This document shows positions 1 to 64,000 of a DNA stretch of 64,000 nucleotides, piece by piece; the first letter of the stretch is position 1, and every line of letters starts with the position of its first letter. This DNA comes from Terriglobia bacterium (GTDB taxonomy: Bacteria; Acidobacteriota; Terriglobia; Terriglobales; Acidobacteriaceae). The stretch is taken from the NCBI GenBank assembly GCA_020072815.1, contig JAIQGE010000012.1, positions 1 to 64,000 of the forward strand. Direction: 5' to 3'. The position numbers were made by a program, and so were the translations under genes. The notes under the pieces were generated by a model. The model worked only from the letters and a program-made list of their open reading frames with translations, ran no database searches and was not told the origin of the DNA.

Positions 1-61
1 CAGCTTCCGATTCCTTCAGGATGGCGATGATCTGTTCTTCGTTGAACCGACTCTTTCTCAC
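1..61 (-). CDS. IS3-family transposase OrfA, N-terminal fragment
   Basis: Only the first 20 codons are inside the window. They read VRKSRFNEEQIIAILKESEA, which is the typical opening of IS3-family OrfA, a helix-turn-helix protein that recognises the element's ends. The GTG start at 61 is preceded by an AAGGAGG ribosome-binding site. An in-frame ATG at 88 lies upstream of that site and is less likely. The gene continues beyond position 1, where OrfB would be expected. Confidence 0.75.
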   Translation of the reverse strand, partial: MRKSRFNEEQIIAILKESEA

Positions 62-139
62 TTCTCCTCCTTGGCCCTGGCGGGCCATCTTAACGGAGAA
101 GTCTCATTTTGACTGGGCTACTTCTTGGGGGGCACGTCA
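1..139 (-). mobile_element. End of an IS3-family insertion sequence (runs off the left edge)
   Basis: The minus strand reads from a TGACGTGCCCCC terminus (outer end at 139) through a short leader into the start of an IS3-type OrfA. Termini beginning TGA..TGCCCCC followed within about 80 bp by OrfA are usual for the IS3 family. Only one end is visible, so the second end, its inverted repeat and any target duplication lie outside the window. The base after the terminus begins with GATC. Confidence 0.7.
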
Positions 140-514
140 GATCAACTCTGGCTGGATCAATATCGCCGGTTCTGGACTGAGCGCCAAAAGGCGGAACAAC
201 ATCAACGAAAGCTGCGGGAAAAGGCTGCCCGGATAGGGCACCCTCCAGCGAATACTCCCAACCGAATCAAGGGCCACGTCTTTGCTTTTACGGGCAGACT
301 TGCCGGCTGGCCTCGCCGCAAGTTGTATCCTCGAGTGGAAAGGCTTGGAGGCCGCGTTGTGGAAAAAGCAGGTGCTATGGGTTCAGTGCAGTGTCTCGTT
401 CACGCTGAAATATTGGGTGGCCGAAAAAGCACACAGAAGCTTGAGATCGCACATCGGGAACAAATTCCTATCATTACCGAGGAACAGTTCTTCAAACTGG
501 CGCGGATCAACTAA
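125..514 (+). CDS. BRCT-domain protein, possibly 5'-truncated by the IS
   Basis: About 129 residues if read from TTG 125. Residues 48-129 form a BRCT-like domain (GHVFAFTGRLAG, then RLGGRVVEK and a C-terminal IITEEQFFKL), close to the C-terminal domain of NAD-dependent DNA ligases. BRCT domains bind DNA ends or partner proteins. An in-frame stop at 110-112 limits upstream extension, and the first five codons lie inside the IS terminus (up to 139). The native start was therefore probably lost or replaced. No ligase catalytic domain is present. It may be a stand-alone BRCT gene or the remnant of a larger one. Confidence 0.55.
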   Translation: MGGTSDQLWLDQYRRFWTERQKAEQHQRKLREKAARIGHPPANTPNRIKGHVFAFTGRLAGWPRRKLYPRVERLGGRVVEKAGAMGSVQCLVHAEILGGRKSTQKLEIAHREQIPIITEEQFFKLARIN

Positions 515-599
515 AGGACTCCTTATCGGCTTGCTCCCACTGGTACTGTGGACGACGGGCATGGATTCTTACGTGTTGCTTGAACCAATCTTCACACGC

Positions 600-1241
600 T
601 CAGTGATTATTCGGGTCCGAACTTATTGCCCGGTACACCGTCCCCAGCCCGAGCCTCAATCGCTCCGAAATGGCACGCCAAGAAAGGCCCTCAGCCCGAA
701 GCTTCAGTACCTCTGACGACTCGACTACCTGCCGTGGCCGGCCGATTCGCTTGCCTTTGGCCTTGGCGTTACGAAGACCGGCTCTCACACGTTCTTGAAT
801 CAACGCCCGCTCGAATTCAGCCATCGCGCCGATAATCTGAAACATCAGCCGGCCTGACGGAGTACTCAAATCCAAATTGTCCCGCAGACTGATAAACGTG
901 ACTCCATAAGCGCTCAGATCGGCAAGAGAATTAACCAGATGCTTCAGGCTCCGCCCAAACCGGTCAATCTTCCAAACCAAGATAGCGTCAAACCTGCATT
1001 TTTGCGCGTCTGTCATCAAACGGTTCAGGGCGGGACGGGATTCTTTTGAACCAGAGACGCCTTCGTCAACATATTCTTCATGAATGCTCAAGCCTCTGCG
1101 AGTGGCATATTCGCGCAGCTCGGAGAGCTGCATTTCGGGGTCTTGGTGGCCATTGAGAGTGGATACGCGCGCATACAGCGCGACGCGATGAATGGGCCTG
1201 TCCTGAGAAAAGACGGCTGTGGTATTTTTGCTCTTAGCCAT
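600..1241 (-). CDS. Serine site-specific recombinase (resolvase/invertase family)
   Basis: A 213-residue small serine recombinase. The catalytic serine is in YARVST (about residue 27), with the expected arginines in DRFGRS and the ERALIQERVRAGL segment. The C-terminal helix-turn-helix (GLSWRAISERLRLGLGTVYRA) binds the recombination site. The ATG at 1241 is chosen because GAGGAGGGG lies just upstream; a longer reading to 1262 has no such site. Length and order match Tn3-resolvase/invertase-type enzymes. It sits in the same island as a tyrosine integrase, so it may act on a different site or belong to a separate element. Confidence 0.9.
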   Translation of the reverse strand: MAKSKNTTAVFSQDRPIHRVALYARVSTLNGHQDPEMQLSELREYATRRGLSIHEEYVDEGVSGSKESRPALNRLMTDAQKCRFDAILVWKIDRFGRSLKHLVNSLADLSAYGVTFISLRDNLDLSTPSGRLMFQIIGAMAEFERALIQERVRAGLRNAKAKGKRIGRPRQVVESSEVLKLRAEGLSWRAISERLRLGLGTVYRAISSDPNNH

Positions 1242-1399
1242 TGCCCCTCCTCGTAGGTGCAATCGGTTAGCGCCGTTCGGGTGCTGATTACACCCGGCGG
1301 CGCGCTTTCTTAGTCTCTACCATTCTGAGATCTGAAGTCAACTGTATAATGCAAGTAAAATCGATTGATATACTCACCCATTAGTATGATAATCAGCCT

Positions 1400-1558
1400 G
1401 TGAAACGGCTGACCTCAACAGAAAAGCGCGTGCTGCGAGCGATGGGCAGCCTCGGCGGCAAAGCTTCTGCGGCCAAGCTCACCCCCGAGGAGCGAAAGGA
1501 AAAAGCGCGCAAGGCAATTCAGGCACGCTGGGCAAAGGCTAAGCCAAAAAAGAAGTGA
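1400..1558 (+). CDS. Small basic hypothetical protein (52 aa)
   Basis: Begins at GTG 1400 or, less likely, ATG 1442. The protein is rich in Lys, Ala and Arg, with a central GGKASAAKLTPEERKEKARK and a basic tail ending KPKKK. Short proteins of the form 'G(R)KGGK..A..(L/M)TPEER..(K/R)A..A(R/K)WAK' are widespread and often found on mobile elements. Their function is not established; nucleic-acid binding is a guess from the charge. It is divergent from the serine recombinase and shares the 158-bp intergenic region with it. Confidence 0.65.
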   Translation: MKRLTSTEKRVLRAMGSLGGKASAAKLTPEERKEKARKAIQARWAKAKPKKK

Positions 1559-2077
1559 GAGCCGAGAAACTGTCGCCCGGTGGGTGCTGCCCATTGGCCC
1601 GGTTATGTTCCAGAACGTCCCAGTAGGGCTGCAAACCGCTGATTTCAAGGGCCGCACGAGCCAAAATCGATTTGTGCCAAAAATGAAGTAGTTTCGAACG
1701 ACCGTAACGGAGGCGTCAGGCCCTTCGGTTGAAATGGTGGAGCTGGTTTGTTGGGATTGACGGAGAGGCACAGCCCGCAAATTTTCTAAAGGGCCGCGAT
1801 TATCTCGTCGCGATAGGGGGCTCACCATACGTGCTTGCCAACTTGCTGGTCACGCGTATTAATTCGCGGTACTTCCCCACGATGTCGATGTTCCCCATGA
1901 CTCTTAGACTGGACAGTTGAGGAGTCCACTTACCCCGTAATAGAAATTTTCGATATCGACGCGTTAAACTGTTTCATAAGCGTCGCTGTTGGAACAATTT
2001 AGGCGTTTGGCGAGATCTGCTTCCTTTTTCCAATCTCCAGTCGCTATCTGAAAAGCAATCACGAAGGTGACGCTCGT
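1559..2077. other. 519-bp gap with no convincing gene
   Basis: Only short open frames occur here, such as a 27-codon frame from ATG 1603-1608 and a 63-codon frame at 1729-1920. None has a good ribosome-binding site or recognisable sequence. It could be degraded cargo of the mobile element. Confidence 0.4.
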
Positions 2078-3679
2078 ATGTCCGCAGATGGACCATTCCA
2101 CTGGCACCAAGTTGACCATACACTGGCGACCCTTATGCTGGCCGAAATATCAGAAGAATTCCAGCAACTCGCGCGCGAGGACTTCCAGCAAATTCATTAT
2201 CAGAATATAGGTAACGGGAATCGCATGACCGTGCCTTCGGAGCGTTTGGAGATGCATCGTCTCCGCACGGACGAGTTGGCGGCGCGATACTACGGGGTGT
2301 ACTGCGAAGTTTGGCGATCTCAACAAAAACCTCTCACGCCTGACCTTCTTCGAGCCATATGCCCAAATCGTCTCCGGGTACTTATGTCGGCGCGCGTTAA
2401 CGGCATCAGGTCCGAATTCAGCATGGAACAGATGCGCACCCATAGTTTCAACAGCGAGTGGCTGAAGGCGGCCATGGCAGAATTCCAGCGCAGTCTGGAC
2501 CGACTTTATAGCAAGTGGGAGAGGCTGGCCGAGATTGACGCGAAGAGCCTGGAACATTTGCTGGCAGCCGCACGGAATAGTCCAGACATCGATATTGTAG
2601 CTACACAGCTTGTTCATTCCAGAGCTCAGATCCGAATCGTCGAAGCCAGGCTAGCAAGTATTGAGGCACGGATTACGTCGTGTGAACGAGCATTAAGTGC
2701 CACCCAGTTGCGGCAATCAGATAATTACAGAATTAAGAGCCTGGAGCAGCGCCTTGAAACCCTTAAGGCTGACAAAAAGCAATTCGAGCTTAAGCGTGAT
2801 GACTGGCAGCGAAGCCAAGACACTGCTTTAAGTCGCTCGGCGGAACTCAGGGGTCAAAATATCTCCAACTTGCTCTCTTACGGAGACGCTCAAGAGGTCG
2901 ATAATGAGTCCCGGCCCCAGGATCGCGAGCAACAGATCATTAATCCCGGAACTAATAGTGGGGCGGCTATAGGACCGGAGAGGGGAATTGCCCAAGCCAG
3001 GGAGCGAGTAAGGCACTTTGAAGCAGAAATTGCCGCCGTCGAAACGAAAATCGCTGCATTTCAGCAGTCCCTTACGGAAGCAATTGTGCATGGAACTTCC
3101 ACGATAAAACCAAGAGATATCGATAAAGTAATTCGCAAATTGCATGCGGACAAAAAGGACCTTGAATTCCGAAGGGACGACTGGCAGCTAAACCTCAATA
3201 CAGCTCTGAGCCACTTGGCGGGAGGCATCCAACAGAGCGTTCGAAAAGAAACGGACACAACTGAACGTCACGCAATCCAGATGATGACAAATGCAGGTTT
3301 CAGCGATGTGACGGCTTTGCAAAACAATGTTGCACCTTCGGTGGAAACGGTCTCTGAACCAGCGATATCTCCCAGGGAGAGTCCCGCAGCCGACGAAAGT
3401 CGAGTGCCCGGCGGCGTGCCACGCAAAAAAGAGAAACTGCCGGCTAAGACTGCCGATTTGTCCCAGTATTTAGATGAGGCGCAACTGACGGACCGGCAGC
3501 GCGAGTGTTTTTCTCTAAAATTCGAGTATGGATTGAGGTTCAGTGCGATTGCCCACCGATTAGGGATAAGTCGCAAGACGGTCGATGAGCACATCGCTGC
3601 GGCCCGTCGAAGAATGGAATGGTCCAAAGTTAAAGATAAAATAAAAGCAAAAAAGGCCCGCCTCAATCCTGAAGAATGA
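2078..3679 (+). CDS. Coiled-coil protein with C-terminal sigma-70-like/LuxR-like HTH
   Basis: A 533-residue protein of no family I recognise. Residues about 190-260 and 305-390 are predicted coiled coil by eye, and each contains a related block (LKADKKQFELKRDDWQRS and LHADKKDLEFRRDDWQLN), so the region arose by internal duplication. A low-complexity linker follows. The last 60 residues hold a helix-turn-helix (LTDRQRECFSLKFEYGLRFSAIAHRLGISRKTVDEHI) like sigma-70 region 4 or LuxR. It is probably a DNA-binding regulator carried by the island. Nothing shows its target. The start at ATG 2078 is the first good one; no strong ribosome-binding site is seen. Confidence 0.7.
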   Translation: MSADGPFHWHQVDHTLATLMLAEISEEFQQLAREDFQQIHYQNIGNGNRMTVPSERLEMHRLRTDELAARYYGVYCEVWRSQQKPLTPDLLRAICPNRLRVLMSARVNGIRSEFSMEQMRTHSFNSEWLKAAMAEFQRSLDRLYSKWERLAEIDAKSLEHLLAAARNSPDIDIVATQLVHSRAQIRIVEARLASIEARITSCERALSATQLRQSDNYRIKSLEQRLETLKADKKQFELKRDDWQRSQDTALSRSAELRGQNISNLLSYGDAQEVDNESRPQDREQQIINPGTNSGAAIGPERGIAQARERVRHFEAEIAAVETKIAAFQQSLTEAIVHGTSTIKPRDIDKVIRKLHADKKDLEFRRDDWQLNLNTALSHLAGGIQQSVRKETDTTERHAIQMMTNAGFSDVTALQNNVAPSVETVSEPAISPRESPAADESRVPGGVPRKKEKLPAKTADLSQYLDEAQLTDRQRECFSLKFEYGLRFSAIAHRLGISRKTVDEHIAAARRRMEWSKVKDKIKAKKARLNPEE

Positions 3680-3770
3680 CCTACACCCTGCTGTCCTCTT
3701 AACACCCCGCACTCTGGTCACGTCACCAGAGCCTCCTCGAAAAATTATCTGCCCTGAAATCAATGTCTTA

Positions 3771-3807
3771 GTACCCCGCAATACCCCGCAATACCCCGCA
3801 CGCGGGG
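3771..3807. repeat. Three 10-bp iterons plus a short palindrome upstream of the excisionase
   Basis: GTACCCCGCA, ATACCCCGCA and ATACCCCGCA follow each other directly at 3771-3800. The last flows into CCCCGC-AC-GCGGGG (3794-3807), a 6-bp inverted repeat. A further CACCCCGCA lies at 3702-3710. The array is 80 bp before the excisionase start, so it could be an operator or an accessory recombination site. Confidence 0.65.
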
Positions 3808-3885
3808 ACTTATGGTGAGAGCTCGCAGCAACTCCGGCAGCCATCGAACGCCGAGATTGCCTGCGGAGCAACAAGGACAACCATT

Positions 3886-4101
3886 GTGAAAAAACTTATC
3901 CCCACGAAACAAGCTGCCGAAATGCTCGGAACAACTGTTGGAACGCTGAAGAGCTGGCGCTCCCGAGGACTTGGCCCCAAATGGGTCAAGCTGGGAGCCG
4001 CGGTGCGGTATGATGTCGAGGAGCTTCTTGATTTCATCAAGAGGAACACCCGCGTACCTTCCGTGCGAGCACTCGTGGAGGAGCGTCGTGGAACTCTTTA
4101 A
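3886..4101 (+). CDS. Excisionase-like HTH DNA-binding protein
   Basis: A 71-residue MerR/AlpA-type winged helix-turn-helix. The opening LIPTKQAAEMLGTTVGTLKSW and following GPKWVKLGAAVRYDVEELLDFI are the standard 'helix_turn_helix 17' excisionase pattern. Such proteins direct integrase towards excision or regulate its gene. Its stop overlaps the start of the integrase by 14 bp, so the two are translated together. The iteron array upstream is the obvious candidate binding site. Confidence 0.85.
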   Translation: MKKLIPTKQAAEMLGTTVGTLKSWRSRGLGPKWVKLGAAVRYDVEELLDFIKRNTRVPSVRALVEERRGTL

Positions 4102-5095
4102 GAGGAAGAACTCAAAATGCTGGTGGTACGACTTCGCCGTCCGCGGAGAGCGGTATCGCGGATCAACCAAAGAGACCAACAAAACTGCCGCCCAAGCCAA
4201 AGCGGCACGATTATTAACCGACATCGCTGAAAGCAGGAACCTTCATTGTGGCAAGAAGGCACCAGTGCTTTCAGACTTTGCTGATCGCTTCCTGGCTTAT
4301 CTGATGAATGCTAAATTGGCAGATAATTCCAAGAGGTATCTGCGATGCGGATGGAAGCTGCTGGAGCAAACGAGAATCATCGGAATGCGCATGAGCAACA
4401 TACGGACGGAGGACATTGACGCACTGACGTTTCCGGGTTCAGCATACAACGTTAACTGTGCGCTCAAGACCTTGCGACGTATGTTGAATCTGGCGCATGA
4501 ATGGGGGCTGATCGGTGGAGTGCCAAGAATCAGATTGATGAAAGAGCTCGGTCGTTCAATACGTTTGGACGAAGAGGCGGAGCGCAAACTCCTGGCGTAT
4601 GCTCGCCAGCCGCTGCGCGACGTGATCATTCTGATGCGGGACACTGGCATGCGTAACCGGAAAGAGCTGTTTCGGATGCGCATAGAGAACCTGGACTGGA
4701 ACACCCGTACGATCTTCGTTCCAGATAGCAAGACCCCCACCGGAAGGCGTTACATTCCCATGAGTGATCGCGTTCTGGATCTGCTCATGATCCGCTGCGG
4801 TGAGCGGCGCGAGGGATGGGTATTTCCAGCGAACTCCGCAGCAGGGCACCTCACTACACTGGACAAGCAATTTCGAGAGGCGCGGAAAGCAGCCGGCCTT
4901 CCGAAGAATCTCGTGCTCTATTCTGCCCGGCATGATTTCGGAACCCGCGTCTTGCAGAAGACAGGGAACCTCGCCGCAGTTATGAGGGTCATGGGGCATT
5001 CCGATCCCCGGATTGCAATGCATTATCAGCATCCTGACCTGGAGCTCATCAGGCAGGGGTTGAATGTAGGGAGTAGTGACGCCAGAGTGCAGTAA
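4088..5095 (+). CDS. Tyrosine site-specific integrase
   Basis: A 335-residue phage-type integrase. It has an N-terminal arm-binding part, a SAM-like core-binding domain (about 55-150) and a catalytic domain. The catalytic residues appear as R189 (DTGMRNRKEL), R281 (YSARH), H304 (MGHSD) and nucleophile Y313 (MHYQHP). The usual first histidine of the HxxR motif is tyrosine (Y278). The GTG at 4088 is chosen because GGAGGA lies 7 bp upstream and it overlaps the excisionase. A longer frame to 3971 would run through the excisionase. It points at tRNA-Arg, the presumed attachment site. Confidence 0.9.
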   Translation: MELFKRKNSKCWWYDFAVRGERYRGSTKETNKTAAQAKAARLLTDIAESRNLHCGKKAPVLSDFADRFLAYLMNAKLADNSKRYLRCGWKLLEQTRIIGMRMSNIRTEDIDALTFPGSAYNVNCALKTLRRMLNLAHEWGLIGGVPRIRLMKELGRSIRLDEEAERKLLAYARQPLRDVIILMRDTGMRNRKELFRMRIENLDWNTRTIFVPDSKTPTGRRYIPMSDRVLDLLMIRCGERREGWVFPANSAAGHLTTLDKQFREARKAAGLPKNLVLYSARHDFGTRVLQKTGNLAAVMRVMGHSDPRIAMHYQHPDLELIRQGLNVGSSDARVQ

Positions 5096-5169
5096 GAGCT
5101 TTAGGGCACATTTTGCGGCACAGTAACAGAAGAGTAACTAAACTTTAACGCGGTAAATGATTGATTTGA

Positions 5170-5246
5170 TGGTGCGCCCGGAGAGATTCGAACTCCCGGC
5201 CTGTTGCTTCGGAGGCAACCGCTCTATCCAGCTGAGCTACGGGCGC
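5170..5246 (-). tRNA. tRNA-Arg (CCG anticodon)
   Basis: The minus strand folds as a full cloverleaf. The acceptor stem is GCGCCCG paired with CGGGCGC, discriminator A, and CCA is encoded. The D arm is AGCTCAGCTGGATAGAGC. The anticodon stem GTTGC/GCAAC holds loop CTCCGAA (anticodon CCG), and the T arm carries GTTCGAATC. The 3' end faces the integrase 75 bp away, the classic arrangement for an integration site. No second copy of the 3' end is visible in 1-5169, so the other junction should lie left of the window. Confidence 0.97.
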
Positions 5247-5495
5247 GCACGCGTGCAGGTCTTTTATTAGATTAACATTTCCGCCCGACTTGGCAGTTAG
5301 GTAATTTGGGTACTGGGCTAACGCTGCGTTGCCCGATTTGCGAGAAGCTCTAGCAACACCCGATCCTCGACTATTTTCTCAATTTTCGATAATACACGAG
5401 CGTCTTTTGCGCCGGTCACGCGCCTTGAAGCGGGATCGGCGACAAGGGCCTTGTCTTACTTCTTTAGGGTTGGGTCGCTGCGTCTTTATCGGAAG

Positions 5496-5741
5496 TCAGC
5501 CCGCGATGACCAGACCCAGCACGTTCAGGAAAGGAAGCAGAATGAACGCTGGGGCCTTCTTCCTCAGAACCGCCCCGGCGATCACGGTCAACGGATAGGT
5601 CCAGATCGACCAGAGCCATAGGTAAGCGCTCCAAGTCTCCCCGCCATCGAAGACCATGGGCGCCAGTGGAGCGGCCATGAACCAGGGCACGAGAAAAATA
5701 AGCCACACAATCAACAGAGCCATTGCAAGTTTTTGCGACAT
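5496..5741 (-). CDS. Small membrane protein (81 aa)
   Basis: Not recognised. Three hydrophobic segments can be seen (residues about 5-25, 38-57 and 64-80), so it is probably a small integral membrane protein with a short amphipathic middle. The start at ATG 5741 has GGGAGG ten bases upstream. It stands alone between the tRNA and a methyltransferase on the same strand. Confidence 0.6.
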   Translation of the reverse strand: MSQKLAMALLIVWLIFLVPWFMAAPLAPMVFDGGETWSAYLWLWSIWTYPLTVIAGAVLRKKAPAFILLPFLNVLGLVIAG

Positions 5742-5864
5742 CGAGCAGTTTCCTCCCGGAACGGCGGGTTAGCGAAAGCAACGCAGCATTAGCCCGCTAC
5801 CGTAATTTGAAAACCGGCGTGATTGGCCGCATTTACGCAATTGCCAATTTACCCGTTTGCCAAA

Positions 5865-6575
5865 TTACCCCTTCGCCGCGATTAGCAGCAAGGCGCCAAT
5901 GCGTTTGAAGTCGCGCAGCTCGTCCGCGTTCTTGAACCACTTGCCGGAATAGATTTCCGGCGTGGGGCTGCGGTCCGGAATGCGGCGGGTCTGCACGTCA
6001 ATGAACCCATGTTTCTTCAGCAGCGCGACGTACTCGGCCTCTGAGAGCGCCTGCACCGCCACTTTCAGTTCGCTCACCCAGCGCAGCGAGTAGTGATTAT
6101 CTGTGTACAAATTAATAAGGATGAACAACCTGCCGCCGGGAGCCATCACCCGGCGCAGTTCGTCCAGGGCTTTGCCTTGGTCGGCATAGTAGTAGAACGA
6201 TTCCACAGACAAGACTTTGCTGAAGGTGTTGTCTTCGGCGGGAATGCTCTCCGCCGATCCCCAAACGTAACGGATATTTTTGAAGTCCGCTGAAGCCTGT
6301 TCAGCGCGGCGCAGCATCTCGTCGGCGACGTCCAGGCGGACGATTTCGCCTTGCGTCGCCACCTGGGCCATGCGTCGCGAGGCCCAGCCGGTGCCGCAGC
6401 CCAGGTCCAGCACGCGGTCGGCGGGCTGCAGGGCCATGAGCGCCAGGGTCTGCTCGGTGATGTCCGAGTGGTGGCTTTCCATCTCGTCGCCGCGACCGGC
6501 GGCGGCCCACTGGTTGAATTCCTGTTGCAGCTTTTGGTCGGCTTCAGACGGTGCGGGCACAGCTTTAGTCTCCAT
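5865..6575 (-). CDS. Class I SAM-dependent methyltransferase
   Basis: A 236-residue Rossmann-fold methyltransferase of the Methyltransf_11/UbiE-like type. Motif I is VLDLGCGTGWASR (about residue 55). An acidic residue ending strand 2 (RLDVADEML) would hold the ribose of S-adenosylmethionine, and the post-I segment is AESIPAEDNTFSKVLSVESFYY. The substrate cannot be told from sequence. The gene is divergent from the small zinc-ribbon gene at 6613, with only 37 bp between starts, so they share a promoter region. Confidence 0.85.
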   Translation of the reverse strand: METKAVPAPSEADQKLQQEFNQWAAAGRGDEMESHHSDITEQTLALMALQPADRVLDLGCGTGWASRRMAQVATQGEIVRLDVADEMLRRAEQASADFKNIRYVWGSAESIPAEDNTFSKVLSVESFYYYADQGKALDELRRVMAPGGRLFILINLYTDNHYSLRWVSELKVAVQALSEAEYVALLKKHGFIDVQTRRIPDRSPTPEIYSGKWFKNADELRDFKRIGALLLIAAKG

Positions 6576-6612
6576 ACTTCTATGCTACATTTAAAAGTTT
6601 CTAGAGCTCAAT

Positions 6613-6774
6613 ATGCCAGAACCTGCAAATCGCGCGCCTAGAGCGGAGGCCCTCTACTGCCCGCAGTGCGCCCGCGAAGTCACCGACCCGCTGACCTGCG
6701 GCGACTGCTCGGCGGTGATCTGCCGCGTGTGCGGGACGTCGCTGGAATCGTCGGCTGACCTGGGAATTGGATAA
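6613..6774 (+). CDS. Small zinc-ribbon-like protein (53 aa)
   Basis: Three CxxC knuckles, CPQC, CGDC and CRVC, lie within about 30 residues, which suggests a bound zinc ion in a short ribbon. The rest is polar, with no membrane segment. The stop overlaps the ribosome-binding region of the DUF486 gene 10 bp downstream, so the two form an operon. The function is not known; a structural or protein-binding role is only a guess. Confidence 0.7.
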   Translation: MPEPANRAPRAEALYCPQCAREVTDPLTCGDCSAVICRVCGTSLESSADLGIG

Positions 6775-6784
6775 AAGGACACGC

Positions 6785-7114
6785 ATGCTCACCATTCTTC
6801 TGCTCTTATGTTCCAACATCTTTATGACTTTTGCCTGGTACGGCCACCTCAAGTACCAGAACGTGCCGCTGTGGAAAGTCACGCTGGTCAGCTGGGGCAT
6901 CGCCTTCTTCGAGTATTGTTTTCAAGTCCCGGCAAACCGCATCGGCAGCCATACTTTCAGCGCCGCGCAACTGAAGACCATTCAGGAAATCATCACGCTG
7001 GTGGTGTTCTCAGGATTTTCCATCTGGTACTTGAAACAGGACATCCGGTGGAATTACGCGGTGGGATTTTTCTTTATGGTTCTGGCGGCGTTCTTTGTTT
7101 TCAAGAAGTGGTGA
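6785..7114 (+). CDS. DMT/DUF486 family small membrane protein
   Basis: A 109-residue protein beginning MLTILLLLCSNIFMTFAWYG, the hallmark of the DUF486 (DMT-superfamily-like) group. It has four hydrophobic segments and ends with FFVFKKW. These proteins resemble half-size drug/metabolite transporters, but no substrate is established. The ATG at 6785 has AAAAGGA nine bases upstream; an upstream TTG at 6767 overlaps the previous gene and is less likely. The gene ends 4 bp from the convergent GcvT-like gene. Confidence 0.85.
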   Translation: MLTILLLLCSNIFMTFAWYGHLKYQNVPLWKVTLVSWGIAFFEYCFQVPANRIGSHTFSAAQLKTIQEIITLVVFSGFSIWYLKQDIRWNYAVGFFFMVLAAFFVFKKW

Positions 7115-7118
7115 GCGA

Positions 7119-8315
7119 TCACACCGGAGTTTTCGTCTTCCGCTCCGGATTGAAGAACGGCAACTTGGCGACAGTGGCCGTGACTTTCTTGCGTTCAGCT
7201 TCAATGGTGATCTCCACCTGCAGTTTTGTACCGGGCCGCGCATGGCCGGTCTCCACGCTGGCCAGGGCGATCATCTTCTTCAATACCGGCGACCAAGTGG
7301 TGGTGGTCGCTTTGCCCACCTGCCTGCCTCCGGAATAGACGGGCACCGCCACGCGCGAGGCCTGCGACGGCGCCGCCGGCGTCAAGCCAAATTTCTCGTA
7401 GCTTGCTTCCACTTCCGTCCAGTCAAGTTCCAGACCGACCAGTTGCCGCGCCACTCCGTCTTTCGCGTGTTTGGCGAGCGCCGCCTTGCCGACGAAGTTT
7501 TCTTTGTCCAGGTGGACCATCTTGCCGAAGCCGAGTTCGTACGGCGAATATTTTTGCGACGGAATCAGCGCCTTCTTGCTGCTGGTGTAATCCACTTCAA
7601 TCAGGAGCAACCCGGCTTCCACGCGGGCCACGTCAAGAGCCAGCATTCCGGCGGCGTGTATGTCAAAGCCGCGGCCGGCGTCCATGAGCGTGTCCCATAT
7701 CTTCACCGCATCTTGCCACGGCATCCAAACTTCATAGCCGAGGTCGCCGGTGTACCCAGTGCGCGAGATGTCCACCGGAACCCCGGCAATCTTGCCGCTG
7801 GTGACGCGGAAATATTTCAGGTTGGCAACGTCGGCCTCGGCTACTGACTTGAGCAGCGCGCCGGAAGTGGGCCCTTGCAGCGCCAGAGCGGCAACCTGCT
7901 CGGAAATGTCCTCAATCTGTACGTCCATGTTGAGGCCGTTTTGGCGGAACCAACGCAGGCTGGGGTCGGCGGCGGTCCAGCGATACTTGTTCTCTTCCAG
8001 GCGCGTGATGGTGCCGTCGTCAATCACCATGCCCTGTTCGTCACACCAGCAGCAATAGATCACCTGGCCGGGCTTCACCTTGTTGATGTCGCGGGTGATG
8101 ACGCGGTTCACCAGCTTCGTCGCGTCCTTGCCGGTAATCATGTACTTGTACAGCGGCGAAATATCAATCAGCGCGGCGGCGTTGCGGATGGCGTTGTATT
8201 CGTGCTCATGATGCACTTCATACACGCTCACCGTGTAATAGCCCGACCACTCGCGATAATTCAGGCTGTGGCACAAGGCCAGCGTCCGTTCATGGAATGC
8301 GGTCCCGACAGGCAA
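7119..8315 (-). CDS. GcvT-family aminomethyltransferase-like protein
   Basis: A 398-residue folate-binding GcvT/YgfZ-type protein. The GcvT N-terminal domain shows YEVHHEHEYNAIRNAAALIDIS and LALQGPTSGALL. The segment ISRTGYTGDLGYEVW is the conserved folate-site motif, and a C-terminal barrel begins near VGLELDWTEVEAS. The glycine cleavage T protein moves the one-carbon unit to tetrahydrofolate. No gcvH or gcvP is nearby, so this may be a stand-alone paralogue acting on another methylamine. The TTG start at 8315 has GAGGG upstream. Confidence 0.85.
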   Translation of the reverse strand: MPVGTAFHERTLALCHSLNYREWSGYYTVSVYEVHHEHEYNAIRNAAALIDISPLYKYMITGKDATKLVNRVITRDINKVKPGQVIYCCWCDEQGMVIDDGTITRLEENKYRWTAADPSLRWFRQNGLNMDVQIEDISEQVAALALQGPTSGALLKSVAEADVANLKYFRVTSGKIAGVPVDISRTGYTGDLGYEVWMPWQDAVKIWDTLMDAGRGFDIHAAGMLALDVARVEAGLLLIEVDYTSSKKALIPSQKYSPYELGFGKMVHLDKENFVGKAALAKHAKDGVARQLVGLELDWTEVEASYEKFGLTPAAPSQASRVAVPVYSGGRQVGKATTTTWSPVLKKMIALASVETGHARPGTKLQVEITIEAERKKVTATVAKLPFFNPERKTKTPV

Positions 8316-8584
8316 ATCAGATCCCTCAGAGGCAAGTTGCGTGACGGGTGAAATTATACGAGAAATGGCCGAGGCGACGTTATCGCCGCACTGGCTGCGC
8401 GACAGCGTCGCTCAGGAGAATCGGCAATAGCATCGGGACGAGCGCGGACGATGACGCCGACGATCTTCTCAGCGACGATTCAGTGACGCGCGAGAATTCA
8501 GTATAAGCGGCGATGCAGCACCGCGATGGCAGTAGCGCCGGGATGGGGGAATGTCCCGGCCTTCGACGCAGGCTCGCCTGGGCT

Positions 8585-8884
8585 CTAAGCCGGCGCGTTC
8601 GTCGAAGCGTGGGCCAGGCGGTTTTCCACCGGCTCCCAGAAACTTTCCCATGTCCGGCTACGCTCGGTAGCCACCATCAGGATGAGAGTGCCTTCGTCTT
8701 CCGGCACTTCTGGGATGCGGTACGCGATAGGAAACGCTACCTGGTGAAGGAGACCCGCTGGGCCGTAATGAATGACGGTGACCATGTCCTGCCCGGCCAC
8801 CAGCCGATAACGCGCTTCTGAAGTGGTTTGCGACTTCAGGACGTCTTTCAGAGCGCTAATGCTTACCAAATAAGTCAGTTCCAT
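8585..8884 (-). CDS. Hypothetical protein (99 aa)
   Basis: Not recognised. It begins MELTYLVSISALKDVLKS and has alternating hydrophobic stretches (VTVIHYGPAGLLHQVAF and GTLILMVATE) that suggest a small alpha/beta cytosolic fold without signal or membrane segment. The start is well supported by GGAGGAG nine bases before ATG 8884. It is a single gene with about 270 bp of unassigned sequence on its 3' side. Confidence 0.6.
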   Translation of the reverse strand: MELTYLVSISALKDVLKSQTTSEARYRLVAGQDMVTVIHYGPAGLLHQVAFPIAYRIPEVPEDEGTLILMVATERSRTWESFWEPVENRLAHASTNAPA

Positions 8885-9221
8885 CAGTGGACTCCTCCGG
8901 AATAGGACTCCAAAATGACTCAGCCGGGAATGCGAGCTTTTTTGAGGCCTCGCTTCCCTTCCGCGTTTGCCCTACGCTGAATCTACATGACGTTTTATTC
9001 CCCTATTCTTACGGGATCATTGGAGACTCATTAAAAGAATTAATGTTTTGGCGGAGGAATCTGGCAATAAATTGGCAAAAAGGCGGTCTCGTGAAGGTCT
9101 CAGAGGTGCAGCGAAGCCCGCGAAAAATACTATACTCTAGATAGTATAGTGCTCTTGGTTTGCTTCCGGACGCGGCTTTCTCAGCATCACAGTGTTAACC
9201 GACTACGGAGGACCATCCACA
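8885..9221. other. Divergent promoter region containing the metal-sensor operator
   Basis: This 337-bp gap separates the minus-strand 99-aa gene from the RcnR-like gene. The only clear element is the inverted repeat at 9129-9150. An 85-codon open frame at 8887-9144 has no coding character. Confidence 0.5.
9129..9150. promoter_or_regulatory. Operator for the RcnR/CsoR-type regulator (site 1)
   Basis: A perfect inverted repeat ACTATACT-N6-AGTATAGT, 72 bp before the regulator's start. Its inner part, TATAC-N8-GTATA (9131-9148), recurs before the exporter gene at 9560-9577. TACT...AGTA half-sites are also a feature of known RcnR sites. Its position suggests autoregulation. Confidence 0.75.
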
Positions 9222-9500
9222 TTGAGTCACGTTAGCGAAGCGAAAAAGGAACTGACCACGCGCATCAACCGCATCCAGGGACAACTTGATGCCATCAAGT
9301 ATGCGCTGCAAGAAGATCACGACTGCGCTACCGTTCTGCAGCAAGTGGCTGCCTGTCGCGGCGCGATCAATGGCTTGATGGGCGAGATCATGGAAGGCGA
9401 AATCAAGGGACACGTGTTGAGCCGCACGGCCAAACCCAACTCCTCAGAGGCCAAAGCGGCGGATGACCTAGTCCAGGTATTACGCAGGTACCTCAAATAA
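9222..9500 (+). CDS. RcnR/FrmR/CsoR-family metal-sensing repressor
   Basis: A 92-residue all-helical repressor of the CsoR/RcnR family: RINRIQGQLDAIK, then CATVLQQVAACRGAINGLMGEI. With the TTG start at 9222 (GGAGGA ten bases upstream) the protein aligns without gaps to E. coli RcnR from memory and places His3, His33, Cys35 and His64 at metal-site positions, while position 60, His in RcnR, is Glu. This supports the TTG start over the longer reading from 9192. The family releases DNA when it binds Ni, Co, Cu or aldehydes. The CDF exporter downstream makes Co or Ni likely here. Confidence 0.88.
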   Translation: MSHVSEAKKELTTRINRIQGQLDAIKYALQEDHDCATVLQQVAACRGAINGLMGEIMEGEIKGHVLSRTAKPNSSEAKAADDLVQVLRRYLK

Positions 9501-9559
9501 GTCTTTTCTAAGCCTCCCGGCACGAAAGTGTTACCTCACCTGATTCCGACTTGTGGACA

Positions 9560-9577
9560 TATACCCCACGGAGTATA
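9560..9577. promoter_or_regulatory. Operator for the RcnR/CsoR-type regulator (site 2)
   Basis: TATAC-CCCACGGA-GTATA has the same 5-8-5 layout and arms as site 1 and lies 60 bp after the regulator gene and 125 bp before the exporter start. It implies that the exporter has its own regulated promoter. Confidence 0.7.
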
Positions 9578-9701
9578 GTGAAACGTCGCATCGGCCTCGC
9601 CAAAGCCGACGGCGACTTGTCGAGTTAGCGTGCAAGGGCCGCCAGGAAGACACGGTTTGTACTTCGAAAGACCGGCTCCAGGCGGTAAGCAAGTGCAAGA
9701 T

Positions 9702-10643
9702 ATGCCGTACCACAACCATTCTCATCCTTCCGCCAGCGCCAAAACATTGCGGTATGCGCTACTGGCCACCTTCTTATATGTCCTGATTACGCTGTTCGCG
9801 GGACTGCGCGCCCACAGCCTGGCGCTGCTTTCCGAATCAGGACACAACTTTACTGACGTCCTGGCTCTGCTGCTTTCCTGGGTGGCGGTCTTCCTCCAAA
9901 CTCGCCCTCGCAGCGCGACCAAGACTTACGGCTACCACCGCGCCGGCGTGCTGGCGGCGTTTATCAACGCGCTCACGCTGGTCTGCGTCGCCTTCTACAT
10001 CTTCTATGAGGCCATCCTGCGCCTGGGCCATCCGGTGGAAGTGCAGGCCCAGATCATGATCTGGGTCGCGATGGCCGGCGTGCTGATGAACGGGACCATC
10101 TCCTGGTTCCTGTTCCGCGGCGCCCGCGACGTGAACATACGTAGCGTCTTCGTCCATCAGCTGGGCGACACTCTCTCCACCGCCGCAGTAATCGTGGGCG
10201 GCTGGGTCATTCTGGTCTCCGGACGCACCTGGGTTGATCCTGCGCTTTCCATCGGCATCGGCGTTCTGATTCTGTGGTCCTCGCTCGGCATCATCCGGGA
10301 GACACTCAACATTCTTCTGGAAGGCACCCCGCGCGGCGTCTCGGTGGAACTGGTGGTCTCCGGCGTGGGCGCCGTCCAGGGCGTCAATGACGTGCATGAC
10401 GTTCATGTCTGGAGCCTCGGCTCGAATTCCCACGCGCTCTCCTGCCACTTGCGCATTGACGATATGCGGCTCTCGCAAAGCGACGTCATCCTGCGCGAAG
10501 TGACCGACCTGCTCGCCGTCGAATTCCATATCCATCACGCCACCATCCAGTTTGAAAACGACCTGTGCACGATTCCCCGTAGCTGCGTGGTGCCTATCGG
10601 TACCTCGCACGAAGCGCGACGGATCCGGGGCCGCACTGGCTGA
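9702..10643 (+). CDS. Cation diffusion facilitator (CDF) metal exporter
   Basis: A 313-residue CzcD/DmeF-type antiporter that would export divalent metal from the cytosol in exchange for protons. Six membrane segments are visible. The transport site is formed by H48 and D52 in TM2 (SGHNFTD) and by HQLGD in TM5, the HxxxD pairs typical of the family. The cytosolic C-terminal domain has DVHDVHVWSLGSNSHALSCHLRI. The N-terminus is short and His-containing. The ATG at 9702 is preferred because the longer frame to 9630 runs over the operator-proximal leader. Regulation by the upstream repressor is inferred from the shared operator. Confidence 0.92.
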   Translation: MPYHNHSHPSASAKTLRYALLATFLYVLITLFAGLRAHSLALLSESGHNFTDVLALLLSWVAVFLQTRPRSATKTYGYHRAGVLAAFINALTLVCVAFYIFYEAILRLGHPVEVQAQIMIWVAMAGVLMNGTISWFLFRGARDVNIRSVFVHQLGDTLSTAAVIVGGWVILVSGRTWVDPALSIGIGVLILWSSLGIIRETLNILLEGTPRGVSVELVVSGVGAVQGVNDVHDVHVWSLGSNSHALSCHLRIDDMRLSQSDVILREVTDLLAVEFHIHHATIQFENDLCTIPRSCVVPIGTSHEARRIRGRTG

Positions 10644-11343
10644 TACTTTCCCTGGGGATATCCAGCGGTGCCGGCGACTACGATTCTCGTGTGGCACCGG
10701 CACCGGGGTCCCCGCAACGCGCTTCGCGTGGCGGGGTGGAGGATCTCCTGCCGGTGTTCTGTTCACGGTCTTCCGATCACGGGCGATCACATTGCGATCA
10801 CGCGCGATTCCGGCGATTCTTTGTTTTCCGATCCGTGTCATCAGCGTTGATCAGCGGTAAGACTTTGCTTTCCTCTGCGACCTCTGCGTCCTCCGCGGTG
10901 AAATTCCGGGCTCCGCTTTTCAATTACCCGATTACCAATTCAGCAATTACCAATCTGTTACTCCCACCCCCACCCCTCCCCTAAAGTGCGTGTTGCAAAC
11001 ACAGGGTTTATTCCATTCGACCCAACGGTCACCCAACTGTTTACTGGGTAGTACATTTTCACTCTAACCACCTGATTCTTTACGCACTGAGCGTCCTTTG
11101 CGGCGAATCAGAGGTTTTGTTGGTTTCGCCTTGGCCGACTGCTGAGTGCTGACTGCTGAGTGCTTGTTTTTGCGCGCAAGCGAAAAAACAATCATATTAA
11201 CTTATTTTCTTCGCCTTAACAAGCTAAGACTGTGGTTAAGCCCTGGCGTTAAGGTGTATTCCTCTCGGCGCTAGTTTCATTCACCATGTCTCAAGTGGTT
11301 AAGCCCTGGCGTTAAGGTGTATTCCTCTCGGCGCTAGTTTCAT
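10644..11343. other. 700-bp intergenic region rich in hairpins and short repeats
   Basis: No gene is supported. It holds a strong hairpin at 10710-10736 (CCCCGC and ACGCG arms around CTT, one mismatch, no T-run). A 14-bp tandem duplication GACTGCTGAGTGCT lies at 11137-11164. The first copy of a 63-bp tandem repeat begins at 11232. Confidence 0.6.
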
Positions 11344-11357
11344 TCACCATGTCTCAA
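11232..11357. repeat. 63-bp tandem duplication at the 3' end of the giant gene
   Basis: Positions 11232-11294 and 11295-11357 are identical, starting GTGGTTAAGCCCTGG and ending CATGTCTCAA. The second copy contains the last codons and stop of the 1338-aa gene, so the duplication left an extra copy of that gene's 3' end and trailer downstream of the stop. Confidence 0.95.
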
Positions 11358-14300
11358 GAGGCGTGGAGCGGACGTCAACTAGCAGGCCAGAGGGACCGCC
11401 GGCATTTGTCACTTTGATAGCAATCACGTACCGTCCCTTGGACGGTATCGTGATTTGGAAGGGCCCGTTGGCAACCTGCCAATCATTGCCCGACCCGGCC
11501 AACGTCCCATTGAGATAAAGCTCAAAGGAATTGTCAGCGGTAACCGTGATTGCGGTTGCACTATCGCCCTTGCCGTCGAAGACGAACTCCTTCCTGAAGT
11601 ACAACGTAGAAGTCCCAGCGGACCAATCGTCGTTGGAGTGGTAACTCCAGATCCACCGCGCTGGTGATGAACTGGGCCAGTTGCCGATGGCCCCCCATGG
11701 CGCGGTCCCTACCCCGCCTTCATCTACCGCTTCGTCCCAGCCACGATCGTCAAAGTACGGGTTTTGCCAGCCCTGAGGTGCGTTGATAGACCACCTCCAC
11801 GATGTGTTCGAGGACAGCGTCGAGTAGTCCAACGGCTTGTACCAGTTGGCACGTTCCCAGGCCTGCAGGTATGCCTCGGCTGACTGGAAGAGCGGTTCCA
11901 AGTCGGAATTGCTGACTCCTATAAACTGCAGATCGCGAATGAAGTCTGGATACAGGCCGATATGGCTGAGACCGGTGTAGTTGAAATTTTCAGTACGTCC
12001 GCGAGTCCAAGACTGCTTTTCTGGTATCGGGTATTGGCACCAGTTGACCATGATCTTTACACCGTTGTCGACCGAAACCCCTTCCGGTTCCAAGCATCGT
12101 TGATTGTCCCCCTCAGGATGGAGTGCGCCCTCGGTACTGAGCACCCATGTTTGACTCGGGGAACCGTTACAGTCCCAAAGAACCGGCTGTCCCGTAAGAC
12201 CCAAAGCGGGTGCATCCAGACATTTGCTCGAATTCTTAACATACGGCCGGATGGTTCCGTCGGCGAAACTCCATTGCTGATTGGGGTCGGCGTTGTTCCC
12301 GCAATCCCAAATGTACGGCGGGGTGCCATTTTTCTCCACGCCCGTGGTGTCAAGGCACATCGGCATATCATTATCGTTGAACGCGACAAACAAACCACTA
12401 TTCTCGTTCAAACGGCTGCGTTCCAGGACCCCGTTGGCTCCTGCCGAGCTGTTTGCTCCTGGGAAACCGAACGGGAACTGCTTCGTGTCAACGCCACCCC
12501 AGTTGCCGCCCACGTTCAAGTCACCGCCAGAATACAAATTCGAGGGGTTACCCTGTGCTTCCGCTTGTAGAAGCGACGGTAATAGGGCACTACCGTGAAT
12601 AGCGTCCGCGTTCATGCCACAAGCCCCGGTTTGTTTGTGGTAAAACCGCGGCTCGCCAGTCCTCAAAAAACTGTTGAAATCGCTGCCAAAGCCGACGCCG
12701 ATCACTGCTCCCGGAGCAGTCTCGTCGCGGGCGCCCGGCGTGTCCCGCGATTGGTCAACGGCGTTCAAGTAAGCCTGCGCCCACGATTTGTCCGAACCGC
12801 CACAGTCGTTACTTACCGTGCCACGATTCGGATACGTGGAAGACAAGCCAGAGACTGTGCGTGCATAGCTGCTTATACTCGGTGGCTGGACGGAGTTCAA
12901 AGAAACATAACCGCCGAGATTGCGGATTGCCCTCAACTCCCCCGGGTCGAGTTGGCCCTCATGGCGCCCACGGTCGTCCGACGGGCTGTAGCTGGTCATG
13001 AGCGAGGTGTGCCCTGAGACCAGCGGGTAACTAAATCTGCCAGCGATGGACAGTGCATCAATTGTCGACTTCTTCCCCAAGTGATCGATGTCAATCATCG
13101 CGCCTTTACGCATCAAGTTGCCAATGAATTGCCGTCCGAGAGGTGTAAGGCCTTTAGCCTGACAACTACCGCCACCGGCTGGCCAAGACGACTTCGCAGC
13201 GTCGTATGTCGGATAAGGCAATGCTAACGCGGCAAGTGCAACTTGCCCGAACCAGTTCTTCCCCAACTCGTCCTTAAACCGGAATATCTCCATGGCGTTC
13301 GGGTCAATTTCACGGCAGGACATCTCCTCAAAAAGTTCGCCGTTGATGTAGTACTGCGAAAGCGCGAAATTCTCGTCGAAGAGGGAAGGACCGCCGAAGC
13401 CGTTTTCAATAAAATGGACCGGAAAGAAATGGCGAACGCCCTTGGCGTAGAGGGCATCGAGCTTGGCTTGTTCCGCCATTCCCCAGGCTGCCCCGCACGA
13501 GGCGCGCCGCCCGCAGGACAGGCGACTGCAATCGCGAACATTGATCGTGGTCGAGCATCTGTATTTAGCGACGCCGCAGATAAATGCAGCCGAATTGTCC
13601 GTGGGGGGGCTGTCCTCGCCAAAGCCGCCCAGTTGCCCTATGGTTCCGGTACCGCAGCCCAGGGGCGTGTCCACTTCGATGCCCAGAACTACTGCAAGCT
13701 TTCCCTCCTGCACTGCTTGCCTGGTTTCTCCTGGGGTGTAAACGATTTTGAACCAGCCTCCGTCCTCGAGCAGCTCGCGCTCCAAGCGCTTCGCCGCCTC
13801 GATCTGCAGGTCAATGGTTGTTTCGTCTTTGCAACTGAGCCTCGTGTTGACACCGAGTTTGCATATACCCTCGTTGTTGACAGCCAGCATCACCATGAGA
13901 CGCAGGCCGCCTTTCCAGGCACGCTTTAACCAGGTCTTGTAAACTTGTTGGTGCGTACGTGACTTCCGTGAAGGCCAATCCACAAAGTCGGGGTAGCCAT
14001 GGCCCCCCCCGAAGTGTACGGGCAGGCACGACGCTGTGGGGTTCACCCAGGGAGCTGTGGGGTTCACCCAGGGAGCTGTGGGGTTCACCCAGGGAACGGG
14101 AACAACATCACCGTGAGAGGCTCCACCAGATTCTCCCTCAAGGTCCATGCACCCACCCGCAAAACTGGAATGACTGATGCCACACTCGCTGAGTGCAGCG
14201 CTGATCGCCCCTCCGTAAAAGCCGCCAACGGACGACTGTGTGCCGGACCAGGTTGGTGAACCATCGTCCTGATCTCCCGGACGGCCGTGGAGCATGGAAC

Positions 14301-15360
14301 CGCCGAACGCGAGGTTGGCGAACTGGTGCACGTGAGCGTCGGCATAACCAAGAACCGCTGGGGCGCGAGGCAGTCGCGACGGAAGCGACACGTCGCTATG
14401 CGCGTTGGGTGTGAAGTGGTAGTAGCTAGCGGTGACACTGTACTTATAGTTGGTGGCCTTTCTGTCGGCGGGCGGGTCAAGTACGCAATACCTCCAGATG
14501 TTGGGATCGCAGGCTCGTGTCGCCTCCGCACCTGTCTTGGTGCTTACCCATTTTAGTGTTGTGTTTCCATTCACCCACTGCGTGTAGCCGAGCAACTCAG
14601 GGGGGTCGTACTCGGCACAGGTCACAGGGATATTCGGCAAGATTTTCTGGCTGCAAAGTCCCGCTCCATTGGCAATACACTCCCACTCGCTGCCGGGTTG
14701 ACTGAAAGCGTAATAGCAGGCACTCTGTCCATCCAATTCCAGTTGGGTCGGAGTCAGATTGCCAGGGGTCCAAATCTCGGTTCGACCGCCGAGCCTGGAT
14801 CGATAGAGGGCAAATCGGTTCAAATACTGCGCACTGGCATAGAAATAGAGCGGCCTGTCCCAATCGATAGCGGTCTGCCGATCGGATTGCACTGAGGTGT
14901 TCACGCGCAAAACAGGAGGCGCCAAGTCGGGAGTCGTCAACGAGAGAGTCTTTAGGGGCCCATATGGTACTCCGCCTCGGTACGCTGTCACAGTGTACAT
15001 GTAGGTTGTGCTTGGATAGAGCCCACTGAATTTCGCAGTGAATACAGGGGAGCTCAGAGCTAGGCACGTCGGCCTCCCACTGCTTGTTGGGGCAGGGCAG
15101 GGCTTATTCTGTAGTGTCACGACAGTTCCGGTTGTCGCATTTCGTACGACGAAATGGCTGGCGGGGAGCAGGTCCGGATAAACGCAACGTACTCCTATTT
15201 GACAAGGCACAACTGAATTAAATGATATGAATTGAGTATGAGCGTCCACGTTGATCGAGTACTGTTCAAGATCACGAATCGTATCTTGCCCAAACACTGC
15301 GCTGGATAGCAGCCCGACTGCGGACACAATAACTAAGCTCCAGTTTACTGTTTTCCTCAT
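11344..15360 (-). CDS. Secreted M19-dipeptidase-like protein with ricin lectin and carbohydrate-binding domains (1338 aa)
   Basis: Signal peptide at residues 1-24 (cleavage near VFG-QD). The order is: an N-terminal beta-rich or fibronectin-like part to about 330; a metal-hydrolase part of about 335-970; a ricin-type lectin at about 1020-1160 with repeated QxW blocks (NQQWSF, SQTWVL); and a C-terminal galactose-binding-like domain (SFELYLNGTLAG). The hydrolase has DAHVH, PVHFIENG, MIDIDHLG, SGHTSL and GVGFGSDF, matching the metal-site order of renal dipeptidase (M19), but with long insertions. Between them are three WVNPTAP repeats. It is probably an extracellular enzyme held to glycans. The substrate is unknown, and codon use looks less biased than in its neighbours. 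Confidence 0.75.
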   Translation of the reverse strand: MRKTVNWSLVIVSAVGLLSSAVFGQDTIRDLEQYSINVDAHTQFISFNSVVPCQIGVRCVYPDLLPASHFVVRNATTGTVVTLQNKPCPAPTSSGRPTCLALSSPVFTAKFSGLYPSTTYMYTVTAYRGGVPYGPLKTLSLTTPDLAPPVLRVNTSVQSDRQTAIDWDRPLYFYASAQYLNRFALYRSRLGGRTEIWTPGNLTPTQLELDGQSACYYAFSQPGSEWECIANGAGLCSQKILPNIPVTCAEYDPPELLGYTQWVNGNTTLKWVSTKTGAEATRACDPNIWRYCVLDPPADRKATNYKYSVTASYYHFTPNAHSDVSLPSRLPRAPAVLGYADAHVHQFANLAFGGSMLHGRPGDQDDGSPTWSGTQSSVGGFYGGAISAALSECGISHSSFAGGCMDLEGESGGASHGDVVPVPWVNPTAPWVNPTAPWVNPTASCLPVHFGGGHGYPDFVDWPSRKSRTHQQVYKTWLKRAWKGGLRLMVMLAVNNEGICKLGVNTRLSCKDETTIDLQIEAAKRLERELLEDGGWFKIVYTPGETRQAVQEGKLAVVLGIEVDTPLGCGTGTIGQLGGFGEDSPPTDNSAAFICGVAKYRCSTTINVRDCSRLSCGRRASCGAAWGMAEQAKLDALYAKGVRHFFPVHFIENGFGGPSLFDENFALSQYYINGELFEEMSCREIDPNAMEIFRFKDELGKNWFGQVALAALALPYPTYDAAKSSWPAGGGSCQAKGLTPLGRQFIGNLMRKGAMIDIDHLGKKSTIDALSIAGRFSYPLVSGHTSLMTSYSPSDDRGRHEGQLDPGELRAIRNLGGYVSLNSVQPPSISSYARTVSGLSSTYPNRGTVSNDCGGSDKSWAQAYLNAVDQSRDTPGARDETAPGAVIGVGFGSDFNSFLRTGEPRFYHKQTGACGMNADAIHGSALLPSLLQAEAQGNPSNLYSGGDLNVGGNWGGVDTKQFPFGFPGANSSAGANGVLERSRLNENSGLFVAFNDNDMPMCLDTTGVEKNGTPPYIWDCGNNADPNQQWSFADGTIRPYVKNSSKCLDAPALGLTGQPVLWDCNGSPSQTWVLSTEGALHPEGDNQRCLEPEGVSVDNGVKIMVNWCQYPIPEKQSWTRGRTENFNYTGLSHIGLYPDFIRDLQFIGVSNSDLEPLFQSAEAYLQAWERANWYKPLDYSTLSSNTSWRWSINAPQGWQNPYFDDRGWDEAVDEGGVGTAPWGAIGNWPSSSPARWIWSYHSNDDWSAGTSTLYFRKEFVFDGKGDSATAITVTADNSFELYLNGTLAGSGNDWQVANGPFQITIPSKGRYVIAIKVTNAGGPSGLLVDVRSTPLETW

Positions 15361-15796
15361 GTCCCTTCCTCCGATGTGCTACGGTTTTGATGGCTATACC
15401 CGTTGTTAATCGATGGAGAAAGCGGTTTGTGGAATACAGCAACTAGTCTGAAGCTCTTGGACGCCAACAGTCGATAAACGTATGATTTTCGCGTCTGACC
15501 GGTTGAACCGCGCCAAACGTGCCGCGGGAAATCTTTCTTGGTGCTTCGCGAACGATCTCTGTCTGAATTATGACCGGTTGGATGCCAGATTCACTCAGGC
15601 TTAGAAACGGTGGCACACATTGTTGAAACCGTCTGTGATCGCAGTCACACTGGTCAGTTCTCTTAAGCATTCCGCAACAGGTAGGTAGCTAAAGATTGCG
15701 CTTGCTCTTTTGTTGCTACCATCGTTTCCCCGCCCTACCCGCAGTTGGTGTTATCCTTATCGCACCCTACTTTCACAGCGAGACTGTAACCAATTC
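15361..15796. other. 436-bp divergent promoter region before rpsA
   Basis: No supported gene. The antisense 75-codon frame at 15443-15670 lacks coding signals. The region should carry the rpsA promoter and leader, but I cannot pick promoter boxes with confidence. Confidence 0.4.
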
Positions 15797-17563
15797 ATGT
15801 CCAACCCAAACATTCCTGACCCCAATTCAGCACCCAGCGCCAACGCCGCCGTTTCTGAACCCAACGTTTCCGCGCCCGTCGAAAACACTCTGCCGCCGGC
15901 CCAGCCAGAAGAATCTTTCGATCAGCTTCTCAAGCAATTCGAGAAGACTCATTCGTCGAAACCCGAAGGCGGCAAAGGGATTCAGGCCGTCGTAGTCGCC
16001 GTGACCGCCGACTCCGTCCTGCTGGACATTGGATTCAAGTCGGAAGGCATCCTTCCTTTATCTGTCTTTGAGAGCCGCGGCGAGACCGTCAAGCCGGGCG
16101 ACAAGATGCGCGTCTCGGTGAAGGGCCGCGGGCCGGAGGGATATTACGAGCTCTCGCTGGGCAAGGTGGAGCGCGCCACCGACTGGGCGTCGCTGGAGAA
16201 GGCGTTTGCCGAGAAGTCGCCCATCCTGGGCACGGTGACCGCCGTGATCAAAGGCGGCCTCAGCGTGGACGTGGGCGTCCGCGCGTTCATGCCGGCATCG
16301 CGCAGCGGAGCGCGTGACGCCGCCGAGATGGAGAAACTCGTTGGCCAGGAGATCCGCTGCCGCATCACCAAACTGGACGTGACCGATGAAGACGTGGTCG
16401 TGGACCGCCGCTCGGTGAGCGAAGAAGAGCAGCGCGCAACCAAAGAACGCCGCTACGCGGAAATGCAGGAAGGCGAGACCGTGGGCGGGACCGTCCGCAG
16501 CCTGACCGACTACGGCGCGTTTGTGGACCTGGGCGGCGTGGACGCCCTGCTCCACGTGGGCGAAATTTCCTGGAGCCGCATCAACAGCCCGGCCGACGTG
16601 CTCACCGTGGGCCAGGAAATTGAAGCCAAGATCATCAAGATAGAACCCGACAAGCGCCGCATCGCGCTCAGCATGAAGCAACTGCTGGCGCATCCCTGGG
16701 ACCTGGCGGCGGACAAGTTCAAAGCCGGCGAGCGCGTGCGCGGCACGGTGACCCGCGTGATGGACTTTGGCGCGTTCGTGGAGATTGAGCCGGGCATTGA
16801 AGGGATGATCCACGTGTCAGAGATGTCATGGGCCAAGCGCGTGCGCGTGGCGGGCGACGCGGTGAAACCGGGCGAGACGGTGGAAGCCGTGATCCTGAGC
16901 GTGAACACCGCCGACCGCCGCATTGCTCTGGGACTGAAACAGGCGCTGGGCGATCCCTGGGCTGACGTGCCGCAGAAATATCCTGAAGGCTCCGTGGTGG
17001 AAGGCACGGTGATCAGCCTCCAAAAGTTCGGCGCGTTTGTGCAGATTGCCGAGGGCGTGGAAGGGATGATTCACATCGGCGACTTGACGGCGGAGAAAAG
17101 AATCAATCATCCCAGCGAAGTTCTCAAAGTCGGCCAGACGGTGAAGGCTCAGGTGCTGGAAGTGGACCGCGAAAAGCGGCGCTTGCGGTTGGGCATCAAG
17201 CAGATGGTCCCCAGCAGTCTGGACGAATACATTGCCGAGCACAAAGAAGGCGACGTGGTTACCGGCCGCATGAGTGACGTTTCCGGCGGCTACGCGCGCG
17301 TGGAACTCGGCGAAGGCGTGCATGGCGTGTGCCGCATGGCCGCGACGAGTTCGCCGAAGCATGAAGCCGCGAAGCCCGCGGCAGAAAAAGCAGAAGCCAA
17401 AGCTGACCTGTCTTCGCTCAGCTCGATGCTGAAAGCGCGCTGGAAGGGCGCCGACGAAGCCGCCAGCCCCAAAAAAGAAGCTGCCACCGCCGGACAGATT
17501 CGCAGCTTCAAAATCTCCAAGCTCGATCCTGCGCTCAAGAAGATTGAACTGGAACTGGCGTAA
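15797..17563 (+). CDS. rpsA: 30S ribosomal protein S1
   Basis: A 588-residue protein with at least five S1 (OB-fold) RNA-binding domains at about 57-120, 135-200, 218-290, 305-375 and 390-460, plus a degenerate sixth near 475-510. The third to fifth show the standard GxVxxxxxFGAFV(D/E)... and G(I/V)EGMIHxS(E/D) pattern. S1 brings mRNA to the 30S subunit. The N-terminus is a Pro/Ala-rich linker and the C-terminus a Lys/Ala-rich tail. ATG 15797 is chosen; the reading to 15710 adds an unlikely leader. Confidence 0.93.
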   Translation: MSNPNIPDPNSAPSANAAVSEPNVSAPVENTLPPAQPEESFDQLLKQFEKTHSSKPEGGKGIQAVVVAVTADSVLLDIGFKSEGILPLSVFESRGETVKPGDKMRVSVKGRGPEGYYELSLGKVERATDWASLEKAFAEKSPILGTVTAVIKGGLSVDVGVRAFMPASRSGARDAAEMEKLVGQEIRCRITKLDVTDEDVVVDRRSVSEEEQRATKERRYAEMQEGETVGGTVRSLTDYGAFVDLGGVDALLHVGEISWSRINSPADVLTVGQEIEAKIIKIEPDKRRIALSMKQLLAHPWDLAADKFKAGERVRGTVTRVMDFGAFVEIEPGIEGMIHVSEMSWAKRVRVAGDAVKPGETVEAVILSVNTADRRIALGLKQALGDPWADVPQKYPEGSVVEGTVISLQKFGAFVQIAEGVEGMIHIGDLTAEKRINHPSEVLKVGQTVKAQVLEVDREKRRLRLGIKQMVPSSLDEYIAEHKEGDVVTGRMSDVSGGYARVELGEGVHGVCRMAATSSPKHEAAKPAAEKAEAKADLSSLSSMLKARWKGADEAASPKKEAATAGQIRSFKISKLDPALKKIELELA

Positions 17564-17731
17564 AGCTTGTCACACAGGCTGCCCTTCTTCTTCGAGGACG
17601 AATCCGCGGTCGATTCTGCCTTTGCCGATTGACCAGCAACTCGCCGATGAATCACAGCATGGCGTGACCCTGCTCACTGCTTTGTGCCGCCCGGAAGCCC
17701 ACGATGTCCTCAGAAGTGTGCGAGGTGCCTT

Positions 17732-18409
17732 ATGTTCGAGGACAGAGTGGATGCAGGCCAACAACTCGCGCAGCGCCTGACCGAATATGCAGGCCGCCCT
17801 GACGTGATTGTATTGGGCGTTCCTCGCGGAGGCGTGCCCGTAGCGTTTGAGATTGCGCAAGCGCTGCACGCGCCGCTCGATATCCTGCTGGTCCGTAAAC
17901 TGGGCGCTCCTGGGCAACGAGAACTTGCCATGGGCGCGATCGCCAGCGGCGGAGTCCGCATTATGAACGAAGAGGTTGTCCGCGATTTGGCCGTCAGTGA
18001 AGAGCAGATTGCAGCCGCCGTCGCCGAACAAGAGGCCGAACTGCAGCGGCGCGAGCAACTGTATCGCGGCGTTCGTCCCGGCATTTCCGTGCATGGCAAA
18101 ACCGTAATCCTGGTGGACGACGGCATTGCCACAGGTTCAAGCATGTTCGCCGCCATCAGCGCGCTGCGCACGCTTCAGCCGAAGAAGATCGTCGTAGCTG
18201 TTCCGGTTGCGCCGCTGCATACCTATCACCAGATCAAGCGAGTTGCAGATGACGTTGTCTGCGCGCTCACGCCGGAAGGCTTCTTTGGGATCAGCGAATT
18301 CTATGGGAGCTTCCCGCAGATTGAAGACGCCGAGGTCAGCGCTCTTCTGGCCCGCTCCGCGGAAGAGTCGCGCGCCTTGCGCAAGCCGGAGAAACGAGGT
18401 GTCGCATGA
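17732..18409 (+). CDS. Phosphoribosyltransferase-domain protein
   Basis: A 225-residue type I phosphoribosyltransferase fold. The PRPP-binding motif is VILVDDGIATGSSM, and an upstream loop VPRGGVPVAFEIA matches the family. Stand-alone proteins of this kind are common in stress-linked operons, and their substrate is not established. Translation starts at ATG 17732 after GAGGTG; the same ribosome-binding site precedes the next two genes. Its stop overlaps the hydrolase start (ATGA). Confidence 0.87.
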   Translation: MFEDRVDAGQQLAQRLTEYAGRPDVIVLGVPRGGVPVAFEIAQALHAPLDILLVRKLGAPGQRELAMGAIASGGVRIMNEEVVRDLAVSEEQIAAAVAEQEAELQRREQLYRGVRPGISVHGKTVILVDDGIATGSSMFAAISALRTLQPKKIVVAVPVAPLHTYHQIKRVADDVVCALTPEGFFGISEFYGSFPQIEDAEVSALLARSAEESRALRKPEKRGVA

Positions 18410-19119
18410 CAACCAAGCGGTTCGATCAACATGGGCCGGTCAAACCGGTCAGCATTGCAGTGGACGATATCGTCCTTCACGGCGATTTTCGCATGGTGAG
18501 CGACGCGCGGGGCTTGGTGATTTTCGTCCACGGCAGCGGAAGCAGCCGTTTCAGTCCCAGAAACCGCTACGTCGCGGAAGAGCTGAACAAACACGGGCTC
18601 GCGACCTTGTTACTGGACCTTCTGACGGAGGAGGAACACAGGATTGATGAGCAAACCATGGAGTACCGGTTTGACATTCCCATGCTCGCGCGACGGGCCA
18701 CGCTGGTTGCGTCCTGGGCGCAGCGCCAGCCAGAGATGGGCCGGCTGCCCATTGGGCTCTTTGGGGCCAGCACCGGCGCCGCGGCAGCGCTGATCGCGGC
18801 CGCAAATCTAAGGGGTGAAATTGCGGCTGTGGTCTCTCGCGGCGGGCGCGCGGACATGGCAGCGGATGCGCTCGACAAAGTAAAAGCGCCCAGCCTGCTG
18901 ATCGTAGGCGGAGAAGACGAGGTCGTACTTGACCTCAACAAGATAGCGATGGCGCGGATGCACTGCCCCACCAAGCTGCACGTGGTCCCCGGAGCAACCC
19001 ATCTCTTCGAAGAACCTGGCACGCTTGAGGAGGTAGCAACCGTCGCCGCCGGATGGTTCGTTAAAAACATGAAAGACTTCGCGCTCCCTGCGCCGCCGAA
19101 AGCCGTCGGCTGGAAGTAA
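18406..19119 (+). CDS. Alpha/beta hydrolase (dienelactone-hydrolase-like)
   Basis: A 237-residue alpha/beta hydrolase. The oxyanion strand is VIFVHGSGSS. The nucleophile elbow is FGASTGAAA (Ser in GAST), the acid is in GGEDEVV and the histidine in PGATHLFEE, so the triad is complete. This subgroup often sits beside phosphoribosyltransferase genes, as it does here. The substrate is unknown. It is translationally coupled to the previous gene by a 4-bp overlap. Confidence 0.87.
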   Translation: MTTKRFDQHGPVKPVSIAVDDIVLHGDFRMVSDARGLVIFVHGSGSSRFSPRNRYVAEELNKHGLATLLLDLLTEEEHRIDEQTMEYRFDIPMLARRATLVASWAQRQPEMGRLPIGLFGASTGAAAALIAAANLRGEIAAVVSRGGRADMAADALDKVKAPSLLIVGGEDEVVLDLNKIAMARMHCPTKLHVVPGATHLFEEPGTLEEVATVAAGWFVKNMKDFALPAPPKAVGWK

Positions 19120-19169
19120 ACAAGAAACCTACCGAACATTTGCCGAGATCGTTTCGCACGAGGTGCCAT

Positions 19170-19625
19170 ATGAACGTCGAAAATATTATGACCAAGCAGC
19201 CCGTCTGCTGCGGTCCTTCTGATACCGTGCAACACGTCGCTCAGATGATGCGGCAGAATGACATTGGGGCAATGCCCGTGGTGTCTGACCTGGTCTCCAA
19301 AGACCTGGTGGGCATCATCACGGACCGCGACTTGTGCATCACCGCCATGGCCGATGGCAGAGACCCCCGTACCACTCCCATTGTGGATTACTTCACCAAG
19401 ACCGTGGTCACCTGCACTCCGGACGATTCCCTGGAACTCTGCGAGCAAAAGATGAAGCAGCACAGGGTCCGGAGAATCCCCGTGGTTGACAAGAAGAACG
19501 AGTGCGTGGGCATGGTTGTGCAGGCCGACCTTGCGCGCGTGGACAAAGCTGAGAGCTTCCTGGAAATGGTGGCTGAAATTTCCCGGCCAAGCGCCAAGCG
19601 CGCTGTCCCTCTTGCCGTGGCCTGA
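19170..19625 (+). CDS. CBS-domain pair protein
   Basis: A 151-residue protein made of two CBS domains (about 6-60 and 72-128), as in NVENIMTKQPVCCGPSDTV and DYFTKTVVTCTPDDSL. Such Bateman modules bind adenine nucleotides and act as energy or redox sensors. It has no catalytic domain and presumably binds a partner. ATG 19170 follows a GAGGTGCC ribosome-binding site nearly identical to those of the two upstream genes. It is the last gene before a strong terminator. Confidence 0.88.
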   Translation: MNVENIMTKQPVCCGPSDTVQHVAQMMRQNDIGAMPVVSDLVSKDLVGIITDRDLCITAMADGRDPRTTPIVDYFTKTVVTCTPDDSLELCEQKMKQHRVRRIPVVDKKNECVGMVVQADLARVDKAESFLEMVAEISRPSAKRAVPLAVA

Positions 19626-19643
19626 TCACGAATGACGAAGCGC

Positions 19644-19674
19644 AGACCCGGCGCCAAGCCGGGTCTGACTTTTT
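19644..19674 (+). terminator. Rho-independent terminator of the PRTase/hydrolase/CBS operon
   Basis: Perfect 9-bp stem AGACCCGGC / GCCGGGTCT with a 5-base loop, followed by GAC and five T, 19 bp after the CBS gene's stop. Confidence 0.85.
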
Positions 19675-19821
19675 GGGCGGCACGTCAGCACAGCTTCCTT
19701 TCGCTACCGCCGAATGGAGCAATTCGGGCATCTCTCAGCGCAAATTCGCCATGCAGCTTTCTGGCATCATCCAACGACCCCTGTTATCTTCATTTAAGAG
19801 TCAAAACTGATTCGTCAACAG

Positions 19822-20625
19822 ATGACCGCCTTCTTCTCCATCATCGCCATCGGCTTCTTCCTGGGCATGCGGCACGCCACCGACCCCGACCACGTGATTG
19901 CGGTCACCACCATCGTAAGCCGGCAGAACAAGATCAGCCGCGCCGCCCTGACGGGAATCTTCTGGGGCGTGGGACATACTTTGACGATTTTTGTGGTGGG
20001 AACGGCCATCATTCTTTTTGGCGTGGTTATTCCGGCGCGGATCGGCCTCAGCATGGAGTTTTCCGTCGCGCTGATGCTGGTGATTCTGGGCGTGATGAAC
20101 GTGGCGGCGTTTGTGCGTTCGGCGCGGTCCATCGCCAAAGTTCAGCAGGCGTCCACGGTGCACACGCACCACCACAGCCACGGCGATTACATCCACACGC
20201 ATCCGCATGGCCACTTGCCGGAAGCGCATCCCCACGCGCCTGAGAAAACGCCGCTGGCGCGCATGGACCGTCTTTTCGGCGGCGCCGGCCTCTATCGCCA
20301 GTTCCGGCCGCTGTTGATCGGGATTGTGCACGGACTCGCCGGTTCGGCCGCGGTTGCTCTGCTGGTGCTGACCACGATTCGCGATCCTCGCTGGGCCATC
20401 GCTTACCTGCTGGTCTTTGGTCTGGGCACCGTTGCCGGCATGATGCTGATCACCATGAGCATCGCGTCGGTTTTCACCTTCTTCGGACGACGGCACGCGG
20501 CCTTCAGCGTCCGTCTGGGACTGGCGTCCGGGCTGCTCAGCCTGGCTTTTGGTCTGTTGCTGGTGTATCAGATTGGATTCGCCGGAGGACTCTTCAGCGG
20601 ACATCCGCAGTGGACTCCGCGCTAA
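19822..20625 (+). CDS. NiCoT-type nickel/cobalt permease
   Basis: A 267-residue membrane protein with about seven hydrophobic segments. The signature H18-X4-D23-H24 (RHATDPDH) in the first segments is the Ni/Co-binding motif of the HoxN/NixA and UreH-like families. A central cytosolic loop (about 110-150) is strongly His-rich (HTHHHSHGDY, HTHPHGH), like metal-buffering loops in RcnA and NiCoT proteins. Direction of transport cannot be decided; NiCoT members import, RcnA-like members export. No TATAC-N8-GTATA operator is seen in front of it. Confidence 0.85.
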   Translation: MTAFFSIIAIGFFLGMRHATDPDHVIAVTTIVSRQNKISRAALTGIFWGVGHTLTIFVVGTAIILFGVVIPARIGLSMEFSVALMLVILGVMNVAAFVRSARSIAKVQQASTVHTHHHSHGDYIHTHPHGHLPEAHPHAPEKTPLARMDRLFGGAGLYRQFRPLLIGIVHGLAGSAAVALLVLTTIRDPRWAIAYLLVFGLGTVAGMMLITMSIASVFTFFGRRHAAFSVRLGLASGLLSLAFGLLLVYQIGFAGGLFSGHPQWTPR

Positions 20626-20681
20626 GCGTCACGCAAAGCTCGCTATGGTACGCGACCACGTGGGTCTTTCGGCAAAATGCT

Positions 20682-21107
20682 TTACTTCACCCGCATCAGC
20701 ATGACTTCTGTAGATTTGATCAGTGCCGCGGCGAGCTGGCCTTTTTCCAGACGCATCTCCCGCGCTGCGTCCGCGGTAATGATCGACGTGAGATGTTGGC
20801 CCGCGATGGAGAGGGTGACCTGGGCCATCAGGCCCTCGACTTTCAGTTCAACAATCCGGCCGACGAGCTGGTTGCGCCCGCTGATCTTCCTGTAGTTCTC
20901 CCGGCGGTTTTGGATCGGACCGCGCTGCGGCACGGCCGGCAGCAAACGGTCAATCTCCGTTGCCGGTATCCGGTGGTGCCCGCCCGGCGTCTTCGTGGTC
21001 TTGATCTTTCCTTTGTAGATCCACTGCTTCAGGGCCGGATAGCTCACGCCCAGGACCTTACAGGCCTGGCGAACAGGATAAAACTTGGGTTCTGATTCGG
21101 CCTTCAT
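20682..21107 (-). CDS. HTH-TOBE (molbindin-like) regulator or molybdate-binding protein
   Basis: 141 residues. An excisionase/MerR-like HTH at about 10-60 (YPVRQACKVLGVSYPALKQWI, KTPGGHHRIP) is joined to a single TOBE/Mop domain at about 75-139 (GRNQLVGRIVELKVEGLMAQVTLSI). Mop domains bind molybdate or tungstate. The arrangement suits a molybdate-responsive regulator in place of ModE. It lies 3' of the transport genes and on the same strand, so it could be cotranscribed with them. Confidence 0.85.
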   Translation of the reverse strand: MKAESEPKFYPVRQACKVLGVSYPALKQWIYKGKIKTTKTPGGHHRIPATEIDRLLPAVPQRGPIQNRRENYRKISGRNQLVGRIVELKVEGLMAQVTLSIAGQHLTSIITADAAREMRLEKGQLAAALIKSTEVMLMRVK

Positions 21108-21182
21108 GTTCAGGTTCTACTCCAATCCCCTTGCTTCAGCAACATTCGCAACTTTGCACCCATGCTTGTAAATCTGCCCCTG

Positions 21183-21890
21183 TCAAATCGGCGCCAACAG
21201 CGAACGCAGCAACGGAGTCGCTGGAGACCGGTAAAGTTCATCCCATGTGCCTTGCTGCACAATTCTTGCCTGTTCCAGTACGATCACCTGCTGCGGACAC
21301 AAACGTTGCAGGACTTCAGCTTGATGATCAACAGCAATCATGCTGAAACCCATGGTCTGGCTCCAGAAGACCAGATCATCAATCAGTTCACGAACCAATT
21401 GTCGGTCCAAGCCGGCAAACGGCTCATCCAGCAGGACCAAGGGCGGCTTGCGCGCCAGCATCCGAGCCAGACTCACGCGGCGTGCCTGGCCGCCGGAGAT
21501 CAACGACGCCGGCGCCGGCCACAGGTGGCCCAATTGCAAACGGTCACGCAAGGTTTCAATCCACTGTTTCTGTTCACCGTTAGCGGCACGTTCTTTGGAA
21601 ATGCCGAACATGACGTTTTCGCTTACAGTCAAATGGGGAAACAGCCCCGGTTCCTGCGTCAGATATCCCAGCGGACGCTGGTGCAGCGGTCGCGATGGCG
21701 GAAACAGTTGCAGATTGTCGAGCGTCACGGAGCCGCCGTCCGGCTCTTCGATGCCCGCGATGCATGCCAGCACCGTGCTCTTGCCCGCGCCGGACGCGCC
21801 GAACAGCCCCACCGACTGTCCGCGTTTCAGCTCCAGTGAGACGTCCACCGTCAGTTCGCGGCGCTTCTTGATGATGTGGGCCTTAAGCAT
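21183..21890 (-). CDS. modC: Molybdate-type ABC transporter ATP-binding protein
   Basis: 235 residues. Walker A is GASGAGKST, the signature is LISGGQARRVSLAR, Walker B is PLVLLDEPFAG, and the H-loop histidine is in AVDHQ. It lacks the C-terminal TOBE domain that full-length ModC carries, which may be supplied by the HTH-TOBE protein. It overlaps the permease gene by 8 bp. Molybdate, tungstate and sulfate transporters cannot be separated by this subunit. Confidence 0.88.
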   Translation of the reverse strand: MLKAHIIKKRRELTVDVSLELKRGQSVGLFGASGAGKSTVLACIAGIEEPDGGSVTLDNLQLFPPSRPLHQRPLGYLTQEPGLFPHLTVSENVMFGISKERAANGEQKQWIETLRDRLQLGHLWPAPASLISGGQARRVSLARMLARKPPLVLLDEPFAGLDRQLVRELIDDLVFWSQTMGFSMIAVDHQAEVLQRLCPQQVIVLEQARIVQQGTWDELYRSPATPLLRSLLAPI

Positions 21891-22656
21891 GGCGCCGCCG
21901 TTGCGCCAGCACGTGGACCAGCCAGGGAAGCGGCAAAGCCACCGCCAGAAAAACCACCAGCAGCGGCATCACCGCGGGCAAGCCGAAGCTTTGCAGGTTC
22001 ACCCACACCTGTACCGGCATGCCGGAAGGATAGTAAGCCGTGACCACGACCGCGCCGAATTCGCCGATGGCCCGCACCCAGGCGATGCTCAGCGCCACCG
22101 CCAGCCCCAGTCGCGAGAGCGGCAATGTCACGCGCAGAAATACTTTCCATGGCGTCACGCCCAGCAAGGCAGCTTGCTTCTGCAGCATGGTTGGAACGGC
22201 ATCAAAGGCGGCCACCGCACCCAGTACGTAGTAGCCCATGCCCACATAAACCTGCGTGTAGACAAACGCCGTGGCGCTGTTGGTCATCAGGATTCCAAAG
22301 CGTTCCATCCACTGTCCCACCGTTCCATAAGGACCAAACGCCAGGGTAAGCAGGATCCCCAGGGCCAGCGGAGGCGCCAGAATCGGTACCAGCAGGATTG
22401 CTTGCCACACCAGCCGTTCGCGCGTTCGGCAGAGCGCAACATATGCGGCCACCGGCGTGCCGATGGCCACGATGATCGCCATGGCAAACGCCGTCAGCAA
22501 AAGCGATACGCGGACGGAAGACAACGCGGGTCCGCGAACGTCTGGCCCCCATTGCCACGCGCCGATGCGCGCGAACAATGCTGTGAACGGATACAGAAGC
22601 GCCAGCGCGAAGAGCGTAGCGCCGGCCCGTGCCATCCAGCGGCGCTCGATTTTCAT
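21883..22656 (-). CDS. modB: Molybdate/tungstate ABC transporter permease
   Basis: 257 residues with six membrane segments. The EAA loop reads QAALLGVTPWKVFLRVTLPLS, where the ATPase docks, followed by RAIGEFGAVVV, which is conserved in ModB/CysT/WtpB permeases. Its start overlaps the end of the binding-protein gene (ATGA) and its end overlaps modC. Confidence 0.88.
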   Translation of the reverse strand: MKIERRWMARAGATLFALALLYPFTALFARIGAWQWGPDVRGPALSSVRVSLLLTAFAMAIIVAIGTPVAAYVALCRTRERLVWQAILLVPILAPPLALGILLTLAFGPYGTVGQWMERFGILMTNSATAFVYTQVYVGMGYYVLGAVAAFDAVPTMLQKQAALLGVTPWKVFLRVTLPLSRLGLAVALSIAWVRAIGEFGAVVVTAYYPSGMPVQVWVNLQSFGLPAVMPLLVVFLAVALPLPWLVHVLAQRRRHA

Positions 22657-23600
22657 GCGCGCAACTCTGCGGCGTTCTCCAGCGGATCGTAACTATACCG
22701 GCGGAATATGGCTTGACCTTCATTGCCTTTGAGCCATTGCACGAAAGCGGCCGCGCCTTGGGGATTGGCGGCGTCCTTGAGGACCGCAGCATAATAAATG
22801 AGCGGCTCGGGACTATACGACTTACCGCCGACAGACAAACTCACGTCCGGATGGTCAGCTTGAACATTTTGCCTGCTCAGGTTGACGTCCTTAGGCAGCG
22901 CGATGTAGGGCAGATGGAAAGGGCCGGGCTGGATCTTATAAGCCGACGCGGCATCTAGTTCGCCGCTTTGCAGGCGCGCCATCACCGTCGGCTCCGTGAA
23001 GATCTGTTTCTCGTTGAGGGTTGAGCCCAGGACTTTCTCCACCAGGTCCGATTGGTTGTAAGCCTTGGCGGCCAGCATCATAGTAAAGATGATATTGCGC
23101 CCCTGCGGATCGGTGACTGGATCCGTGCGCCCGAACCGCAGTCCTGGCTCCCGCAGGATCTTCCACAAGTCTTCTTTGCCATTGGCGGCAGCTTCAAAGC
23201 GCGAAGCAAAGCGGCTCTTGGGGCTGTACGCGATCACCATTTCCGTGTAGGCGATAGCCTGCGCTGAATCAGCTTTGCCTGCGCGCAGAACGGTGAGCGC
23301 AGGTCCCGGTGTAATCGGGATGAAGACATCCGGACGGATACTGCCTCCAATAATTAACTGCGCCAGAGCGTTGGAACCCTGCGCCCGTCCACGAAACTCC
23401 AGTTGCAAGCTCTGTGCCGCGGCAGTTTTGATGGGGCCTTCCATCATGGAGCCCATGGAACCGGCATAGGCCACGTCCAGCGGCGCCAACTCAGCCGCCC
23501 ATAGATTGGCAGGGAGTCCGGCAAAGGCCACTCCCAAAGCCAGCCAGCAGCCGCGCTCCAAAAGTTGTCTTCTGGTCAGACTCTTTTGCACATGCTTCAT
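22653..23600 (-). CDS. modA: Molybdate/tungstate-binding periplasmic protein (ModA/WtpA type)
   Basis: 315 residues. The N-terminus RRQLLERGCWLALG followed by LPANLWAAEL is a signal with a twin arginine, so Tat export is possible. The body shows the periplasmic binding fold (VAYAGSMGSMMEGPIKTA, RGRAQGSNALAQLI, RPDVFIPITPG, FGRTDPVTDPQGRN). The TDP...DP.G segment is typical of the WtpA/tungstate-molybdate group rather than E. coli ModA. First gene of the transporter operon. Confidence 0.85.
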   Translation of the reverse strand: MKHVQKSLTRRQLLERGCWLALGVAFAGLPANLWAAELAPLDVAYAGSMGSMMEGPIKTAAAQSLQLEFRGRAQGSNALAQLIIGGSIRPDVFIPITPGPALTVLRAGKADSAQAIAYTEMVIAYSPKSRFASRFEAAANGKEDLWKILREPGLRFGRTDPVTDPQGRNIIFTMMLAAKAYNQSDLVEKVLGSTLNEKQIFTEPTVMARLQSGELDAASAYKIQPGPFHLPYIALPKDVNLSRQNVQADHPDVSLSVGGKSYSPEPLIYYAAVLKDAANPQGAAAFVQWLKGNEGQAIFRRYSYDPLENAAELRA

Positions 23601-24342
23601 CGCTGTTTTCCAACAACAACAGGCGCTCTATTGCAGAACGCATGTTAGTTAACGATTTAATACGCCTTTGTTCGTCATTGTCAAATGGTTTTATGCGTAT
23701 GCGTGACTCGCTCTTGACGAGACACACTAGAGCGCGATGGGCCGCCCATGCCGGCTGGGGAGGCCGTCTTCACAACGCGCGCCAGCAAAGTCGTGCATAT
23801 GGCGCCGAGGACCGCCAGCCCAAGCTGACGGAAGCACCGCAACCTGTGAAATACGGAGTGCTCACCATCGGCTATTCCACCCCCGAACGCACGAGGGTAT
23901 CCGGCTCTCTCCGCTGTTGCCGTCATTCTTATCCGGGTAAGCTAAGGTCAGATAGCTCTCTTCGTTTTCTGCTAAGTACAATCTCTAAGCAAGCCCATGA
24001 TCCGGTTCATAGCTAGCGTATAGGTTTCTGAAGGCGTCGCCCCAGGGTGCCATTGCGGGTAGCCAGGGCCGCTTCTTGCGAGCTAAGTTATTGGTTTTTA
24101 TGGCAAAACATTGATCGGCTATTACCCCACTCCAGCGAGAGCGTGTGGGTTAATTTTCTCTAAGACTAGTTTCGGAGAGACCCAGACCTAGAGACTGAAC
24201 CTTGATTCAGCAGACCACATATTCCCATTTTGGAACTAGAATCTGAATTAATGGATCAAAATGAAAACTAAATCGAGGTAACAAACCACAAGTCTGCTAT
24301 TGTGGGGCCGCCGCTCCCCCTTCAAGTCGAGAGACTTTCACT
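23601..24342. other. 742-bp divergent intergenic region before the biosynthetic cluster
   Basis: No supported gene. The region serves the modA operon on one side and the biosynthetic cluster on the other. The only notable element is the TTCCCA..TGGAA inverted-repeat box at 24219-24239. The 124-codon frame at 23642-24016 has no ribosome-binding site or family features. Confidence 0.45.
24219..24239. promoter_or_regulatory. Candidate operator in front of the biosynthetic cluster
   Basis: Contains TATTCCCATTTTGGAACTAG, an imperfect inverted repeat, about 104 bp before the first gene. It matches 16 of 21 positions of the palindromic box at 38305-38325 by my alignment. The regulator is unknown. 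Confidence 0.4.
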
Positions 24343-25857
24343 ATGGCAGATCAGTCGCAACTTGTTGCTTCTTCAACTGCGGTAGTCAATGTCAATGCGC
24401 AGAACGGCGCGTTTCCCGTCGCCGCAAGACAATCTCAAGCAAAGCCCGCCGCCAACGAAGCGGTTCCCGCCATTCTTCTTGAAGACTCAACGGTTTTTGA
24501 GTTGTTCCCTGTCGTAGTACGAACTATCAATGACGCCGAGTGCAACATTGTGCGCGTAGGCGCTCCGGTCCTTACCGCGATCTCAACTTCTTCCATCGGG
24601 CTTGAGGCGGTGCGTCTCTTTCAAAGCGGCCACTCGGTTGGCGCGGTGAAGGCTGCGCTGGGGGAAAAACACGACAGCTCGGCGACCGACCTTTCTCCCC
24701 TCATCACCGCGCTACATAAGGCGCGAATCATCCGTCGCGCCGGTGGAGTCCTCATCTGCGACGAAGCGCCCAGTGCCTGGAAAGTTTTCACCCAGAAATG
24801 CGAATGGGCGGGCTTTGCGGCGCGGCGCGCTACGGTTGGCGCTCTTCTGAAGTACCTGCCGCTGCCCATGTCCTATTCGATTCTGTTTCATGCCCGTCCC
24901 CGATGGCCGCGGGCCAAGCGTCTTGGGGCATTGCACCTGACCCGGCAGAACCTCCAAGGCGTTTTCGGCAGCTCTCTTTTGCCGCGCCAGGTGGACAGAA
25001 TCGCCCAAGACTTCATTTCTGAGCAGATACGGCGCGATCTGGACATCGAGATACTGAATGCCTTCTCCGATCTGAAGGTAGCCAGATGGATACGGCGGTC
25101 GTGCACCATCTCCGGCCTGGAATACCTGAATGAAGCGTTGTCCCGGAAGCAAGGTGTGTTGTTGTCGAGCTTTCACTTCAGTTCCGCCCATCTCATCATT
25201 CTGGTGCTCTGGTTGCACGGATACTCCTTCACCGGCGCAGGCGGCATCACGCGGGCCGCGAACACTCGAGTTCTGCCCTTTGACAATCCCGAGCTTCAAG
25301 CGCAACTGGGTGGATGTGGGAAGGTGAAATGGTTCAGCCACTTCAATTTTGACAGCGTTCTGGCCATGTGCAAGGCGCTGGAAACTGGCGGCATGGTCCT
25401 GGTTTATCCCGACAGCATCTGGACCCGCCCTGCCAAGCAGGTGGCCAAATATTTCGGACACGGCGCCGCCCAATACCGGCCGGCACGGACCATGGTGCCT
25501 TTCCTGGGCCAAAGAGCGGAAGCCAACAAGGGCGTACCCTGGATTTACAAGCAATCGCAAGCGCCGCTGATCCCATTGAAGCTGGTTCGCCTCTCCAACA
25601 GCCGTTTCCATTTGTCCATTGGCCCCGAACTCAAATTAGACCGCCAGGCTTCTGTCGAAGCCATTGCCGCAGAGCTGTACCGGGCGCTTGAGCGGGAGGT
25701 ATGTACCGATCCAGCGGCATGGTCTTATTGGCGAATTCTTCATCAGTTCTTGATTTCTGGTGACTCACCAGCAGGTGAATCAACGGGGAAGGAACCAGCG
25801 AGGGAAGCTGATCTGGGTCCTTCTGCAAGCGGCCCCACTACGAAGGAAAGGAGATAA
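24343..25857 (+). CDS. PqqD-like/RRE domain fused to LpxL/HtrB-type acyltransferase
   Basis: 504 residues. An N-terminal PqqD-like winged helix (about 45-130: VFELFPVVVRTINDAECNIV, then SPLITALHKARIIRRAGG) precedes a lysophospholipid-acyltransferase domain (about 240-480). PqqD-like domains bind peptide leaders in RiPP pathways. In the acyltransferase the motif is H278-FSSA-H283, where LpxL/HtrB members usually have HX4D or HX4E, so the charge relay is altered. The neighbouring small peptide and acyl carrier protein make transfer of an acyl chain to a peptide plausible, though unproven. Start ATG 24343; first gene of the cluster. Confidence 0.8.
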   Translation: MADQSQLVASSTAVVNVNAQNGAFPVAARQSQAKPAANEAVPAILLEDSTVFELFPVVVRTINDAECNIVRVGAPVLTAISTSSIGLEAVRLFQSGHSVGAVKAALGEKHDSSATDLSPLITALHKARIIRRAGGVLICDEAPSAWKVFTQKCEWAGFAARRATVGALLKYLPLPMSYSILFHARPRWPRAKRLGALHLTRQNLQGVFGSSLLPRQVDRIAQDFISEQIRRDLDIEILNAFSDLKVARWIRRSCTISGLEYLNEALSRKQGVLLSSFHFSSAHLIILVLWLHGYSFTGAGGITRAANTRVLPFDNPELQAQLGGCGKVKWFSHFNFDSVLAMCKALETGGMVLVYPDSIWTRPAKQVAKYFGHGAAQYRPARTMVPFLGQRAEANKGVPWIYKQSQAPLIPLKLVRLSNSRFHLSIGPELKLDRQASVEAIAAELYRALEREVCTDPAAWSYWRILHQFLISGDSPAGESTGKEPAREADLGPSASGPTTKERR

Positions 25858-25860
25858 CTC

Positions 25861-25986
25861 GTGAAAGACAATCTAGTCGTTGACGCAGTCTCAATGTCAG
25901 TTGAGACAGTAGAACTGGAAGATGTCGAATTGATGGAAGAAAGCTTCGCGGCTTCTTCTGACACCAACAACGTCGTTGCTGCTTAA
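25861..25986 (+). CDS. 41-aa acidic peptide, candidate RiPP precursor
   Basis: GTG start preceded by AAAGGAGATAACTC, one of the best ribosome-binding sites in the cluster, and only 3 bp after the acyltransferase stop. The middle is strongly acidic (ELEDVELMEESFAASS) and the tail is short, with Ser, Asp, Thr and Asn (SSDTNNVVAA). There is no Cys and no membrane segment. An acidic leader with a small polar tail, between two proteins carrying PqqD-like domains, is how ribosomal peptide precursors are usually placed. It could also be a short structural or regulatory peptide. Confidence 0.6.
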   Translation: MKDNLVVDAVSMSVETVELEDVELMEESFAASSDTNNVVAA

Positions 25987-26048
25987 CTAACCGTTTCGCA
26001 ACTGGGAGCCGCGGCCACGGGCCTTGCGCTTGTGGCTGCGCTTTCCCG

Positions 26049-27278
26049 TTGTGCTTTAAGAACGCGCTTACAAACCGCCGGGGGTCTCCGGCGAAACAAA
26101 AGTCCCAAGGTTCTAGTTTGCAACAACAACACAATTCGCAAGCCATTAAGCCGGCGTTGGCTGGGCCACTGGGCGCATGGGAGTTGTTTCCCGGAACGCA
26201 TGTGCTGGGTATACGCGCACTGGACCGCTACATTCAGGCGCCTAGTGAGAAGTGCGAAGCGATTCAGCACGCCCTCTCCGCCATGGACGGCCAACATACT
26301 CTGGAGGAGATTGCGGACTCGCTGCGTTCCGCAGGCTGGGCGATGGACATGCAAGGTCTTTACCGCAAAGCAGCCGGCGCAGGTCTGATCGAAGGTATTC
26401 CCTTCGTGGGCGATATGAGTCGGGTCTCCTTGCGGCTGCTGGAACTGAACATCGAGCGCTTCTTCCGCAACGCCGTTTGGATTCGCAGGCTCTATCCGCA
26501 GTTGGCGTGCCTGCCGTTCCTGGCCATCACCGGCGCGATCACCACATTGTTTTACTCTGGAGTCAATTTCCTTCATCTGGCACTACCCAAAGTCTGGCGG
26601 CCTATCGGAGCGGAACAATGGATCGCGGTATTCGCGGGCATTCTGCTCTCCATCTTGTTGCACGAAGGCGCCCACGCTGTCACGGCGACCAGGTATGGCC
26701 TGGTGCCTTCGCGCATTCGTTTGCTTGGCTATCTTGGATTCATTCCCTATCTGGTGCTTTCGATACCCGGTCTGTACACTGTGCCTCCCAAGGCGCGGCT
26801 GAAGATCTGGGGGGCAGGGCCTCTGGGCAGCCTGATGGCTGCTTCGGTGGCGCAAATCGGCGCCGCTTTGGTGGGCCCAACCGGATTCCCTCACCTATGC
26901 CTGTCTACGCTCGCGCAAGTCAATCTCTTGGTCGCGATCTGGAATCTTTGCCCTCTGGTGCCGACCGATGGCTATTTCATCCTGTGTACTCTGGTTCGTT
27001 CTCATAACCTCCGTTTCCATGCCTGGAGCGCGATCGCGGACGTGTTTCGCCTGCGACGCAGGCCTTCGATGGTACTGATCATCTTCGGGATTCTGAGCGT
27101 GGGGCTGCTGGCCATTTTGTGGCAAAGGAATGTCTCCAGAATTCTGCACTTCTTCTCTCATTCTGTGTTGGGCTATGTGGTGATCGCGGCAGTCACGATT
27201 CTCTTGATTGTCCGCCAGATAATGCTTGTCTCCGCGCGCAAGTCGGCGATGGAAGCAGCGCAGGGGAGCAAATCATGA
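26049..27278 (+). CDS. PqqD-like domain fused to M50-type (site-2) membrane metalloprotease
   Basis: 409 residues, or fewer if translation starts at TTG 26118. A PqqD-like winged helix (about 45-115, LFPGTHVLGIRALDRYIQAP) precedes a polytopic M50 domain. The zinc motif is HEGAH (HExxH), and NLCPLVPTDG supplies the third ligand region (NxxPxxxxDG). Four to six hydrophobic segments surround it. Related proteins occur in peptide-maturation loci, where they may cut or export a leader-bearing peptide. It starts 62 bp after the 41-aa peptide, and its stop overlaps the ketosynthase start. Confidence 0.82.
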   Translation: MCFKNALTNRRGSPAKQKSQGSSLQQQHNSQAIKPALAGPLGAWELFPGTHVLGIRALDRYIQAPSEKCEAIQHALSAMDGQHTLEEIADSLRSAGWAMDMQGLYRKAAGAGLIEGIPFVGDMSRVSLRLLELNIERFFRNAVWIRRLYPQLACLPFLAITGAITTLFYSGVNFLHLALPKVWRPIGAEQWIAVFAGILLSILLHEGAHAVTATRYGLVPSRIRLLGYLGFIPYLVLSIPGLYTVPPKARLKIWGAGPLGSLMAASVAQIGAALVGPTGFPHLCLSTLAQVNLLVAIWNLCPLVPTDGYFILCTLVRSHNLRFHAWSAIADVFRLRRRPSMVLIIFGILSVGLLAILWQRNVSRILHFFSHSVLGYVVIAAVTILLIVRQIMLVSARKSAMEAAQGSKS

Positions 27279-28507
27279 GCGCGGATCCAATCGTAGTTAC
27301 AGGACTGGGGCTTGTTACCCCCATCGGGACTGGCAAGAAAGAGTTCTGGGCAGCGCTCTTGCGGGGCGAGAACGGGATTCGCCCCATCCGCACTCTTGAC
27401 ACTTCTTTGTACCGCACGCACCGCGGAGGAGAAGTCCAGGACTTTTCCCCTGAACCGTATTTCAAGAATACCAGCCCGCAAAATGTTGGACGCTGCGCCC
27501 ATCTGGCCGTGGCCGCAAGCCGCCTGGCTTTGGAAGACAGCGGCATTGACCTCAACAGTGTTCAGCCTGCGCGCGCAGGCGTGGTATGCGGCACCACCAT
27601 GGGTGAAAGCCCCACCGCGGAAAAACTCGATACCTGTATCGCATCCGGAGACATGCAAGCAGCCAGCGCCGTGGACATGTTCCAGTTCCCTTCAGAAATG
27701 GTGCCCATTGCGGTGGCGCGTGAATTCGACTGGAGCGGTCCGGCCAGCATCATGTCTACCGCTTGCGCCGCCAGCAATTACGCCATCGGCTATGCTGCTG
27801 ATCTCTTGCGCATGGGCGTGGTTGACCTGATGGTTGCCGGCGGATCAGACCCGCTCTCGCGCGTGGTGTTTACGGGCTTCAATTCCATGTTGGCGGTCGC
27901 GCCGGAACGCTGCCAGCCCTTCGACCTTCATCGCAAAGGCATGTGCGTGAGCGAAGGATCAGCCATGCTGGTCCTGGAACGCGCCAGCCATGCTCGCCGG
28001 CGCGGCGCACCGATTTACGCTGAAGTGGTTTCCTACGGTACGAGCAATGATGCCTACCACATGACCGCGCCCCATCCTCAGGCCAGGGGAGCAGTGCGGG
28101 CCGTACAGCAGGCATTCCGGGAAGGGCAGGTGGCGGCCGACAGCATTGACTACATCAGCGCCCACGGTACCGGGACGCCCGCGAACGACAAGATTGAAAC
28201 CATGGCCATGAAGCGTGTCTTTGGCGACGCTGCTTATTCCATTCCCATGAGTTCCATTAAATCCATGCTGGGCCACACCATGGGAGCAGCGGGAGCGATT
28301 GAAGCGGTGGCCAGCATTTTGGCGATTCAAAATAACGTGCTGCCGCCGACCATTAACTATTGTGAGCCTGATCCTGAATGTGATCTGGATTACGTACCCA
28401 ACCACGCGCGGGATAAGAAGGTCCGTACTGTGCTGAGCAATTCCTTCGCCTTCGGAGGTAATTGTGCGGCGCTGGTATTGCGCGAATATTCGACCAACGG
28501 TCACTAG
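27275..28507 (+). CDS. Beta-ketoacyl synthase, KS-alpha/FabF-like
   Basis: 410 residues with the complete thiolase-fold active site: Cys164 in STACAAS, His297 in SAHGTGT and His334 in GHTMGAAG. It would condense malonyl-ACP units on an acyl chain. The ATG at 27275 follows CAGGGGAG and overlaps the protease stop by 4 bp. The next gene is a catalytically dead homologue, so the two resemble the KS-alpha/KS-beta heterodimer of type II polyketide synthases rather than housekeeping FabF. Confidence 0.9.
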   Translation: MSADPIVVTGLGLVTPIGTGKKEFWAALLRGENGIRPIRTLDTSLYRTHRGGEVQDFSPEPYFKNTSPQNVGRCAHLAVAASRLALEDSGIDLNSVQPARAGVVCGTTMGESPTAEKLDTCIASGDMQAASAVDMFQFPSEMVPIAVAREFDWSGPASIMSTACAASNYAIGYAADLLRMGVVDLMVAGGSDPLSRVVFTGFNSMLAVAPERCQPFDLHRKGMCVSEGSAMLVLERASHARRRGAPIYAEVVSYGTSNDAYHMTAPHPQARGAVRAVQQAFREGQVAADSIDYISAHGTGTPANDKIETMAMKRVFGDAAYSIPMSSIKSMLGHTMGAAGAIEAVASILAIQNNVLPPTINYCEPDPECDLDYVPNHARDKKVRTVLSNSFAFGGNCAALVLREYSTNGH

Positions 28508-28516
28508 AGAGCCATC

Positions 28517-29716
28517 ATGCGGAGAATCGTTGTAACCGGAATCGGTCTGGTGCTGCCCCTGGGAACGGGGAAAGAGCAGGCGTGGCAGGCCTTGTGCGCC
28601 GGGCAGGACGGCGCCTCTGATGTCTCAACCTTTGACACTGCCGGGCTGGGAACGGTGAAGGCCGCGGAGATCAAAGATGTAAGCCAATTGCGCGGACGCA
28701 AGAGCGTTTGGGCCGTGAGCCGCGGAATGATCATGGGGTTCGCCGCCGCCAAGCTTGCTCTGGAAGATTCGCAAATCACCGTCACTCCGGAAAATAAGGA
28801 CAACATTGGCGTGGTTTACGGGTCAACATTCACAGGTTTAGCTCCCTTGGCGAAATTTGATCAGGAAGCGTTGCGCAACGGGCCTCGTATTGCCGATCCG
28901 CTGATGTTCCCCAGCACAGGATCGAGCGCACCCGCCTGCCAGGTGTCCATCGTGCTGGGAGTAGACGCATTCAACACCACATTGTCGAATGGCCAGACAG
29001 CCAGCTTGGATGCCATTCAGTACGGAATGCAATTCATTGAACTGGGCCGCGCCACCACAGTCTTGGCCGGAGGCGTGGAAGACCTGTGCTTCGAGCGTTT
29101 CTTTGGTTACCACACCCAGCAACTGCTTGCCGATTCAGCGGCCAGACCGTTCGATTCCGCGCGCACCGGCATGCTCCTGGGCGAAGGCAGCGCCGTCTTG
29201 GTGCTGGAAGACCTGGATTCCGCCAAGCAACGCCAGGTCCCGATCTATGCTGAGATTGCAGGCTACGGCGCCTATCTGACGCCAAAACCGGAAGAAGCCA
29301 GTGAGATCAATGCTGCTGTGCAATCCATGGGAAAGGCCTTGCAGCAGGCGGGCATGCAGCCGAGCCAGATTGACGCTGTTTTTGCCGGCGGCAATGGCAG
29401 CCACATTGGCGACTTTGTTGAAGCCCGCGCCCTGGCTGAGCTGTTCCAAGGCAGCGTTCCCAGCCTCACCGCGGTGAAATCCATGCTGGGAGAAACTTAT
29501 AGCGCCGCCGGGGCCATTCAAAGTGCCGTGGCGGCCCTGTCGCTCTATCATCAAACCGTCCCTGGCACCATTCACTTTAGCCAGCCGGACCCGTTATGTC
29601 CGGTTGCCTCAGTCGTACAAACCACACAACCCAAAACCATGTCTTCCGTCATGGTCAACACCTTCGGAAGCACAGGAAACTTTGCGAGTCTCATACTAAA
29701 AAGCTATGAAAACTAA
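28517..29716 (+). CDS. KS-beta / chain-length-factor-like ketosynthase homologue
   Basis: 399 residues with the ketosynthase fold but no catalytic triad. The active-site Cys is Gln160 (LSNGQTAS), the first His is Gly291 (AGGNGS) and the second His is Glu326 (LGETYSAAG). Cys-to-Gln is the mark of chain-length factors, which pair with an active KS and set chain length. It begins 9 bp after the active KS. The protein diverges throughout from its partner, so this is an old paralogue and not a recent copy. Confidence 0.88.
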   Translation: MRRIVVTGIGLVLPLGTGKEQAWQALCAGQDGASDVSTFDTAGLGTVKAAEIKDVSQLRGRKSVWAVSRGMIMGFAAAKLALEDSQITVTPENKDNIGVVYGSTFTGLAPLAKFDQEALRNGPRIADPLMFPSTGSSAPACQVSIVLGVDAFNTTLSNGQTASLDAIQYGMQFIELGRATTVLAGGVEDLCFERFFGYHTQQLLADSAARPFDSARTGMLLGEGSAVLVLEDLDSAKQRQVPIYAEIAGYGAYLTPKPEEASEINAAVQSMGKALQQAGMQPSQIDAVFAGGNGSHIGDFVEARALAELFQGSVPSLTAVKSMLGETYSAAGAIQSAVAALSLYHQTVPGTIHFSQPDPLCPVASVVQTTQPKTMSSVMVNTFGSTGNFASLILKSYEN

Positions 29717-30305
29717 AACGTTTGTGAAAATCTGCTCTCGAGTTGCCTCCATTGCGGTGCTCTTCGCGGCGGCTCTGTCCGCGTCCGCAGGCGCGCCGCA
29801 AACGGTTTCACCGGGGTCAGCGGCCCCCGACCTCACGTTCAAAGACCAGTTTGAAAAGGAAACAAAACTGATCTCTCAGTACAAAGACCAGATGATCCTG
29901 ATCATTGCCTGGGACCGCGTGGGAAATGACTACTTGTCGAACTGGATGAACGCGGTACGCAAGGTTTATCCGGGCGGGCCCAACCGGGTGGTTACATTTG
30001 TGTTCCTGGCCAATTTCAAGGGAGCACCCGGGTTCTTGCAGGACAACATCAAACGCAAGTACCAGAAGACGACGGATGGAAAGCAGAATGGAGCCATCCT
30101 TCTCGATTGGGACGGTACGTTCGCCAAGACCTTTGGCTTCCACGATGACGTGACCAACGTATATCTTGTGGATGCAAAAGGGATTCTTCGCGCCACAGCC
30201 TATGGCAAGGGGACTGGGGACGAAGTGCAACCCATCTTGCGTGAGATCGGCAATCTTTCGGCCAATGCTCCTAAAGGTCCAAATCCCACAGAATCGAGGC
30301 GTTAA
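29706..30305 (+). CDS. Secreted thioredoxin-fold (redoxin-like) protein without CxxC
   Basis: 199 residues with a signal peptide (about 1-29, LFAAALSASAGA). The body has the AhpC/TlpA-like pattern PGSAAPDLTFKDQFEKETKLISQYKD and an ILIIAWDRVGNDY segment where redoxins carry the active Cys or CxxC; here there is no cysteine. NVYLVDAKGILRATAYGKG resembles the conserved strand-turn of TlpA-like proteins. Redox catalysis therefore seems unlikely; a structural or chaperone role is a guess. The gene overlaps the KS-beta gene by 11 bp. Confidence 0.7.
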   Translation: MKTKTFVKICSRVASIAVLFAAALSASAGAPQTVSPGSAAPDLTFKDQFEKETKLISQYKDQMILIIAWDRVGNDYLSNWMNAVRKVYPGGPNRVVTFVFLANFKGAPGFLQDNIKRKYQKTTDGKQNGAILLDWDGTFAKTFGFHDDVTNVYLVDAKGILRATAYGKGTGDEVQPILREIGNLSANAPKGPNPTESRR

Positions 30306-30309
30306 TTCC

Positions 30310-30561
30310 ATGGAGGAACAGATTCGCAGCACGTTGACCAAGGCCGTCTCTGAGTTTCTTGAGCAGCCGGAAGAGTCCATTGATTGCTCCGCTGAACTGG
30401 CTGACGTAGGTGTTGATTCATTACAGGCAGTGCAGCTTCTGGTCTTGCTGGAGCGGACCTACCACATTGAGATCAGCGAAGAAGAGTTGAAAAACTTTAC
30501 CTCCATTGATTCCATTGTGGCCCGTATATCCAAGCATCCCAAGATCGCGGTTCGGGCATAA
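30310..30561 (+). CDS. Acyl carrier protein
   Basis: 83 residues with the phosphopantetheine site at Ser37 in VGVDSLQAV, an acidic first half and four helices. It is not the housekeeping AcpP by context, since it lies between cluster genes. It would carry the growing chain for the KS pair, dehydratase and reductase. ATG 30310 is 4 bp after the previous stop; the frame extended upstream overlaps that gene. Confidence 0.92.
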   Translation: MEEQIRSTLTKAVSEFLEQPEESIDCSAELADVGVDSLQAVQLLVLLERTYHIEISEEELKNFTSIDSIVARISKHPKIAVRA

Positions 30562-30567
30562 CGGCGG

Positions 30568-31056
30568 ATGAAACAAGTGCAATCTTCCCCGTCCCCGGCG
30601 TCAACTGCCCCGGTGCTGGGTTTCGAACAGATCCGGGACATCATGGTCCACCGCTTTCCGTTTCTCATGCTGGACCGCGTGACTGTCCTGGAAAAGGGCT
30701 CGCGGCTGGTTGCGATCAAGAACATCACCGGCAACGAAATCTGGTTTCTCGGGCATTTCCCCAAGCAGGCGATCATGCCCGGCGTTCTCATGATTGAAGC
30801 CATGGCCCAGGCGGCTTCCTTGCTCGATACCCTCAGCCGTGACGATGTGCATCCCGAAGCGGCCAGGTATCTGGGCCGCGTGGAGGCGCAGTTTCAGCGC
30901 ATGATCGTGCCGGGGGACGTCATGGAAATCGAGGTGGTTTTGCTGAAGCAAATCAGCTACGCCGTGATTGCCAAGAGCCACGTTCGCGTGGACGGAAACA
31001 TCGCGTGTTCCGCGGAACTGATGCTTGGGACCAAGGCCCCAGACCGGGAGAAATGA
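30568..31056 (+). CDS. FabZ-like beta-hydroxyacyl-ACP dehydratase
   Basis: 162 residues with a hot-dog fold. MVHRFPFLMLDRV and FLGHFPKQAIMPGVLMIEAMAQ match FabZ, with the catalytic His in GHFP and Glu in MIEAMAQ. The N-terminal 15 residues are an added flexible segment compared with usual FabZ. It starts 6 bp after the acyl carrier gene. It would remove water from beta-hydroxyacyl intermediates. Confidence 0.9.
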   Translation: MKQVQSSPSPASTAPVLGFEQIRDIMVHRFPFLMLDRVTVLEKGSRLVAIKNITGNEIWFLGHFPKQAIMPGVLMIEAMAQAASLLDTLSRDDVHPEAARYLGRVEAQFQRMIVPGDVMEIEVVLLKQISYAVIAKSHVRVDGNIACSAELMLGTKAPDREK

Positions 31057-31065
31057 CCGGGAGAA

Positions 31066-31821
31066 ATGACCAGCCAACCCATTCTGACCCTGCAAGGCAA
31101 GACGGCCATTGTCACCGGTGGAAGCCGGGGGATCGGCCGGGCGATCGTGGACTGCCTGCTCGCGCTGGATGCGCGCGTGGTGTTCACGTATCTGCGTCCC
31201 CGCGACAACCAGGAAGAACTGGCGCGGAACGGGCACGCGGATAGCGTGCTGGCCATCCAGGCTGATGTGCGGGAGAGCGCTTCTGTCTCCCAGGTGATGG
31301 AAGCTGCACACAACAAGTTCGGCGGCGTGCAGATCCTGATCAACAATGCAGGCATTACTCGCGATACGGCCATCCGGACCATGACAGAGCAGGATTGGGA
31401 CGACGTAATGGACACCAACCTGCGCGGCGCTTTCCTCTCCACCAAGGCGGTAGCGCCGTTGTTCATGCGCCAGATGTACGGACGCATCATTAATGTGACG
31501 TCTATCAGTGGAACGCGGGGGGTGGCCGGCCAGAGCAACTACTCGGCGGCCAAGGCGGGCATGATCGGGATGACGAAATCTCTGGCGCGCGAGTTCGCGC
31601 CTTTCAACATCACCGTAAACGCGGTGGCACCGGGATTTATTGAGACGGAAATGCTGAACCCGCTCACACCCGCTTACCGGACGAAAATGACCCAGCAGAC
31701 GCCCATGCGGAGGTTCGGTTGTCCGGAAGAAGTCGCCAAGGTCGTTAGCTTCCTGGCTTCAGACGCCGCCAGCTATATTACCGGGCAGGTGCTGAGCGTG
31801 GATGGCGGCCTCGGCATCTAG
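31066..31821 (+). CDS. FabG-like beta-ketoacyl-ACP reductase
   Basis: 251 residues, classical SDR. NADPH site TGGSRGIGRA, NNAG in INNAGITRD, catalytic Ser in VTSISGT, YxxxK in SNYSAAKAG. The close match to FabG and the position between dehydratase and hydratase genes indicate reduction of beta-ketoacyl-ACP. The upstream gene ends in a repeated CCGGGAGAAATGA, so both possible starts lie in a duplicated stretch; the second ATG, 31066, is the SDR start. Confidence 0.92.
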   Translation: MTSQPILTLQGKTAIVTGGSRGIGRAIVDCLLALDARVVFTYLRPRDNQEELARNGHADSVLAIQADVRESASVSQVMEAAHNKFGGVQILINNAGITRDTAIRTMTEQDWDDVMDTNLRGAFLSTKAVAPLFMRQMYGRIINVTSISGTRGVAGQSNYSAAKAGMIGMTKSLAREFAPFNITVNAVAPGFIETEMLNPLTPAYRTKMTQQTPMRRFGCPEEVAKVVSFLASDAASYITGQVLSVDGGLGI

Positions 31822-31861
31822 GCGCGCCGAAAGGACGCGTTGCACAGTAAAAGGAGATTGC

Positions 31862-32407
31862 ATGACCCAATCAAAGCCCAAAATGCGAGCTGTCGTGGCA
31901 GTCTTTACCTTGTTGATTTGCGCCGTGGCCATGGTTGCCACCGCATCTACGCGTAACAAATCTGCCGGCAACAAATCTGCCGGCAACAAAGACGAGTCCA
32001 CAAAACAAGAAATCAACAAGACCTTCGATGACTACGTAACCGGCTGGAGAACCGGCAACGTCGAAATGCTATCGAAGATTTATGCGAATGACGCCAGGGT
32101 CTCCGCCTACTGGCCGGATCCCTCCCGTCCCGGGCTTCTGGAGGGATGGCCCAAGATTTCCAAGAACCTCAAAGACATTTTTGAACGCCTCCATGAAATC
32201 TCACCCTACGGAATGGATTTGGATTTCAATGACCGCATCATTGATCTTTACGGCGATACGGCAGTTCTAACCACAAGCTGGGTATGGAAGCATCCCGCAG
32301 ACCCTGCGTTCGGGACCGGACGCGGCACGTTCATTTTTCAGCGCCGCGGGTCCAAATGGGTCATTGTTCATGAGCACTCTTCCGTCACACCCTTTGACAG
32401 CAAGTAG
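31862..32407 (+). CDS. Secreted SnoaL/NTF2-like protein
   Basis: 181 residues with a signal sequence or membrane anchor (about 9-29). The mature part begins with a repeated NKSAGNKSAGNKDE linker, encoded by a 15-bp tandem repeat. The NTF2-like domain (about 50-180) has INKTFDDYVTGWRTGNVEMLSKIYANDARVS and a terminal GTFIFQRRGSKWVIVHEHSS. SnoaL-like proteins include polyketide cyclases and many binding proteins. Its export makes catalysis on a cytosolic ACP-bound chain unlikely. Confidence 0.75.
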   Translation: MTQSKPKMRAVVAVFTLLICAVAMVATASTRNKSAGNKSAGNKDESTKQEINKTFDDYVTGWRTGNVEMLSKIYANDARVSAYWPDPSRPGLLEGWPKISKNLKDIFERLHEISPYGMDLDFNDRIIDLYGDTAVLTTSWVWKHPADPAFGTGRGTFIFQRRGSKWVIVHEHSSVTPFDSK

Positions 32408-33242
32408 CATTGGAAAGGCGAATACGTTGGATCCTCTGGAATACTCGAGCCGCGATTCGATTGCGGAGGTGACCTTTATCGCTGGGTCGCTTCATCGCAG
32501 TTTCGTCGCCGCGCTGGCAGGAGCGCTGGATTGGCTGGACACCAAACCGGACATCAAAGCTGTGATTTTTGCCGGCAGCAAGAATGTTTTCATGTCCGGC
32601 GCTGATGTGCGCGAGGTCAGCAACTTGAACAGTGAGGCCGACGTCACTGATTTTCTTCGCCTCCCGCACCAGTTGATGGCCAGGATCTACAACATGAACA
32701 AGATCACCATCGCGGCGATCAACGGCTACTGCCTGGGCGGCGGCCTGGAAGTTGCCCTGGCATGTGATATTCGAATCGCGGCCAATGATCTAAAAGACTC
32801 CGCCGGAGATGAACTCGCGTTCATGGGCTTCCCCGAGGTAAAACTGGGACTGGTGCCGGCCCTGGGAGGCGCTTCCACTCTGGTGGCCACCATCGGACGT
32901 TCCCGTGCTTTGGACATTCTTTATAGCGGCCGGCTGGTAACTGTCTCCCGAGGCTTGGAGATCGGACTGGTGGATTTTGCTGTTCCCCGGAACCAACTTA
33001 TGGAAGAATCCCGCCGGCGGGCCGATGAGCTCTCCGCCAACTCGCAGCCGGCAACACAAAGTTTGAAGCGCCTGATCCAGTCGGCTTTGGTCCCGGAATA
33101 TGCGGGAACGTTACAACGGGCCAGAGAAGAATTTGCGTTTTGCTGCACCTCTGGAGACAAGAACCAGCGGCTTGAATTGTCACGGCAGATGCGGATTAAC
33201 AATTTCCGCCAAACATTAACCACGACAAAAACCAACGAATGA
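32370..33242 (+). CDS. Enoyl-CoA hydratase/isomerase (crotonase family)
   Basis: About 290 residues. The crotonase oxyanion holes appear as FMSGADVREV and INGYCLGGGLEVALACDIRIA. The Glu in FMGFPEVKLGLVPALGG aligns near the catalytic region. Crotonase relatives in polyketide loci act in chain branching or double-bond placement. Start choice is uncertain: ATG 32370 overlaps the previous gene by 38 bp, while TTG 32427 has AAAGG upstream and avoids the overlap. Confidence 0.85.
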   Translation: MSTLPSHPLTASSIGKANTLDPLEYSSRDSIAEVTFIAGSLHRSFVAALAGALDWLDTKPDIKAVIFAGSKNVFMSGADVREVSNLNSEADVTDFLRLPHQLMARIYNMNKITIAAINGYCLGGGLEVALACDIRIAANDLKDSAGDELAFMGFPEVKLGLVPALGGASTLVATIGRSRALDILYSGRLVTVSRGLEIGLVDFAVPRNQLMEESRRRADELSANSQPATQSLKRLIQSALVPEYAGTLQRAREEFAFCCTSGDKNQRLELSRQMRINNFRQTLTTTKTNE

Positions 33243-33273
33243 CCTGCGTTAAAGGTCCGGAACCACGAACCCT

Positions 33274-35706
33274 ATGATTTTACCCAACAAGAAGGACTTG
33301 CAATATGCGTGGAGAGCGTTGATCCATGAGCCGCTCTTTATCTTGGCGGTTGTGCTGCCGCTGGCCCTGGGCATTGGCGCGAATACGGCGATCTTCAGCG
33401 TGGCAGATGCCTTGCTACGCCAGCCTTTGCCATTCGCAAACATGGACCGACTGGTGCTGATGACGGAAAGCTCGCCTCTGCGCCCCGACGGAAATTTTGG
33501 GGTCACGCCGGCCAACTATCTCGACTGGAAGGCGCAAAGCACGTCCTTTGAATCCCTGGCGGCTTTTTCTCCCGAGGAAAGCGGGTTGACCGACTCCGGC
33601 GTTCCGGAAGCAATCACCGCAGCCAGCGTCACCAATAACTTTTTCTCCACCCTGGGCATCGTGCCCCTTAAGGGAAGGTTCTTCTCCGGCGGCGAGGTGA
33701 CCGGAGACCAGGAGAACGGCGTTGTCTTGAGCTATGGCTTCTGGGAGCGCAAGTTCGGCGCCAAGCCGGACGTTCTGGGCAAGGAATTGACGATTGATTC
33801 GGTCAAATACACGGTCATCGGCATTCTGAAAAAAGGGAGCGGCTTCCCCGTGAACGCGGACCTGTGGAAGCCTCTGGTCCTGGGGCCGCGCGAAGTCCAG
33901 GACCGCAGCACGCATCGGTTTCAAATAATCGGGCGGCTCAAGCCTGGAACTGCCATCCCCAGGGCCCAGGCTGAAATGAAGGAAGTCACGGCCCAACTCG
34001 GAAAAGCCTACCCCGACACGAACCAGGGTTGGGGGGCGCACGTGTTTCCTCTGGGCGATTTCTTCAGCGGCGGACTTACCGCGCGCTACACCCTGTTGAT
34101 GATGGGCGCTGTGTTGTTTGTGCTGCTGATTGTCTGCTCGAATATCGCCAACCTCCAACTGGTGCGCGGAATCGTAAGAAAACGTGAATGGTCCTTGCGG
34201 TATGCGTTGGGAGCGAACCGCTGGCATGTGATCCGGATCCTTCTCATGGAGAGCATTGCGCTGGCCTTGGTCAGCGCCGGACTGGCAATCTGGGTGGCGA
34301 CCATCAGCCTGCGTCTGATTCGCGTCAACATGCCGGCCTCCATTGCCAGGTTCATTCCCGGTTTTGATCAAATCGCCCTCAACCAGCATGCCATGCTTTT
34401 TACGGTAGGAATCGCGGTTTTCAGCGGAATTGCTTCGGGCCTGCTGCCCGCGCTCTATTCGTCGCGCACTGACATCAACAAGGAATTGAAAGAAGGAGGC
34501 AAGGGTTCCACCACGGACCGGTCGCATCAGCGCCTGAGTTCGATTCTGCTGGTAAGCGAAGTGGCCGTCACTTTGATGCTGCTGGTTGGCACCGGCCTGA
34601 TGGTGCGCGGCTCGACTTCCATCCGGCAGAACTTCGCGGAGATGCGGCCTGAGCAAGTGCTTACGGCGCGGTTCCATCTTGGACCGCAGTATGTCCAGCC
34701 CGCGGCCTCCCTGAAGTTTTATCAGCGTTTGCTGGAACAGCTGGCCACCATTCCTGGTGTGTCTTCATCGTCAGTGGCCACCAACATCCCTTATGGTGGA
34801 CACGCCAGTACGGCGCCGGTCACGGTGCAGGGCGCTCCTCCCACCAAGGCGGGAGAGCGCAACTCCGTCATGGTCCAGATCGTGAGTGCCGATTTCTTTC
34901 ATACCATGGCGCTCCCGGTGCGGACCGGCAGGACCTTTCAGGCATCGGACGACGAGAATGCCGCTCCCGTGGTCATTGTCAGCAAGCAAATGGCACAGCG
35001 CTATTGGCCCCATCAGGACCCCATCGGACGGCAGCTTCAACTCGGTGGCATCACGGCGCCGACACCTTGGTTGCGAGTAGTCGGCGTTGCTGATGATATT
35101 CGCTACAACTGGCTGGACACGGACGCCGGCTACGTGGTCTACCGGCCGGTTCCCCAAGCGCAGCAGCGCAGCGCGTATCTGTTGCTGCGGACGCAAAGCG
35201 ATCCCCAGAACTTTGTGCGCGTCTTGAACCAGCGCGTTGGAGGAATTGACCAGGAGCAGGCGCTCTCGGAAGTGCAATCGTGGGACGAGGTAATTTCCCA
35301 GTCCATGATTGGCCTCTCTTACGTGCGGACCATGATGCTGGTCCTGGCCGTACTCGCTGTCGTGGTGGCCTCGGTCGGCATTTACGGGCTGATGAGCTAT
35401 ACGGTGGCGACCAAGCGCGAGGAGATTGGAATTCGCATGGCGCTGGGAGCGCAACGCAGGCAGATCATGAACATGATCATTGGCCGGGGGATGCTGATCA
35501 CCAATATCGGGCTGGCCATCGGCCTGCTCGGGTCCTTCGCTCTTACGCGCACTCTCGCCAGCTTGGTTTTCGGCATTAGCGCGCTTGATCCGTTGACCTT
35601 TGGCGGCGCGGCGGTCATCTTCATCGTTGTGGCGTTGATCGCGTCGTATCTGCCGGCACGTCAAGCGTCAAAGCTGGATCCGCTGAACGTCTTCAGGGCG
35701 CAATAG
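33274..35706 (+). CDS. ABC transporter permease, acidobacterial duplicated orphan permease type
   Basis: 810 residues. Two FtsX/MacB halves each carry a long periplasmic loop: residues 1-410 (IFILAV..LGIGANTAIFSVADALLRQPLPF, then FVLLIVCSNIANLQLVR) and 420-810 (LLVSEVAVTLMLL, then VASVGIYGLMSYTVATKREEIGIRMALGAQ). This twin-permease layout without an ATPase next to it is the ADOP family, abundant in Acidobacteriota. It may export or protect against a product, but it may also be an unrelated neighbour, since it starts 31 bp after the hydratase. Confidence 0.88.
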   Translation: MILPNKKDLQYAWRALIHEPLFILAVVLPLALGIGANTAIFSVADALLRQPLPFANMDRLVLMTESSPLRPDGNFGVTPANYLDWKAQSTSFESLAAFSPEESGLTDSGVPEAITAASVTNNFFSTLGIVPLKGRFFSGGEVTGDQENGVVLSYGFWERKFGAKPDVLGKELTIDSVKYTVIGILKKGSGFPVNADLWKPLVLGPREVQDRSTHRFQIIGRLKPGTAIPRAQAEMKEVTAQLGKAYPDTNQGWGAHVFPLGDFFSGGLTARYTLLMMGAVLFVLLIVCSNIANLQLVRGIVRKREWSLRYALGANRWHVIRILLMESIALALVSAGLAIWVATISLRLIRVNMPASIARFIPGFDQIALNQHAMLFTVGIAVFSGIASGLLPALYSSRTDINKELKEGGKGSTTDRSHQRLSSILLVSEVAVTLMLLVGTGLMVRGSTSIRQNFAEMRPEQVLTARFHLGPQYVQPAASLKFYQRLLEQLATIPGVSSSSVATNIPYGGHASTAPVTVQGAPPTKAGERNSVMVQIVSADFFHTMALPVRTGRTFQASDDENAAPVVIVSKQMAQRYWPHQDPIGRQLQLGGITAPTPWLRVVGVADDIRYNWLDTDAGYVVYRPVPQAQQRSAYLLLRTQSDPQNFVRVLNQRVGGIDQEQALSEVQSWDEVISQSMIGLSYVRTMMLVLAVLAVVVASVGIYGLMSYTVATKREEIGIRMALGAQRRQIMNMIIGRGMLITNIGLAIGLLGSFALTRTLASLVFGISALDPLTFGGAAVIFIVVALIASYLPARQASKLDPLNVFRAQ

Positions 35707-35798
35707 GGCACAGACAAGGCAAGGGCAGAGTCAGGCAGACAAAACGAGCGCAGCGGCATAGCTATGGCGCATCTCGCGGCGCCCTGGCTATTCGGCGC

Positions 35799-38054
35799 TT
35801 AAGAGAGCACTGTCTCGTACTCCTGATGAGCAACCCGTTCCGGAGAGAAACTGACATATCCCTTGCCGTGCAATGACATCAGCGTTTCACGCAGAGGTTC
35901 CTTGTGGACGGGATTGACGGCGTCCAGAAGCTCCCTGAGCGTTACCCTTCGGTCTGTTGCATGTACCAGGACCAAATAGACCAGTTCTGCGATCTTGAAA
36001 CGCTTTGCGTTCTGGATAATCCAGAATGACTTCTTCTCGTCACGCTCTATCGCCGCCACACCTTGCTGCCACTCCAGGTAGGCTTTGTAGGTGGCTTCAA
36101 TCGCCGAGTCTTTCATGTTCTTGACGTGCTCCCGGAGCTGGTCCCGGGCCTTGAATATCTTGCTGATCTCAAAGGCTGATGTGGCCAGCCTTCCTTCTAC
36201 CGTCACGGCACAATCAAGGACTTCATCGCTGGTTTGCGGCTTTCGGCTTCTCGCCGGCATCGCCACCGGGTGTTCTTTGAAGAATTGTCGTCCGAATTTC
36301 TGGTAGTAGATCATGGAATGAAGGGAATCCGTACCTCCGGCCCAGGGACGAGGAAGGACCTGGGGGAACAAGCCACCGGTTTCGTCAAACGATTCGTCGC
36401 CCTCTTCGGCGGAGAGCATTTGCCGTTCGCCTGCGACAGTTGATTGATAGCCCAGTGACCTGACGATATCGGCGTCCCGGGCTTCCGTCAGGCTGATCCC
36501 AAACTTCTCCGGGTTTTTCGCCACCAGCGCGGTCCCGGTCAGGACGAACTTACCGATGCCTCCCGTTGACCAACTGTCTTTGTGCAGTTGGACGAATCCC
36601 ATGGTCTCCTTTCTCTCCGTTTCCGTCTCGGTGGGAAAATGGCTGAAGGCCATGATTTGCACCGCAATGCCTGCATCGGCAAAGTTATTCATGGTCTCGC
36701 CCATATACTGCACCTTGGTGCCCTTATCAATCAGGTCGAGCACCCGCTGGTTCCCTGACTCCATGCCGAAGGAAACCGAAACACAGCCGCTCTCCGCCAT
36801 TTTCCGGCAGCGGTCCTTGGAAAATATCTTTTCCATGCGGAGCTCGGCGCCCCAGCGGATATTGAGGTCCGATTCCCTGATGGCATCTGACAGTCGCTCG
36901 AGATATCCGGGGGCCATTACATCCACGGCAAAATACACGTACGTGACATTTTCTTCTTTGGAGATCTTCTTCAGGTCCGCGACTACTGCGTCGGCGGTTT
37001 TCTCCCGCCACGGCGACGTAGGCTTGTCAGTGTTCAGGCCGTAATCACAGAACGTACAGCGGTTCCAGTAACAACCGCGGGTGGGCGAATAATTAATGCC
37101 CCTTTCAGGCGAGAGATACAGGTCCCATGAATGCTGGTACACGGGACAGCCCAACGCGGCGACATTCTCATAGTGAATGGACTTGGGAAGCCGAAGGGTG
37201 TCTGACTTTGAATCGTAAGTAATCAGGTTCGGGATCTTTTCATTCCCCTGGATATCGCCGCCGGCGTCAGCGATTTCGCATATGGCAGTTTCGCCTTCGC
37301 CCACTACGATTCCGTCGCAGACGTCAAAGAAGCGCTTCAATAGCGACTTATCTTTCAGATATTTATAGGCCTGGCTGGTAGCAGTGCCACCGAGCAAAAA
37401 CAGCTTCTCCGGCCAGCGTTTCTTCATCAGCCGCAATAGATGAAGCCCGGGCAGCAACTGGTGGTCATACACGATGCTCATGCCGATGCAGTCTGAAGAC
37501 AGCAAATCTTTGTCGCTCGCACATCTGTCAAAGAAGAATTTCTCTATCGGGTAACATATTTTGCTGCAGAGATCAGGGTTGAAAAGATCATTCAGGTGGT
37601 AAATGGAGTACCTGCCGCGGCTCTTCATCTTGAAGTCTTGAATCTCTGAGGGATAGCACAAGGCCCCTACCGTGCGGAAATGACGGCGCAGATGCTTGAC
37701 GGAGTCTCGATAGACGTCATAGTTGGTAAATGCTTCGCGGCTGCGCATGGTGGCCGCCGCCTGCTGTATCGCGCCCGGATCACCCTTTTCCGCCGACCAC
37801 AGGGAATAAAACTCCTCCTGTTCAGAAAAGCTCAACCCGCCCTGCAATGACAATGCGTCCAGCCGGTGCTCCACCTCATCCGACAAATCGTGGATGACGT
37901 CATCTTCAAGACAATAGTTAACGAACTCTACGTTCAGGTCACGGGTGGATATATTCTCAAACCCATTTTGAAGTAGATGCCCTCGTAGGTAGGCGGTAGA
38001 GTGATACGGAATAGTTGGGTCATCAAGCGGGGGATGGATGAAAGTGATCTTCAT
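35799..38054 (-). CDS. B12-binding radical SAM protein (751 aa)
   Basis: An N-terminal cobalamin-binding-like Rossmann domain (about 1-260, KITFIHPPLDDPTIPYHS; GLHLLRLMKKRWPEKLFLLGGTA) precedes a radical SAM barrel. The cluster motif is GCYWNRCTFCDYG, a CX4CX2C spacing in place of the canonical CX3CX2C. SVSFGMESGNQRVLDLIDKG is the conserved SAM-barrel strand. The C-terminal 90 residues look like a winged helix (RVTLRELLDAVN, then ETLMSLHGKGYVSF). Such enzymes methylate or cyclise unactivated carbons, including in peptides. It converges on the ABC permease gene. Confidence 0.85.
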   Translation of the reverse strand: MKITFIHPPLDDPTIPYHSTAYLRGHLLQNGFENISTRDLNVEFVNYCLEDDVIHDLSDEVEHRLDALSLQGGLSFSEQEEFYSLWSAEKGDPGAIQQAAATMRSREAFTNYDVYRDSVKHLRRHFRTVGALCYPSEIQDFKMKSRGRYSIYHLNDLFNPDLCSKICYPIEKFFFDRCASDKDLLSSDCIGMSIVYDHQLLPGLHLLRLMKKRWPEKLFLLGGTATSQAYKYLKDKSLLKRFFDVCDGIVVGEGETAICEIADAGGDIQGNEKIPNLITYDSKSDTLRLPKSIHYENVAALGCPVYQHSWDLYLSPERGINYSPTRGCYWNRCTFCDYGLNTDKPTSPWREKTADAVVADLKKISKEENVTYVYFAVDVMAPGYLERLSDAIRESDLNIRWGAELRMEKIFSKDRCRKMAESGCVSVSFGMESGNQRVLDLIDKGTKVQYMGETMNNFADAGIAVQIMAFSHFPTETETERKETMGFVQLHKDSWSTGGIGKFVLTGTALVAKNPEKFGISLTEARDADIVRSLGYQSTVAGERQMLSAEEGDESFDETGGLFPQVLPRPWAGGTDSLHSMIYYQKFGRQFFKEHPVAMPARSRKPQTSDEVLDCAVTVEGRLATSAFEISKIFKARDQLREHVKNMKDSAIEATYKAYLEWQQGVAAIERDEKKSFWIIQNAKRFKIAELVYLVLVHATDRRVTLRELLDAVNPVHKEPLRETLMSLHGKGYVSFSPERVAHQEYETVLS

Positions 38055-38773
38055 TCGGTGCCTGACTCTCTACAGGCTGGAGCGCATCATCTTGTTCAGC
38101 GCCGCGTGAATTCATGCGGCTCCAAGGGACATTCTGCAGGCCGTTGTCTTCGGAAGCCTTGATATATTCTGCTTAGATAAGAACTAGCCAAGATAATCCG
38201 AGCTATTTTGCTCTTATCCTGGTTTGGAATCAACGACTTTCTGCGGCAAACTATCTAGACAAACTGGAGGAAGCTCACCTTAACCTATTCCCAAAATGAG
38301 AAATCTATTCCCATAATGGGAATAGAAACCCCGTTAACTTGCAGCAGCCACAGATAAAAGCCAACGCCACTCGGCAGTGCGGTGGAGAAAAGATTCAGCC
38401 AATATGTGCTTGCTGCCATCGCCTTCGTTCCTTTGTGTCCTGTGTGTTTAAGATTCTTCTCATCACCCCGGTATCGGCGATCTTTAATCTCGGCAATCTT
38501 CGTCTAACCTGCCCGCCCCTTTTGTCCGTGAACCCTACAATCACGGATTCGTCGGCGGAAGTCTACTTTTTGGGGAGATGCGTCAGATCAAGTGTTCATT
38601 TCCTTTAATGTTCGCAAAGTTTTTCATCAAAACATCACCGCAAAGAGTGATGCTCATCACGCACATTAGAGTGCCATCGGGGTTATGGTGGAGGGCAATG
38701 TTAAGCACGATAGAATTTGTGCCACTTACAAAATCATCCGAATTCAGCACGGACTAGCAGGACATAGACCCTC
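38055..38773. other. 719-bp intergenic region with operator-like boxes
   Basis: No supported gene. It contains the paired inverted-repeat boxes at 38285-38325 and a stretch near 38563-38591 that resembles the IS3-type terminus at the left of the window. Short frames, such as the one at 38339-38608, show no coding character. Confidence 0.5.
38285..38325. promoter_or_regulatory. Tandem inverted-repeat boxes upstream of the radical SAM gene and the sigma54-type activator
   Basis: Two boxes, TTCCCAAAATGAGAA (38288-38302) and TTCCCATAATGGGAA (38308-38322), spaced 20 bp start to start. The second is a perfect 6-3-6 inverted repeat and the first has one mismatch. A spacing of two helical turns suggests cooperative binding of a dimeric regulator. 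Confidence 0.7.
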
Positions 38774-40204
38774 ATGAAATGCTTGTTTAGCGACTACCGG
38801 GCTGAATTTGGCCCGATACTGGCCGAAAAACTAGGAAGCGATTTTGAGCTTTCCACCGGGCGCGTTTGCCCTAACGGGAAGGACTGCTGCGATGTGATCA
38901 TGGTAGCAGTGCCTCCGCCCGCGCATGCGGACTTCGCCGCGCAGCTCGCCACGGTTGCCGGCGCAGCCAGGAACCACGCTGGAGTACCGGTGATAGGTCT
39001 GTTGGCGGCCCCTGATCATGACCTTGCTGTGCGTGTTTTGTCGGAAGGCGGCTATGACTGCTTTGTTGAGACAGATTCCCTGGAAGAACTCCGGATCATT
39101 CTGCGCCGCGCCATCCATTTCCATGAGCTGATGCGGGAAGTCGAGCACCTGCGCGACGTTGCAGGACGCGCGGCCGGCTTCGAACACATTCTTACGTCCA
39201 ACGCCAAGATGGAAACCGTGTGCCGGCTTCTGTCCAAAGTAGCGGCCACGTCGGCCACGGTCCTGCTCACGGGTGAGAGCGGCACCGGAAAAGGCATGAT
39301 GGCCAATGCCATCCATGAAGCCAGCCCGCAAAGCGGAAGGCCCTTCGTCGCACTCTCGTGCGCGTCCTTGCCGGAACACCTGATTGAAGCTGAGCTGTTT
39401 GGCCACGAAAAGGGCGCCTTCACCGGCGCTGTGGCTGCGCGCCATGGACGTTTTGAAGCCGCCGGCAAAGGCACTATTTTTCTGGATGAGGTCGGCGACC
39501 TTCCCCCCAGCATGCAAGTCAAGCTTCTGCGCGTTCTGCAGGAGAGGACCTTTGAGCGGCTGGGCAGCAACGAGTCGCGCACCATGGAAGCCCGGGTCAT
39601 CTGCGCCACGCACCGCCCGCTCAAAGCCCTGGTGAAGGCTGGCGCGTTCCGGGCTGATCTCTATTACCGCATCAGCACCGTGGAAGTCGAGCTGCCGCCG
39701 CTGCGCCAGAGGCGCGAAGACATTCTTCTGCTGGCGCATAGTCTGCTGCAGAAGTTCTCTGCCCGGCACAAGCGTCCAGCGCTGCGTTTCTCCCCGGGAG
39801 TGCTGGCAACACTGCAAGAGCATGCCTGGCCGGGTAATATCCGAGAACTGCAAAATGTGATTGAGCGGGCGGTGGTGGTTTGCGACGGTTCGGAAATCCA
39901 GGTTCGCGACCTTCCGCCCGAGTTTGCCGACTTTGCCGTGTCCGATGTGCCGGCTTCGCTCGACGATGCCGTGCGCGAGTTCAAGCGCCGGTGGATTCAG
40001 CGGGCATTGGCCCAGGCTGGCCACAATAAGGTCCAGACCGCCCGAACGCTGGGAATCGCTCGCTCTTCTCTGCACCGTTTGATCGATGAATTACAAATCC
40101 CGTGCGAAGAAGAGCCGGCGGATGACTCAGCGCGCGACAATCGCGAAGACCGCTTGGAAAAGGTGGCTTCGATTACTTCCGGCCGTGGCCCGCATGCCGC
40201 TTAA
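38774..40204 (+). CDS. Sigma54-dependent transcription activator with degenerate receiver
   Basis: 476 residues. The order is a receiver-like domain (1-120), AAA+ (about 140-370) and a Fis-type HTH (about 410-450, VQTARTLGIARSSLHRLIDELQ). Walker A is GESGTGKG, the sigma54-contact loop is GAFTGA, and Walker B is TIFLDEVGD. In the receiver the phospho-Asp position is not Asp (DVIMVAVPPP) and the conserved Lys is missing, so it is not expected to be switched by a kinase. The gene is divergent from the radical SAM gene, and the boxes at 38285 lie between them. Confidence 0.9.
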   Translation: MKCLFSDYRAEFGPILAEKLGSDFELSTGRVCPNGKDCCDVIMVAVPPPAHADFAAQLATVAGAARNHAGVPVIGLLAAPDHDLAVRVLSEGGYDCFVETDSLEELRIILRRAIHFHELMREVEHLRDVAGRAAGFEHILTSNAKMETVCRLLSKVAATSATVLLTGESGTGKGMMANAIHEASPQSGRPFVALSCASLPEHLIEAELFGHEKGAFTGAVAARHGRFEAAGKGTIFLDEVGDLPPSMQVKLLRVLQERTFERLGSNESRTMEARVICATHRPLKALVKAGAFRADLYYRISTVEVELPPLRQRREDILLLAHSLLQKFSARHKRPALRFSPGVLATLQEHAWPGNIRELQNVIERAVVVCDGSEIQVRDLPPEFADFAVSDVPASLDDAVREFKRRWIQRALAQAGHNKVQTARTLGIARSSLHRLIDELQIPCEEEPADDSARDNREDRLEKVASITSGRGPHAA

Positions 40205-40236
40205 CCCCAAGTCCTGCTTTCAATTCCCTCTAGGTA

Positions 40237-41511
40237 TCATTTCTGGCGCCGGCTGATATACACGGCCGACCGCAGTGCGGCCCCAAAGAAAAACGGCGGC
40301 GCCAGGAAGATGGAAAGAAATGGCAAGCCGAGCAGAAGCTGGTTCTCACTGCGGAGCCCGGCAAAGTAAGCGTAAACAATCACCGCGGCTGAAGCTGCAT
40401 ACCAGATCAGAATGAACTGGCAGGCGAACGGCAAGAGCCGCTGCGCGCCGGACAAGAACTTCTTGCCCCATACCAACAGCCACATGCCCACCGGCAATAG
40501 GATCACCTGGTTGTGAAACAGCCAGTTGGGACCGCTGACCACGCCGGCGGCAAGCGCCAGACAAAGCCCGGCGGCAAAGGCCGGCGTGCGCGGCAAGCTC
40601 TTCCGGAGAGTGAAACAGACCCATGCCACCACCGCCCACATGCCCAGGGTGATCATGACCGCCCCAATACGGTTTCCGGCCAGCATCTCGATTGGCGAGC
40701 GGCCCTGGGTGTACCGGCGATACTGTTGCAGCACGCCCAGCCATTCGGTGATCCATCCCGGCTGCAACACCTGAGCGGCAATCATCAGGACGGCCATCGC
40801 GGTCGCGCCCGCGATCGCAAACTTGTAGCGGCGCCGCCAGTCTCCAATCACCCAGATCGCCATCCAAAGCGCCACGGGGAGCGCCAGATGCGGCTTCATC
40901 ATGGCAAACGCCAGCAACACACCCGCTGGAAGCAGCCTGTGTCGCGCCACCAGATACATGCTGGCCGCCAGCAGAAAACAAACCAATAAGCCCAGTTGCT
41001 GCAGGGACACGCCTTGCACCACGGGGATCCCGACCATCAGCAGGCCGGCCCACAGCAAATCACTGCCAGAATTCAGCGAAATCCCCAGAGCGTCCGACCA
41101 GAGCAATACGCTCCAAACCATCAGGGCCGCCAGCACAACAGACGCCAGCGGTTGAAGCACCGCAAACGGAATCGCCAGTACCGGAAGGAGCAGGATGCTG
41201 GTGAATAACGGGTAAGCGAAGCGCTGCTCATCGTATTGTTGGGCCCGCGCGGCGCTGGTCAAAGTCGGGCCGTACATTGCATCTTGAATTTCCCGCGTGA
41301 CTTTGTCCGAATACGGGTCGCCGTGGTGCAGCAGCGCCTCACGGCTGGCAATCCATGAGCGTTGCAGATCTGATCCGTAGCCGGTGATCTGGAATGACGA
41401 GACACGCCGGCCCTCCGGGACCAGGATTCCCAGAAAGTAATAGCAACTAGTGAATGACGCCAGCAGCAGCAATACTGTAATGACGGCAATCTGGCTGCGG
41501 TCCGTTGTCAT
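40237..41511 (-). CDS. GT87-like (DUF2029) polytopic membrane protein, first copy
   Basis: About 424 residues with some ten membrane segments. After the first segment comes the acidic loop ITGYGSDLQRSWIASREALLHHGDPYSD, the DUF2029/GT87 pattern of polyprenyl-phosphate sugar-using glycosyltransferases. ATG 41511 overlaps the stop of the next gene upstream (TGATG), so they are translationally coupled. The substrate is unknown; a lipid-linked mannose donor is the family's usual one. Confidence 0.8.
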   Translation of the reverse strand: MTTDRSQIAVITVLLLLASFTSCYYFLGILVPEGRRVSSFQITGYGSDLQRSWIASREALLHHGDPYSDKVTREIQDAMYGPTLTSAARAQQYDEQRFAYPLFTSILLLPVLAIPFAVLQPLASVVLAALMVWSVLLWSDALGISLNSGSDLLWAGLLMVGIPVVQGVSLQQLGLLVCFLLAASMYLVARHRLLPAGVLLAFAMMKPHLALPVALWMAIWVIGDWRRRYKFAIAGATAMAVLMIAAQVLQPGWITEWLGVLQQYRRYTQGRSPIEMLAGNRIGAVMITLGMWAVVAWVCFTLRKSLPRTPAFAAGLCLALAAGVVSGPNWLFHNQVILLPVGMWLLVWGKKFLSGAQRLLPFACQFILIWYAASAAVIVYAYFAGLRSENQLLLGLPFLSIFLAPPFFFGAALRSAVYISRRQK

Positions 41512-42716
41512 CAAGTCTTCCTTGCGGGCGCCGGCGGTTGGCGGAGATATTCTGGCGCAACCGCTGGTTGCAAGCCACTGGCCGGCCTGGTGCGCATTGC
41601 AAGACGCGTCAGCAGATAGACCGCGCACCATCCGCTGGCGCTCCAGAAGCTCAACGACCAGATGGCCGCCCTGGGCAGCCACTCCGGCGATCCCAGCAGA
41701 AAGGTCAGGCAAGCGGCATTGGCGGTGGCAAACAGGATCCAGAAGCGCCGGCCACCCATCACGGCCACGGGAACCAACGCTGCCAGCAGCACCGCTTCAT
41801 CGTAAATAAGCATGTAGTAACTGCTGACCAATGAAACCAGAAGCAGGACTGGAAGCTGCGTTCTCCACTCCCACCGCTCTCTCCGGTTCCACCAGTGATA
41901 AGTCGCCCACGCGATGGCTCCAACCACGGGCACCATTGCCAGAAGCACGCTGCCGCTGAAAGCATGCAGAAGCACGCTCAGCGTCGGCGCCTGCCCCGCC
42001 TTGGTGAAATCGGCCATCGCTTCAGTATAGAAGCTAAAGACGTCGCGGTTCACCGCGATCGCGAGCCCTGACGCCACCGCGAGTGCCGCCGCTATCCCGC
42101 CCAGGACCCGATAACGCCGGCTCCACAAAATCCAGCACCCAAGACACGCAAGGAAGGGCAGGAACAAGTGTGGCTTGAAGAAGACGAACAAGAGCGATGC
42201 GCCTGCAATCCAATCGCGGCGACGTTCAACGTTGATAAGGAAAAGACAAATGCCCAGGAACGGCCACGCGGTGAGTTGGCCAACGCGCAACATGGCAAGC
42301 ACCGGCGCAAACGTCATGGCCAGCAACAGAGCAGCGGGCGAAAGCTTTCCAACATAGAAGCGCCAAAGAAGGAGCGTGCCGGCAGCTACCACGATAATGC
42401 TGGTGAGCATCCACAGGGCGAATGCGTTGGAATAACTAAAATACCGCAAGGGCAGCACCAGCGGCAAAGTCCACGGCGGGTTGCACATCAGAAAAGGTGT
42501 TGGGCGCTGGAACCCGATGGTGCGATCAAGGCTGAGCACTTTTTCATGTGAGTATGGGTTTTCGGTAGCCAGCCGCGCAGCCGTCCAGAAGGCGGTAAAA
42601 TCCACCGGTTCAACGCGCAAGGCCAGTTGCCGCCCCTGCATGAACAAGACTGCTGTCATGCCCACCAGCGCCAACCGTACGAGAATTTTCCGGAGCATCT
42701 TGAGACCTAATTGCAA
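41511..42716 (-). CDS. GT87-like (DUF2029) polytopic membrane protein, second copy
   Basis: 401 residues with about ten membrane segments. The periplasmic loop VDFTAFWTAARLATENPYS resembles the loop of its neighbour, and FLMCNPPWTLPL follows. Related to the downstream gene but not a close copy. It could start at M7 (42698). It probably adds a sugar from a lipid carrier at the outer face of the cytoplasmic membrane. Confidence 0.78.
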   Translation of the reverse strand: MQLGLKMLRKILVRLALVGMTAVLFMQGRQLALRVEPVDFTAFWTAARLATENPYSHEKVLSLDRTIGFQRPTPFLMCNPPWTLPLVLPLRYFSYSNAFALWMLTSIIVVAAGTLLLWRFYVGKLSPAALLLAMTFAPVLAMLRVGQLTAWPFLGICLFLINVERRRDWIAGASLLFVFFKPHLFLPFLACLGCWILWSRRYRVLGGIAAALAVASGLAIAVNRDVFSFYTEAMADFTKAGQAPTLSVLLHAFSGSVLLAMVPVVGAIAWATYHWWNRRERWEWRTQLPVLLLVSLVSSYYMLIYDEAVLLAALVPVAVMGGRRFWILFATANAACLTFLLGSPEWLPRAAIWSLSFWSASGWCAVYLLTRLAMRTRPASGLQPAVAPEYLRQPPAPARKT

Positions 42717-42770
42717 TCCATGCCCAACAGCAACTAACAGAGCACTCGCCGCAGCATTACCATGCGCCGT

Positions 42771-44432
42771 TCACCGTTGCCGCTGGACAGTTCCTGGAAC
42801 CGCGGGCGGCGCTGTCCGTTCGAAAAGTATGGCCGTCCCATCATCGTGGACAACCTTCCAATCCGTAGTTTCCTTCAGCGTGCTGGCCAGCGGAGAATCC
42901 GGCGGGACCAGCACCCAGTTCACCTGGTGGGAGTTCAGCACGTCGCGCCAGCCATAAGCGGCTTGCGCCACCTTCAGGTACTCGCGGACGAACTTCTCGC
43001 CGTAGAAGTCGTGCCGGTCGTCCATCATTACGCGCACGTCCGGATACAGGCGGTAAATCAAGTAGCCGCTCCAGTTGTCGGGGGCGAAGAAGTGGTCGCG
43101 GATATTGTGGGCAGCCATGAATTCAGCGGCCTGCACCGGCATGTGCTTGTCATCGAAATGCAGCGCTTGGGCATTCAGCGCGGACGCCCCGCGCGTCGCC
43201 GCGCCGGCGACCAGCAGCAATGCCACGACAACGGAGAGCACATGTCCTCTGAAGCGCTGGTCCATCACCTGCATGCGCGCGGAAAAGCGGTCAATCTTCG
43301 TCGCCAGGTTGCGCAGCCAGGGCGCGATGCCGATGTTCTGCCCGCCGTTGCGGAACGCTTCTCCCAGCATCGGCGCCACGGTGAGAGTGAGCAGCATGGC
43401 CGCAATGGGAATATTCCGCACCGCGTATAGGCCGATCCAGGCGCTGAAGGCAATCACCAGGAAATCAATCACGCTCACTTTTCTGCTTTGCAAGACCAAG
43501 GCCAGCATTGCCAGGATCAGCAACAGAGCGAAAGCCTTCACCTGGAACAGGTGGAAGTCCGGTGACAGGAATTCCTGGATGTTGTTCATCATGAATTTGC
43601 TGCCCAGGTACTCATAGAGGTGGGCATGCAAGCGGAATCCATAAGGAGTGATGAATGTGACGCCGAGCGTGAGAAGCAGTGTCAGGCCGAGATGGCGCAT
43701 GCGTCCCTGAGCCTGGCTGCGGCTCTCCGAGTTGGAAGTGATGATCCACGTCATCGCGTTGCCGGCCAGAAACAGCGCCGTGACAGCAATTCCCATCAGG
43801 AACCCGCCGTGCAGGTTCACCCACAGCAGCATGAGCGCGGGCAGAAGAAACAGGCTCTTGCGTTCGCCGCGTTGAAAAGAGTCCAACTGTTGAAACCAGA
43901 TCAGGGTAAACAGCCAGGTGACCATGTGCGGCCGCGCCAGCAAGTGAATGGACGCCGCCACCGCGGCCAGCGCGGTAAGGCCGCCGGCCACCAGCAGATT
44001 GCCGCTGGAGCGCATCGCGTCGCGGAACAGCAGCGCAAAGGTCATGGCGCCGATCAAGGCGCTGAGAAGCACCACGCCGCTGAGTCCGGCAACCGAGTGA
44101 ATACCGGCGACGAGCACGTCATACAGCCACTCCCACGCGTACCACGGCTGTCCCGCCATGGTGTAAGAGAAGTAATCGGTCATGGGGACTGAGTGGGTTG
44201 ACAGGATGTGCTGGCCATTGCGGATGTGCCAGCCAATGTCCGCGTCGCCCAGGAGTTGCGTTCCCAGGAAGCCGAAGATCGCGCACAGCAGCGCCACAAA
44301 AACAATATCGGCGATGGACGGCATGAACAGCCGGGCCCAGAGCGGCAGAGGACGCGAAGCAGCAGAAACCATGCTGGCGCCGGCCGAGGTCCCTTTCGGT
44401 GTAACCGCGGCCGCGTTGGAACTCACATTCAT
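42771..44432 (-). CDS. Polytopic GT-C-like membrane protein with periplasmic C-terminal domain
   Basis: 553 residues with about ten to twelve membrane segments. The first loop GDADIGWHIRNGQHILSTHSVPMTDYFSYTMAGQPWYAWEW has the acidic DAD typical of GT-C enzymes. The last 120 residues (FMAAHNIRDHFFAPDNWSGYLIYRLYPDVRVMMDDR) form a soluble domain as in several PMT-like proteins. It ends 54 bp before the next gene and its start overlaps the methyltransferase gene by 4 bp. Function is inferred only from fold-like features and the two adjacent GT87-type genes. Confidence 0.75.
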   Translation of the reverse strand: MNVSSNAAAVTPKGTSAGASMVSAASRPLPLWARLFMPSIADIVFVALLCAIFGFLGTQLLGDADIGWHIRNGQHILSTHSVPMTDYFSYTMAGQPWYAWEWLYDVLVAGIHSVAGLSGVVLLSALIGAMTFALLFRDAMRSSGNLLVAGGLTALAAVAASIHLLARPHMVTWLFTLIWFQQLDSFQRGERKSLFLLPALMLLWVNLHGGFLMGIAVTALFLAGNAMTWIITSNSESRSQAQGRMRHLGLTLLLTLGVTFITPYGFRLHAHLYEYLGSKFMMNNIQEFLSPDFHLFQVKAFALLLILAMLALVLQSRKVSVIDFLVIAFSAWIGLYAVRNIPIAAMLLTLTVAPMLGEAFRNGGQNIGIAPWLRNLATKIDRFSARMQVMDQRFRGHVLSVVVALLLVAGAATRGASALNAQALHFDDKHMPVQAAEFMAAHNIRDHFFAPDNWSGYLIYRLYPDVRVMMDDRHDFYGEKFVREYLKVAQAAYGWRDVLNSHQVNWVLVPPDSPLASTLKETTDWKVVHDDGTAILFERTAPPAVPGTVQRQR

Positions 44433-45172
44433 GCCGACCGCTTGGCGGCTGGAGCAAGTTCAACAACCTGCGCGGGCGCTCCCTTCGGCTTGGACTTGCG
44501 TGCCCAAGTCAGTCGCGGCATGAACCGCCCCACGCGCCGCCGATAATCTTCGTACTCGGGAAAAACGGCCGAGAGCACGGACTCCTCATAGGACATGCGC
44601 ACTGTCACCACTCCCAGCCATGCGACGTACACCAGCACCAGCGCCGGTGTCAGATGTGACAGCACCACGCCGGCATACTGCAGCAGGTAGCTGGCATACA
44701 CCGGATGACGGGCCAGGCGGTACGGTCCAGTCGTCACCAGGGTGCGCGCCTGGGGAACAATGCTGAAAGCCTGGCGCAGACGAATCACACTCCAAAGCCC
44801 CAGGTACGCGCCCAGCATCCAAAGGACGATCCCCGTGGTGAAAAGTGATGGCGATGAAGGCGCCATCCATGCCGGGAACCAGCGTCCGCCGACGAAGCAG
44901 AAAACCGGCACCAGCAGCGTGGCCCCGTAGGCGGCCGCGCGGGGCGCCCATCCTTCTGCTTGTTTCCGCAACGGTTTGCGAAACAGGAACGCCAGTGCGA
45001 TGACCGCGTCATGCACGAACGTTGGCACCAGCAGGATGGCCACTGCCGGCGTGCGGCGAAACACGCCAGCGGCCAGAATGAAGTTGACGGCCGTCCAGCC
45101 GGCAAAAAACGCAAAGCCAGCCCAGTCGCTGCGGCGATCACGGTGAGATTCGGTAATTCTCTCAAGTTGCAT
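44429..45172 (-). CDS. Isoprenylcysteine carboxyl methyltransferase (ICMT)-like membrane protein
   Basis: 247 residues with five to six membrane segments and the ICMT/phospholipid methyltransferase motif TGPYRLARHPVYASYLLQY, followed by EESVLSAVFPEYEDYRRRVGRF. This family methylates isoprenylated or lipid substrates using S-adenosylmethionine. Start is taken at ATG 45172; a reading to 45322 adds a non-conserved leader. It probably works with the GT-C-type genes on a lipid carrier, but this is inference. Confidence 0.78.
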   Translation of the reverse strand: MQLERITESHRDRRSDWAGFAFFAGWTAVNFILAAGVFRRTPAVAILLVPTFVHDAVIALAFLFRKPLRKQAEGWAPRAAAYGATLLVPVFCFVGGRWFPAWMAPSSPSLFTTGIVLWMLGAYLGLWSVIRLRQAFSIVPQARTLVTTGPYRLARHPVYASYLLQYAGVVLSHLTPALVLVYVAWLGVVTVRMSYEESVLSAVFPEYEDYRRRVGRFMPRLTWARKSKPKGAPAQVVELAPAAKRSA

Positions 45173-45407
45173 AGCAGTGGACAACTGCACTCTGAGTGCC
45201 AAAATACCCCATTGCACGTTCTCGGAGTTCTCGGGAACGTGGAACCGTGGTGTCCTAGATTTGGAAATGGAAACAGCATAGGTGTCCGATTTTCGAGACA
45301 CATCGCAAGTGATACAGGTCATGCACTCTTGAGTTCAAGGGCAATTTCATATGGCCTGTTAATTGCAGTTCTTCAAAGCGGCGCTTCAGCGCACATGGAG
45401 AATTGAG

Positions 45408-45572
45408 ATGAAAATGCTTCGCAAACTGTGGCAGGAAGATGACGGCCAAGACCTGGCTGAATATGGACTTCTTTTGGCATTGATTGCAGTCGCTCTGGTG
45501 ATTGGAATCGGCCTGTTCAAAGATCAGATCGTAGCGGCGTTCAGCAGAGCGACCAGCGCACTGGCTTCCTAA
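45408..45572 (+). CDS. flp: Flp-type pilin, first of three
   Basis: 54 residues. The leader MKMLRKLWQEDDG is followed by QDLAEYGLLLALIAVALVIG, the Flp pilin motif: a glycine before the cut and Glu at +5 with a neighbouring Tyr. CpaA would cut after the glycine. The following hydrophobic helix packs the fibre core. ATG 45408 has TGGAGAA nearby. A 10-bp stem-loop follows the stop. Confidence 0.92.
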   Translation: MKMLRKLWQEDDGQDLAEYGLLLALIAVALVIGIGLFKDQIVAAFSRATSALAS

Positions 45573-45583
45573 GATCCACCAAG

Positions 45584-45608
45584 TCTGGGCGGCCCGAAGC
45601 CGCCCAGA
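45584..45608 (+). terminator. Stem-loop after the first pilin gene
   Basis: Perfect stem TCTGGGCGGC / GCCGCCCAGA with loop CCGAA, 11 bp after the stop. No T-run follows, so it is more likely to stabilise the 3' end of the pilin mRNA or act as an attenuator than as a simple terminator. Confidence 0.65.
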
Positions 45609-45716
45609 TCGTGGTATGCCACTGAGATCCACGGATGACGTCTTAAGCACTAAAGCAGTGGCCCACGAATTGCGGTTGATCCGAGAAGCGCTTCAGCGCA
45701 GATTGGAGAATTGAAG

Positions 45717-45881
45717 ATGAAGACCCTTCGTAAACTGTGGCACCAAGATGACGGCCAGGATCTGGCTGAATATGGCCTTCTCTTGGCATTAATTGCGGTC
45801 GCCCTGGTGATTGGCATCGGCCTGTTCAAAGATCAGATCATAGCGGCCTTTAGCGCAGCGACCAGCGCACTGGCCTCCTGA
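45717..45881 (+). CDS. flp: Flp-type pilin, second of three
   Basis: 54 residues, nearly the same as the first copy (MKTLRKLWHQDDGQDLAEYG, Glu at +5 after the processing glycine). Its upstream stretch GCGCTTCAGCGCA...TGGAGAATTGA is shared with the first copy, so the two arose by tandem duplication of gene and leader. The few differences are mostly conservative, such as AAFSRAT to AAFSAAT. Confidence 0.9.
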   Translation: MKTLRKLWHQDDGQDLAEYGLLLALIAVALVIGIGLFKDQIIAAFSAATSALAS

Positions 45882-45895
45882 GTTTTCCACAAATT

Positions 45896-45937
45896 CCGGG
45901 CGCGCTTGGCTTTTGGCTGAACGCACCCGGTTTCTTC
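45896..45937 (+). terminator. Terminator-like hairpin after the second pilin gene
   Basis: CCGGGCGCG pairs with CGCACCCGG (one mismatch) around a 17-base loop and is followed by TTTCTT. This would reduce read-through to the third pilin and the assembly genes. Confidence 0.55.
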
Positions 45938-46114
45938 TGTCCGGCTTTCCTCCTGAATTTCCCCGCAAAAACCAATTCCATTTGAACCTCATAAGACTGC
46001 TGTCTCCTCCTGACTCTCGTGTTACACAAAGAACGTGACGGATGCAGTTCGGCACTCAGATTGCAGATACCTCTGGGTTAGTGAAATGCATCTGGGTGTT
46101 TCCGCGAGGAATGT

Positions 46115-46282
46115 ATGAACAAAGAGATTCGCTTGCTGTGGTCGGACGACGACGGGGAAGACCTGGCCGAATACGGGCTCCTGCTGCTTCTCGTCAGCAT
46201 CGCCATCGTCACCGGGATCGGTCTCTTCAAAGACCAGATCGTGGCCGCGTTCAGCAGAGCAACCAGTGTGTTGGGGTCTTAG
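46115..46282 (+). CDS. flp: Flp-type pilin, third (diverged) copy
   Basis: 55 residues. The processing region DDDGEDLAEYGLLLLLVSI keeps Gly before the cut and Glu at +5, but the rest differs (VTGIGLFKDQIVAAFSRATSVLGS). Its upstream sequence is unlike the first two copies. It is 17 bp before cpaA, so it may be expressed with the assembly machinery while the first two are expressed apart from it. Confidence 0.85.
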   Translation: MNKEIRLLWSDDDGEDLAEYGLLLLLVSIAIVTGIGLFKDQIVAAFSRATSVLGS

Positions 46283-46299
46283 GTTCTGGGAAGGTTGGT

Positions 46300-46797
46300 A
46301 TGTGGCAGGCATTTGTATTGGCATTCGCGATTACGGCCGCAGTGGATGATGTGATATGGCGGAAAATTCCGCGCGTTCTCACCATGTCTGGCCTGGCGGC
46401 CGGGTTGGTCTACCACGGATTTTACGGCGGGTTCTGGTCAGCGCTGGCCACGGCTGCTCTGGGCTTCGGGCTGGGTCTGGGACTTTACGAATTGCGGGCC
46501 ATCGGCGGGGGTGACGTAAAGCTGATCGCGGCCATGGGCGCCATACTGGGGTTTGCAAACTGGGTCCTGGCGGTTGAGGTTGCCATCACGGTAGCCGGGA
46601 TCATGGCGCTGGTGGGCATCATCCGGCGGCGCATGTTCCTGCAAACCTTTCGCAACATCGGGCACTTGCTCAAGCACTTCGCCAGCAACGGCCTTCGTCC
46701 TCATCCGGACATCCAAATCAACAACAAGGCCCTGCTGGGCATTCCCTTCGGCGTGGCAGCGGCGCTGGGAATCATCTGCGTGGTGGTGCTGCGGTGA
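46300..46797 (+). CDS. cpaA: Prepilin peptidase (TadV/CpaA)
   Basis: 165 residues, A24 aspartic protease with about five membrane segments. The catalytic aspartates are in AAVDDVIWRKIP and in IGGGDVKLIAA (GxGD). It cleaves the Flp and TadE/F leaders. ATG 46300; the stop overlaps the next gene by 4 bp. Confidence 0.9.
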   Translation: MWQAFVLAFAITAAVDDVIWRKIPRVLTMSGLAAGLVYHGFYGGFWSALATAALGFGLGLGLYELRAIGGGDVKLIAAMGAILGFANWVLAVEVAITVAGIMALVGIIRRRMFLQTFRNIGHLLKHFASNGLRPHPDIQINNKALLGIPFGVAAALGIICVVVLR

Positions 46798-47243
46798 AAA
46801 AACAAGGTCAGCGCGGCGCCACGATCGCGGAAGCGGCCATTACCGCAGTGGCCTTGTTTACGCTGCTCTTGGGCACCGTGGAGTTTGGCCGCATCTTCAG
46901 TATTTACCAGAGCGTTACCAATGCGGCGCGCGAAGGCGCCCGCTACGCCGTTGCCCCCGACCCGACGACCGGCACGCTGCCTTCGAGCGCCGAAGTGCTG
47001 GCGCACGTCACAGTCTTCCTGGATGCCGCCAGCCTCAAGGGACCCGCGTCCGATTGTGCCGACAGCGGACGGGATAAAACGCTTCCCTGTGTGCAAGTCA
47101 ACCCCGTTGCTACCCAGGTGGTCAATAACGTGACCGTCACCTACACCCAGGTAACTGTGGTGTCGCCTTATACCTTCTACTTCGTTCCGTTCAGCCCCGT
47201 GAACATCACCGCTTATTCGGAGATGCGCAATGAAACTAACTAG
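46794..47243 (+). CDS. TadE-like pseudopilin, first
   Basis: 149 residues. The N-terminus QRGATIAEAAITAVALFTLLLG carries a class III-type prepilin cut (Gly, then Glu at +5) and a single membrane helix. The rest is a periplasmic domain with VTNAAREGARYAVA, the usual TadE pattern. It begins at GTG 46794 overlapping cpaA, and it overlaps the next TadE-like gene by 14 bp. Confidence 0.88.
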   Translation: MKKQGQRGATIAEAAITAVALFTLLLGTVEFGRIFSIYQSVTNAAREGARYAVAPDPTTGTLPSSAEVLAHVTVFLDAASLKGPASDCADSGRDKTLPCVQVNPVATQVVNNVTVTYTQVTVVSPYTFYFVPFSPVNITAYSEMRNETN

Positions 47244-47682
47244 CAGCGCGGCGAAGCAGCGCGGGACCATGATGTTGGAACTGGCGCTACTGCTCCCCTT
47301 CCTTATTCTGATTCTCATGCTGGTCCTGGAAGGCTCGCAACTGGTGCGGACCCACGTGGTGCTGAACAATGCCGCGCGCGAGGGCGCAAGGCTTTCGGTG
47401 ATGCCGGAGAACCAGGGAAGCTCAAAGATAGCGGACATCAGGGCCGCAGTGGTTGCTTACGCCGCCCAGAACAATGTCACCATCAGTAATCCGGACACCA
47501 ACGTTGTCATCAACCAGTCGGTCACGGTCGCCATGCCGGCAGGCTATGCCGCAATGACCGCCTCGCAGGTAACGGTCAATTGCACATACACGCTGAATTA
47601 CCTGGCGGTTTTTACGTGGCTGGGAGTGCCCAGTACGTACACGCTGCAGGGTTCGGCACAATTCAGAAATTTCAATTCTTGA
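47230..47682 (+). CDS. TadE-like pseudopilin, second
   Basis: 150 residues with QRGTMMLELALLLPFLILIL, again a Gly/Glu(+5) cleavage site and one membrane helix, and LNNAAREGARLSVM in the periplasmic domain. A paralogue of the gene before it; in many Tad loci TadE and TadF fill these two places. Confidence 0.88.
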   Translation: MKLTSSAAKQRGTMMLELALLLPFLILILMLVLEGSQLVRTHVVLNNAAREGARLSVMPENQGSSKIADIRAAVVAYAAQNNVTISNPDTNVVINQSVTVAMPAGYAAMTASQVTVNCTYTLNYLAVFTWLGVPSTYTLQGSAQFRNFNS

Positions 47683-47699
47683 AGATGTGGAGGGAAGGT

Positions 47700-48536
47700 A
47701 TGAATCGCAAAAAGTTTCTGTTGGTCGGCCTTGTCGCGCTACTGGTCGCAGGCCTGGTCAGTTGGAAAATTCTGGACATGGTGCGGCACTCCACAGCTTC
47801 GGCTGCGGTAGCTACTACCCAGGTGGTAGTTGCCGCTCATGACCTCAACGTGGGGCAGAAAATCACCGCTCCCGATCTCCGCCTAGTGGCGATACCGGGC
47901 ACAGCTGCTCTCCCGAACGGCGCGTTCCATGACATAAGCAGCGTGGTCGGCCATGGAGTGATTGTTCCCATAGAGGCCAATGAACTCGTGCTTGGCAACA
48001 AAGTGGCGGGAGATGACGCGGGCGCCGGTCTGCCCTCGATGATTCCGGCGGGCATGCGCGCGGTGTCCGTCAAGGTCAATGAAGTGGTATCGGTTGCCGG
48101 GTTTGTCGGTCCGGGCACTCACGTTGATGTGATTGTCACCAGCACTCCGGCCAACGGATCAGAACCAGCGACCACTACCGTGCTGCAAGACGTTCCCGTG
48201 CTGGCGGCGGGCAAGAAGCTGCAGCGGGACGCGGATGGCAAACCACAGGACGTCCCCGTGATGACGCTGCTGGTTTCGCCGGCGGACGCCCAGCTGCTGA
48301 CCCTGGCAAGCGCTGAGGGAAAAATTCAACTGGCACTGCGCAACCCTACCGACCTTGACAGAAAGGTCACCGCAACGTCGCACAAACAGGCGCTTTACGG
48401 GGCGGTTGCTCCCGCTCCGTCGGCAAAGGTGGGCAAGGGCGTCAAGGTGGTCAAGCTGAAGGAACCTACGGCTGCCGCTCATACGGTTGAGGTCATCCGC
48501 GGCGACAAGCGCGAAATTACGAAATTCGAACAGTAA
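47700..48536 (+). CDS. cpaB: Flp pilus assembly protein CpaB (RcpC)
   Basis: 278 residues, one N-terminal membrane helix (about 6-26) and an SAF/CpaB domain (AAHDLNVGQKITAPDLRLV, then VIVPIEANELVLGNKVAG). It is thought to support the secretin in the periplasm. ATG 47700 has GGAGGGAAGG upstream. Confidence 0.9.
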   Translation: MNRKKFLLVGLVALLVAGLVSWKILDMVRHSTASAAVATTQVVVAAHDLNVGQKITAPDLRLVAIPGTAALPNGAFHDISSVVGHGVIVPIEANELVLGNKVAGDDAGAGLPSMIPAGMRAVSVKVNEVVSVAGFVGPGTHVDVIVTSTPANGSEPATTTVLQDVPVLAAGKKLQRDADGKPQDVPVMTLLVSPADAQLLTLASAEGKIQLALRNPTDLDRKVTATSHKQALYGAVAPAPSAKVGKGVKVVKLKEPTAAAHTVEVIRGDKREITKFEQ

Positions 48537-48549
48537 GCGAGGCACGCTC

Positions 48550-49959
48550 ATGAAATTGAAGAACAGAAATATTGCATTCATTCTCTCCCTTCTGATCGCC
48601 GCTCCAGGTTTGCGGCTTGCAGGCCAGTCGGCTGGCCCGCAGGCGTCGCAAGAGCCGGTGGCGGTCTCCGGAGGCCCGACACAGCAGTCGGTCGTGGAAT
48701 CCCCGGCCCCACTGCGTGTCATGGTGGGCAAGTCAATCATCATCAACACCACCGACCGCCTCAAACGCGTTTCCATCACCGACCCTTTGGTGGCGGACGC
48801 GGTGGTGGTCACGCCATCGCAACTGATGATTCATGGCCGCGCTCCGGGAGAAGTGACACTGGTGGTCTGGGACGATCAAGAACGTTCCCGCAGCTTCGAT
48901 CTTCGGGTTGACGTGGATATCACGGCCGCCGCGGACCAGATTCGGGTGCTGATGCCAGGCGAGAAAATCAACGTGTCGGCTTCGCGCAACGCGCTGATTC
49001 TTTCCGGCAGCGTGGTAGATAAGGAAACGGCGGACCGGGCCGGCGCGATTGCCGGCGCCTATTCGAAAAGCGTGATCAACGTGCTGACCTTTGGCCCCGT
49101 GGGCGCACAAGAAGTGCTTCTGGAAGTCCGCTTTGCAGAGGTTGATCGCGCGGCCGTCTTCCAATTGGGCGCCAACATCCTTTCTACAGGCGCCAGCGGG
49201 AACATCGGCAGCACCACCACCGGGCAATTTGGAAACGTAGGCAGCTCCACGGACATCACGAATTGTATCGGGTGTCCGTTGTCCGGGTTTGTGTCAAAGA
49301 TTACCGGGCTTGATCCGCTGAACATGTTCCTCTTCCGGCCCGATCTGAACCTGGGAGTCACGTTGAAACTGCTGCAACAGAAAAACCTGCTGCAGATCCT
49401 GGCTGAGCCCAATCTGATCGCCGTCAACGGCAAAGAGGCCAGCTTTCTGGCCGGCGGCGAGTTTCCGGTCCCCGTCCCCCAGGCCGGCGCTACGGTTGGG
49501 GCCATTACCGTGCAGTACAAAGAGTTTGGTGTGCGGCTGAACTTTACGCCGGTCATCATGCCTAACGGCAACATTCACCTGACGGTGAAGCCCGAAGTCA
49601 GCTCGCTGGACTTTGCCAATGGAATCATCTCGGGGGGCTTCCGCATCCCTGCTCTCACCACGCGCCGAGCTTCCACGGAACTGGAACTCCAGGACGGGCA
49701 GAGCTTTGTGATTGCCGGACTGCTGGACAATCGCCTGACTACCAACCTATCGAAGATGCCAGGAATCGGGGACATTCCCATTCTGGGCTACCTGTTCCGC
49801 AGCAAGGAAATCACCAAGAATAAGACCGAACTCATGGTGATGGTGACCGCGCACCGGGTCGCGCCTTCAACCCAGATGCCTCCAGGTCCGCCCATGCCGA
49901 AACCTTTCCTTGACCAACCGAAGTTCGATGCCCCGCATGGAGGAGGCGGAAAGCCATGA
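48550..49959 (+). CDS. cpaC: Outer-membrane secretin CpaC (RcpA)
   Basis: 469 residues with a signal peptide, an N-terminal pilus-secretin domain (PLRVMVGKSIIINTTDR, GRAPGEVTLVVWD), a short BON-like part (SRNALILSGSVVDKETADR) and the secretin channel. The channel holds ALTTRRASTELELQDGQSF, FVIAGLL and PGIGDIPILGYLFRS. It forms the ring through which the pilus leaves. ATG 48550; overlaps TadG by 4 bp. Confidence 0.93.
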   Translation: MKLKNRNIAFILSLLIAAPGLRLAGQSAGPQASQEPVAVSGGPTQQSVVESPAPLRVMVGKSIIINTTDRLKRVSITDPLVADAVVVTPSQLMIHGRAPGEVTLVVWDDQERSRSFDLRVDVDITAAADQIRVLMPGEKINVSASRNALILSGSVVDKETADRAGAIAGAYSKSVINVLTFGPVGAQEVLLEVRFAEVDRAAVFQLGANILSTGASGNIGSTTTGQFGNVGSSTDITNCIGCPLSGFVSKITGLDPLNMFLFRPDLNLGVTLKLLQQKNLLQILAEPNLIAVNGKEASFLAGGEFPVPVPQAGATVGAITVQYKEFGVRLNFTPVIMPNGNIHLTVKPEVSSLDFANGIISGGFRIPALTTRRASTELELQDGQSFVIAGLLDNRLTTNLSKMPGIGDIPILGYLFRSKEITKNKTELMVMVTAHRVAPSTQMPPGPPMPKPFLDQPKFDAPHGGGGKP

Positions 49960-51164
49960 CGTATGCCAAGCGACGGGCGCAACGCGGCATGACGCTGGTG
50001 GTGGTGGCCCTGTTGCTGATCGGCCTGCTGGTGGTCGCCGCGCTGTGCATTGATCTGGGGGTGTTCTTTACCGCCCGGACCAGCGCACAGCATGCGGCTG
50101 ACGCAGCTGCGCTGGCGGGAGCGTACACTTTTGTGAACTCCCCTACCGCGGCCCAGCCGGCCGCGGCCCAGCAAGCGGCCATCGCCATCGCGGCGACGAA
50201 CAAAATCCTGAACCAAAGCGTGACCATCGCCCCCAGTGACGTGGTGGTGGACACTGCGAATCGCCGGGTCACGGTCACGGTTTCGCGGCTGGGTGACAAC
50301 GGCATTGGCACTTTCTTTGCCCGGGGCTTCGGGGTGGCAAACGTATCGGTGCAAACGCAGGCCACCGCGCAAGCCTCCAAGACGGCCGGCGGCAGCCGCT
50401 GCGTCAAGCCGATCTACATCCCCAATACCGTGCTGAGTACGCAGGCGACCACTGCGGCTGCCTGCGCCGCCGGCGAAATCCTCTTTGATCCCGCCAACCC
50501 CGGCCACTTCTCCTCTTGGGCGCAGGACACCTTGGGCAATTTCAAGTACAGCGGCACGTGTGCCACCATACGGCCCACCAACCCTGCTGACGTAAAGAAG
50601 GGCGATTTTTCTCCCGGCCAGTTCTTCTCCCTGGATTTCGGCAGCGGCGGCAGCACCTACCGTTGCGTGTGGTCTTCATGCCTGAATGACGTCTCGTGCG
50701 GAGCGGACCAAAGCGTCATCGCTTGCGGGCATGACTACCCGGTAAAAACCGGTGACATGGTTGGCCCTACCAACCAGGGTGTGGGCGATTTGATCGGCGA
50801 TCCCCCGGATACCTGGGTTGATGTCGGCCAGTATGAAACACCTGCAGGGACCATCGTTGACACCAGCCGGGCATTGTCAACCGTGCCGGTTTGGGACAAC
50901 TGCAACCACCCGATCGGCTCGGGAACCGCCGGACAAACCGCGAGAGTGATCGGGTACGTGGAAATGTTCGTGGACGGCATGGGCAACGCCAATGTCTGCA
51001 CCGGGGGCAAGGGTGGCGGTAAAAAAGACTTTGTTGAGGTCCACGTGGTGAACGCCACACCCTGCGGGTCGGGATCGGGCGGCGGTGGAGGAGGTTCCGG
51101 CGGCGGTTCGGGTGGAACCGGCACGGGTCCGTCTGCCGTGCCTGTGCAATTGATCAAACACTGA
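49956..51164 (+). CDS. TadG-like pilus assembly protein
   Basis: 402 residues. The N-terminal helix QRGMTLVVVALLLIGLLVV lacks Glu at +5, as is usual for TadG, and DLGVFFTARTSAQHAADAAALAGA is the TadG pattern. A cysteine-rich central part (about 150-260, ten or more Cys) and a C-terminal Gly/Ser-rich tail (about 365-390) follow; the cysteines may form disulfides outside the cell. It overlaps cpaC by 4 bp and stops 8 bp before cpaE. Confidence 0.85.
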   Translation: MTYAKRRAQRGMTLVVVALLLIGLLVVAALCIDLGVFFTARTSAQHAADAAALAGAYTFVNSPTAAQPAAAQQAAIAIAATNKILNQSVTIAPSDVVVDTANRRVTVTVSRLGDNGIGTFFARGFGVANVSVQTQATAQASKTAGGSRCVKPIYIPNTVLSTQATTAAACAAGEILFDPANPGHFSSWAQDTLGNFKYSGTCATIRPTNPADVKKGDFSPGQFFSLDFGSGGSTYRCVWSSCLNDVSCGADQSVIACGHDYPVKTGDMVGPTNQGVGDLIGDPPDTWVDVGQYETPAGTIVDTSRALSTVPVWDNCNHPIGSGTAGQTARVIGYVEMFVDGMGNANVCTGGKGGGKKDFVEVHVVNATPCGSGSGGGGGGSGGGSGGTGTGPSAVPVQLIKH

Positions 51165-51172
51165 GGATAGTC

Positions 51173-52348
51173 ATGCCAGAACTTTCGGTTGTCGTACTTA
51201 CTACGGATGAAGACCAAAAAGCCCTCCTGCAGGTGCTTGCGGATGGCACCGCAATCGCGAGGATGAGTCATTCATTCGGCGCCTATCCGCAAAGCAGCGA
51301 AGATCCCGTGGCGCGCCGTATCCAGGAATTGGGGTCTGACGTGGTGATCGTGGATCTGGTGCCTCACGATACGCCCGCGGCGCTGCGCACCATCGAAATG
51401 CTTCACGCGACCTGCCCCAAGTCTGCGATTTTCGCCGTGGGCGAGATGAGCCAATCGCAGCTCATCGTCAATGCCATGCGCGCGGGCGCGCAAGAATTCC
51501 TGCCGCGTCCCACCACCATTGAGCATCTGTTGGATGCGTTTCACCGCCTGGTTTCTTCGCAACGCAAGGTCCGGTTTCCCGGAGTGCGGGGCCGCGTCTT
51601 TGTGGTGTTGAGCGCCAAAGGCGGCAGCGGAGCCACCACCGTGGCCGTGAACCTGGCGCTGGCCCTGGCAGCAAAACACGCCAGCACCGCCCTGCTGGAC
51701 ATGGCGCCGCTGGGCAACGTGTCACTCCACCTCAACGTAAAACCAGCGTTCACCATGCTGGACGCGCTGCAGAATCTGCACCGCCTGGATGGGGCGCTGC
51801 TGGACGGCTTCATGACCCGCCATGCTAGCGGCCTCCACCTCCTGGCCGGGCATCCTGGGGTCAATGCCACGGAATGCGGACCAACCGACTTTGCCCGCCT
51901 CTTTGACGTGGTGGTCAACCAATATCGCTATGTGGTGATTGATGCTTCCACGCGCCTGGATCCGGCCGTCCGCGCCTTGTGCGACCTCTCTGACAGCGTG
52001 CTGCTGGTGGCCAATCCCGATCTGGCCTGCCTGTGGAGCGCGGCCCGAATACATGAGTTTCTTGCCGGCAGTCCTGCGGAACAAAAGACCAAGCTGGTGC
52101 TGAATCGTTATAAGAAGAAGCCCTTCAGCGATTCTGACATTGAGGAAACCACGCAAACCAAGATTCTGCTGAAAATCCCCAACCAGTACGCCCTGGTTGC
52201 CGGCTCCATCGAACACGGTGTTCCCGTGGTACTGCAAAAACGCAACGATCTTGCCCGATGCTACTTCGAACTGGGCGGCCTGCTTGCCGCGGACGGACAG
52301 GAGCCGCAAGTCAGGGGCTGGCTGCTTCGGACAGCTTCATCATTATGA
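51173..52348 (+). CDS. cpaE: CpaE/TadZ localisation ATPase
   Basis: 391 residues. An N-terminal receiver-like domain (about 1-120) precedes a MinD/ParA-like domain. Its Walker A is SAKGGSGATTVA, with the signature Lys but Ala for the usual second Lys (KGGxGKT); this atypical form is known in TadZ proteins. It places the pilus machine in the cell. Confidence 0.9.
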   Translation: MPELSVVVLTTDEDQKALLQVLADGTAIARMSHSFGAYPQSSEDPVARRIQELGSDVVIVDLVPHDTPAALRTIEMLHATCPKSAIFAVGEMSQSQLIVNAMRAGAQEFLPRPTTIEHLLDAFHRLVSSQRKVRFPGVRGRVFVVLSAKGGSGATTVAVNLALALAAKHASTALLDMAPLGNVSLHLNVKPAFTMLDALQNLHRLDGALLDGFMTRHASGLHLLAGHPGVNATECGPTDFARLFDVVVNQYRYVVIDASTRLDPAVRALCDLSDSVLLVANPDLACLWSAARIHEFLAGSPAEQKTKLVLNRYKKKPFSDSDIEETTQTKILLKIPNQYALVAGSIEHGVPVVLQKRNDLARCYFELGGLLAADGQEPQVRGWLLRTASSL

Positions 52349-52360
52349 GGAACGAATCCA

Positions 52361-53656
52361 ATGGCTGAGACAATCATGCTCGAAACAACCGATTTCCATC
52401 AGGTCAAGTCTGACCTGCACAGAAAGATCCTCGACCGGCTGGACCTGGCCAAACTGGGGAAAAACGCGAATGAGGCTGTCCGCGCCGAAGTGATGGTGGT
52501 CATCCGCAATGCCATCGCCGCGGAAGCCGTTCCCTTGAGCTTCAACGAACGCGAGCGCCTGTCGCGCGAGATTTTGGACGAGATTTTTGGCTATGGCCCG
52601 CTCGAGGGGCTGATGAAAGACCCCAGCATCTCTGACATTCTGGTGAACCGCCATGACCAGGTGTATATAGAGCGCGCGGGAAAGCTGGAGAAAACACAAT
52701 TGAAGTTCAAGGACGACCAGCACCTGATGCAGATCATTGACCGGATTGTCTCGCAGGTCGGCCGCCGCGTGGATGAATCATCGCCCATGGTAGACGCTCG
52801 CCTTCCTGACGGTTCCCGTGTCAACGCCATTATTCCGCCCCTGGCGCTCGATGGACCGGTCTTGTCCATACGGCGTTTTGGCCGTGAACGGCTTACCGGC
52901 CAGAACCTGCTTGATAACCTCTCGCTGACCCTGCCCATGCTCGAACTGTTGAAGAACATGGTGAAAGGACGGCTTAACATCATCATTTCCGGCGGCACTG
53001 GCACAGGAAAGACGACTCTGCTCAACATCCTTTCCAGCTACATTCCAGTGACTGAGCGCGTCATCACCATTGAAGACGCGGCGGAACTGCAATTGAAGCA
53101 GGAGCACGTGGTGCGCATGGAGACGCGTCCTCCTAACATCGAAGGAAAGGGCGCGGTGCGGCAGCGGCAATTGCTCATCAACAGCCTGCGCATGAGGCCG
53201 GACCGGATCATCATCGGCGAGGTCCGCGGCGATGAAGCCCTGGACATGCTGCAAGCCATGAATACCGGTCATGACGGCTCTCTCACCACCGTCCATGCCA
53301 ACTCGCCGCGGGACGCGCTCAGCCGCGTTGAGACCATGGTTTCCATGGCCAACCTCAACATTCCCGAGCGCGCGGTCCGCCAGCAGATTGCTTCCGCCAT
53401 TCAAGCCGTGGTGCAGATGTCTCGCCTGGCCGACGGCACCCGGAAGATCACCAACATTTCCGAAATCACCGGCATGGAAGGCGACGTGGTTTGCATGCAG
53501 GACATCTTCCTGTTTGAGCGCCGCGGCGTAACGGAAACGGGAAAAGTAAAAGGCGTGTTCAAGACCACGGGCATTCGTCCGAGATTTTCCGAGCGCCTGA
53601 TAGCCGCAGGGTTGCGACTGCCCCCGGTCCTATTCGATTCGGAGATCGCAGTCTAG
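52361..53656 (+). CDS. cpaF: Secretion ATPase CpaF/TadA
   Basis: 431 residues, a GspE/TadA hexameric ATPase. Walker A is [14 protein letters not shown], and the Asp box/Walker B region is [25 protein letters not shown], with a His-box around [13 protein letters not shown]. An N-terminal all-helical domain comes first. It powers pilus assembly. ATG 52361 follows GAGGAACG. Confidence 0.95.
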
Positions 53657-53664
53657 GAGGCGTT

Positions 53665-54630
53665 ATGTTTGCACTGCTCGCCATTTTATTTTTCGCCGTG
53701 ATGATCGCCGTGCTGGCGATTGGCGCAGCCATGGACCGCGGCAGCAGTCAGGTCCAGGTCCTGCGGGACCGGCTCAAAGCCGTCGAGGCCGCATCCCGCC
53801 GGACCCCTACAGCTGAACTGGAGATCTTGCGCGACGAACTGCTGAGCGGCATTCCCGCGCTCAACAAAATGCTGAGCAACTGGTCTTTCAGCACGCGGCT
53901 GCAGTTGCTGCTGGAGCAGGCCGACCTGAAGCTGCGGGCGGGAAAGTTCCTGCTGGTGTGCGCTTGCGCCGGCGGCTTCGGTTTCAGCGTCACCCATTTT
54001 GCCACCGATTCGGTGCTCTTTGCCGCGGGCGGCCTCATCGCGGGAGTCACCATTCCCTTCGTGTGGGTCCTGTTCCTTCGCCACCGGCGCTTCAGAAAGT
54101 TCGAAGTGATGTTCCCTCAGGCCATCGAGTTGTTGGTCAGGTCATCGCGCGCCGGCCATCCTTTTACCACGGCGCTGGAGATGATCGGGACCGAGTTGCC
54201 CGAGCCGGTTGCCGGCGAGTTCCGCAGGATATTCGACGAGCAGAAGTTCGGTTTGCCGCTGCGGGACGCGTTGTTCAACCTTTCGGAACGCATGCCCCTG
54301 ATTGACGTGAAGTTTCTGGTCACCGCGCTGTTGCTGCAGCGCGAAACCGGCGGCAACCTGGCGGAAATCCTGGACAAGCTGTCTTACGTGATACGCGAGC
54401 GCTTCCGCATCCTGCGCCAGGTGCGGGTATTTACCGCTCAGGGAAGGATGACAATGATTGTGCTGATGATCCTTCCGCCAGGAATCGTGACCCTCATGGC
54501 GCTGGTGAACCCAGGGTTCATGAAGCCCCTGCTCTATGACCCACTAGGACACATCCTGATCGCTCTCGGGATCAGCTTGCAGGTGATCGGCTTTCTGTTC
54601 ATCCGCCGGATCATCGAGATCAAGGTGTAA
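53665..54630 (+). CDS. tadB: Inner-membrane platform protein TadB
   Basis: 321 residues, T2SSF domain. Four membrane segments, two N-terminal and two C-terminal, with a cytosolic loop containing FEVMFPQAIELLVRSSRAGHPFTTALEMI and LLQRETGGNLAEILDKLSYVIRERF. It starts 9 bp after cpaF and ends 2 bp before tadC. Confidence 0.92.
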   Translation: MFALLAILFFAVMIAVLAIGAAMDRGSSQVQVLRDRLKAVEAASRRTPTAELEILRDELLSGIPALNKMLSNWSFSTRLQLLLEQADLKLRAGKFLLVCACAGGFGFSVTHFATDSVLFAAGGLIAGVTIPFVWVLFLRHRRFRKFEVMFPQAIELLVRSSRAGHPFTTALEMIGTELPEPVAGEFRRIFDEQKFGLPLRDALFNLSERMPLIDVKFLVTALLLQRETGGNLAEILDKLSYVIRERFRILRQVRVFTAQGRMTMIVLMILPPGIVTLMALVNPGFMKPLLYDPLGHILIALGISLQVIGFLFIRRIIEIKV

Positions 54631-54632
54631 TC

Positions 54633-55544
54633 ATGATTACCTCTGTGCTTCTCATCGCGTTCTTCTTGTCGCTGACCGTGGCCATCTTTACTCTGGCATC
54701 GGCGGCCGTGGTCCCAGCCAACGGCGTACGGGAGCGGTTGCAGGTCCTGCTGGGCCGGCACCTCCGGCGCTCTCCGCGAGCGGACGTTCAACAGCGGGCA
54801 GAACAGGCCCTGGAGCCTCTGAGCCGGATGCTACCGCGCTCCGCAGCGGACACATCGCGGACCCGTAGCTGGCTCATCCAAGCGGGAATGCGTGATCCTC
54901 GCTACCTCACCATGTATTACGGGTTGCGCTTCCTCGGGCTACTTGGCGGCATCGCCATTGCGGGAGGCCTGACTCGATTCCGCTCTGACCGGTTGCTGCT
55001 GGTGCTGTGTGCGGGCATCTTCGGCTACTTCCTGCCCCGTTTCCTGCTCAAACGCCGAATCCGGGCGCGCCAGCGGGCCATTGAACTGGGCCTGCCGGAT
55101 GCTCTTGACCTGGCGGTGATCTGCGTTGAAGCGGGGCTCAGCCTGGACCATTCGCTGCAAAGAATTGGTGAGGAATTAAGACTCGTGCATCCCGAGCTTA
55201 GCGATGAGTTCCAGTACATCACTCTGGAGGTCCAGGCCGGGAAAACGCGGGCCGAGGCGCTTCGGAACTTCGCCGCGCGCGTGAACATTGACGACGTGCG
55301 CGCTCTGGTGGCCGTCCTGCTGCAGACCGACCGTTTCGGCACCAGCATCGCACAGGCGTTGCGCGTGCATTCTGACGCTTTACGCGTGGAGCGCCGTCAG
55401 CGCGCCGAAGAGGCCGCCGCCAAGACCACCATCAAAATGGTGCCCATCCTGGTGTTCTTTGTGTTTCCACCGATATTCTTCGTCACCCTCGGACCAGCCG
55501 TCATTCAACTGATCCGAACCGTGCTGCCGGAGCTGAACAAGTAA
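54633..55544 (+). CDS. tadC: Inner-membrane platform protein TadC
   Basis: 303 residues, T2SSF fold, paralogous to TadB (LGLPDALDLAVICVEAGLSLDHSLQRI; LLQTDRFGTSIAQALRVHSDALRVERRQRAEE). It forms the platform with TadB. Its stop shares one base with the start of the 27-aa gene. Confidence 0.92.
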   Translation: MITSVLLIAFFLSLTVAIFTLASAAVVPANGVRERLQVLLGRHLRRSPRADVQQRAEQALEPLSRMLPRSAADTSRTRSWLIQAGMRDPRYLTMYYGLRFLGLLGGIAIAGGLTRFRSDRLLLVLCAGIFGYFLPRFLLKRRIRARQRAIELGLPDALDLAVICVEAGLSLDHSLQRIGEELRLVHPELSDEFQYITLEVQAGKTRAEALRNFAARVNIDDVRALVAVLLQTDRFGTSIAQALRVHSDALRVERRQRAEEAAAKTTIKMVPILVFFVFPPIFFVTLGPAVIQLIRTVLPELNK

Positions 55545-55627
55545 TGATCAACCTGACCCAACTCGTTATTTTGCTCGTGATCATCGCGATTGTCATCGCT
55601 GCGTACGGCCTGCGAGAAAGAACCTGA
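55544..55627 (+). CDS. 27-aa membrane peptide after tadC
   Basis: ATG overlaps the tadC stop (TAATG), so it is likely to be translated by coupling. The peptide is one hydrophobic helix, LVILLVIIAIVIAAYGL, with a short charged end (RERT). No family is recognised. It may be an assembly subunit of the pilus machine, or a short open frame that is not functional. Confidence 0.5.
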   Translation: MINLTQLVILLVIIAIVIAAYGLRERT

Positions 55628-55638
55628 GAGGAGATTCC

Positions 55639-56049
55639 TTGGCCACTGACAAAACAGGTTACGCATTCAATGTGACGCGCCAGGCGTTCCTGGCTACCGA
55701 CTTGCGCGTTGCCGACACGCACTTTCAGCGATTGCTTGGGCTCATGGGAACCGCCGGCTCAACTTTCCACAGTGGACTCGGGCTTTGGATCAGACCATGC
55801 CACGGCGTCCATACCATGTTTATGCGTTTTCCGATTGACGTTTTGTACCTGGATCGGGAGAGCCGGGTGATTCGCGTGGAGGACAACGTGCGTCCCTGGC
55901 GGGTAGCGCCCGTCATCATAGAATCCGCAACCGTGCTTGAGTTGCCGGCACATACCGCATGGAACACGGGAACCAAAGTTGGAGACGTGATCGAGATCAA
56001 GTCCACCGCAAAGGACGCCCATGGCGAGCCCCGCCTTCGTTCCGCCTAG
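55639..56049 (+). CDS. DUF192 family protein
   Basis: 136 residues. It has the DUF192 pattern: FQRLLGLMGTAGSTFHSGLGLWI, GVHTMFMRFPIDVLYLDRESRVIR and a terminal GTKVGDVIEI. Function is unknown. It starts at TTG 55639 after GAGAGGAG, 11 bp after the 27-aa gene, and may carry no export signal. DUF192 genes often sit at the end of Tad loci, which suggests a link but does not define it. It overlaps the TonB-like gene by 29 bp in a different frame. Confidence 0.8.
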   Translation: MATDKTGYAFNVTRQAFLATDLRVADTHFQRLLGLMGTAGSTFHSGLGLWIRPCHGVHTMFMRFPIDVLYLDRESRVIRVEDNVRPWRVAPVIIESATVLELPAHTAWNTGTKVGDVIEIKSTAKDAHGEPRLRSA

Positions 56050-57835
56050 AGCCGCTAAGCGAGCGACGCCGATACCGGCAGTCACCTTGCTCGTGTGCCT
56101 GCCTTCCCGGTGGAAGGAATTTCCCGGCAACTTGCGCGCGGCGTTGCAACCGCGACGCGCTCCGCTGAAGATTGAGCGCAAGATTGGCCAGATATCGCCG
56201 CGCTGGCTCTCGGCCTCCGCTTCTGTTCATGTCCTTATTATTGCGATCTTGGTGTGGGCCCTCCCCCGGCTCCCGCTGGATTGGCCCGTGGTATTGGACG
56301 AACACCCCAGCAACTACACTGCAATTTACTATCAAGCGCCTTCACTGCCGCAGATGGAAGACAGCCGCGGAAGCGCGCCTTCGACCGCGTCGTCGAACAG
56401 CCAAGAGTTTTTTCATCCCACGCAGACCATCCGGATTTCTCGCGGGTCAGTAATCAAAAACAAGGTGGTTGACGCGCCCGACCCCGCCCTGGCGCGCGTA
56501 AAGGGACCTACGGCCAATCTTCTCTCAATCATTCAGGCGCCGTTGTCTGGTATGCCCCAACTACAGGCGCAGCCCCAGCCCGTGGAGTTGCAAAACGTGC
56601 AGTCGAAGATTGCGCGGCCGGCGAAGCGGGCTGAGCCACAACCGGTGGCTGAACTGTCGCAGTTGGGAAATGCAGCCAACTCTTTGCCCCGCATTCCCAC
56701 AGCTCAGTCATCTTCCCTGCCTCAGTTGCAGGCGCAGCCCGTTGAGCTGCAAAACGTGCAGTCGAAGATTGCGCTACCAGCGAAAAGGGTTGAACGACAA
56801 TCGGGGGCTGAACTGTCGCAGTTGGGAAATACATCCAACTCGTTGCCCCGTATTCCCGCAGCTTATCCTTCCCTGCCTCAGTTGCAGGCGCAGCCCGTTG
56901 AGTTACAAAAGGTGCAGTCGAAAATCGCCCGGCCGGCGAAGGCGACTGAAGCACAGCCGGCAGCTGATCTATCACAACTGAGAAACACAGCCGGTACAAG
57001 TGGGCTTCCGACTGTGGTTATCTCAACGCAGCCTGGCAACGTTATCGCCGTGCCCGCCGATGGAACTCCGGGTTCGCTGGCCATGTCTCCCCAGGGCCGT
57101 CAACATCCGGGACTGGCGGGAGACAATGGCGTCACGACGCGCAGCGCTGCTCCTAGTCCTGGCGCAGCTGGCAGCAGCCATGGCGCGGCCAAACCCCATG
57201 GGGAACCCGGATCAGACGCAACGTCCGGCGCAGGCAGCCCAGGAGGCGCCGCCACCGGCGCTCCCAATCTCAGCCCTGGAGTGACCGTGCACGGCGGCGT
57301 GGTCTCGCTGGACAGGTTTGGCGGAGAGACACCTTCTCCGCAAGCAGGCGTGGTTTCCCTCGACAGCTTCGGCCCCAAGCTTCCGCCGCCCGCTGAACGG
57401 CGCAACCCGGCTGATCCGCCACGAAAACCCGCACCGATCGTAGTGGTTGCTACCGGGCGTTCCGGCGGCGGCCTGAACTCCTATGGAACCTTCAAAAACC
57501 AGATGGTCTACACCATCTACTTCCAGACAGCGGCAGGCATGGCGACTTTCCAATTTGCCGAACACGATTCTTCAGCCAGGTACAGGGGCGAGCTCACCCC
57601 GCCTGATCCGCTGAGCACGGACGTTCCTACGGCCACACGCGGCCCAGGCATTGTGCTTTCTTGTCTGCTCGACGCCACCGGACATGTTCAGAACGCGCGC
57701 GTGGTGGAAGGTGTCTCCCCGTACAGCCAAACCGTGCTCGAAGCCGTTCGCACCTGGCGCTTCCATCCCGCGCTCAATGCCGGCCAGCCGGTGGCCATTG
57801 ACGCTCTCATTGGAATCGGCATCAGCGTGCGATGA
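56021..57835 (+). CDS. TonB-like energy transducer with three internal repeats
   Basis: 604 residues. A cytosolic or signal-anchor N-terminus with one membrane helix (about 66-85, VHVLIIAILVWALP) is followed by three repeats of about 53 residues (about 180-345, each with PQLQAQPVELQ.VQSKIA and ELSQLGN..NSLPRI). A Gly/Ser/Pro-rich span comes next, and a C-terminal TonB domain ends in VVEGVSPYSQTVLEAVRTWRFHPALNAGQPV. ATG 56021 overlaps the DUF192 gene; a start farther in is possible. It could energise an outer-membrane receptor, or be a periplasmic spacer for the pilus. Confidence 0.8.
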   Translation: MASPAFVPPRAAKRATPIPAVTLLVCLPSRWKEFPGNLRAALQPRRAPLKIERKIGQISPRWLSASASVHVLIIAILVWALPRLPLDWPVVLDEHPSNYTAIYYQAPSLPQMEDSRGSAPSTASSNSQEFFHPTQTIRISRGSVIKNKVVDAPDPALARVKGPTANLLSIIQAPLSGMPQLQAQPQPVELQNVQSKIARPAKRAEPQPVAELSQLGNAANSLPRIPTAQSSSLPQLQAQPVELQNVQSKIALPAKRVERQSGAELSQLGNTSNSLPRIPAAYPSLPQLQAQPVELQKVQSKIARPAKATEAQPAADLSQLRNTAGTSGLPTVVISTQPGNVIAVPADGTPGSLAMSPQGRQHPGLAGDNGVTTRSAAPSPGAAGSSHGAAKPHGEPGSDATSGAGSPGGAATGAPNLSPGVTVHGGVVSLDRFGGETPSPQAGVVSLDSFGPKLPPPAERRNPADPPRKPAPIVVVATGRSGGGLNSYGTFKNQMVYTIYFQTAAGMATFQFAEHDSSARYRGELTPPDPLSTDVPTATRGPGIVLSCLLDATGHVQNARVVEGVSPYSQTVLEAVRTWRFHPALNAGQPVAIDALIGIGISVR

Positions 57836-57972
57836 AGTCCGCTCCCAATTTGGTTGCGGAGGGTGAATGATTCCGCTGTCACCTAAGCAATACCGCCTGT
57901 GGCAGGACTCCAGGTTGTGTTCTCGGGGTGTTTCTCTTGACCATAGCTTGTCCCTCCATGCCCCGGCTCGTT

Positions 57973-59127
57973 CTAAATGCCTGCTGCTGGGTAGGGGAAG
58001 CCTTTCGGCGCAGGTATCTTCGAGTCCAGGTGCTTCCGCAATGCTGCATCGCAAACTGCATAGCCCCAGTTCACCAGACGCTGTTTCAGGATTTGACCGA
58101 TGGCCTTCAAACGTGTGGGAGTGTTGGCCAGTTCCGTCGTGCGGTCGAGCGGGCAGTTCATCGCGTCAGCTAACTCGTAGTCCGCAATGTCCGTCCTGAT
58201 GCCCCAGTAAGTGCCATCACGCTGTTTGCTTTCGAACGACCCGACAACCCACCGTTTGCGAAGGCTGCCCACCTGGTTGTCCAGCAGTTCCAGAATTCGG
58301 ACCGCATGTTGCACCCAGTCTTTATGCGGGTTCGCGTCGTCCGCTGTTGCTCCGCCGCCGTCAGACACCAGAATGGTTTGGTACTCCTTCCAGGCCGTTT
58401 CCAGGCCAAGGTTGTCATACACCCCGCCATCGCTCAGGATCACGTCAGTATTGAAGGGCGGCTTCTGCAGATCGCCGGCCGTTGCAGGGTCAAAGTCCTG
58501 AGGATGAACTTTCAGTTCCACCGGAGACAGCACGGGCGGAAAGGCGGACGACGCGCCCACAGCCACCGCCAGTTGCACTGTGGGATTCTTGATGAGACCC
58601 ACGCGGTAGTCGCCCATATACGGCTTGCTGAAGCGCCACAATACTTTGGTTTGCACGTTGGTGGCGTTGATGACAAATCGAGGACCTTCATTGTCCGAAG
58701 GCAGGTCCTGCAGCGTGGCGTGCCCATACAAGTGGCTGCGATACGCGTCGGCAATTTCGTCAGAAATGCTCTTGAAGGGATTAAGAATGCCTCCCAGAAC
58801 GGAAGCCACGTCCAGTGTCTGGCCGGCCAGGTCCAACACCGGGTTGATCACCAGGTCGAGCAGGTTCGTCGCTGTGGCTTGGCCATCGAAGCTGAGTTTT
58901 TTCCATTGCAGTCCCAGCATGCCGGCCGTGATGGATCCGCCGGAGACGCTGGAAATGCGGCTCAGTTTTTTCAGCAAACCTGCTTCATTCAGCCGCCATA
59001 GCGATCCCAAATGGAAGACCATGGCTCTGTATCCGCCACCTGAGAGACAAAGAGCCATTCCCGGGCGTGGTTGTTTCGTTGCATCTCCGGGAATCTCACG
59101 TATTGGTTGAAGGTTTGAAGTGGCCAT
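57973..59127 (-). CDS. Patatin-like phospholipase
   Basis: 384 residues. The oxyanion glycines are LCLSGGGYRAMVFHLG, the nucleophile elbow is SVSGGSI (GxSxG variant with Ser in the first place) and the catalytic Asp is in LSDGGVYDNLG. The Ser/Asp dyad is complete. The family hydrolyses membrane lipids. No signal peptide is seen. It is convergent with the TonB-like gene and divergent from the cytochrome gene. Confidence 0.87.
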   Translation of the reverse strand: MATSNLQPIREIPGDATKQPRPGMALCLSGGGYRAMVFHLGSLWRLNEAGLLKKLSRISSVSGGSITAGMLGLQWKKLSFDGQATATNLLDLVINPVLDLAGQTLDVASVLGGILNPFKSISDEIADAYRSHLYGHATLQDLPSDNEGPRFVINATNVQTKVLWRFSKPYMGDYRVGLIKNPTVQLAVAVGASSAFPPVLSPVELKVHPQDFDPATAGDLQKPPFNTDVILSDGGVYDNLGLETAWKEYQTILVSDGGGATADDANPHKDWVQHAVRILELLDNQVGSLRKRWVVGSFESKQRDGTYWGIRTDIADYELADAMNCPLDRTTELANTPTRLKAIGQILKQRLVNWGYAVCDAALRKHLDSKIPAPKGFPYPAAGI

Positions 59128-59483
59128 TGGAGTACTCCTTCGTCCGACGTTGTCATTGACACTTGTACGTTACACCCCGGGGAGGAAATCTGCATCTTCC
59201 AACCGCCAGAACACGCACCGACTGCCGCCCTGAATGGTTGACTGGCATCACAGCCAACCGTGACCGGAGTCACAGTTACGTTGGTAAAGAAAGGTTAACA
59301 ATCACAAGTTAATTGCCGTGCCAGATTGACGGCGGTGGCAGCGAGTGCTGAAGACAATGATGGTTTGGGGAAAACCAGTTAAGCAATGATTTATTGAACG
59401 CAATTCTTATAAATGTCCTCCTTACTAGGGCTGAGTTTTTCCCGCTTGGATTGTTGACCCGCTGCCTTGGGGGAAAAGCTGTG
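59128..59483. other. 356-bp divergent promoter region (patatin and cytochrome operon)
   Basis: No gene is supported. The only start-related element is GGGGGAAAA before ATG 59484. I cannot place promoter boxes with confidence. Confidence 0.4.
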
Positions 59484-60311
59484 ATGCGGTCCTACAGGCC
59501 GTTGCTGCTTACGCTGGTTCTGATGCTGGCCGGCGCGGTCCGTGCCCAGGCGGGCGAACATCCCGTGCCCCTCGAGAAGAACGTAGATGCCGCCAAGTGT
59601 CTGGAATGTCACGAAGACAAGACCAAAGGACCGCACGTTCACAGCGCCATCTCCACCGGCTGTACCACCTGTCACGAAGTCAAAGTGGTGGACAAAGACA
59701 CCACCAACGTTGATCTGATCGCGCCCAAAGAAGAACTCTGCTTCACCTGCCACGAAAAAGCCAAGAACCCCACCCTCCACGGGCCCTATGAAAAAGGTGG
59801 CTGCGTGTACTGTCATGATCCCCACGTGAGCGACTTTGACAAACAGCTGCGCGCCGAGGGTAACAAGCTTTGTCTCGAGTGTCACCAGGACCGTCGCATC
59901 ACCGGCACGCTCGCCTTGTTCAAGACCGCGCATGAATTACCGGAAAGCGAATTTCAGGAGATTCCTAAGATCGGCCTGGATCCGACTTTGAAGTTCGGTC
60001 ACCCCATGGGAACGCACAAAGTCGCCGACGCCCCTGATCCGCTTCACCCCGGCGCGAAGATCTCCTGCCTCACCTGCCATGAGAACCATGCTTCGGACCG
60101 GGAGAAGCTGGTCCGTACCACCGAATTCAAAGGCAAGAAGATGGACGTTTGCGACGCCTGTCACTCAGCCAACGATGAGGCGAGCATGGCGGTAGCCCAG
60201 AAGCGAACCGACGAGCAGGAGGCGCAACGCCAGAAAGAACAAAAGTCGCTTTCCAAGCAGCCCATTGCCATGCCGCAAAAATCCATTCAGCCGGGGAGCA
60301 AGAAACCTTGA
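59484..60311 (+). CDS. Seven-heme c-type cytochrome, doubled-CXXCH type
   Basis: 275 residues with a signal peptide (about 1-24, LLLTLVLMLAGAVRAQAG). Seven CXXCH motifs are present: CLECH, CTTCH, CFTCH, CVYCH, CLECH, CLTCH and CDACH. Two pairs have the doubled-CXXCH spacing (CVYCHDPH...CLECH; CLTCHENH...CDACH). The C-terminus is a charged Lys/Gln tail. It is a periplasmic electron carrier. ATG 59484 fits the ribosome-binding site. The NHL gene begins 9 bp later. Confidence 0.93.
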   Translation: MRSYRPLLLTLVLMLAGAVRAQAGEHPVPLEKNVDAAKCLECHEDKTKGPHVHSAISTGCTTCHEVKVVDKDTTNVDLIAPKEELCFTCHEKAKNPTLHGPYEKGGCVYCHDPHVSDFDKQLRAEGNKLCLECHQDRRITGTLALFKTAHELPESEFQEIPKIGLDPTLKFGHPMGTHKVADAPDPLHPGAKISCLTCHENHASDREKLVRTTEFKGKKMDVCDACHSANDEASMAVAQKRTDEQEAQRQKEQKSLSKQPIAMPQKSIQPGSKKP

Positions 60312-60320
60312 GATGAGCCT

Positions 60321-61382
60321 ATGAAACTAAGAACAAAATCCGCCCGACTCGTGCAGTTGACCGTTGTGGTTCTCGCGCTGGCCGGTTTGCTGGCCGCGGC
60401 CGACAAACCTAAGCCGCAGGCCGCGCCCCCTGCCCCCGCCCAGCTCATCTGGCCCCTGCCTCCGGAAAAGCCGCGCGTGAAATTTCTCCAGGAGCTGAGC
60501 AACAACTTCGATATCGAGACAAGAAAGAAGAAGTCCTGGGTGGACAAGGTGGTCGGCAACGGCGACCCCAACGTTAGCGAGTACTTTGAAAAGCCGGCGG
60601 GTATTGTCACGGACTCGCATGGGCGCGTTATCTTTGCCTCCACGCAGCGTTCCACGGTTTTTATCATTGACCAAGCGCAAAAGAAAATCACCCGGCTGCA
60701 AGGGGACCGGGGCATCATGCTGCAGACGCCGCTCGGCGTGGCCATTGACGCGCAGGACAACCTGTTCGTTTCCGACCCCTTCCAGCACATGGTCCTCAAG
60801 TTTGATCCCAACGGACATCTGGTCGCGACCATCGCCGGCCAGGAAGGCGTGAAGAACCCAACTTTCATGGCGATTGATGAAGGTCGTCGCCGCCTGTATG
60901 TGGTGGATTCCCACCTGCACCAGGTGCTGGTGTTCGATCTGGACACTTTGAAACTGAAACACACGGTAGGCAAGCGCGGCGAGAAGAACGGCGAGTTCAA
61001 CTTTCCCGTGGGCATTGCTGTGGCGGCCAACGGCAGCTTCGCTGTGACCGACACTGGAAGCTGTTCCGTCCAGATCTTCACTCCCGAATTCAAATTTGTG
61101 CGGCGCTTTGGCAAGCAGGGCGACCGTCCCGGCGAGTTCATCCGGCCCAAAGGCGTGGCCATTGATAGCGAAGGCAACTACTGGGTGGTGGACGCGGCCT
61201 TCAATAATTTTCAAATTTTCAGTCCCAAAGGCGACTTGCTGATGTGGGTCGGCCAGTTCGGCAACGTGCCTGGGGCCTTCAATCTTCCAATGGGGATCTA
61301 CATAGACAAGAGCCAGAAAGTCTACGTGAGTGACCAGTTGAACCATCGCGTGCAGATTTTCCAGTTCCTCGGAGGGAGCTAA
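60321..61382 (+). CDS. Six-bladed NHL-repeat protein
   Basis: 353 residues with a signal peptide (about 1-27). Six NHL blades follow at about 90-350, each ending V(F/L)VxD..NxxVQIF-like (for example FIRPKGVAIDSEGNYWVVDAAFNNFQIF). NHL propellers bind proteins, RNA or small molecules. Between two cytochromes, this one may hold an electron-transfer complex together. No heme motif is present. Confidence 0.9.
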   Translation: MKLRTKSARLVQLTVVVLALAGLLAAADKPKPQAAPPAPAQLIWPLPPEKPRVKFLQELSNNFDIETRKKKSWVDKVVGNGDPNVSEYFEKPAGIVTDSHGRVIFASTQRSTVFIIDQAQKKITRLQGDRGIMLQTPLGVAIDAQDNLFVSDPFQHMVLKFDPNGHLVATIAGQEGVKNPTFMAIDEGRRRLYVVDSHLHQVLVFDLDTLKLKHTVGKRGEKNGEFNFPVGIAVAANGSFAVTDTGSCSVQIFTPEFKFVRRFGKQGDRPGEFIRPKGVAIDSEGNYWVVDAAFNNFQIFSPKGDLLMWVGQFGNVPGAFNLPMGIYIDKSQKVYVSDQLNHRVQIFQFLGGS

Positions 61383-61487
61383 TAAGTTTCTGTTCGAACT
61401 GTCCGTCGACGGAACTGTGGCAGCCGGGCTCGGTTGCGACAGATCTAGAACAAGGGGTACGCAGTAATTGATCTTTAGGAGGTCATT

Positions 61488-62180
61488 ATGAAATTGAGAG
61501 CTAGGGTCGGTCTGCTGGCTTTAGTGGTGTGCATCAGCCTCACGGCGAATGCCGCCCGGGCCCCCAAATCGGCTGTCTTCGGTTCCGCCCATGATTTCAA
61601 GACGCAATTGGGAGGCGCCAGCTACACGCTTTGCAACTTCTGCCACGTTGCCCATAAATTCGGCAGCGCGCCAACCGGTCCCGGCTATTTGCTGTGGAAC
61701 CACACCCTGTCCAGCACGGCCAGCTATGGCGTTTACACCAGTGACAGCATGCGCTCCACTCCCTCTGACCTTGGCGGCCAGATGGTGGTAAGCAATCTGT
61801 GCCTGAGCTGCCATGACGGCACCGTGGCCATTAACTCCTGGTATGAAGGCCAACTTGCCAAGAACTTCCAACCGCTGCCGCAGGGCACGCTCTTCATGCC
61901 CGATGACATGACGGTAAGGGATTTGACCAAGCAGCACCCGATCAATTTCCCGTATCCGGATGCCACCACGGCTGCCGCCATCGGCATTCAGCCCGCCGCC
62001 GACCAGTTCTCGATTGACGGCAACGGCAATGTGCCTCTCTTCCAGGGAAGAATGCAGTGTGCCACCTGCCATGATCCTCATGCAGGCCCCAGCGCCGGAG
62101 TCAGCTTGTTCTTCCGGACGTTCCCCAGCACACCAGCGCAGACCCTGACGGGGTCATTCTGCGTATATTGCCACCTGTAA
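61488..62180 (+). CDS. Four-heme c-type cytochrome
   Basis: 230 residues with a signal peptide (about 1-23). CXXCH motifs: CNFCH, CLSCH, CATCH and CVYCH, the last at the extreme C-terminus (YCHL). Long spacers between the second and third motifs distinguish it from the seven-heme protein. It follows the NHL gene after 105 bp with its own ribosome-binding site (TAGGAGG) and ends just before a terminator. It is probably periplasmic. Confidence 0.93.
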   Translation: MKLRARVGLLALVVCISLTANAARAPKSAVFGSAHDFKTQLGGASYTLCNFCHVAHKFGSAPTGPGYLLWNHTLSSTASYGVYTSDSMRSTPSDLGGQMVVSNLCLSCHDGTVAINSWYEGQLAKNFQPLPQGTLFMPDDMTVRDLTKQHPINFPYPDATTAAAIGIQPAADQFSIDGNGNVPLFQGRMQCATCHDPHAGPSAGVSLFFRTFPSTPAQTLTGSFCVYCHL

Positions 62181-62189
62181 GAAGCACAC

Positions 62190-62242
62190 ACGGAGGGGGC
62201 CAACGGGCCTCGCAAACCAAAAGCCCCCTCCGTATTTTTTTT
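62190..62242 (+). terminator. Rho-independent terminator after the four-heme cytochrome
   Basis: Perfect 11-bp stem ACGGAGGGGGC / GCCCCCTCCGT around a 22-base loop, followed by A and eight T. It separates the cytochrome operon from the barrel gene, though read-through is possible because the gap is only 11 bp. Confidence 0.9.
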
Positions 62243-62253
62243 GGCTTGGGCTG

Positions 62254-64000
62254 ATGAGGAACGACCTTCAAATTCGGCATTGGCTGCTTACCACCGCGCT
62301 GGTGTTTGTCTGCGGCACTGTGGCCGGCGCGCAATACCAATATCCAGGCTATGAGGCCCCGCGCTGGCACCTCAACGGATTTGGCGGTTTCGATATTACC
62401 CACACCACGCAAAGCACCACGCCCTCCGCTACCGAAACCAGCCAGCTCTTTCCTCTCGGAGACCTGCGGCTGAACAGCGACGGCTTTCTTCTTGATCCCA
62501 AGTTTCTGCATCTCAACGCGGCGTTCGACTACCAGAAGGGCGCCAACACTTCAGAGCGGGGGGACCTGGGAACAGGCGGCACCAACATTGCGGTCAGCAG
62601 CATCTTTCTGCCCAGGAGCCACGTGCCGTTTCGCGCCAGCTACACCAAGACCAACCACGGCGTGACCGGGCTGGGACTGGACCAGAATGACGACAATTCC
62701 CGGCTGGACCTGCAGTGGAGCATGCTCTTCCCCAGGCTGCCGCAGCTCAATGTGTCCTTTCAGAAGTACAGCAACACGGTTCACGTGCCTTCGTCCTTCG
62801 CCGACCGCAGCAGTAACGACATGGCCTTCAACACCGGGCTGTCCGATTCCTGGAAGGAGTGGCGCTGGGCGGGAAACTTTTCCATAGGCAGTGGGAACTC
62901 CACAGGCGTCTCGCAAATCAGCCTGAACAGCCCGTTCGATAATTCCACCCGCGCCGGCGCTTTTCACCTGAGCCGCGGTTTCTGGGACAACAAAGCGCGC
63001 CTGTCTTTTGAAAACCGCGAGGTATGGCGCCGCGACCATCTGGGAGGCGACGGCACCAGCAAGAGCAGTGAACTCACCAACAACGCGAACTTTAACCTGC
63101 AGGTCACCCAGCATGTATCCGTGGACGCCGGTTATGGTTTTTCGCAACTGGATTTTCAGGGTGACGGCTTCGGCAACGTGCTGGTTCCCGGCGGCGGGAC
63201 GGTGCAGGTGGTTTCTTTCGCGTCCAGCACCTCCAACTCTGTCAACGGACGCGTGGACTACCATCCTCTGGACTGGCTGCGCTTCACGGAAGAAGTTCGT
63301 ACCGCGCTTTTCACGCCGGCAGCAGGCGTGGCGGAAAGCCGGACGTCCTTTACCGAGATGGCGTCCTCCATCGCTGCCAACCATCGCTGGCGCAGCCTGG
63401 AACTGAGCGGCGCCTATACCGGCCGCTTTCAGCTTTCCGGCACCACGTTGGACCATGCGCCCGATTCATGGTCCAACAGTTTCAACGGACGCGTGGGCTG
63501 GGGCGACGCCCGCTATGTCCGTTTGACCGCGGCCGCCCAGGACACGCATCTCAATCTGGTGGAACAGATCGGCGGATTTACCGACGAAAAACGCCTTGGC
63601 ATGGAAGTGGAAACCCATCGCATCAAGTTCTTCCGGCTGCGCAGCAGCGCGGAATATTCCAACGTGGAGCTGCTGAACATCAGCGGCAATACGCGCACCA
63701 AGATGACGTCATTCTCCCTGCAAGCGGACCAGCGGCGCTTCACCGTGGCCTTCAACAAATCCTTCATGGACGGCGCTGGTGCACTCTTCCCTGACGGCCT
63801 GATTGACCGCACGTTCCTGGTGGTTCCGCTGCCCATCAACGCCCTGCTGGCCACTCCTTTGCTCAACCGCACCACCCACACGCAGACCGTGAGTCTGATC
63901 GGCCGGCCGCGCCGCCGGCTGGATGTGGCCGTGGCGTGGCGCAAGGAAGACACGCGCTTGGTCAATTCGGAGCAGACTTTCAACATCTTGCAGGCGGACG
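62254..64000 (+). CDS. Large outer-membrane beta-barrel protein, MtrB/PioB-like, 3' end outside the window
   Basis: At least 582 codons are open from ATG 62254 to the right edge. A signal peptide (about 1-27) precedes many alternating strands with aromatic ends (LHLNAAFDYQKGA, RLDLQWSMLF, LNVSFQKYS, RLSFENREVWRRD). No CXXCH or plug domain is seen. Large barrels of this type next to multiheme cytochromes form porin-cytochrome conduits. The assignment to that family rests on architecture and neighbours, not on a motif. Confidence 0.75.
   Translation, partial: MRNDLQIRHWLLTTALVFVCGTVAGAQYQYPGYEAPRWHLNGFGGFDITHTTQSTTPSATETSQLFPLGDLRLNSDGFLLDPKFLHLNAAFDYQKGANTSERGDLGTGGTNIAVSSIFLPRSHVPFRASYTKTNHGVTGLGLDQNDDNSRLDLQWSMLFPRLPQLNVSFQKYSNTVHVPSSFADRSSNDMAFNTGLSDSWKEWRWAGNFSIGSGNSTGVSQISLNSPFDNSTRAGAFHLSRGFWDNKARLSFENREVWRRDHLGGDGTSKSSELTNNANFNLQVTQHVSVDAGYGFSQLDFQGDGFGNVLVPGGGTVQVVSFASSTSNSVNGRVDYHPLDWLRFTEEVRTALFTPAAGVAESRTSFTEMASSIAANHRWRSLELSGAYTGRFQLSGTTLDHAPDSWSNSFNGRVGWGDARYVRLTAAAQDTHLNLVEQIGGFTDEKRLGMEVETHRIKFFRLRSSAEYSNVELLNISGNTRTKMTSFSLQADQRRFTVAFNKSFMDGAGALFPDGLIDRTFLVVPLPINALLATPLLNRTTHTQTVSLIGRPRRRLDVAVAWRKEDTRLVNSEQTFNILQAD

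Follow-up and report, generated by a model that had tools for sequence, protein, structure and literature searches.

We propose that a 41-codon ORF, situated between the genes for an LpxL-type acyltransferase (ORF1) and an M50 metalloprotease in the 64,000-nucleotide stretch of acidobacterial DNA analysed here (herein referred to as the window), encodes the precursor of a polyketide/fatty-acyl-RiPP hybrid that is processed by the adjacent RRE-M50 protease. We assign a probability of roughly 0.6 to this reading, in which the attachment of the acyl chain is presumed, and regard the narrower statement that the ORF is a real RiPP precursor as likely. The peptide and both flanking genes share the + strand with the ketosynthase (KS) genes, in the order ORF1, peptide, M50, KS, second KS, redoxin-like, acyl carrier protein (ACP), FabZ, FabG, SnoaL-like, enoyl-CoA hydratase-like and ADOP permease (table 1). 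The ~740 bases 5' of ORF1 (window 23601-24342) contain no convincing gene and are a possible promoter region of the cluster.

Table 1. Features of the candidate cluster, in window coordinates (bit scores are given with the cut-off of the model).
Feature	Position	Strand	Basis
ORF1, LpxL/HtrB-type acyltransferase (PF03279) with N-terminal extension	24343..25857	+	Pfam 61 bits, cut-off 22.3
ORF1 N-terminal extension, possibly PqqD/RRE-like	24463-24768 (modelled)	+	low-confidence model
Shine-Dalgarno sequence AAAGGAG	25847..25853	+	7 nt before GTG
Candidate RiPP precursor, 41 aa	25861..25986	+	translation; leader similarity to relatives' short ORFs
Predicted stem-loop between precursor and protease genes	25997..26053	+	ends counted on dot-bracket string
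RRE-M50 intramembrane metalloprotease	26049..27278 (start putative)	+	NF041824 daptide_HExxH 86.3 bits, cut-off 300
PqqD/RRE-like region of M50 protein	~26148-26423	+	profile searches
HExxH of M50 protein	from 26661	+	conserved H205, E206, H209, D307
Ketosynthase	27275..28507	+	active-site Cys and both His present
Chain-length-factor-like KS partner	28517..29716	+	Cys to Gln, both His lost (alignment)
Acyl carrier protein	30310..30561	+	PF00550 56.3 bits, cut-off 20.8
FabZ-type 3-hydroxyacyl-ACP dehydratase	30568..31056	+	NF000582 140.5 bits, cut-off 113
FabG-type 3-ketoacyl reductase	31066..31821	+	NF009466 270.7 bits, cut-off 222; TIGR01830 288.4, below 297.75
SnoaL-like ORF	31802-32407	+	
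Enoyl-CoA hydratase-like protein	32364..33242	+	best model 144.6 bits, below cut-off 313
ADOP/MacB-like permease, possible exporter	33274..35706	+	TIGR03434 839 bits, cut-off 622
B12-binding radical SAM protein, related to RiPP C-methyltransferases	35799..38054	-	TIGR03975 81 bits, below cut-off 281.85

Translation of the ORF yields (V/M)KDNLVVDAVSMSVETVELEDVELMEESFAASSDTNNVVAA* from a GTG start, and the 41 residues, acidic part, polar tail and strong ribosome-binding site are all as an earlier note on this DNA had described them. The sequence AAAGGAG ends 4-10 nt before an ATG, GTG or TTG at only two places on the + strand of the 64-kb window (starts at 25861 and 31862) and at none on the - strand; the second of these starts is an ATG inside the SnoaL-like ORF and in its frame. 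The TAA stop of ORF1 (25855-25857) shares its reading frame with the GTG of the peptide and falls within the spacer of its ribosome-binding site, an arrangement as in coupled genes. The GC3 of the 41 codons is 0.46, below that of the larger neighbours. By sequence reading the peptide contains no hydrophobic segment, and it ends in ...VVAA. Residues 1 to about 31 are predicted to form the leader, with VETVELEDVELMEESFA as its recognition block, followed by a core of approximately SSDTNNVVAA (a boundary placed by alignment with daptide precursors and by daptide numbering with P at -1) that is short, free of Lys and without an obvious modification pattern. The 142-nt region of the stem-loop that follows has a predicted folding energy of -54.9 kcal/mol (z -1.88; equalled by 7 of 200 shuffles), which fits stronger expression of the precursor without proving it. 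Directly 3' of the peptide, in the M50 frame, window positions 25962-26060 read as the Cys-rich GPCACGCAFPLC; a frameshift into this stretch, which would resemble the tails of relatives described below, was considered and taken as chance, as the six frames of the window hold 11 separate 30-codon stretches with at least six Cys, GPCACGCAFPLC among them, and the stretch overlaps the predicted stem-loop.

The RiPP-leader interpretation draws chiefly on two genomes, G212 and G904, in which a radical SAM gene separates an M50 gene from a short ORF (76 aa in G212; 63 aa in G904, with a chosen ATG) whose tail contains Cys. The two short ORFs have LxVIDFxDxxxLEEAIAP in common, and their radical SAM proteins match PapB best among NCBIfam models (155 and 168 bits in G212 and G904, cut-off 340), with a SPASM domain that scores above its cut-off in G904 and slightly under it in G212. 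The set in G904 (locus L055, G904:C228, 1295-4389, - strand), comprising the Cys-tailed short ORF, the SPASM radical SAM and an RRE-M50, is an apparent separate RiPP cluster with sub-cut-off similarity to PapB ranthipeptide maturases; a second such set occurs in G212 (L032, G212:C155, the same record as L046; 10209-13364), where the precursor-like ORF ends in VCTKYGCICFGPK. The leader of the window peptide aligns with those of the relatives' ORFs gaplessly (VETVELEDVELMEESFA / LEVIDFGDLQVLEEAIA) and the tails differ. The alignment scores 41 against G904 (equalled in 0 of 2000 shuffles) and 34 against G212 (18 of 2000), and by mean BLOSUM score the leader ranks first among 816 window ORFs. As a control, 81 other loci were scored, after exclusion of 19 of the 100 loci with the cluster region, relatives or the daptide plasmid; a score of 29 or higher is reached by just three of their 4601 distinct ORFs, and two of these lie in L099, a locus that had been selected by its resemblance to a profile of the three peptides.

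Profile searches recover the peptide less readily. When an HMM was built solely from the G212 and G904 precursors and run against the genome that carries the window, the ORF was not among its matches at E<=10; within the window, this HMM placed the ORF second (whole peptide, E 4.7) and fourth (leader, E 12) of 1675 ORFs, and the E of 6.6e-15 returned by a profile that contains the ORF itself is circular. We therefore consider the leader resemblance to the G212 and G904 ORFs moderate: the RiPP-leader reading gains from the gapless acidic leader in two relatives, but not from the relatives' HMM, which misses the ORF genome-wide. The conserved acidic block with a variable tail that the earlier note had named as supporting a precursor is likewise seen against the Cys-tailed ORFs of G212 and G904, but in these two relatives only and with profile searches that are not significant. 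The daptide precursors of a Streptomyces plasmid and the window peptide also have NL...VELE..EL in common in the same order; this alignment, equalled by 31 to 110 of 1000 shuffles, is weak evidence on its own, and the daptide precursors score only 9.5-13 on the leader block of the relatives.

The protease has the daptide leader protease as its nearest named M50 model (daptide_HExxH, E 2.3e-24), and its Pfam M50 score of 24.5 bits lies slightly under the cut-off of 27.2. Several profile comparisons support an RRE at its N-terminus. A ten-row profile of M50 N-termini, the window's included, returned PqqD (3g2b, E 0.0014), PaaA (0.0047) and TfuB1 (0.011) as its top three PDB matches, the latter two of which we take to be RRE-type proteins; an earlier five-row profile had retrieved no RRE protein from the PDB at E<=10. 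Another profile, assembled from seven PqqD-type M50 N-termini but leaving out the window protein and its two close relatives, ranked a tile of the window M50 (from residue 69) first of 401 (E 0.0018). Those relatives came second and third, and slice 34-125 taken exactly reached no higher than rank 82 of 401; with the two relatives added to the profile, tiles of the window M50 took ranks 1-4 of 399. Taken singly, the hhalign probabilities are weak (6-16% in one test, 6% in a stricter one), and the M50 N-terminal alignment gave P 0.017 against the N-terminus of MpaP from the Streptomyces daptide plasmid. Among related M50 fusions of the phylum, six of six N-termini match Pfam PqqD at E<=10 and three exceed its cut-off. 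Frames of ~750-950 aa that fuse a PqqD-like N-terminus to M50 recur in the phylum (L059, L062, L063, L065, L067, L068 and L070).

Relatives of the protease were sought in overlapping samples of class, family and phylum genomes. Matches occur in 100 of 399 class genomes (E<=0.001), where only that of G212 is near full length besides the window's (query 34-392, E 2.7e-33), in six of 398 family genomes including its own (E<=1e-8), where one other, in G904, is nearly full length, and in 53 of 337 phylum genomes including its own (E<=1e-10), the others being partial and mostly in frames of ~570-1670 aa. Within their genera, G212 (one of five genomes) and G904 (one of 45) are alone in carrying an M50 relative. 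The G212 contig corresponds to JAKASX010000026.1, an Acidobacteria MAG record whose M50 translation is identical to the one from G212. Sixteen plasmid records match the window M50 over only 37-61%, viral contigs yielded no relatives, and a match in G133 to the N-terminal part looked spurious. No other genome searched holds full-length relatives of both ORF1 and the M50; five (G446, G553, G588, G628 and G684) show weak matches to each, on different contigs.

ORF1 found a match in one of 61 genomes, its own, and in 13 of 396 phylum genomes, namely its own and 12 with weak matches (25-32% identity) that do not reach residues 1-152; no plasmid record matched. An N-terminal RRE in ORF1 is possible. 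Its N-terminus matches nothing in Pfam or NCBIfam and ranks 86th of 399 and 242nd of 401 with the M50 N-terminal and PqqD-type profiles; a separate hhalign comparison gave P 0.04. An AlphaFold model of residues 41-142 (mean pLDDT 49.6) was superposed by VIA on PqqD 3g2b with Z 5.3 (55 residues, 2.4 A), on the TbiB1 RRE 5v1u_D with Z 5.3 and on the McbBCD complex 6gri with Z 2.2 (27 chains aligned, seven rows with Z>=2); the best Foldseek E was 3.0. The model derives from a three-row alignment in which two rows are M50 N-termini, which may bias it. The placement of the peptide "between two PqqD-like proteins" in the earlier note is thus borne out by half: the downstream M50 has profile matches, and for ORF1 the sequence profiles are negative and the likeness comes from a low-confidence model. 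The catalytic motif of lipid A/LpxL acyltransferases is HX4(D/E). ORF1 reads HX4H at this position, where all four judgeable relatives have HX4E (six of 11 other-genome loci were aligned, and two of these six were in the wrong frame or lacked the motif). With HX4H in place of HX4E, acyl transfer by ORF1 is a putative activity.

Downstream of the protease, a KS with its Cys/His/His residues is followed by a partner without the Cys, the pattern by which type II PKS KS/CLF pairs are recognised, and we treat the two as a putative KS/chain-length factor (CLF) pair. Among the PDB entries listed, both match 9s5h best (KS, chain 9s5h_B, 457 bits, next 316; CLF, 9s5h_C, 268 bits, next 194), and this entry may be the closest relative of the pair with a solved structure. 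No PDB entry matches the ACP at E<=1e-8. The scanned proteins include a ketoreductase and a dehydratase but no recognised separate enoyl reductase, which suggests an unsaturated chain. KS pairs in three class genomes (G084, G093 and G148) sit in other gene sets, and no M50 or ORF1 was noticed near them when the opening 70 residues of the ORFs were judged by eye. The B12-binding radical SAM gene beyond the permease may belong to the cluster. In one genus mate, its 48% relative adjoins a RiPP methyltransferase that truly belongs to TIGR03975 (653 bits), as well as a piece of Lant_dehydr_C; this locus (L090, G006:C39, 2180-7368), with two B12 radical SAM genes, one of them a clear TIGR03975 member, next to the Lant_dehydr_C fragment at the contig end, is a likely RiPP cluster of the genus mate. 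The C-terminus of the window's B12 radical SAM protein gave no notable hhalign match to an RRE and ranked 58th of 399 and 292nd of 401 in the profile tests; one tile of it ranked tenth with the profile that contains the M50 relatives (E 0.066).

We hypothesize that the acidic middle VETVELEDVELMEESFA is a recognition sequence to which the RRE of the neighbouring M50 protease would bind, and possibly the RRE-like extension of ORF1 too. The KS/CLF-ACP-FabZ-FabG set would build an acyl chain, and ORF1 would transfer it to the core of the leader-bound peptide, where, as the core has no Lys, the N-terminal amine of the core or a Ser/Thr side chain is the proposed acylation site. The M50 protease would then remove the leader by cleavage at about residue 31, and the permease may export the product. 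Core acylation by ORF1 with a KS/CLF-made chain is the simplest link among these genes. The earlier note's suggestion that the peptide could be the substrate of the whole cluster is nonetheless too strong, since its link to the PKS/FAS-like genes is read from gene order and the active site of ORF1 is non-canonical (HX4H). More tentatively, the cluster may represent a new hybrid class, in which a KS/CLF-made, polyene-like chain is put on a ribosomal peptide by an LpxL-family enzyme with its own leader-binding RRE-like domain and an HX4H in place of the HX4E/D dyad, after which the RRE-M50 protease frees the lipopeptide.

The strongest competitor, which we consider unlikely, is a RiPP precursor without acylation: the RRE-M50 would process the peptide, perhaps with modification by the B12 radical SAM protein, and the KS/CLF pair would make a separate polyene-like lipid chain that ORF1 attaches to a lipid. 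There is precedent in the E. coli aryl polyene cluster, where KS/CLF, dehydratase, ketoreductase and ACP occur with acyltransferases proposed, in the excerpted parts of the source, to anchor the chain to lipid (PMC8253772). The RiPP neighbourhood of the 48% relative of the B12 radical SAM protein speaks for this alternative too, as does an ORF1 RRE that sequence profiles leave unproven; against it, the ribosome-binding site of the peptide overlaps the ORF1 stop, the peptide is flanked by ORF1 and M50 and shares a strand with them and the KS genes, and the radical SAM gene, past the permease, is encoded on the - strand.

A pearlin-type scaffold, with a small molecule built on the C-terminus of the peptide and the M50 acting as a carboxypeptidase that releases the product, is quite improbable. 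The M50 proteases TglG and TmoG are described in the excerpted source as cutting modified residues off the C-terminus of a scaffold peptide (PMC10885120), and the tail of the window peptide is unremarkable enough to suit such a role, but no LanB-like amino-acid-adding enzyme was found among the nine cluster proteins scanned with Pfam and the further ones scanned, and the nearest named M50 model is that of a daptide leader protease. Equally slight is the prospect that the ORF and its ribosome-binding site at the ORF1/M50 junction both arose by chance: the failure of profile searches to recover the peptide and its low GC3 would suit it, but the rarity of AAAGGAG before a start in the window and the first rank of the leader block among the window ORFs argue otherwise. 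M50 proteases also process signal peptides, but a signal peptide or small regulator handled by the M50 in the manner of Eep, with no natural product involved, is the least probable reading of all, given the want of a hydrophobic segment, the RRE-like N-terminus of the M50, the RiPP setting in which relatives of the M50 occur, and the resemblance of the leader.

If the acyl-RiPP hybrid reading is true, ribosomal peptides would be conjugated to KS/CLF-made chains by the lipid A acylation enzyme family, without lanthionine or GNAT chemistry, in a rare mix of two natural-product pathways, and RRE-M50 proteases would serve several RiPP types in Acidobacteriota. The cluster is small and testable, with roughly six PKS/FAS-like genes besides the peptide, ORF1 and the M50. 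Searches of the open-licence literature found no RiPP cluster described as having an LpxL-type or RRE-fused acyltransferase, and the word acyltransferase occurs 0 times in two RRE papers.

Daptide clusters (mpaA-mpaP) have the leader motif ELExMEAP and an RRE-M50 fusion intramembrane protease that is said to remove the leader, and a figure legend of the same source lists acyltransferases (PF00583, TIGR01575) among the genes near daptide precursors (PMC10036551). Like daptides as they appear in the excerpted parts of that source, the window combines a short precursor bearing an acidic leader with an RRE fused to an M50 protease; unlike them, the peptide ends in Ala instead of the invariant C-terminal Thr (PMC10036551), and no MpaB (the RRE partner), PF00465-type oxidative decarboxylase, aminotransferase or methyltransferase (MpaC/MpaD/MpaM-type) was recognised among the cluster proteins scanned. 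PF13561 is the oxidoreductase type of Bacillota daptides in the same excerpts, and the PF13561 protein of the cluster is FabG-like and only a partial fit. Daptide membership was rejected on the missing C-terminal Thr, the unrecognised partner enzymes and an M50 score of 86.3 bits against a cut-off of 300.

Lipidated RiPPs are known, including lipolanthines, goadvionins, lipoavitides and selidamides, as is GNAT acylation of lanthipeptides, and the title of one paper cited in the same source names non-modular fatty acid synthases (PMC13060382). Like these compounds, to the extent that the excerpted source describes them, the proposed product would join a RiPP to a fatty or polyketide chain; unlike them, the window has an LpxL-family protein, a KS/CLF pair and an RRE-M50 protease. 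No GNAT or lanthionine synthetase was detected among the cluster proteins scanned, with PF03279 found instead of a GNAT Pfam match. The aryl polyene cluster of E. coli likewise has a KS and chain-length factor, an ACP, a dehydratase, a ketoreductase and an acyltransferase; unlike the window cluster, its gene table shows no precursor peptide or M50 protease (PMC8253772). The gene sets of G212 and G904 are like the window in their RRE-M50 of about equal size and their similar leader block; they differ from it in their radical SAM maturase and Cys-containing tails, and neither a KS nor an LpxL gene was noticed next to them.
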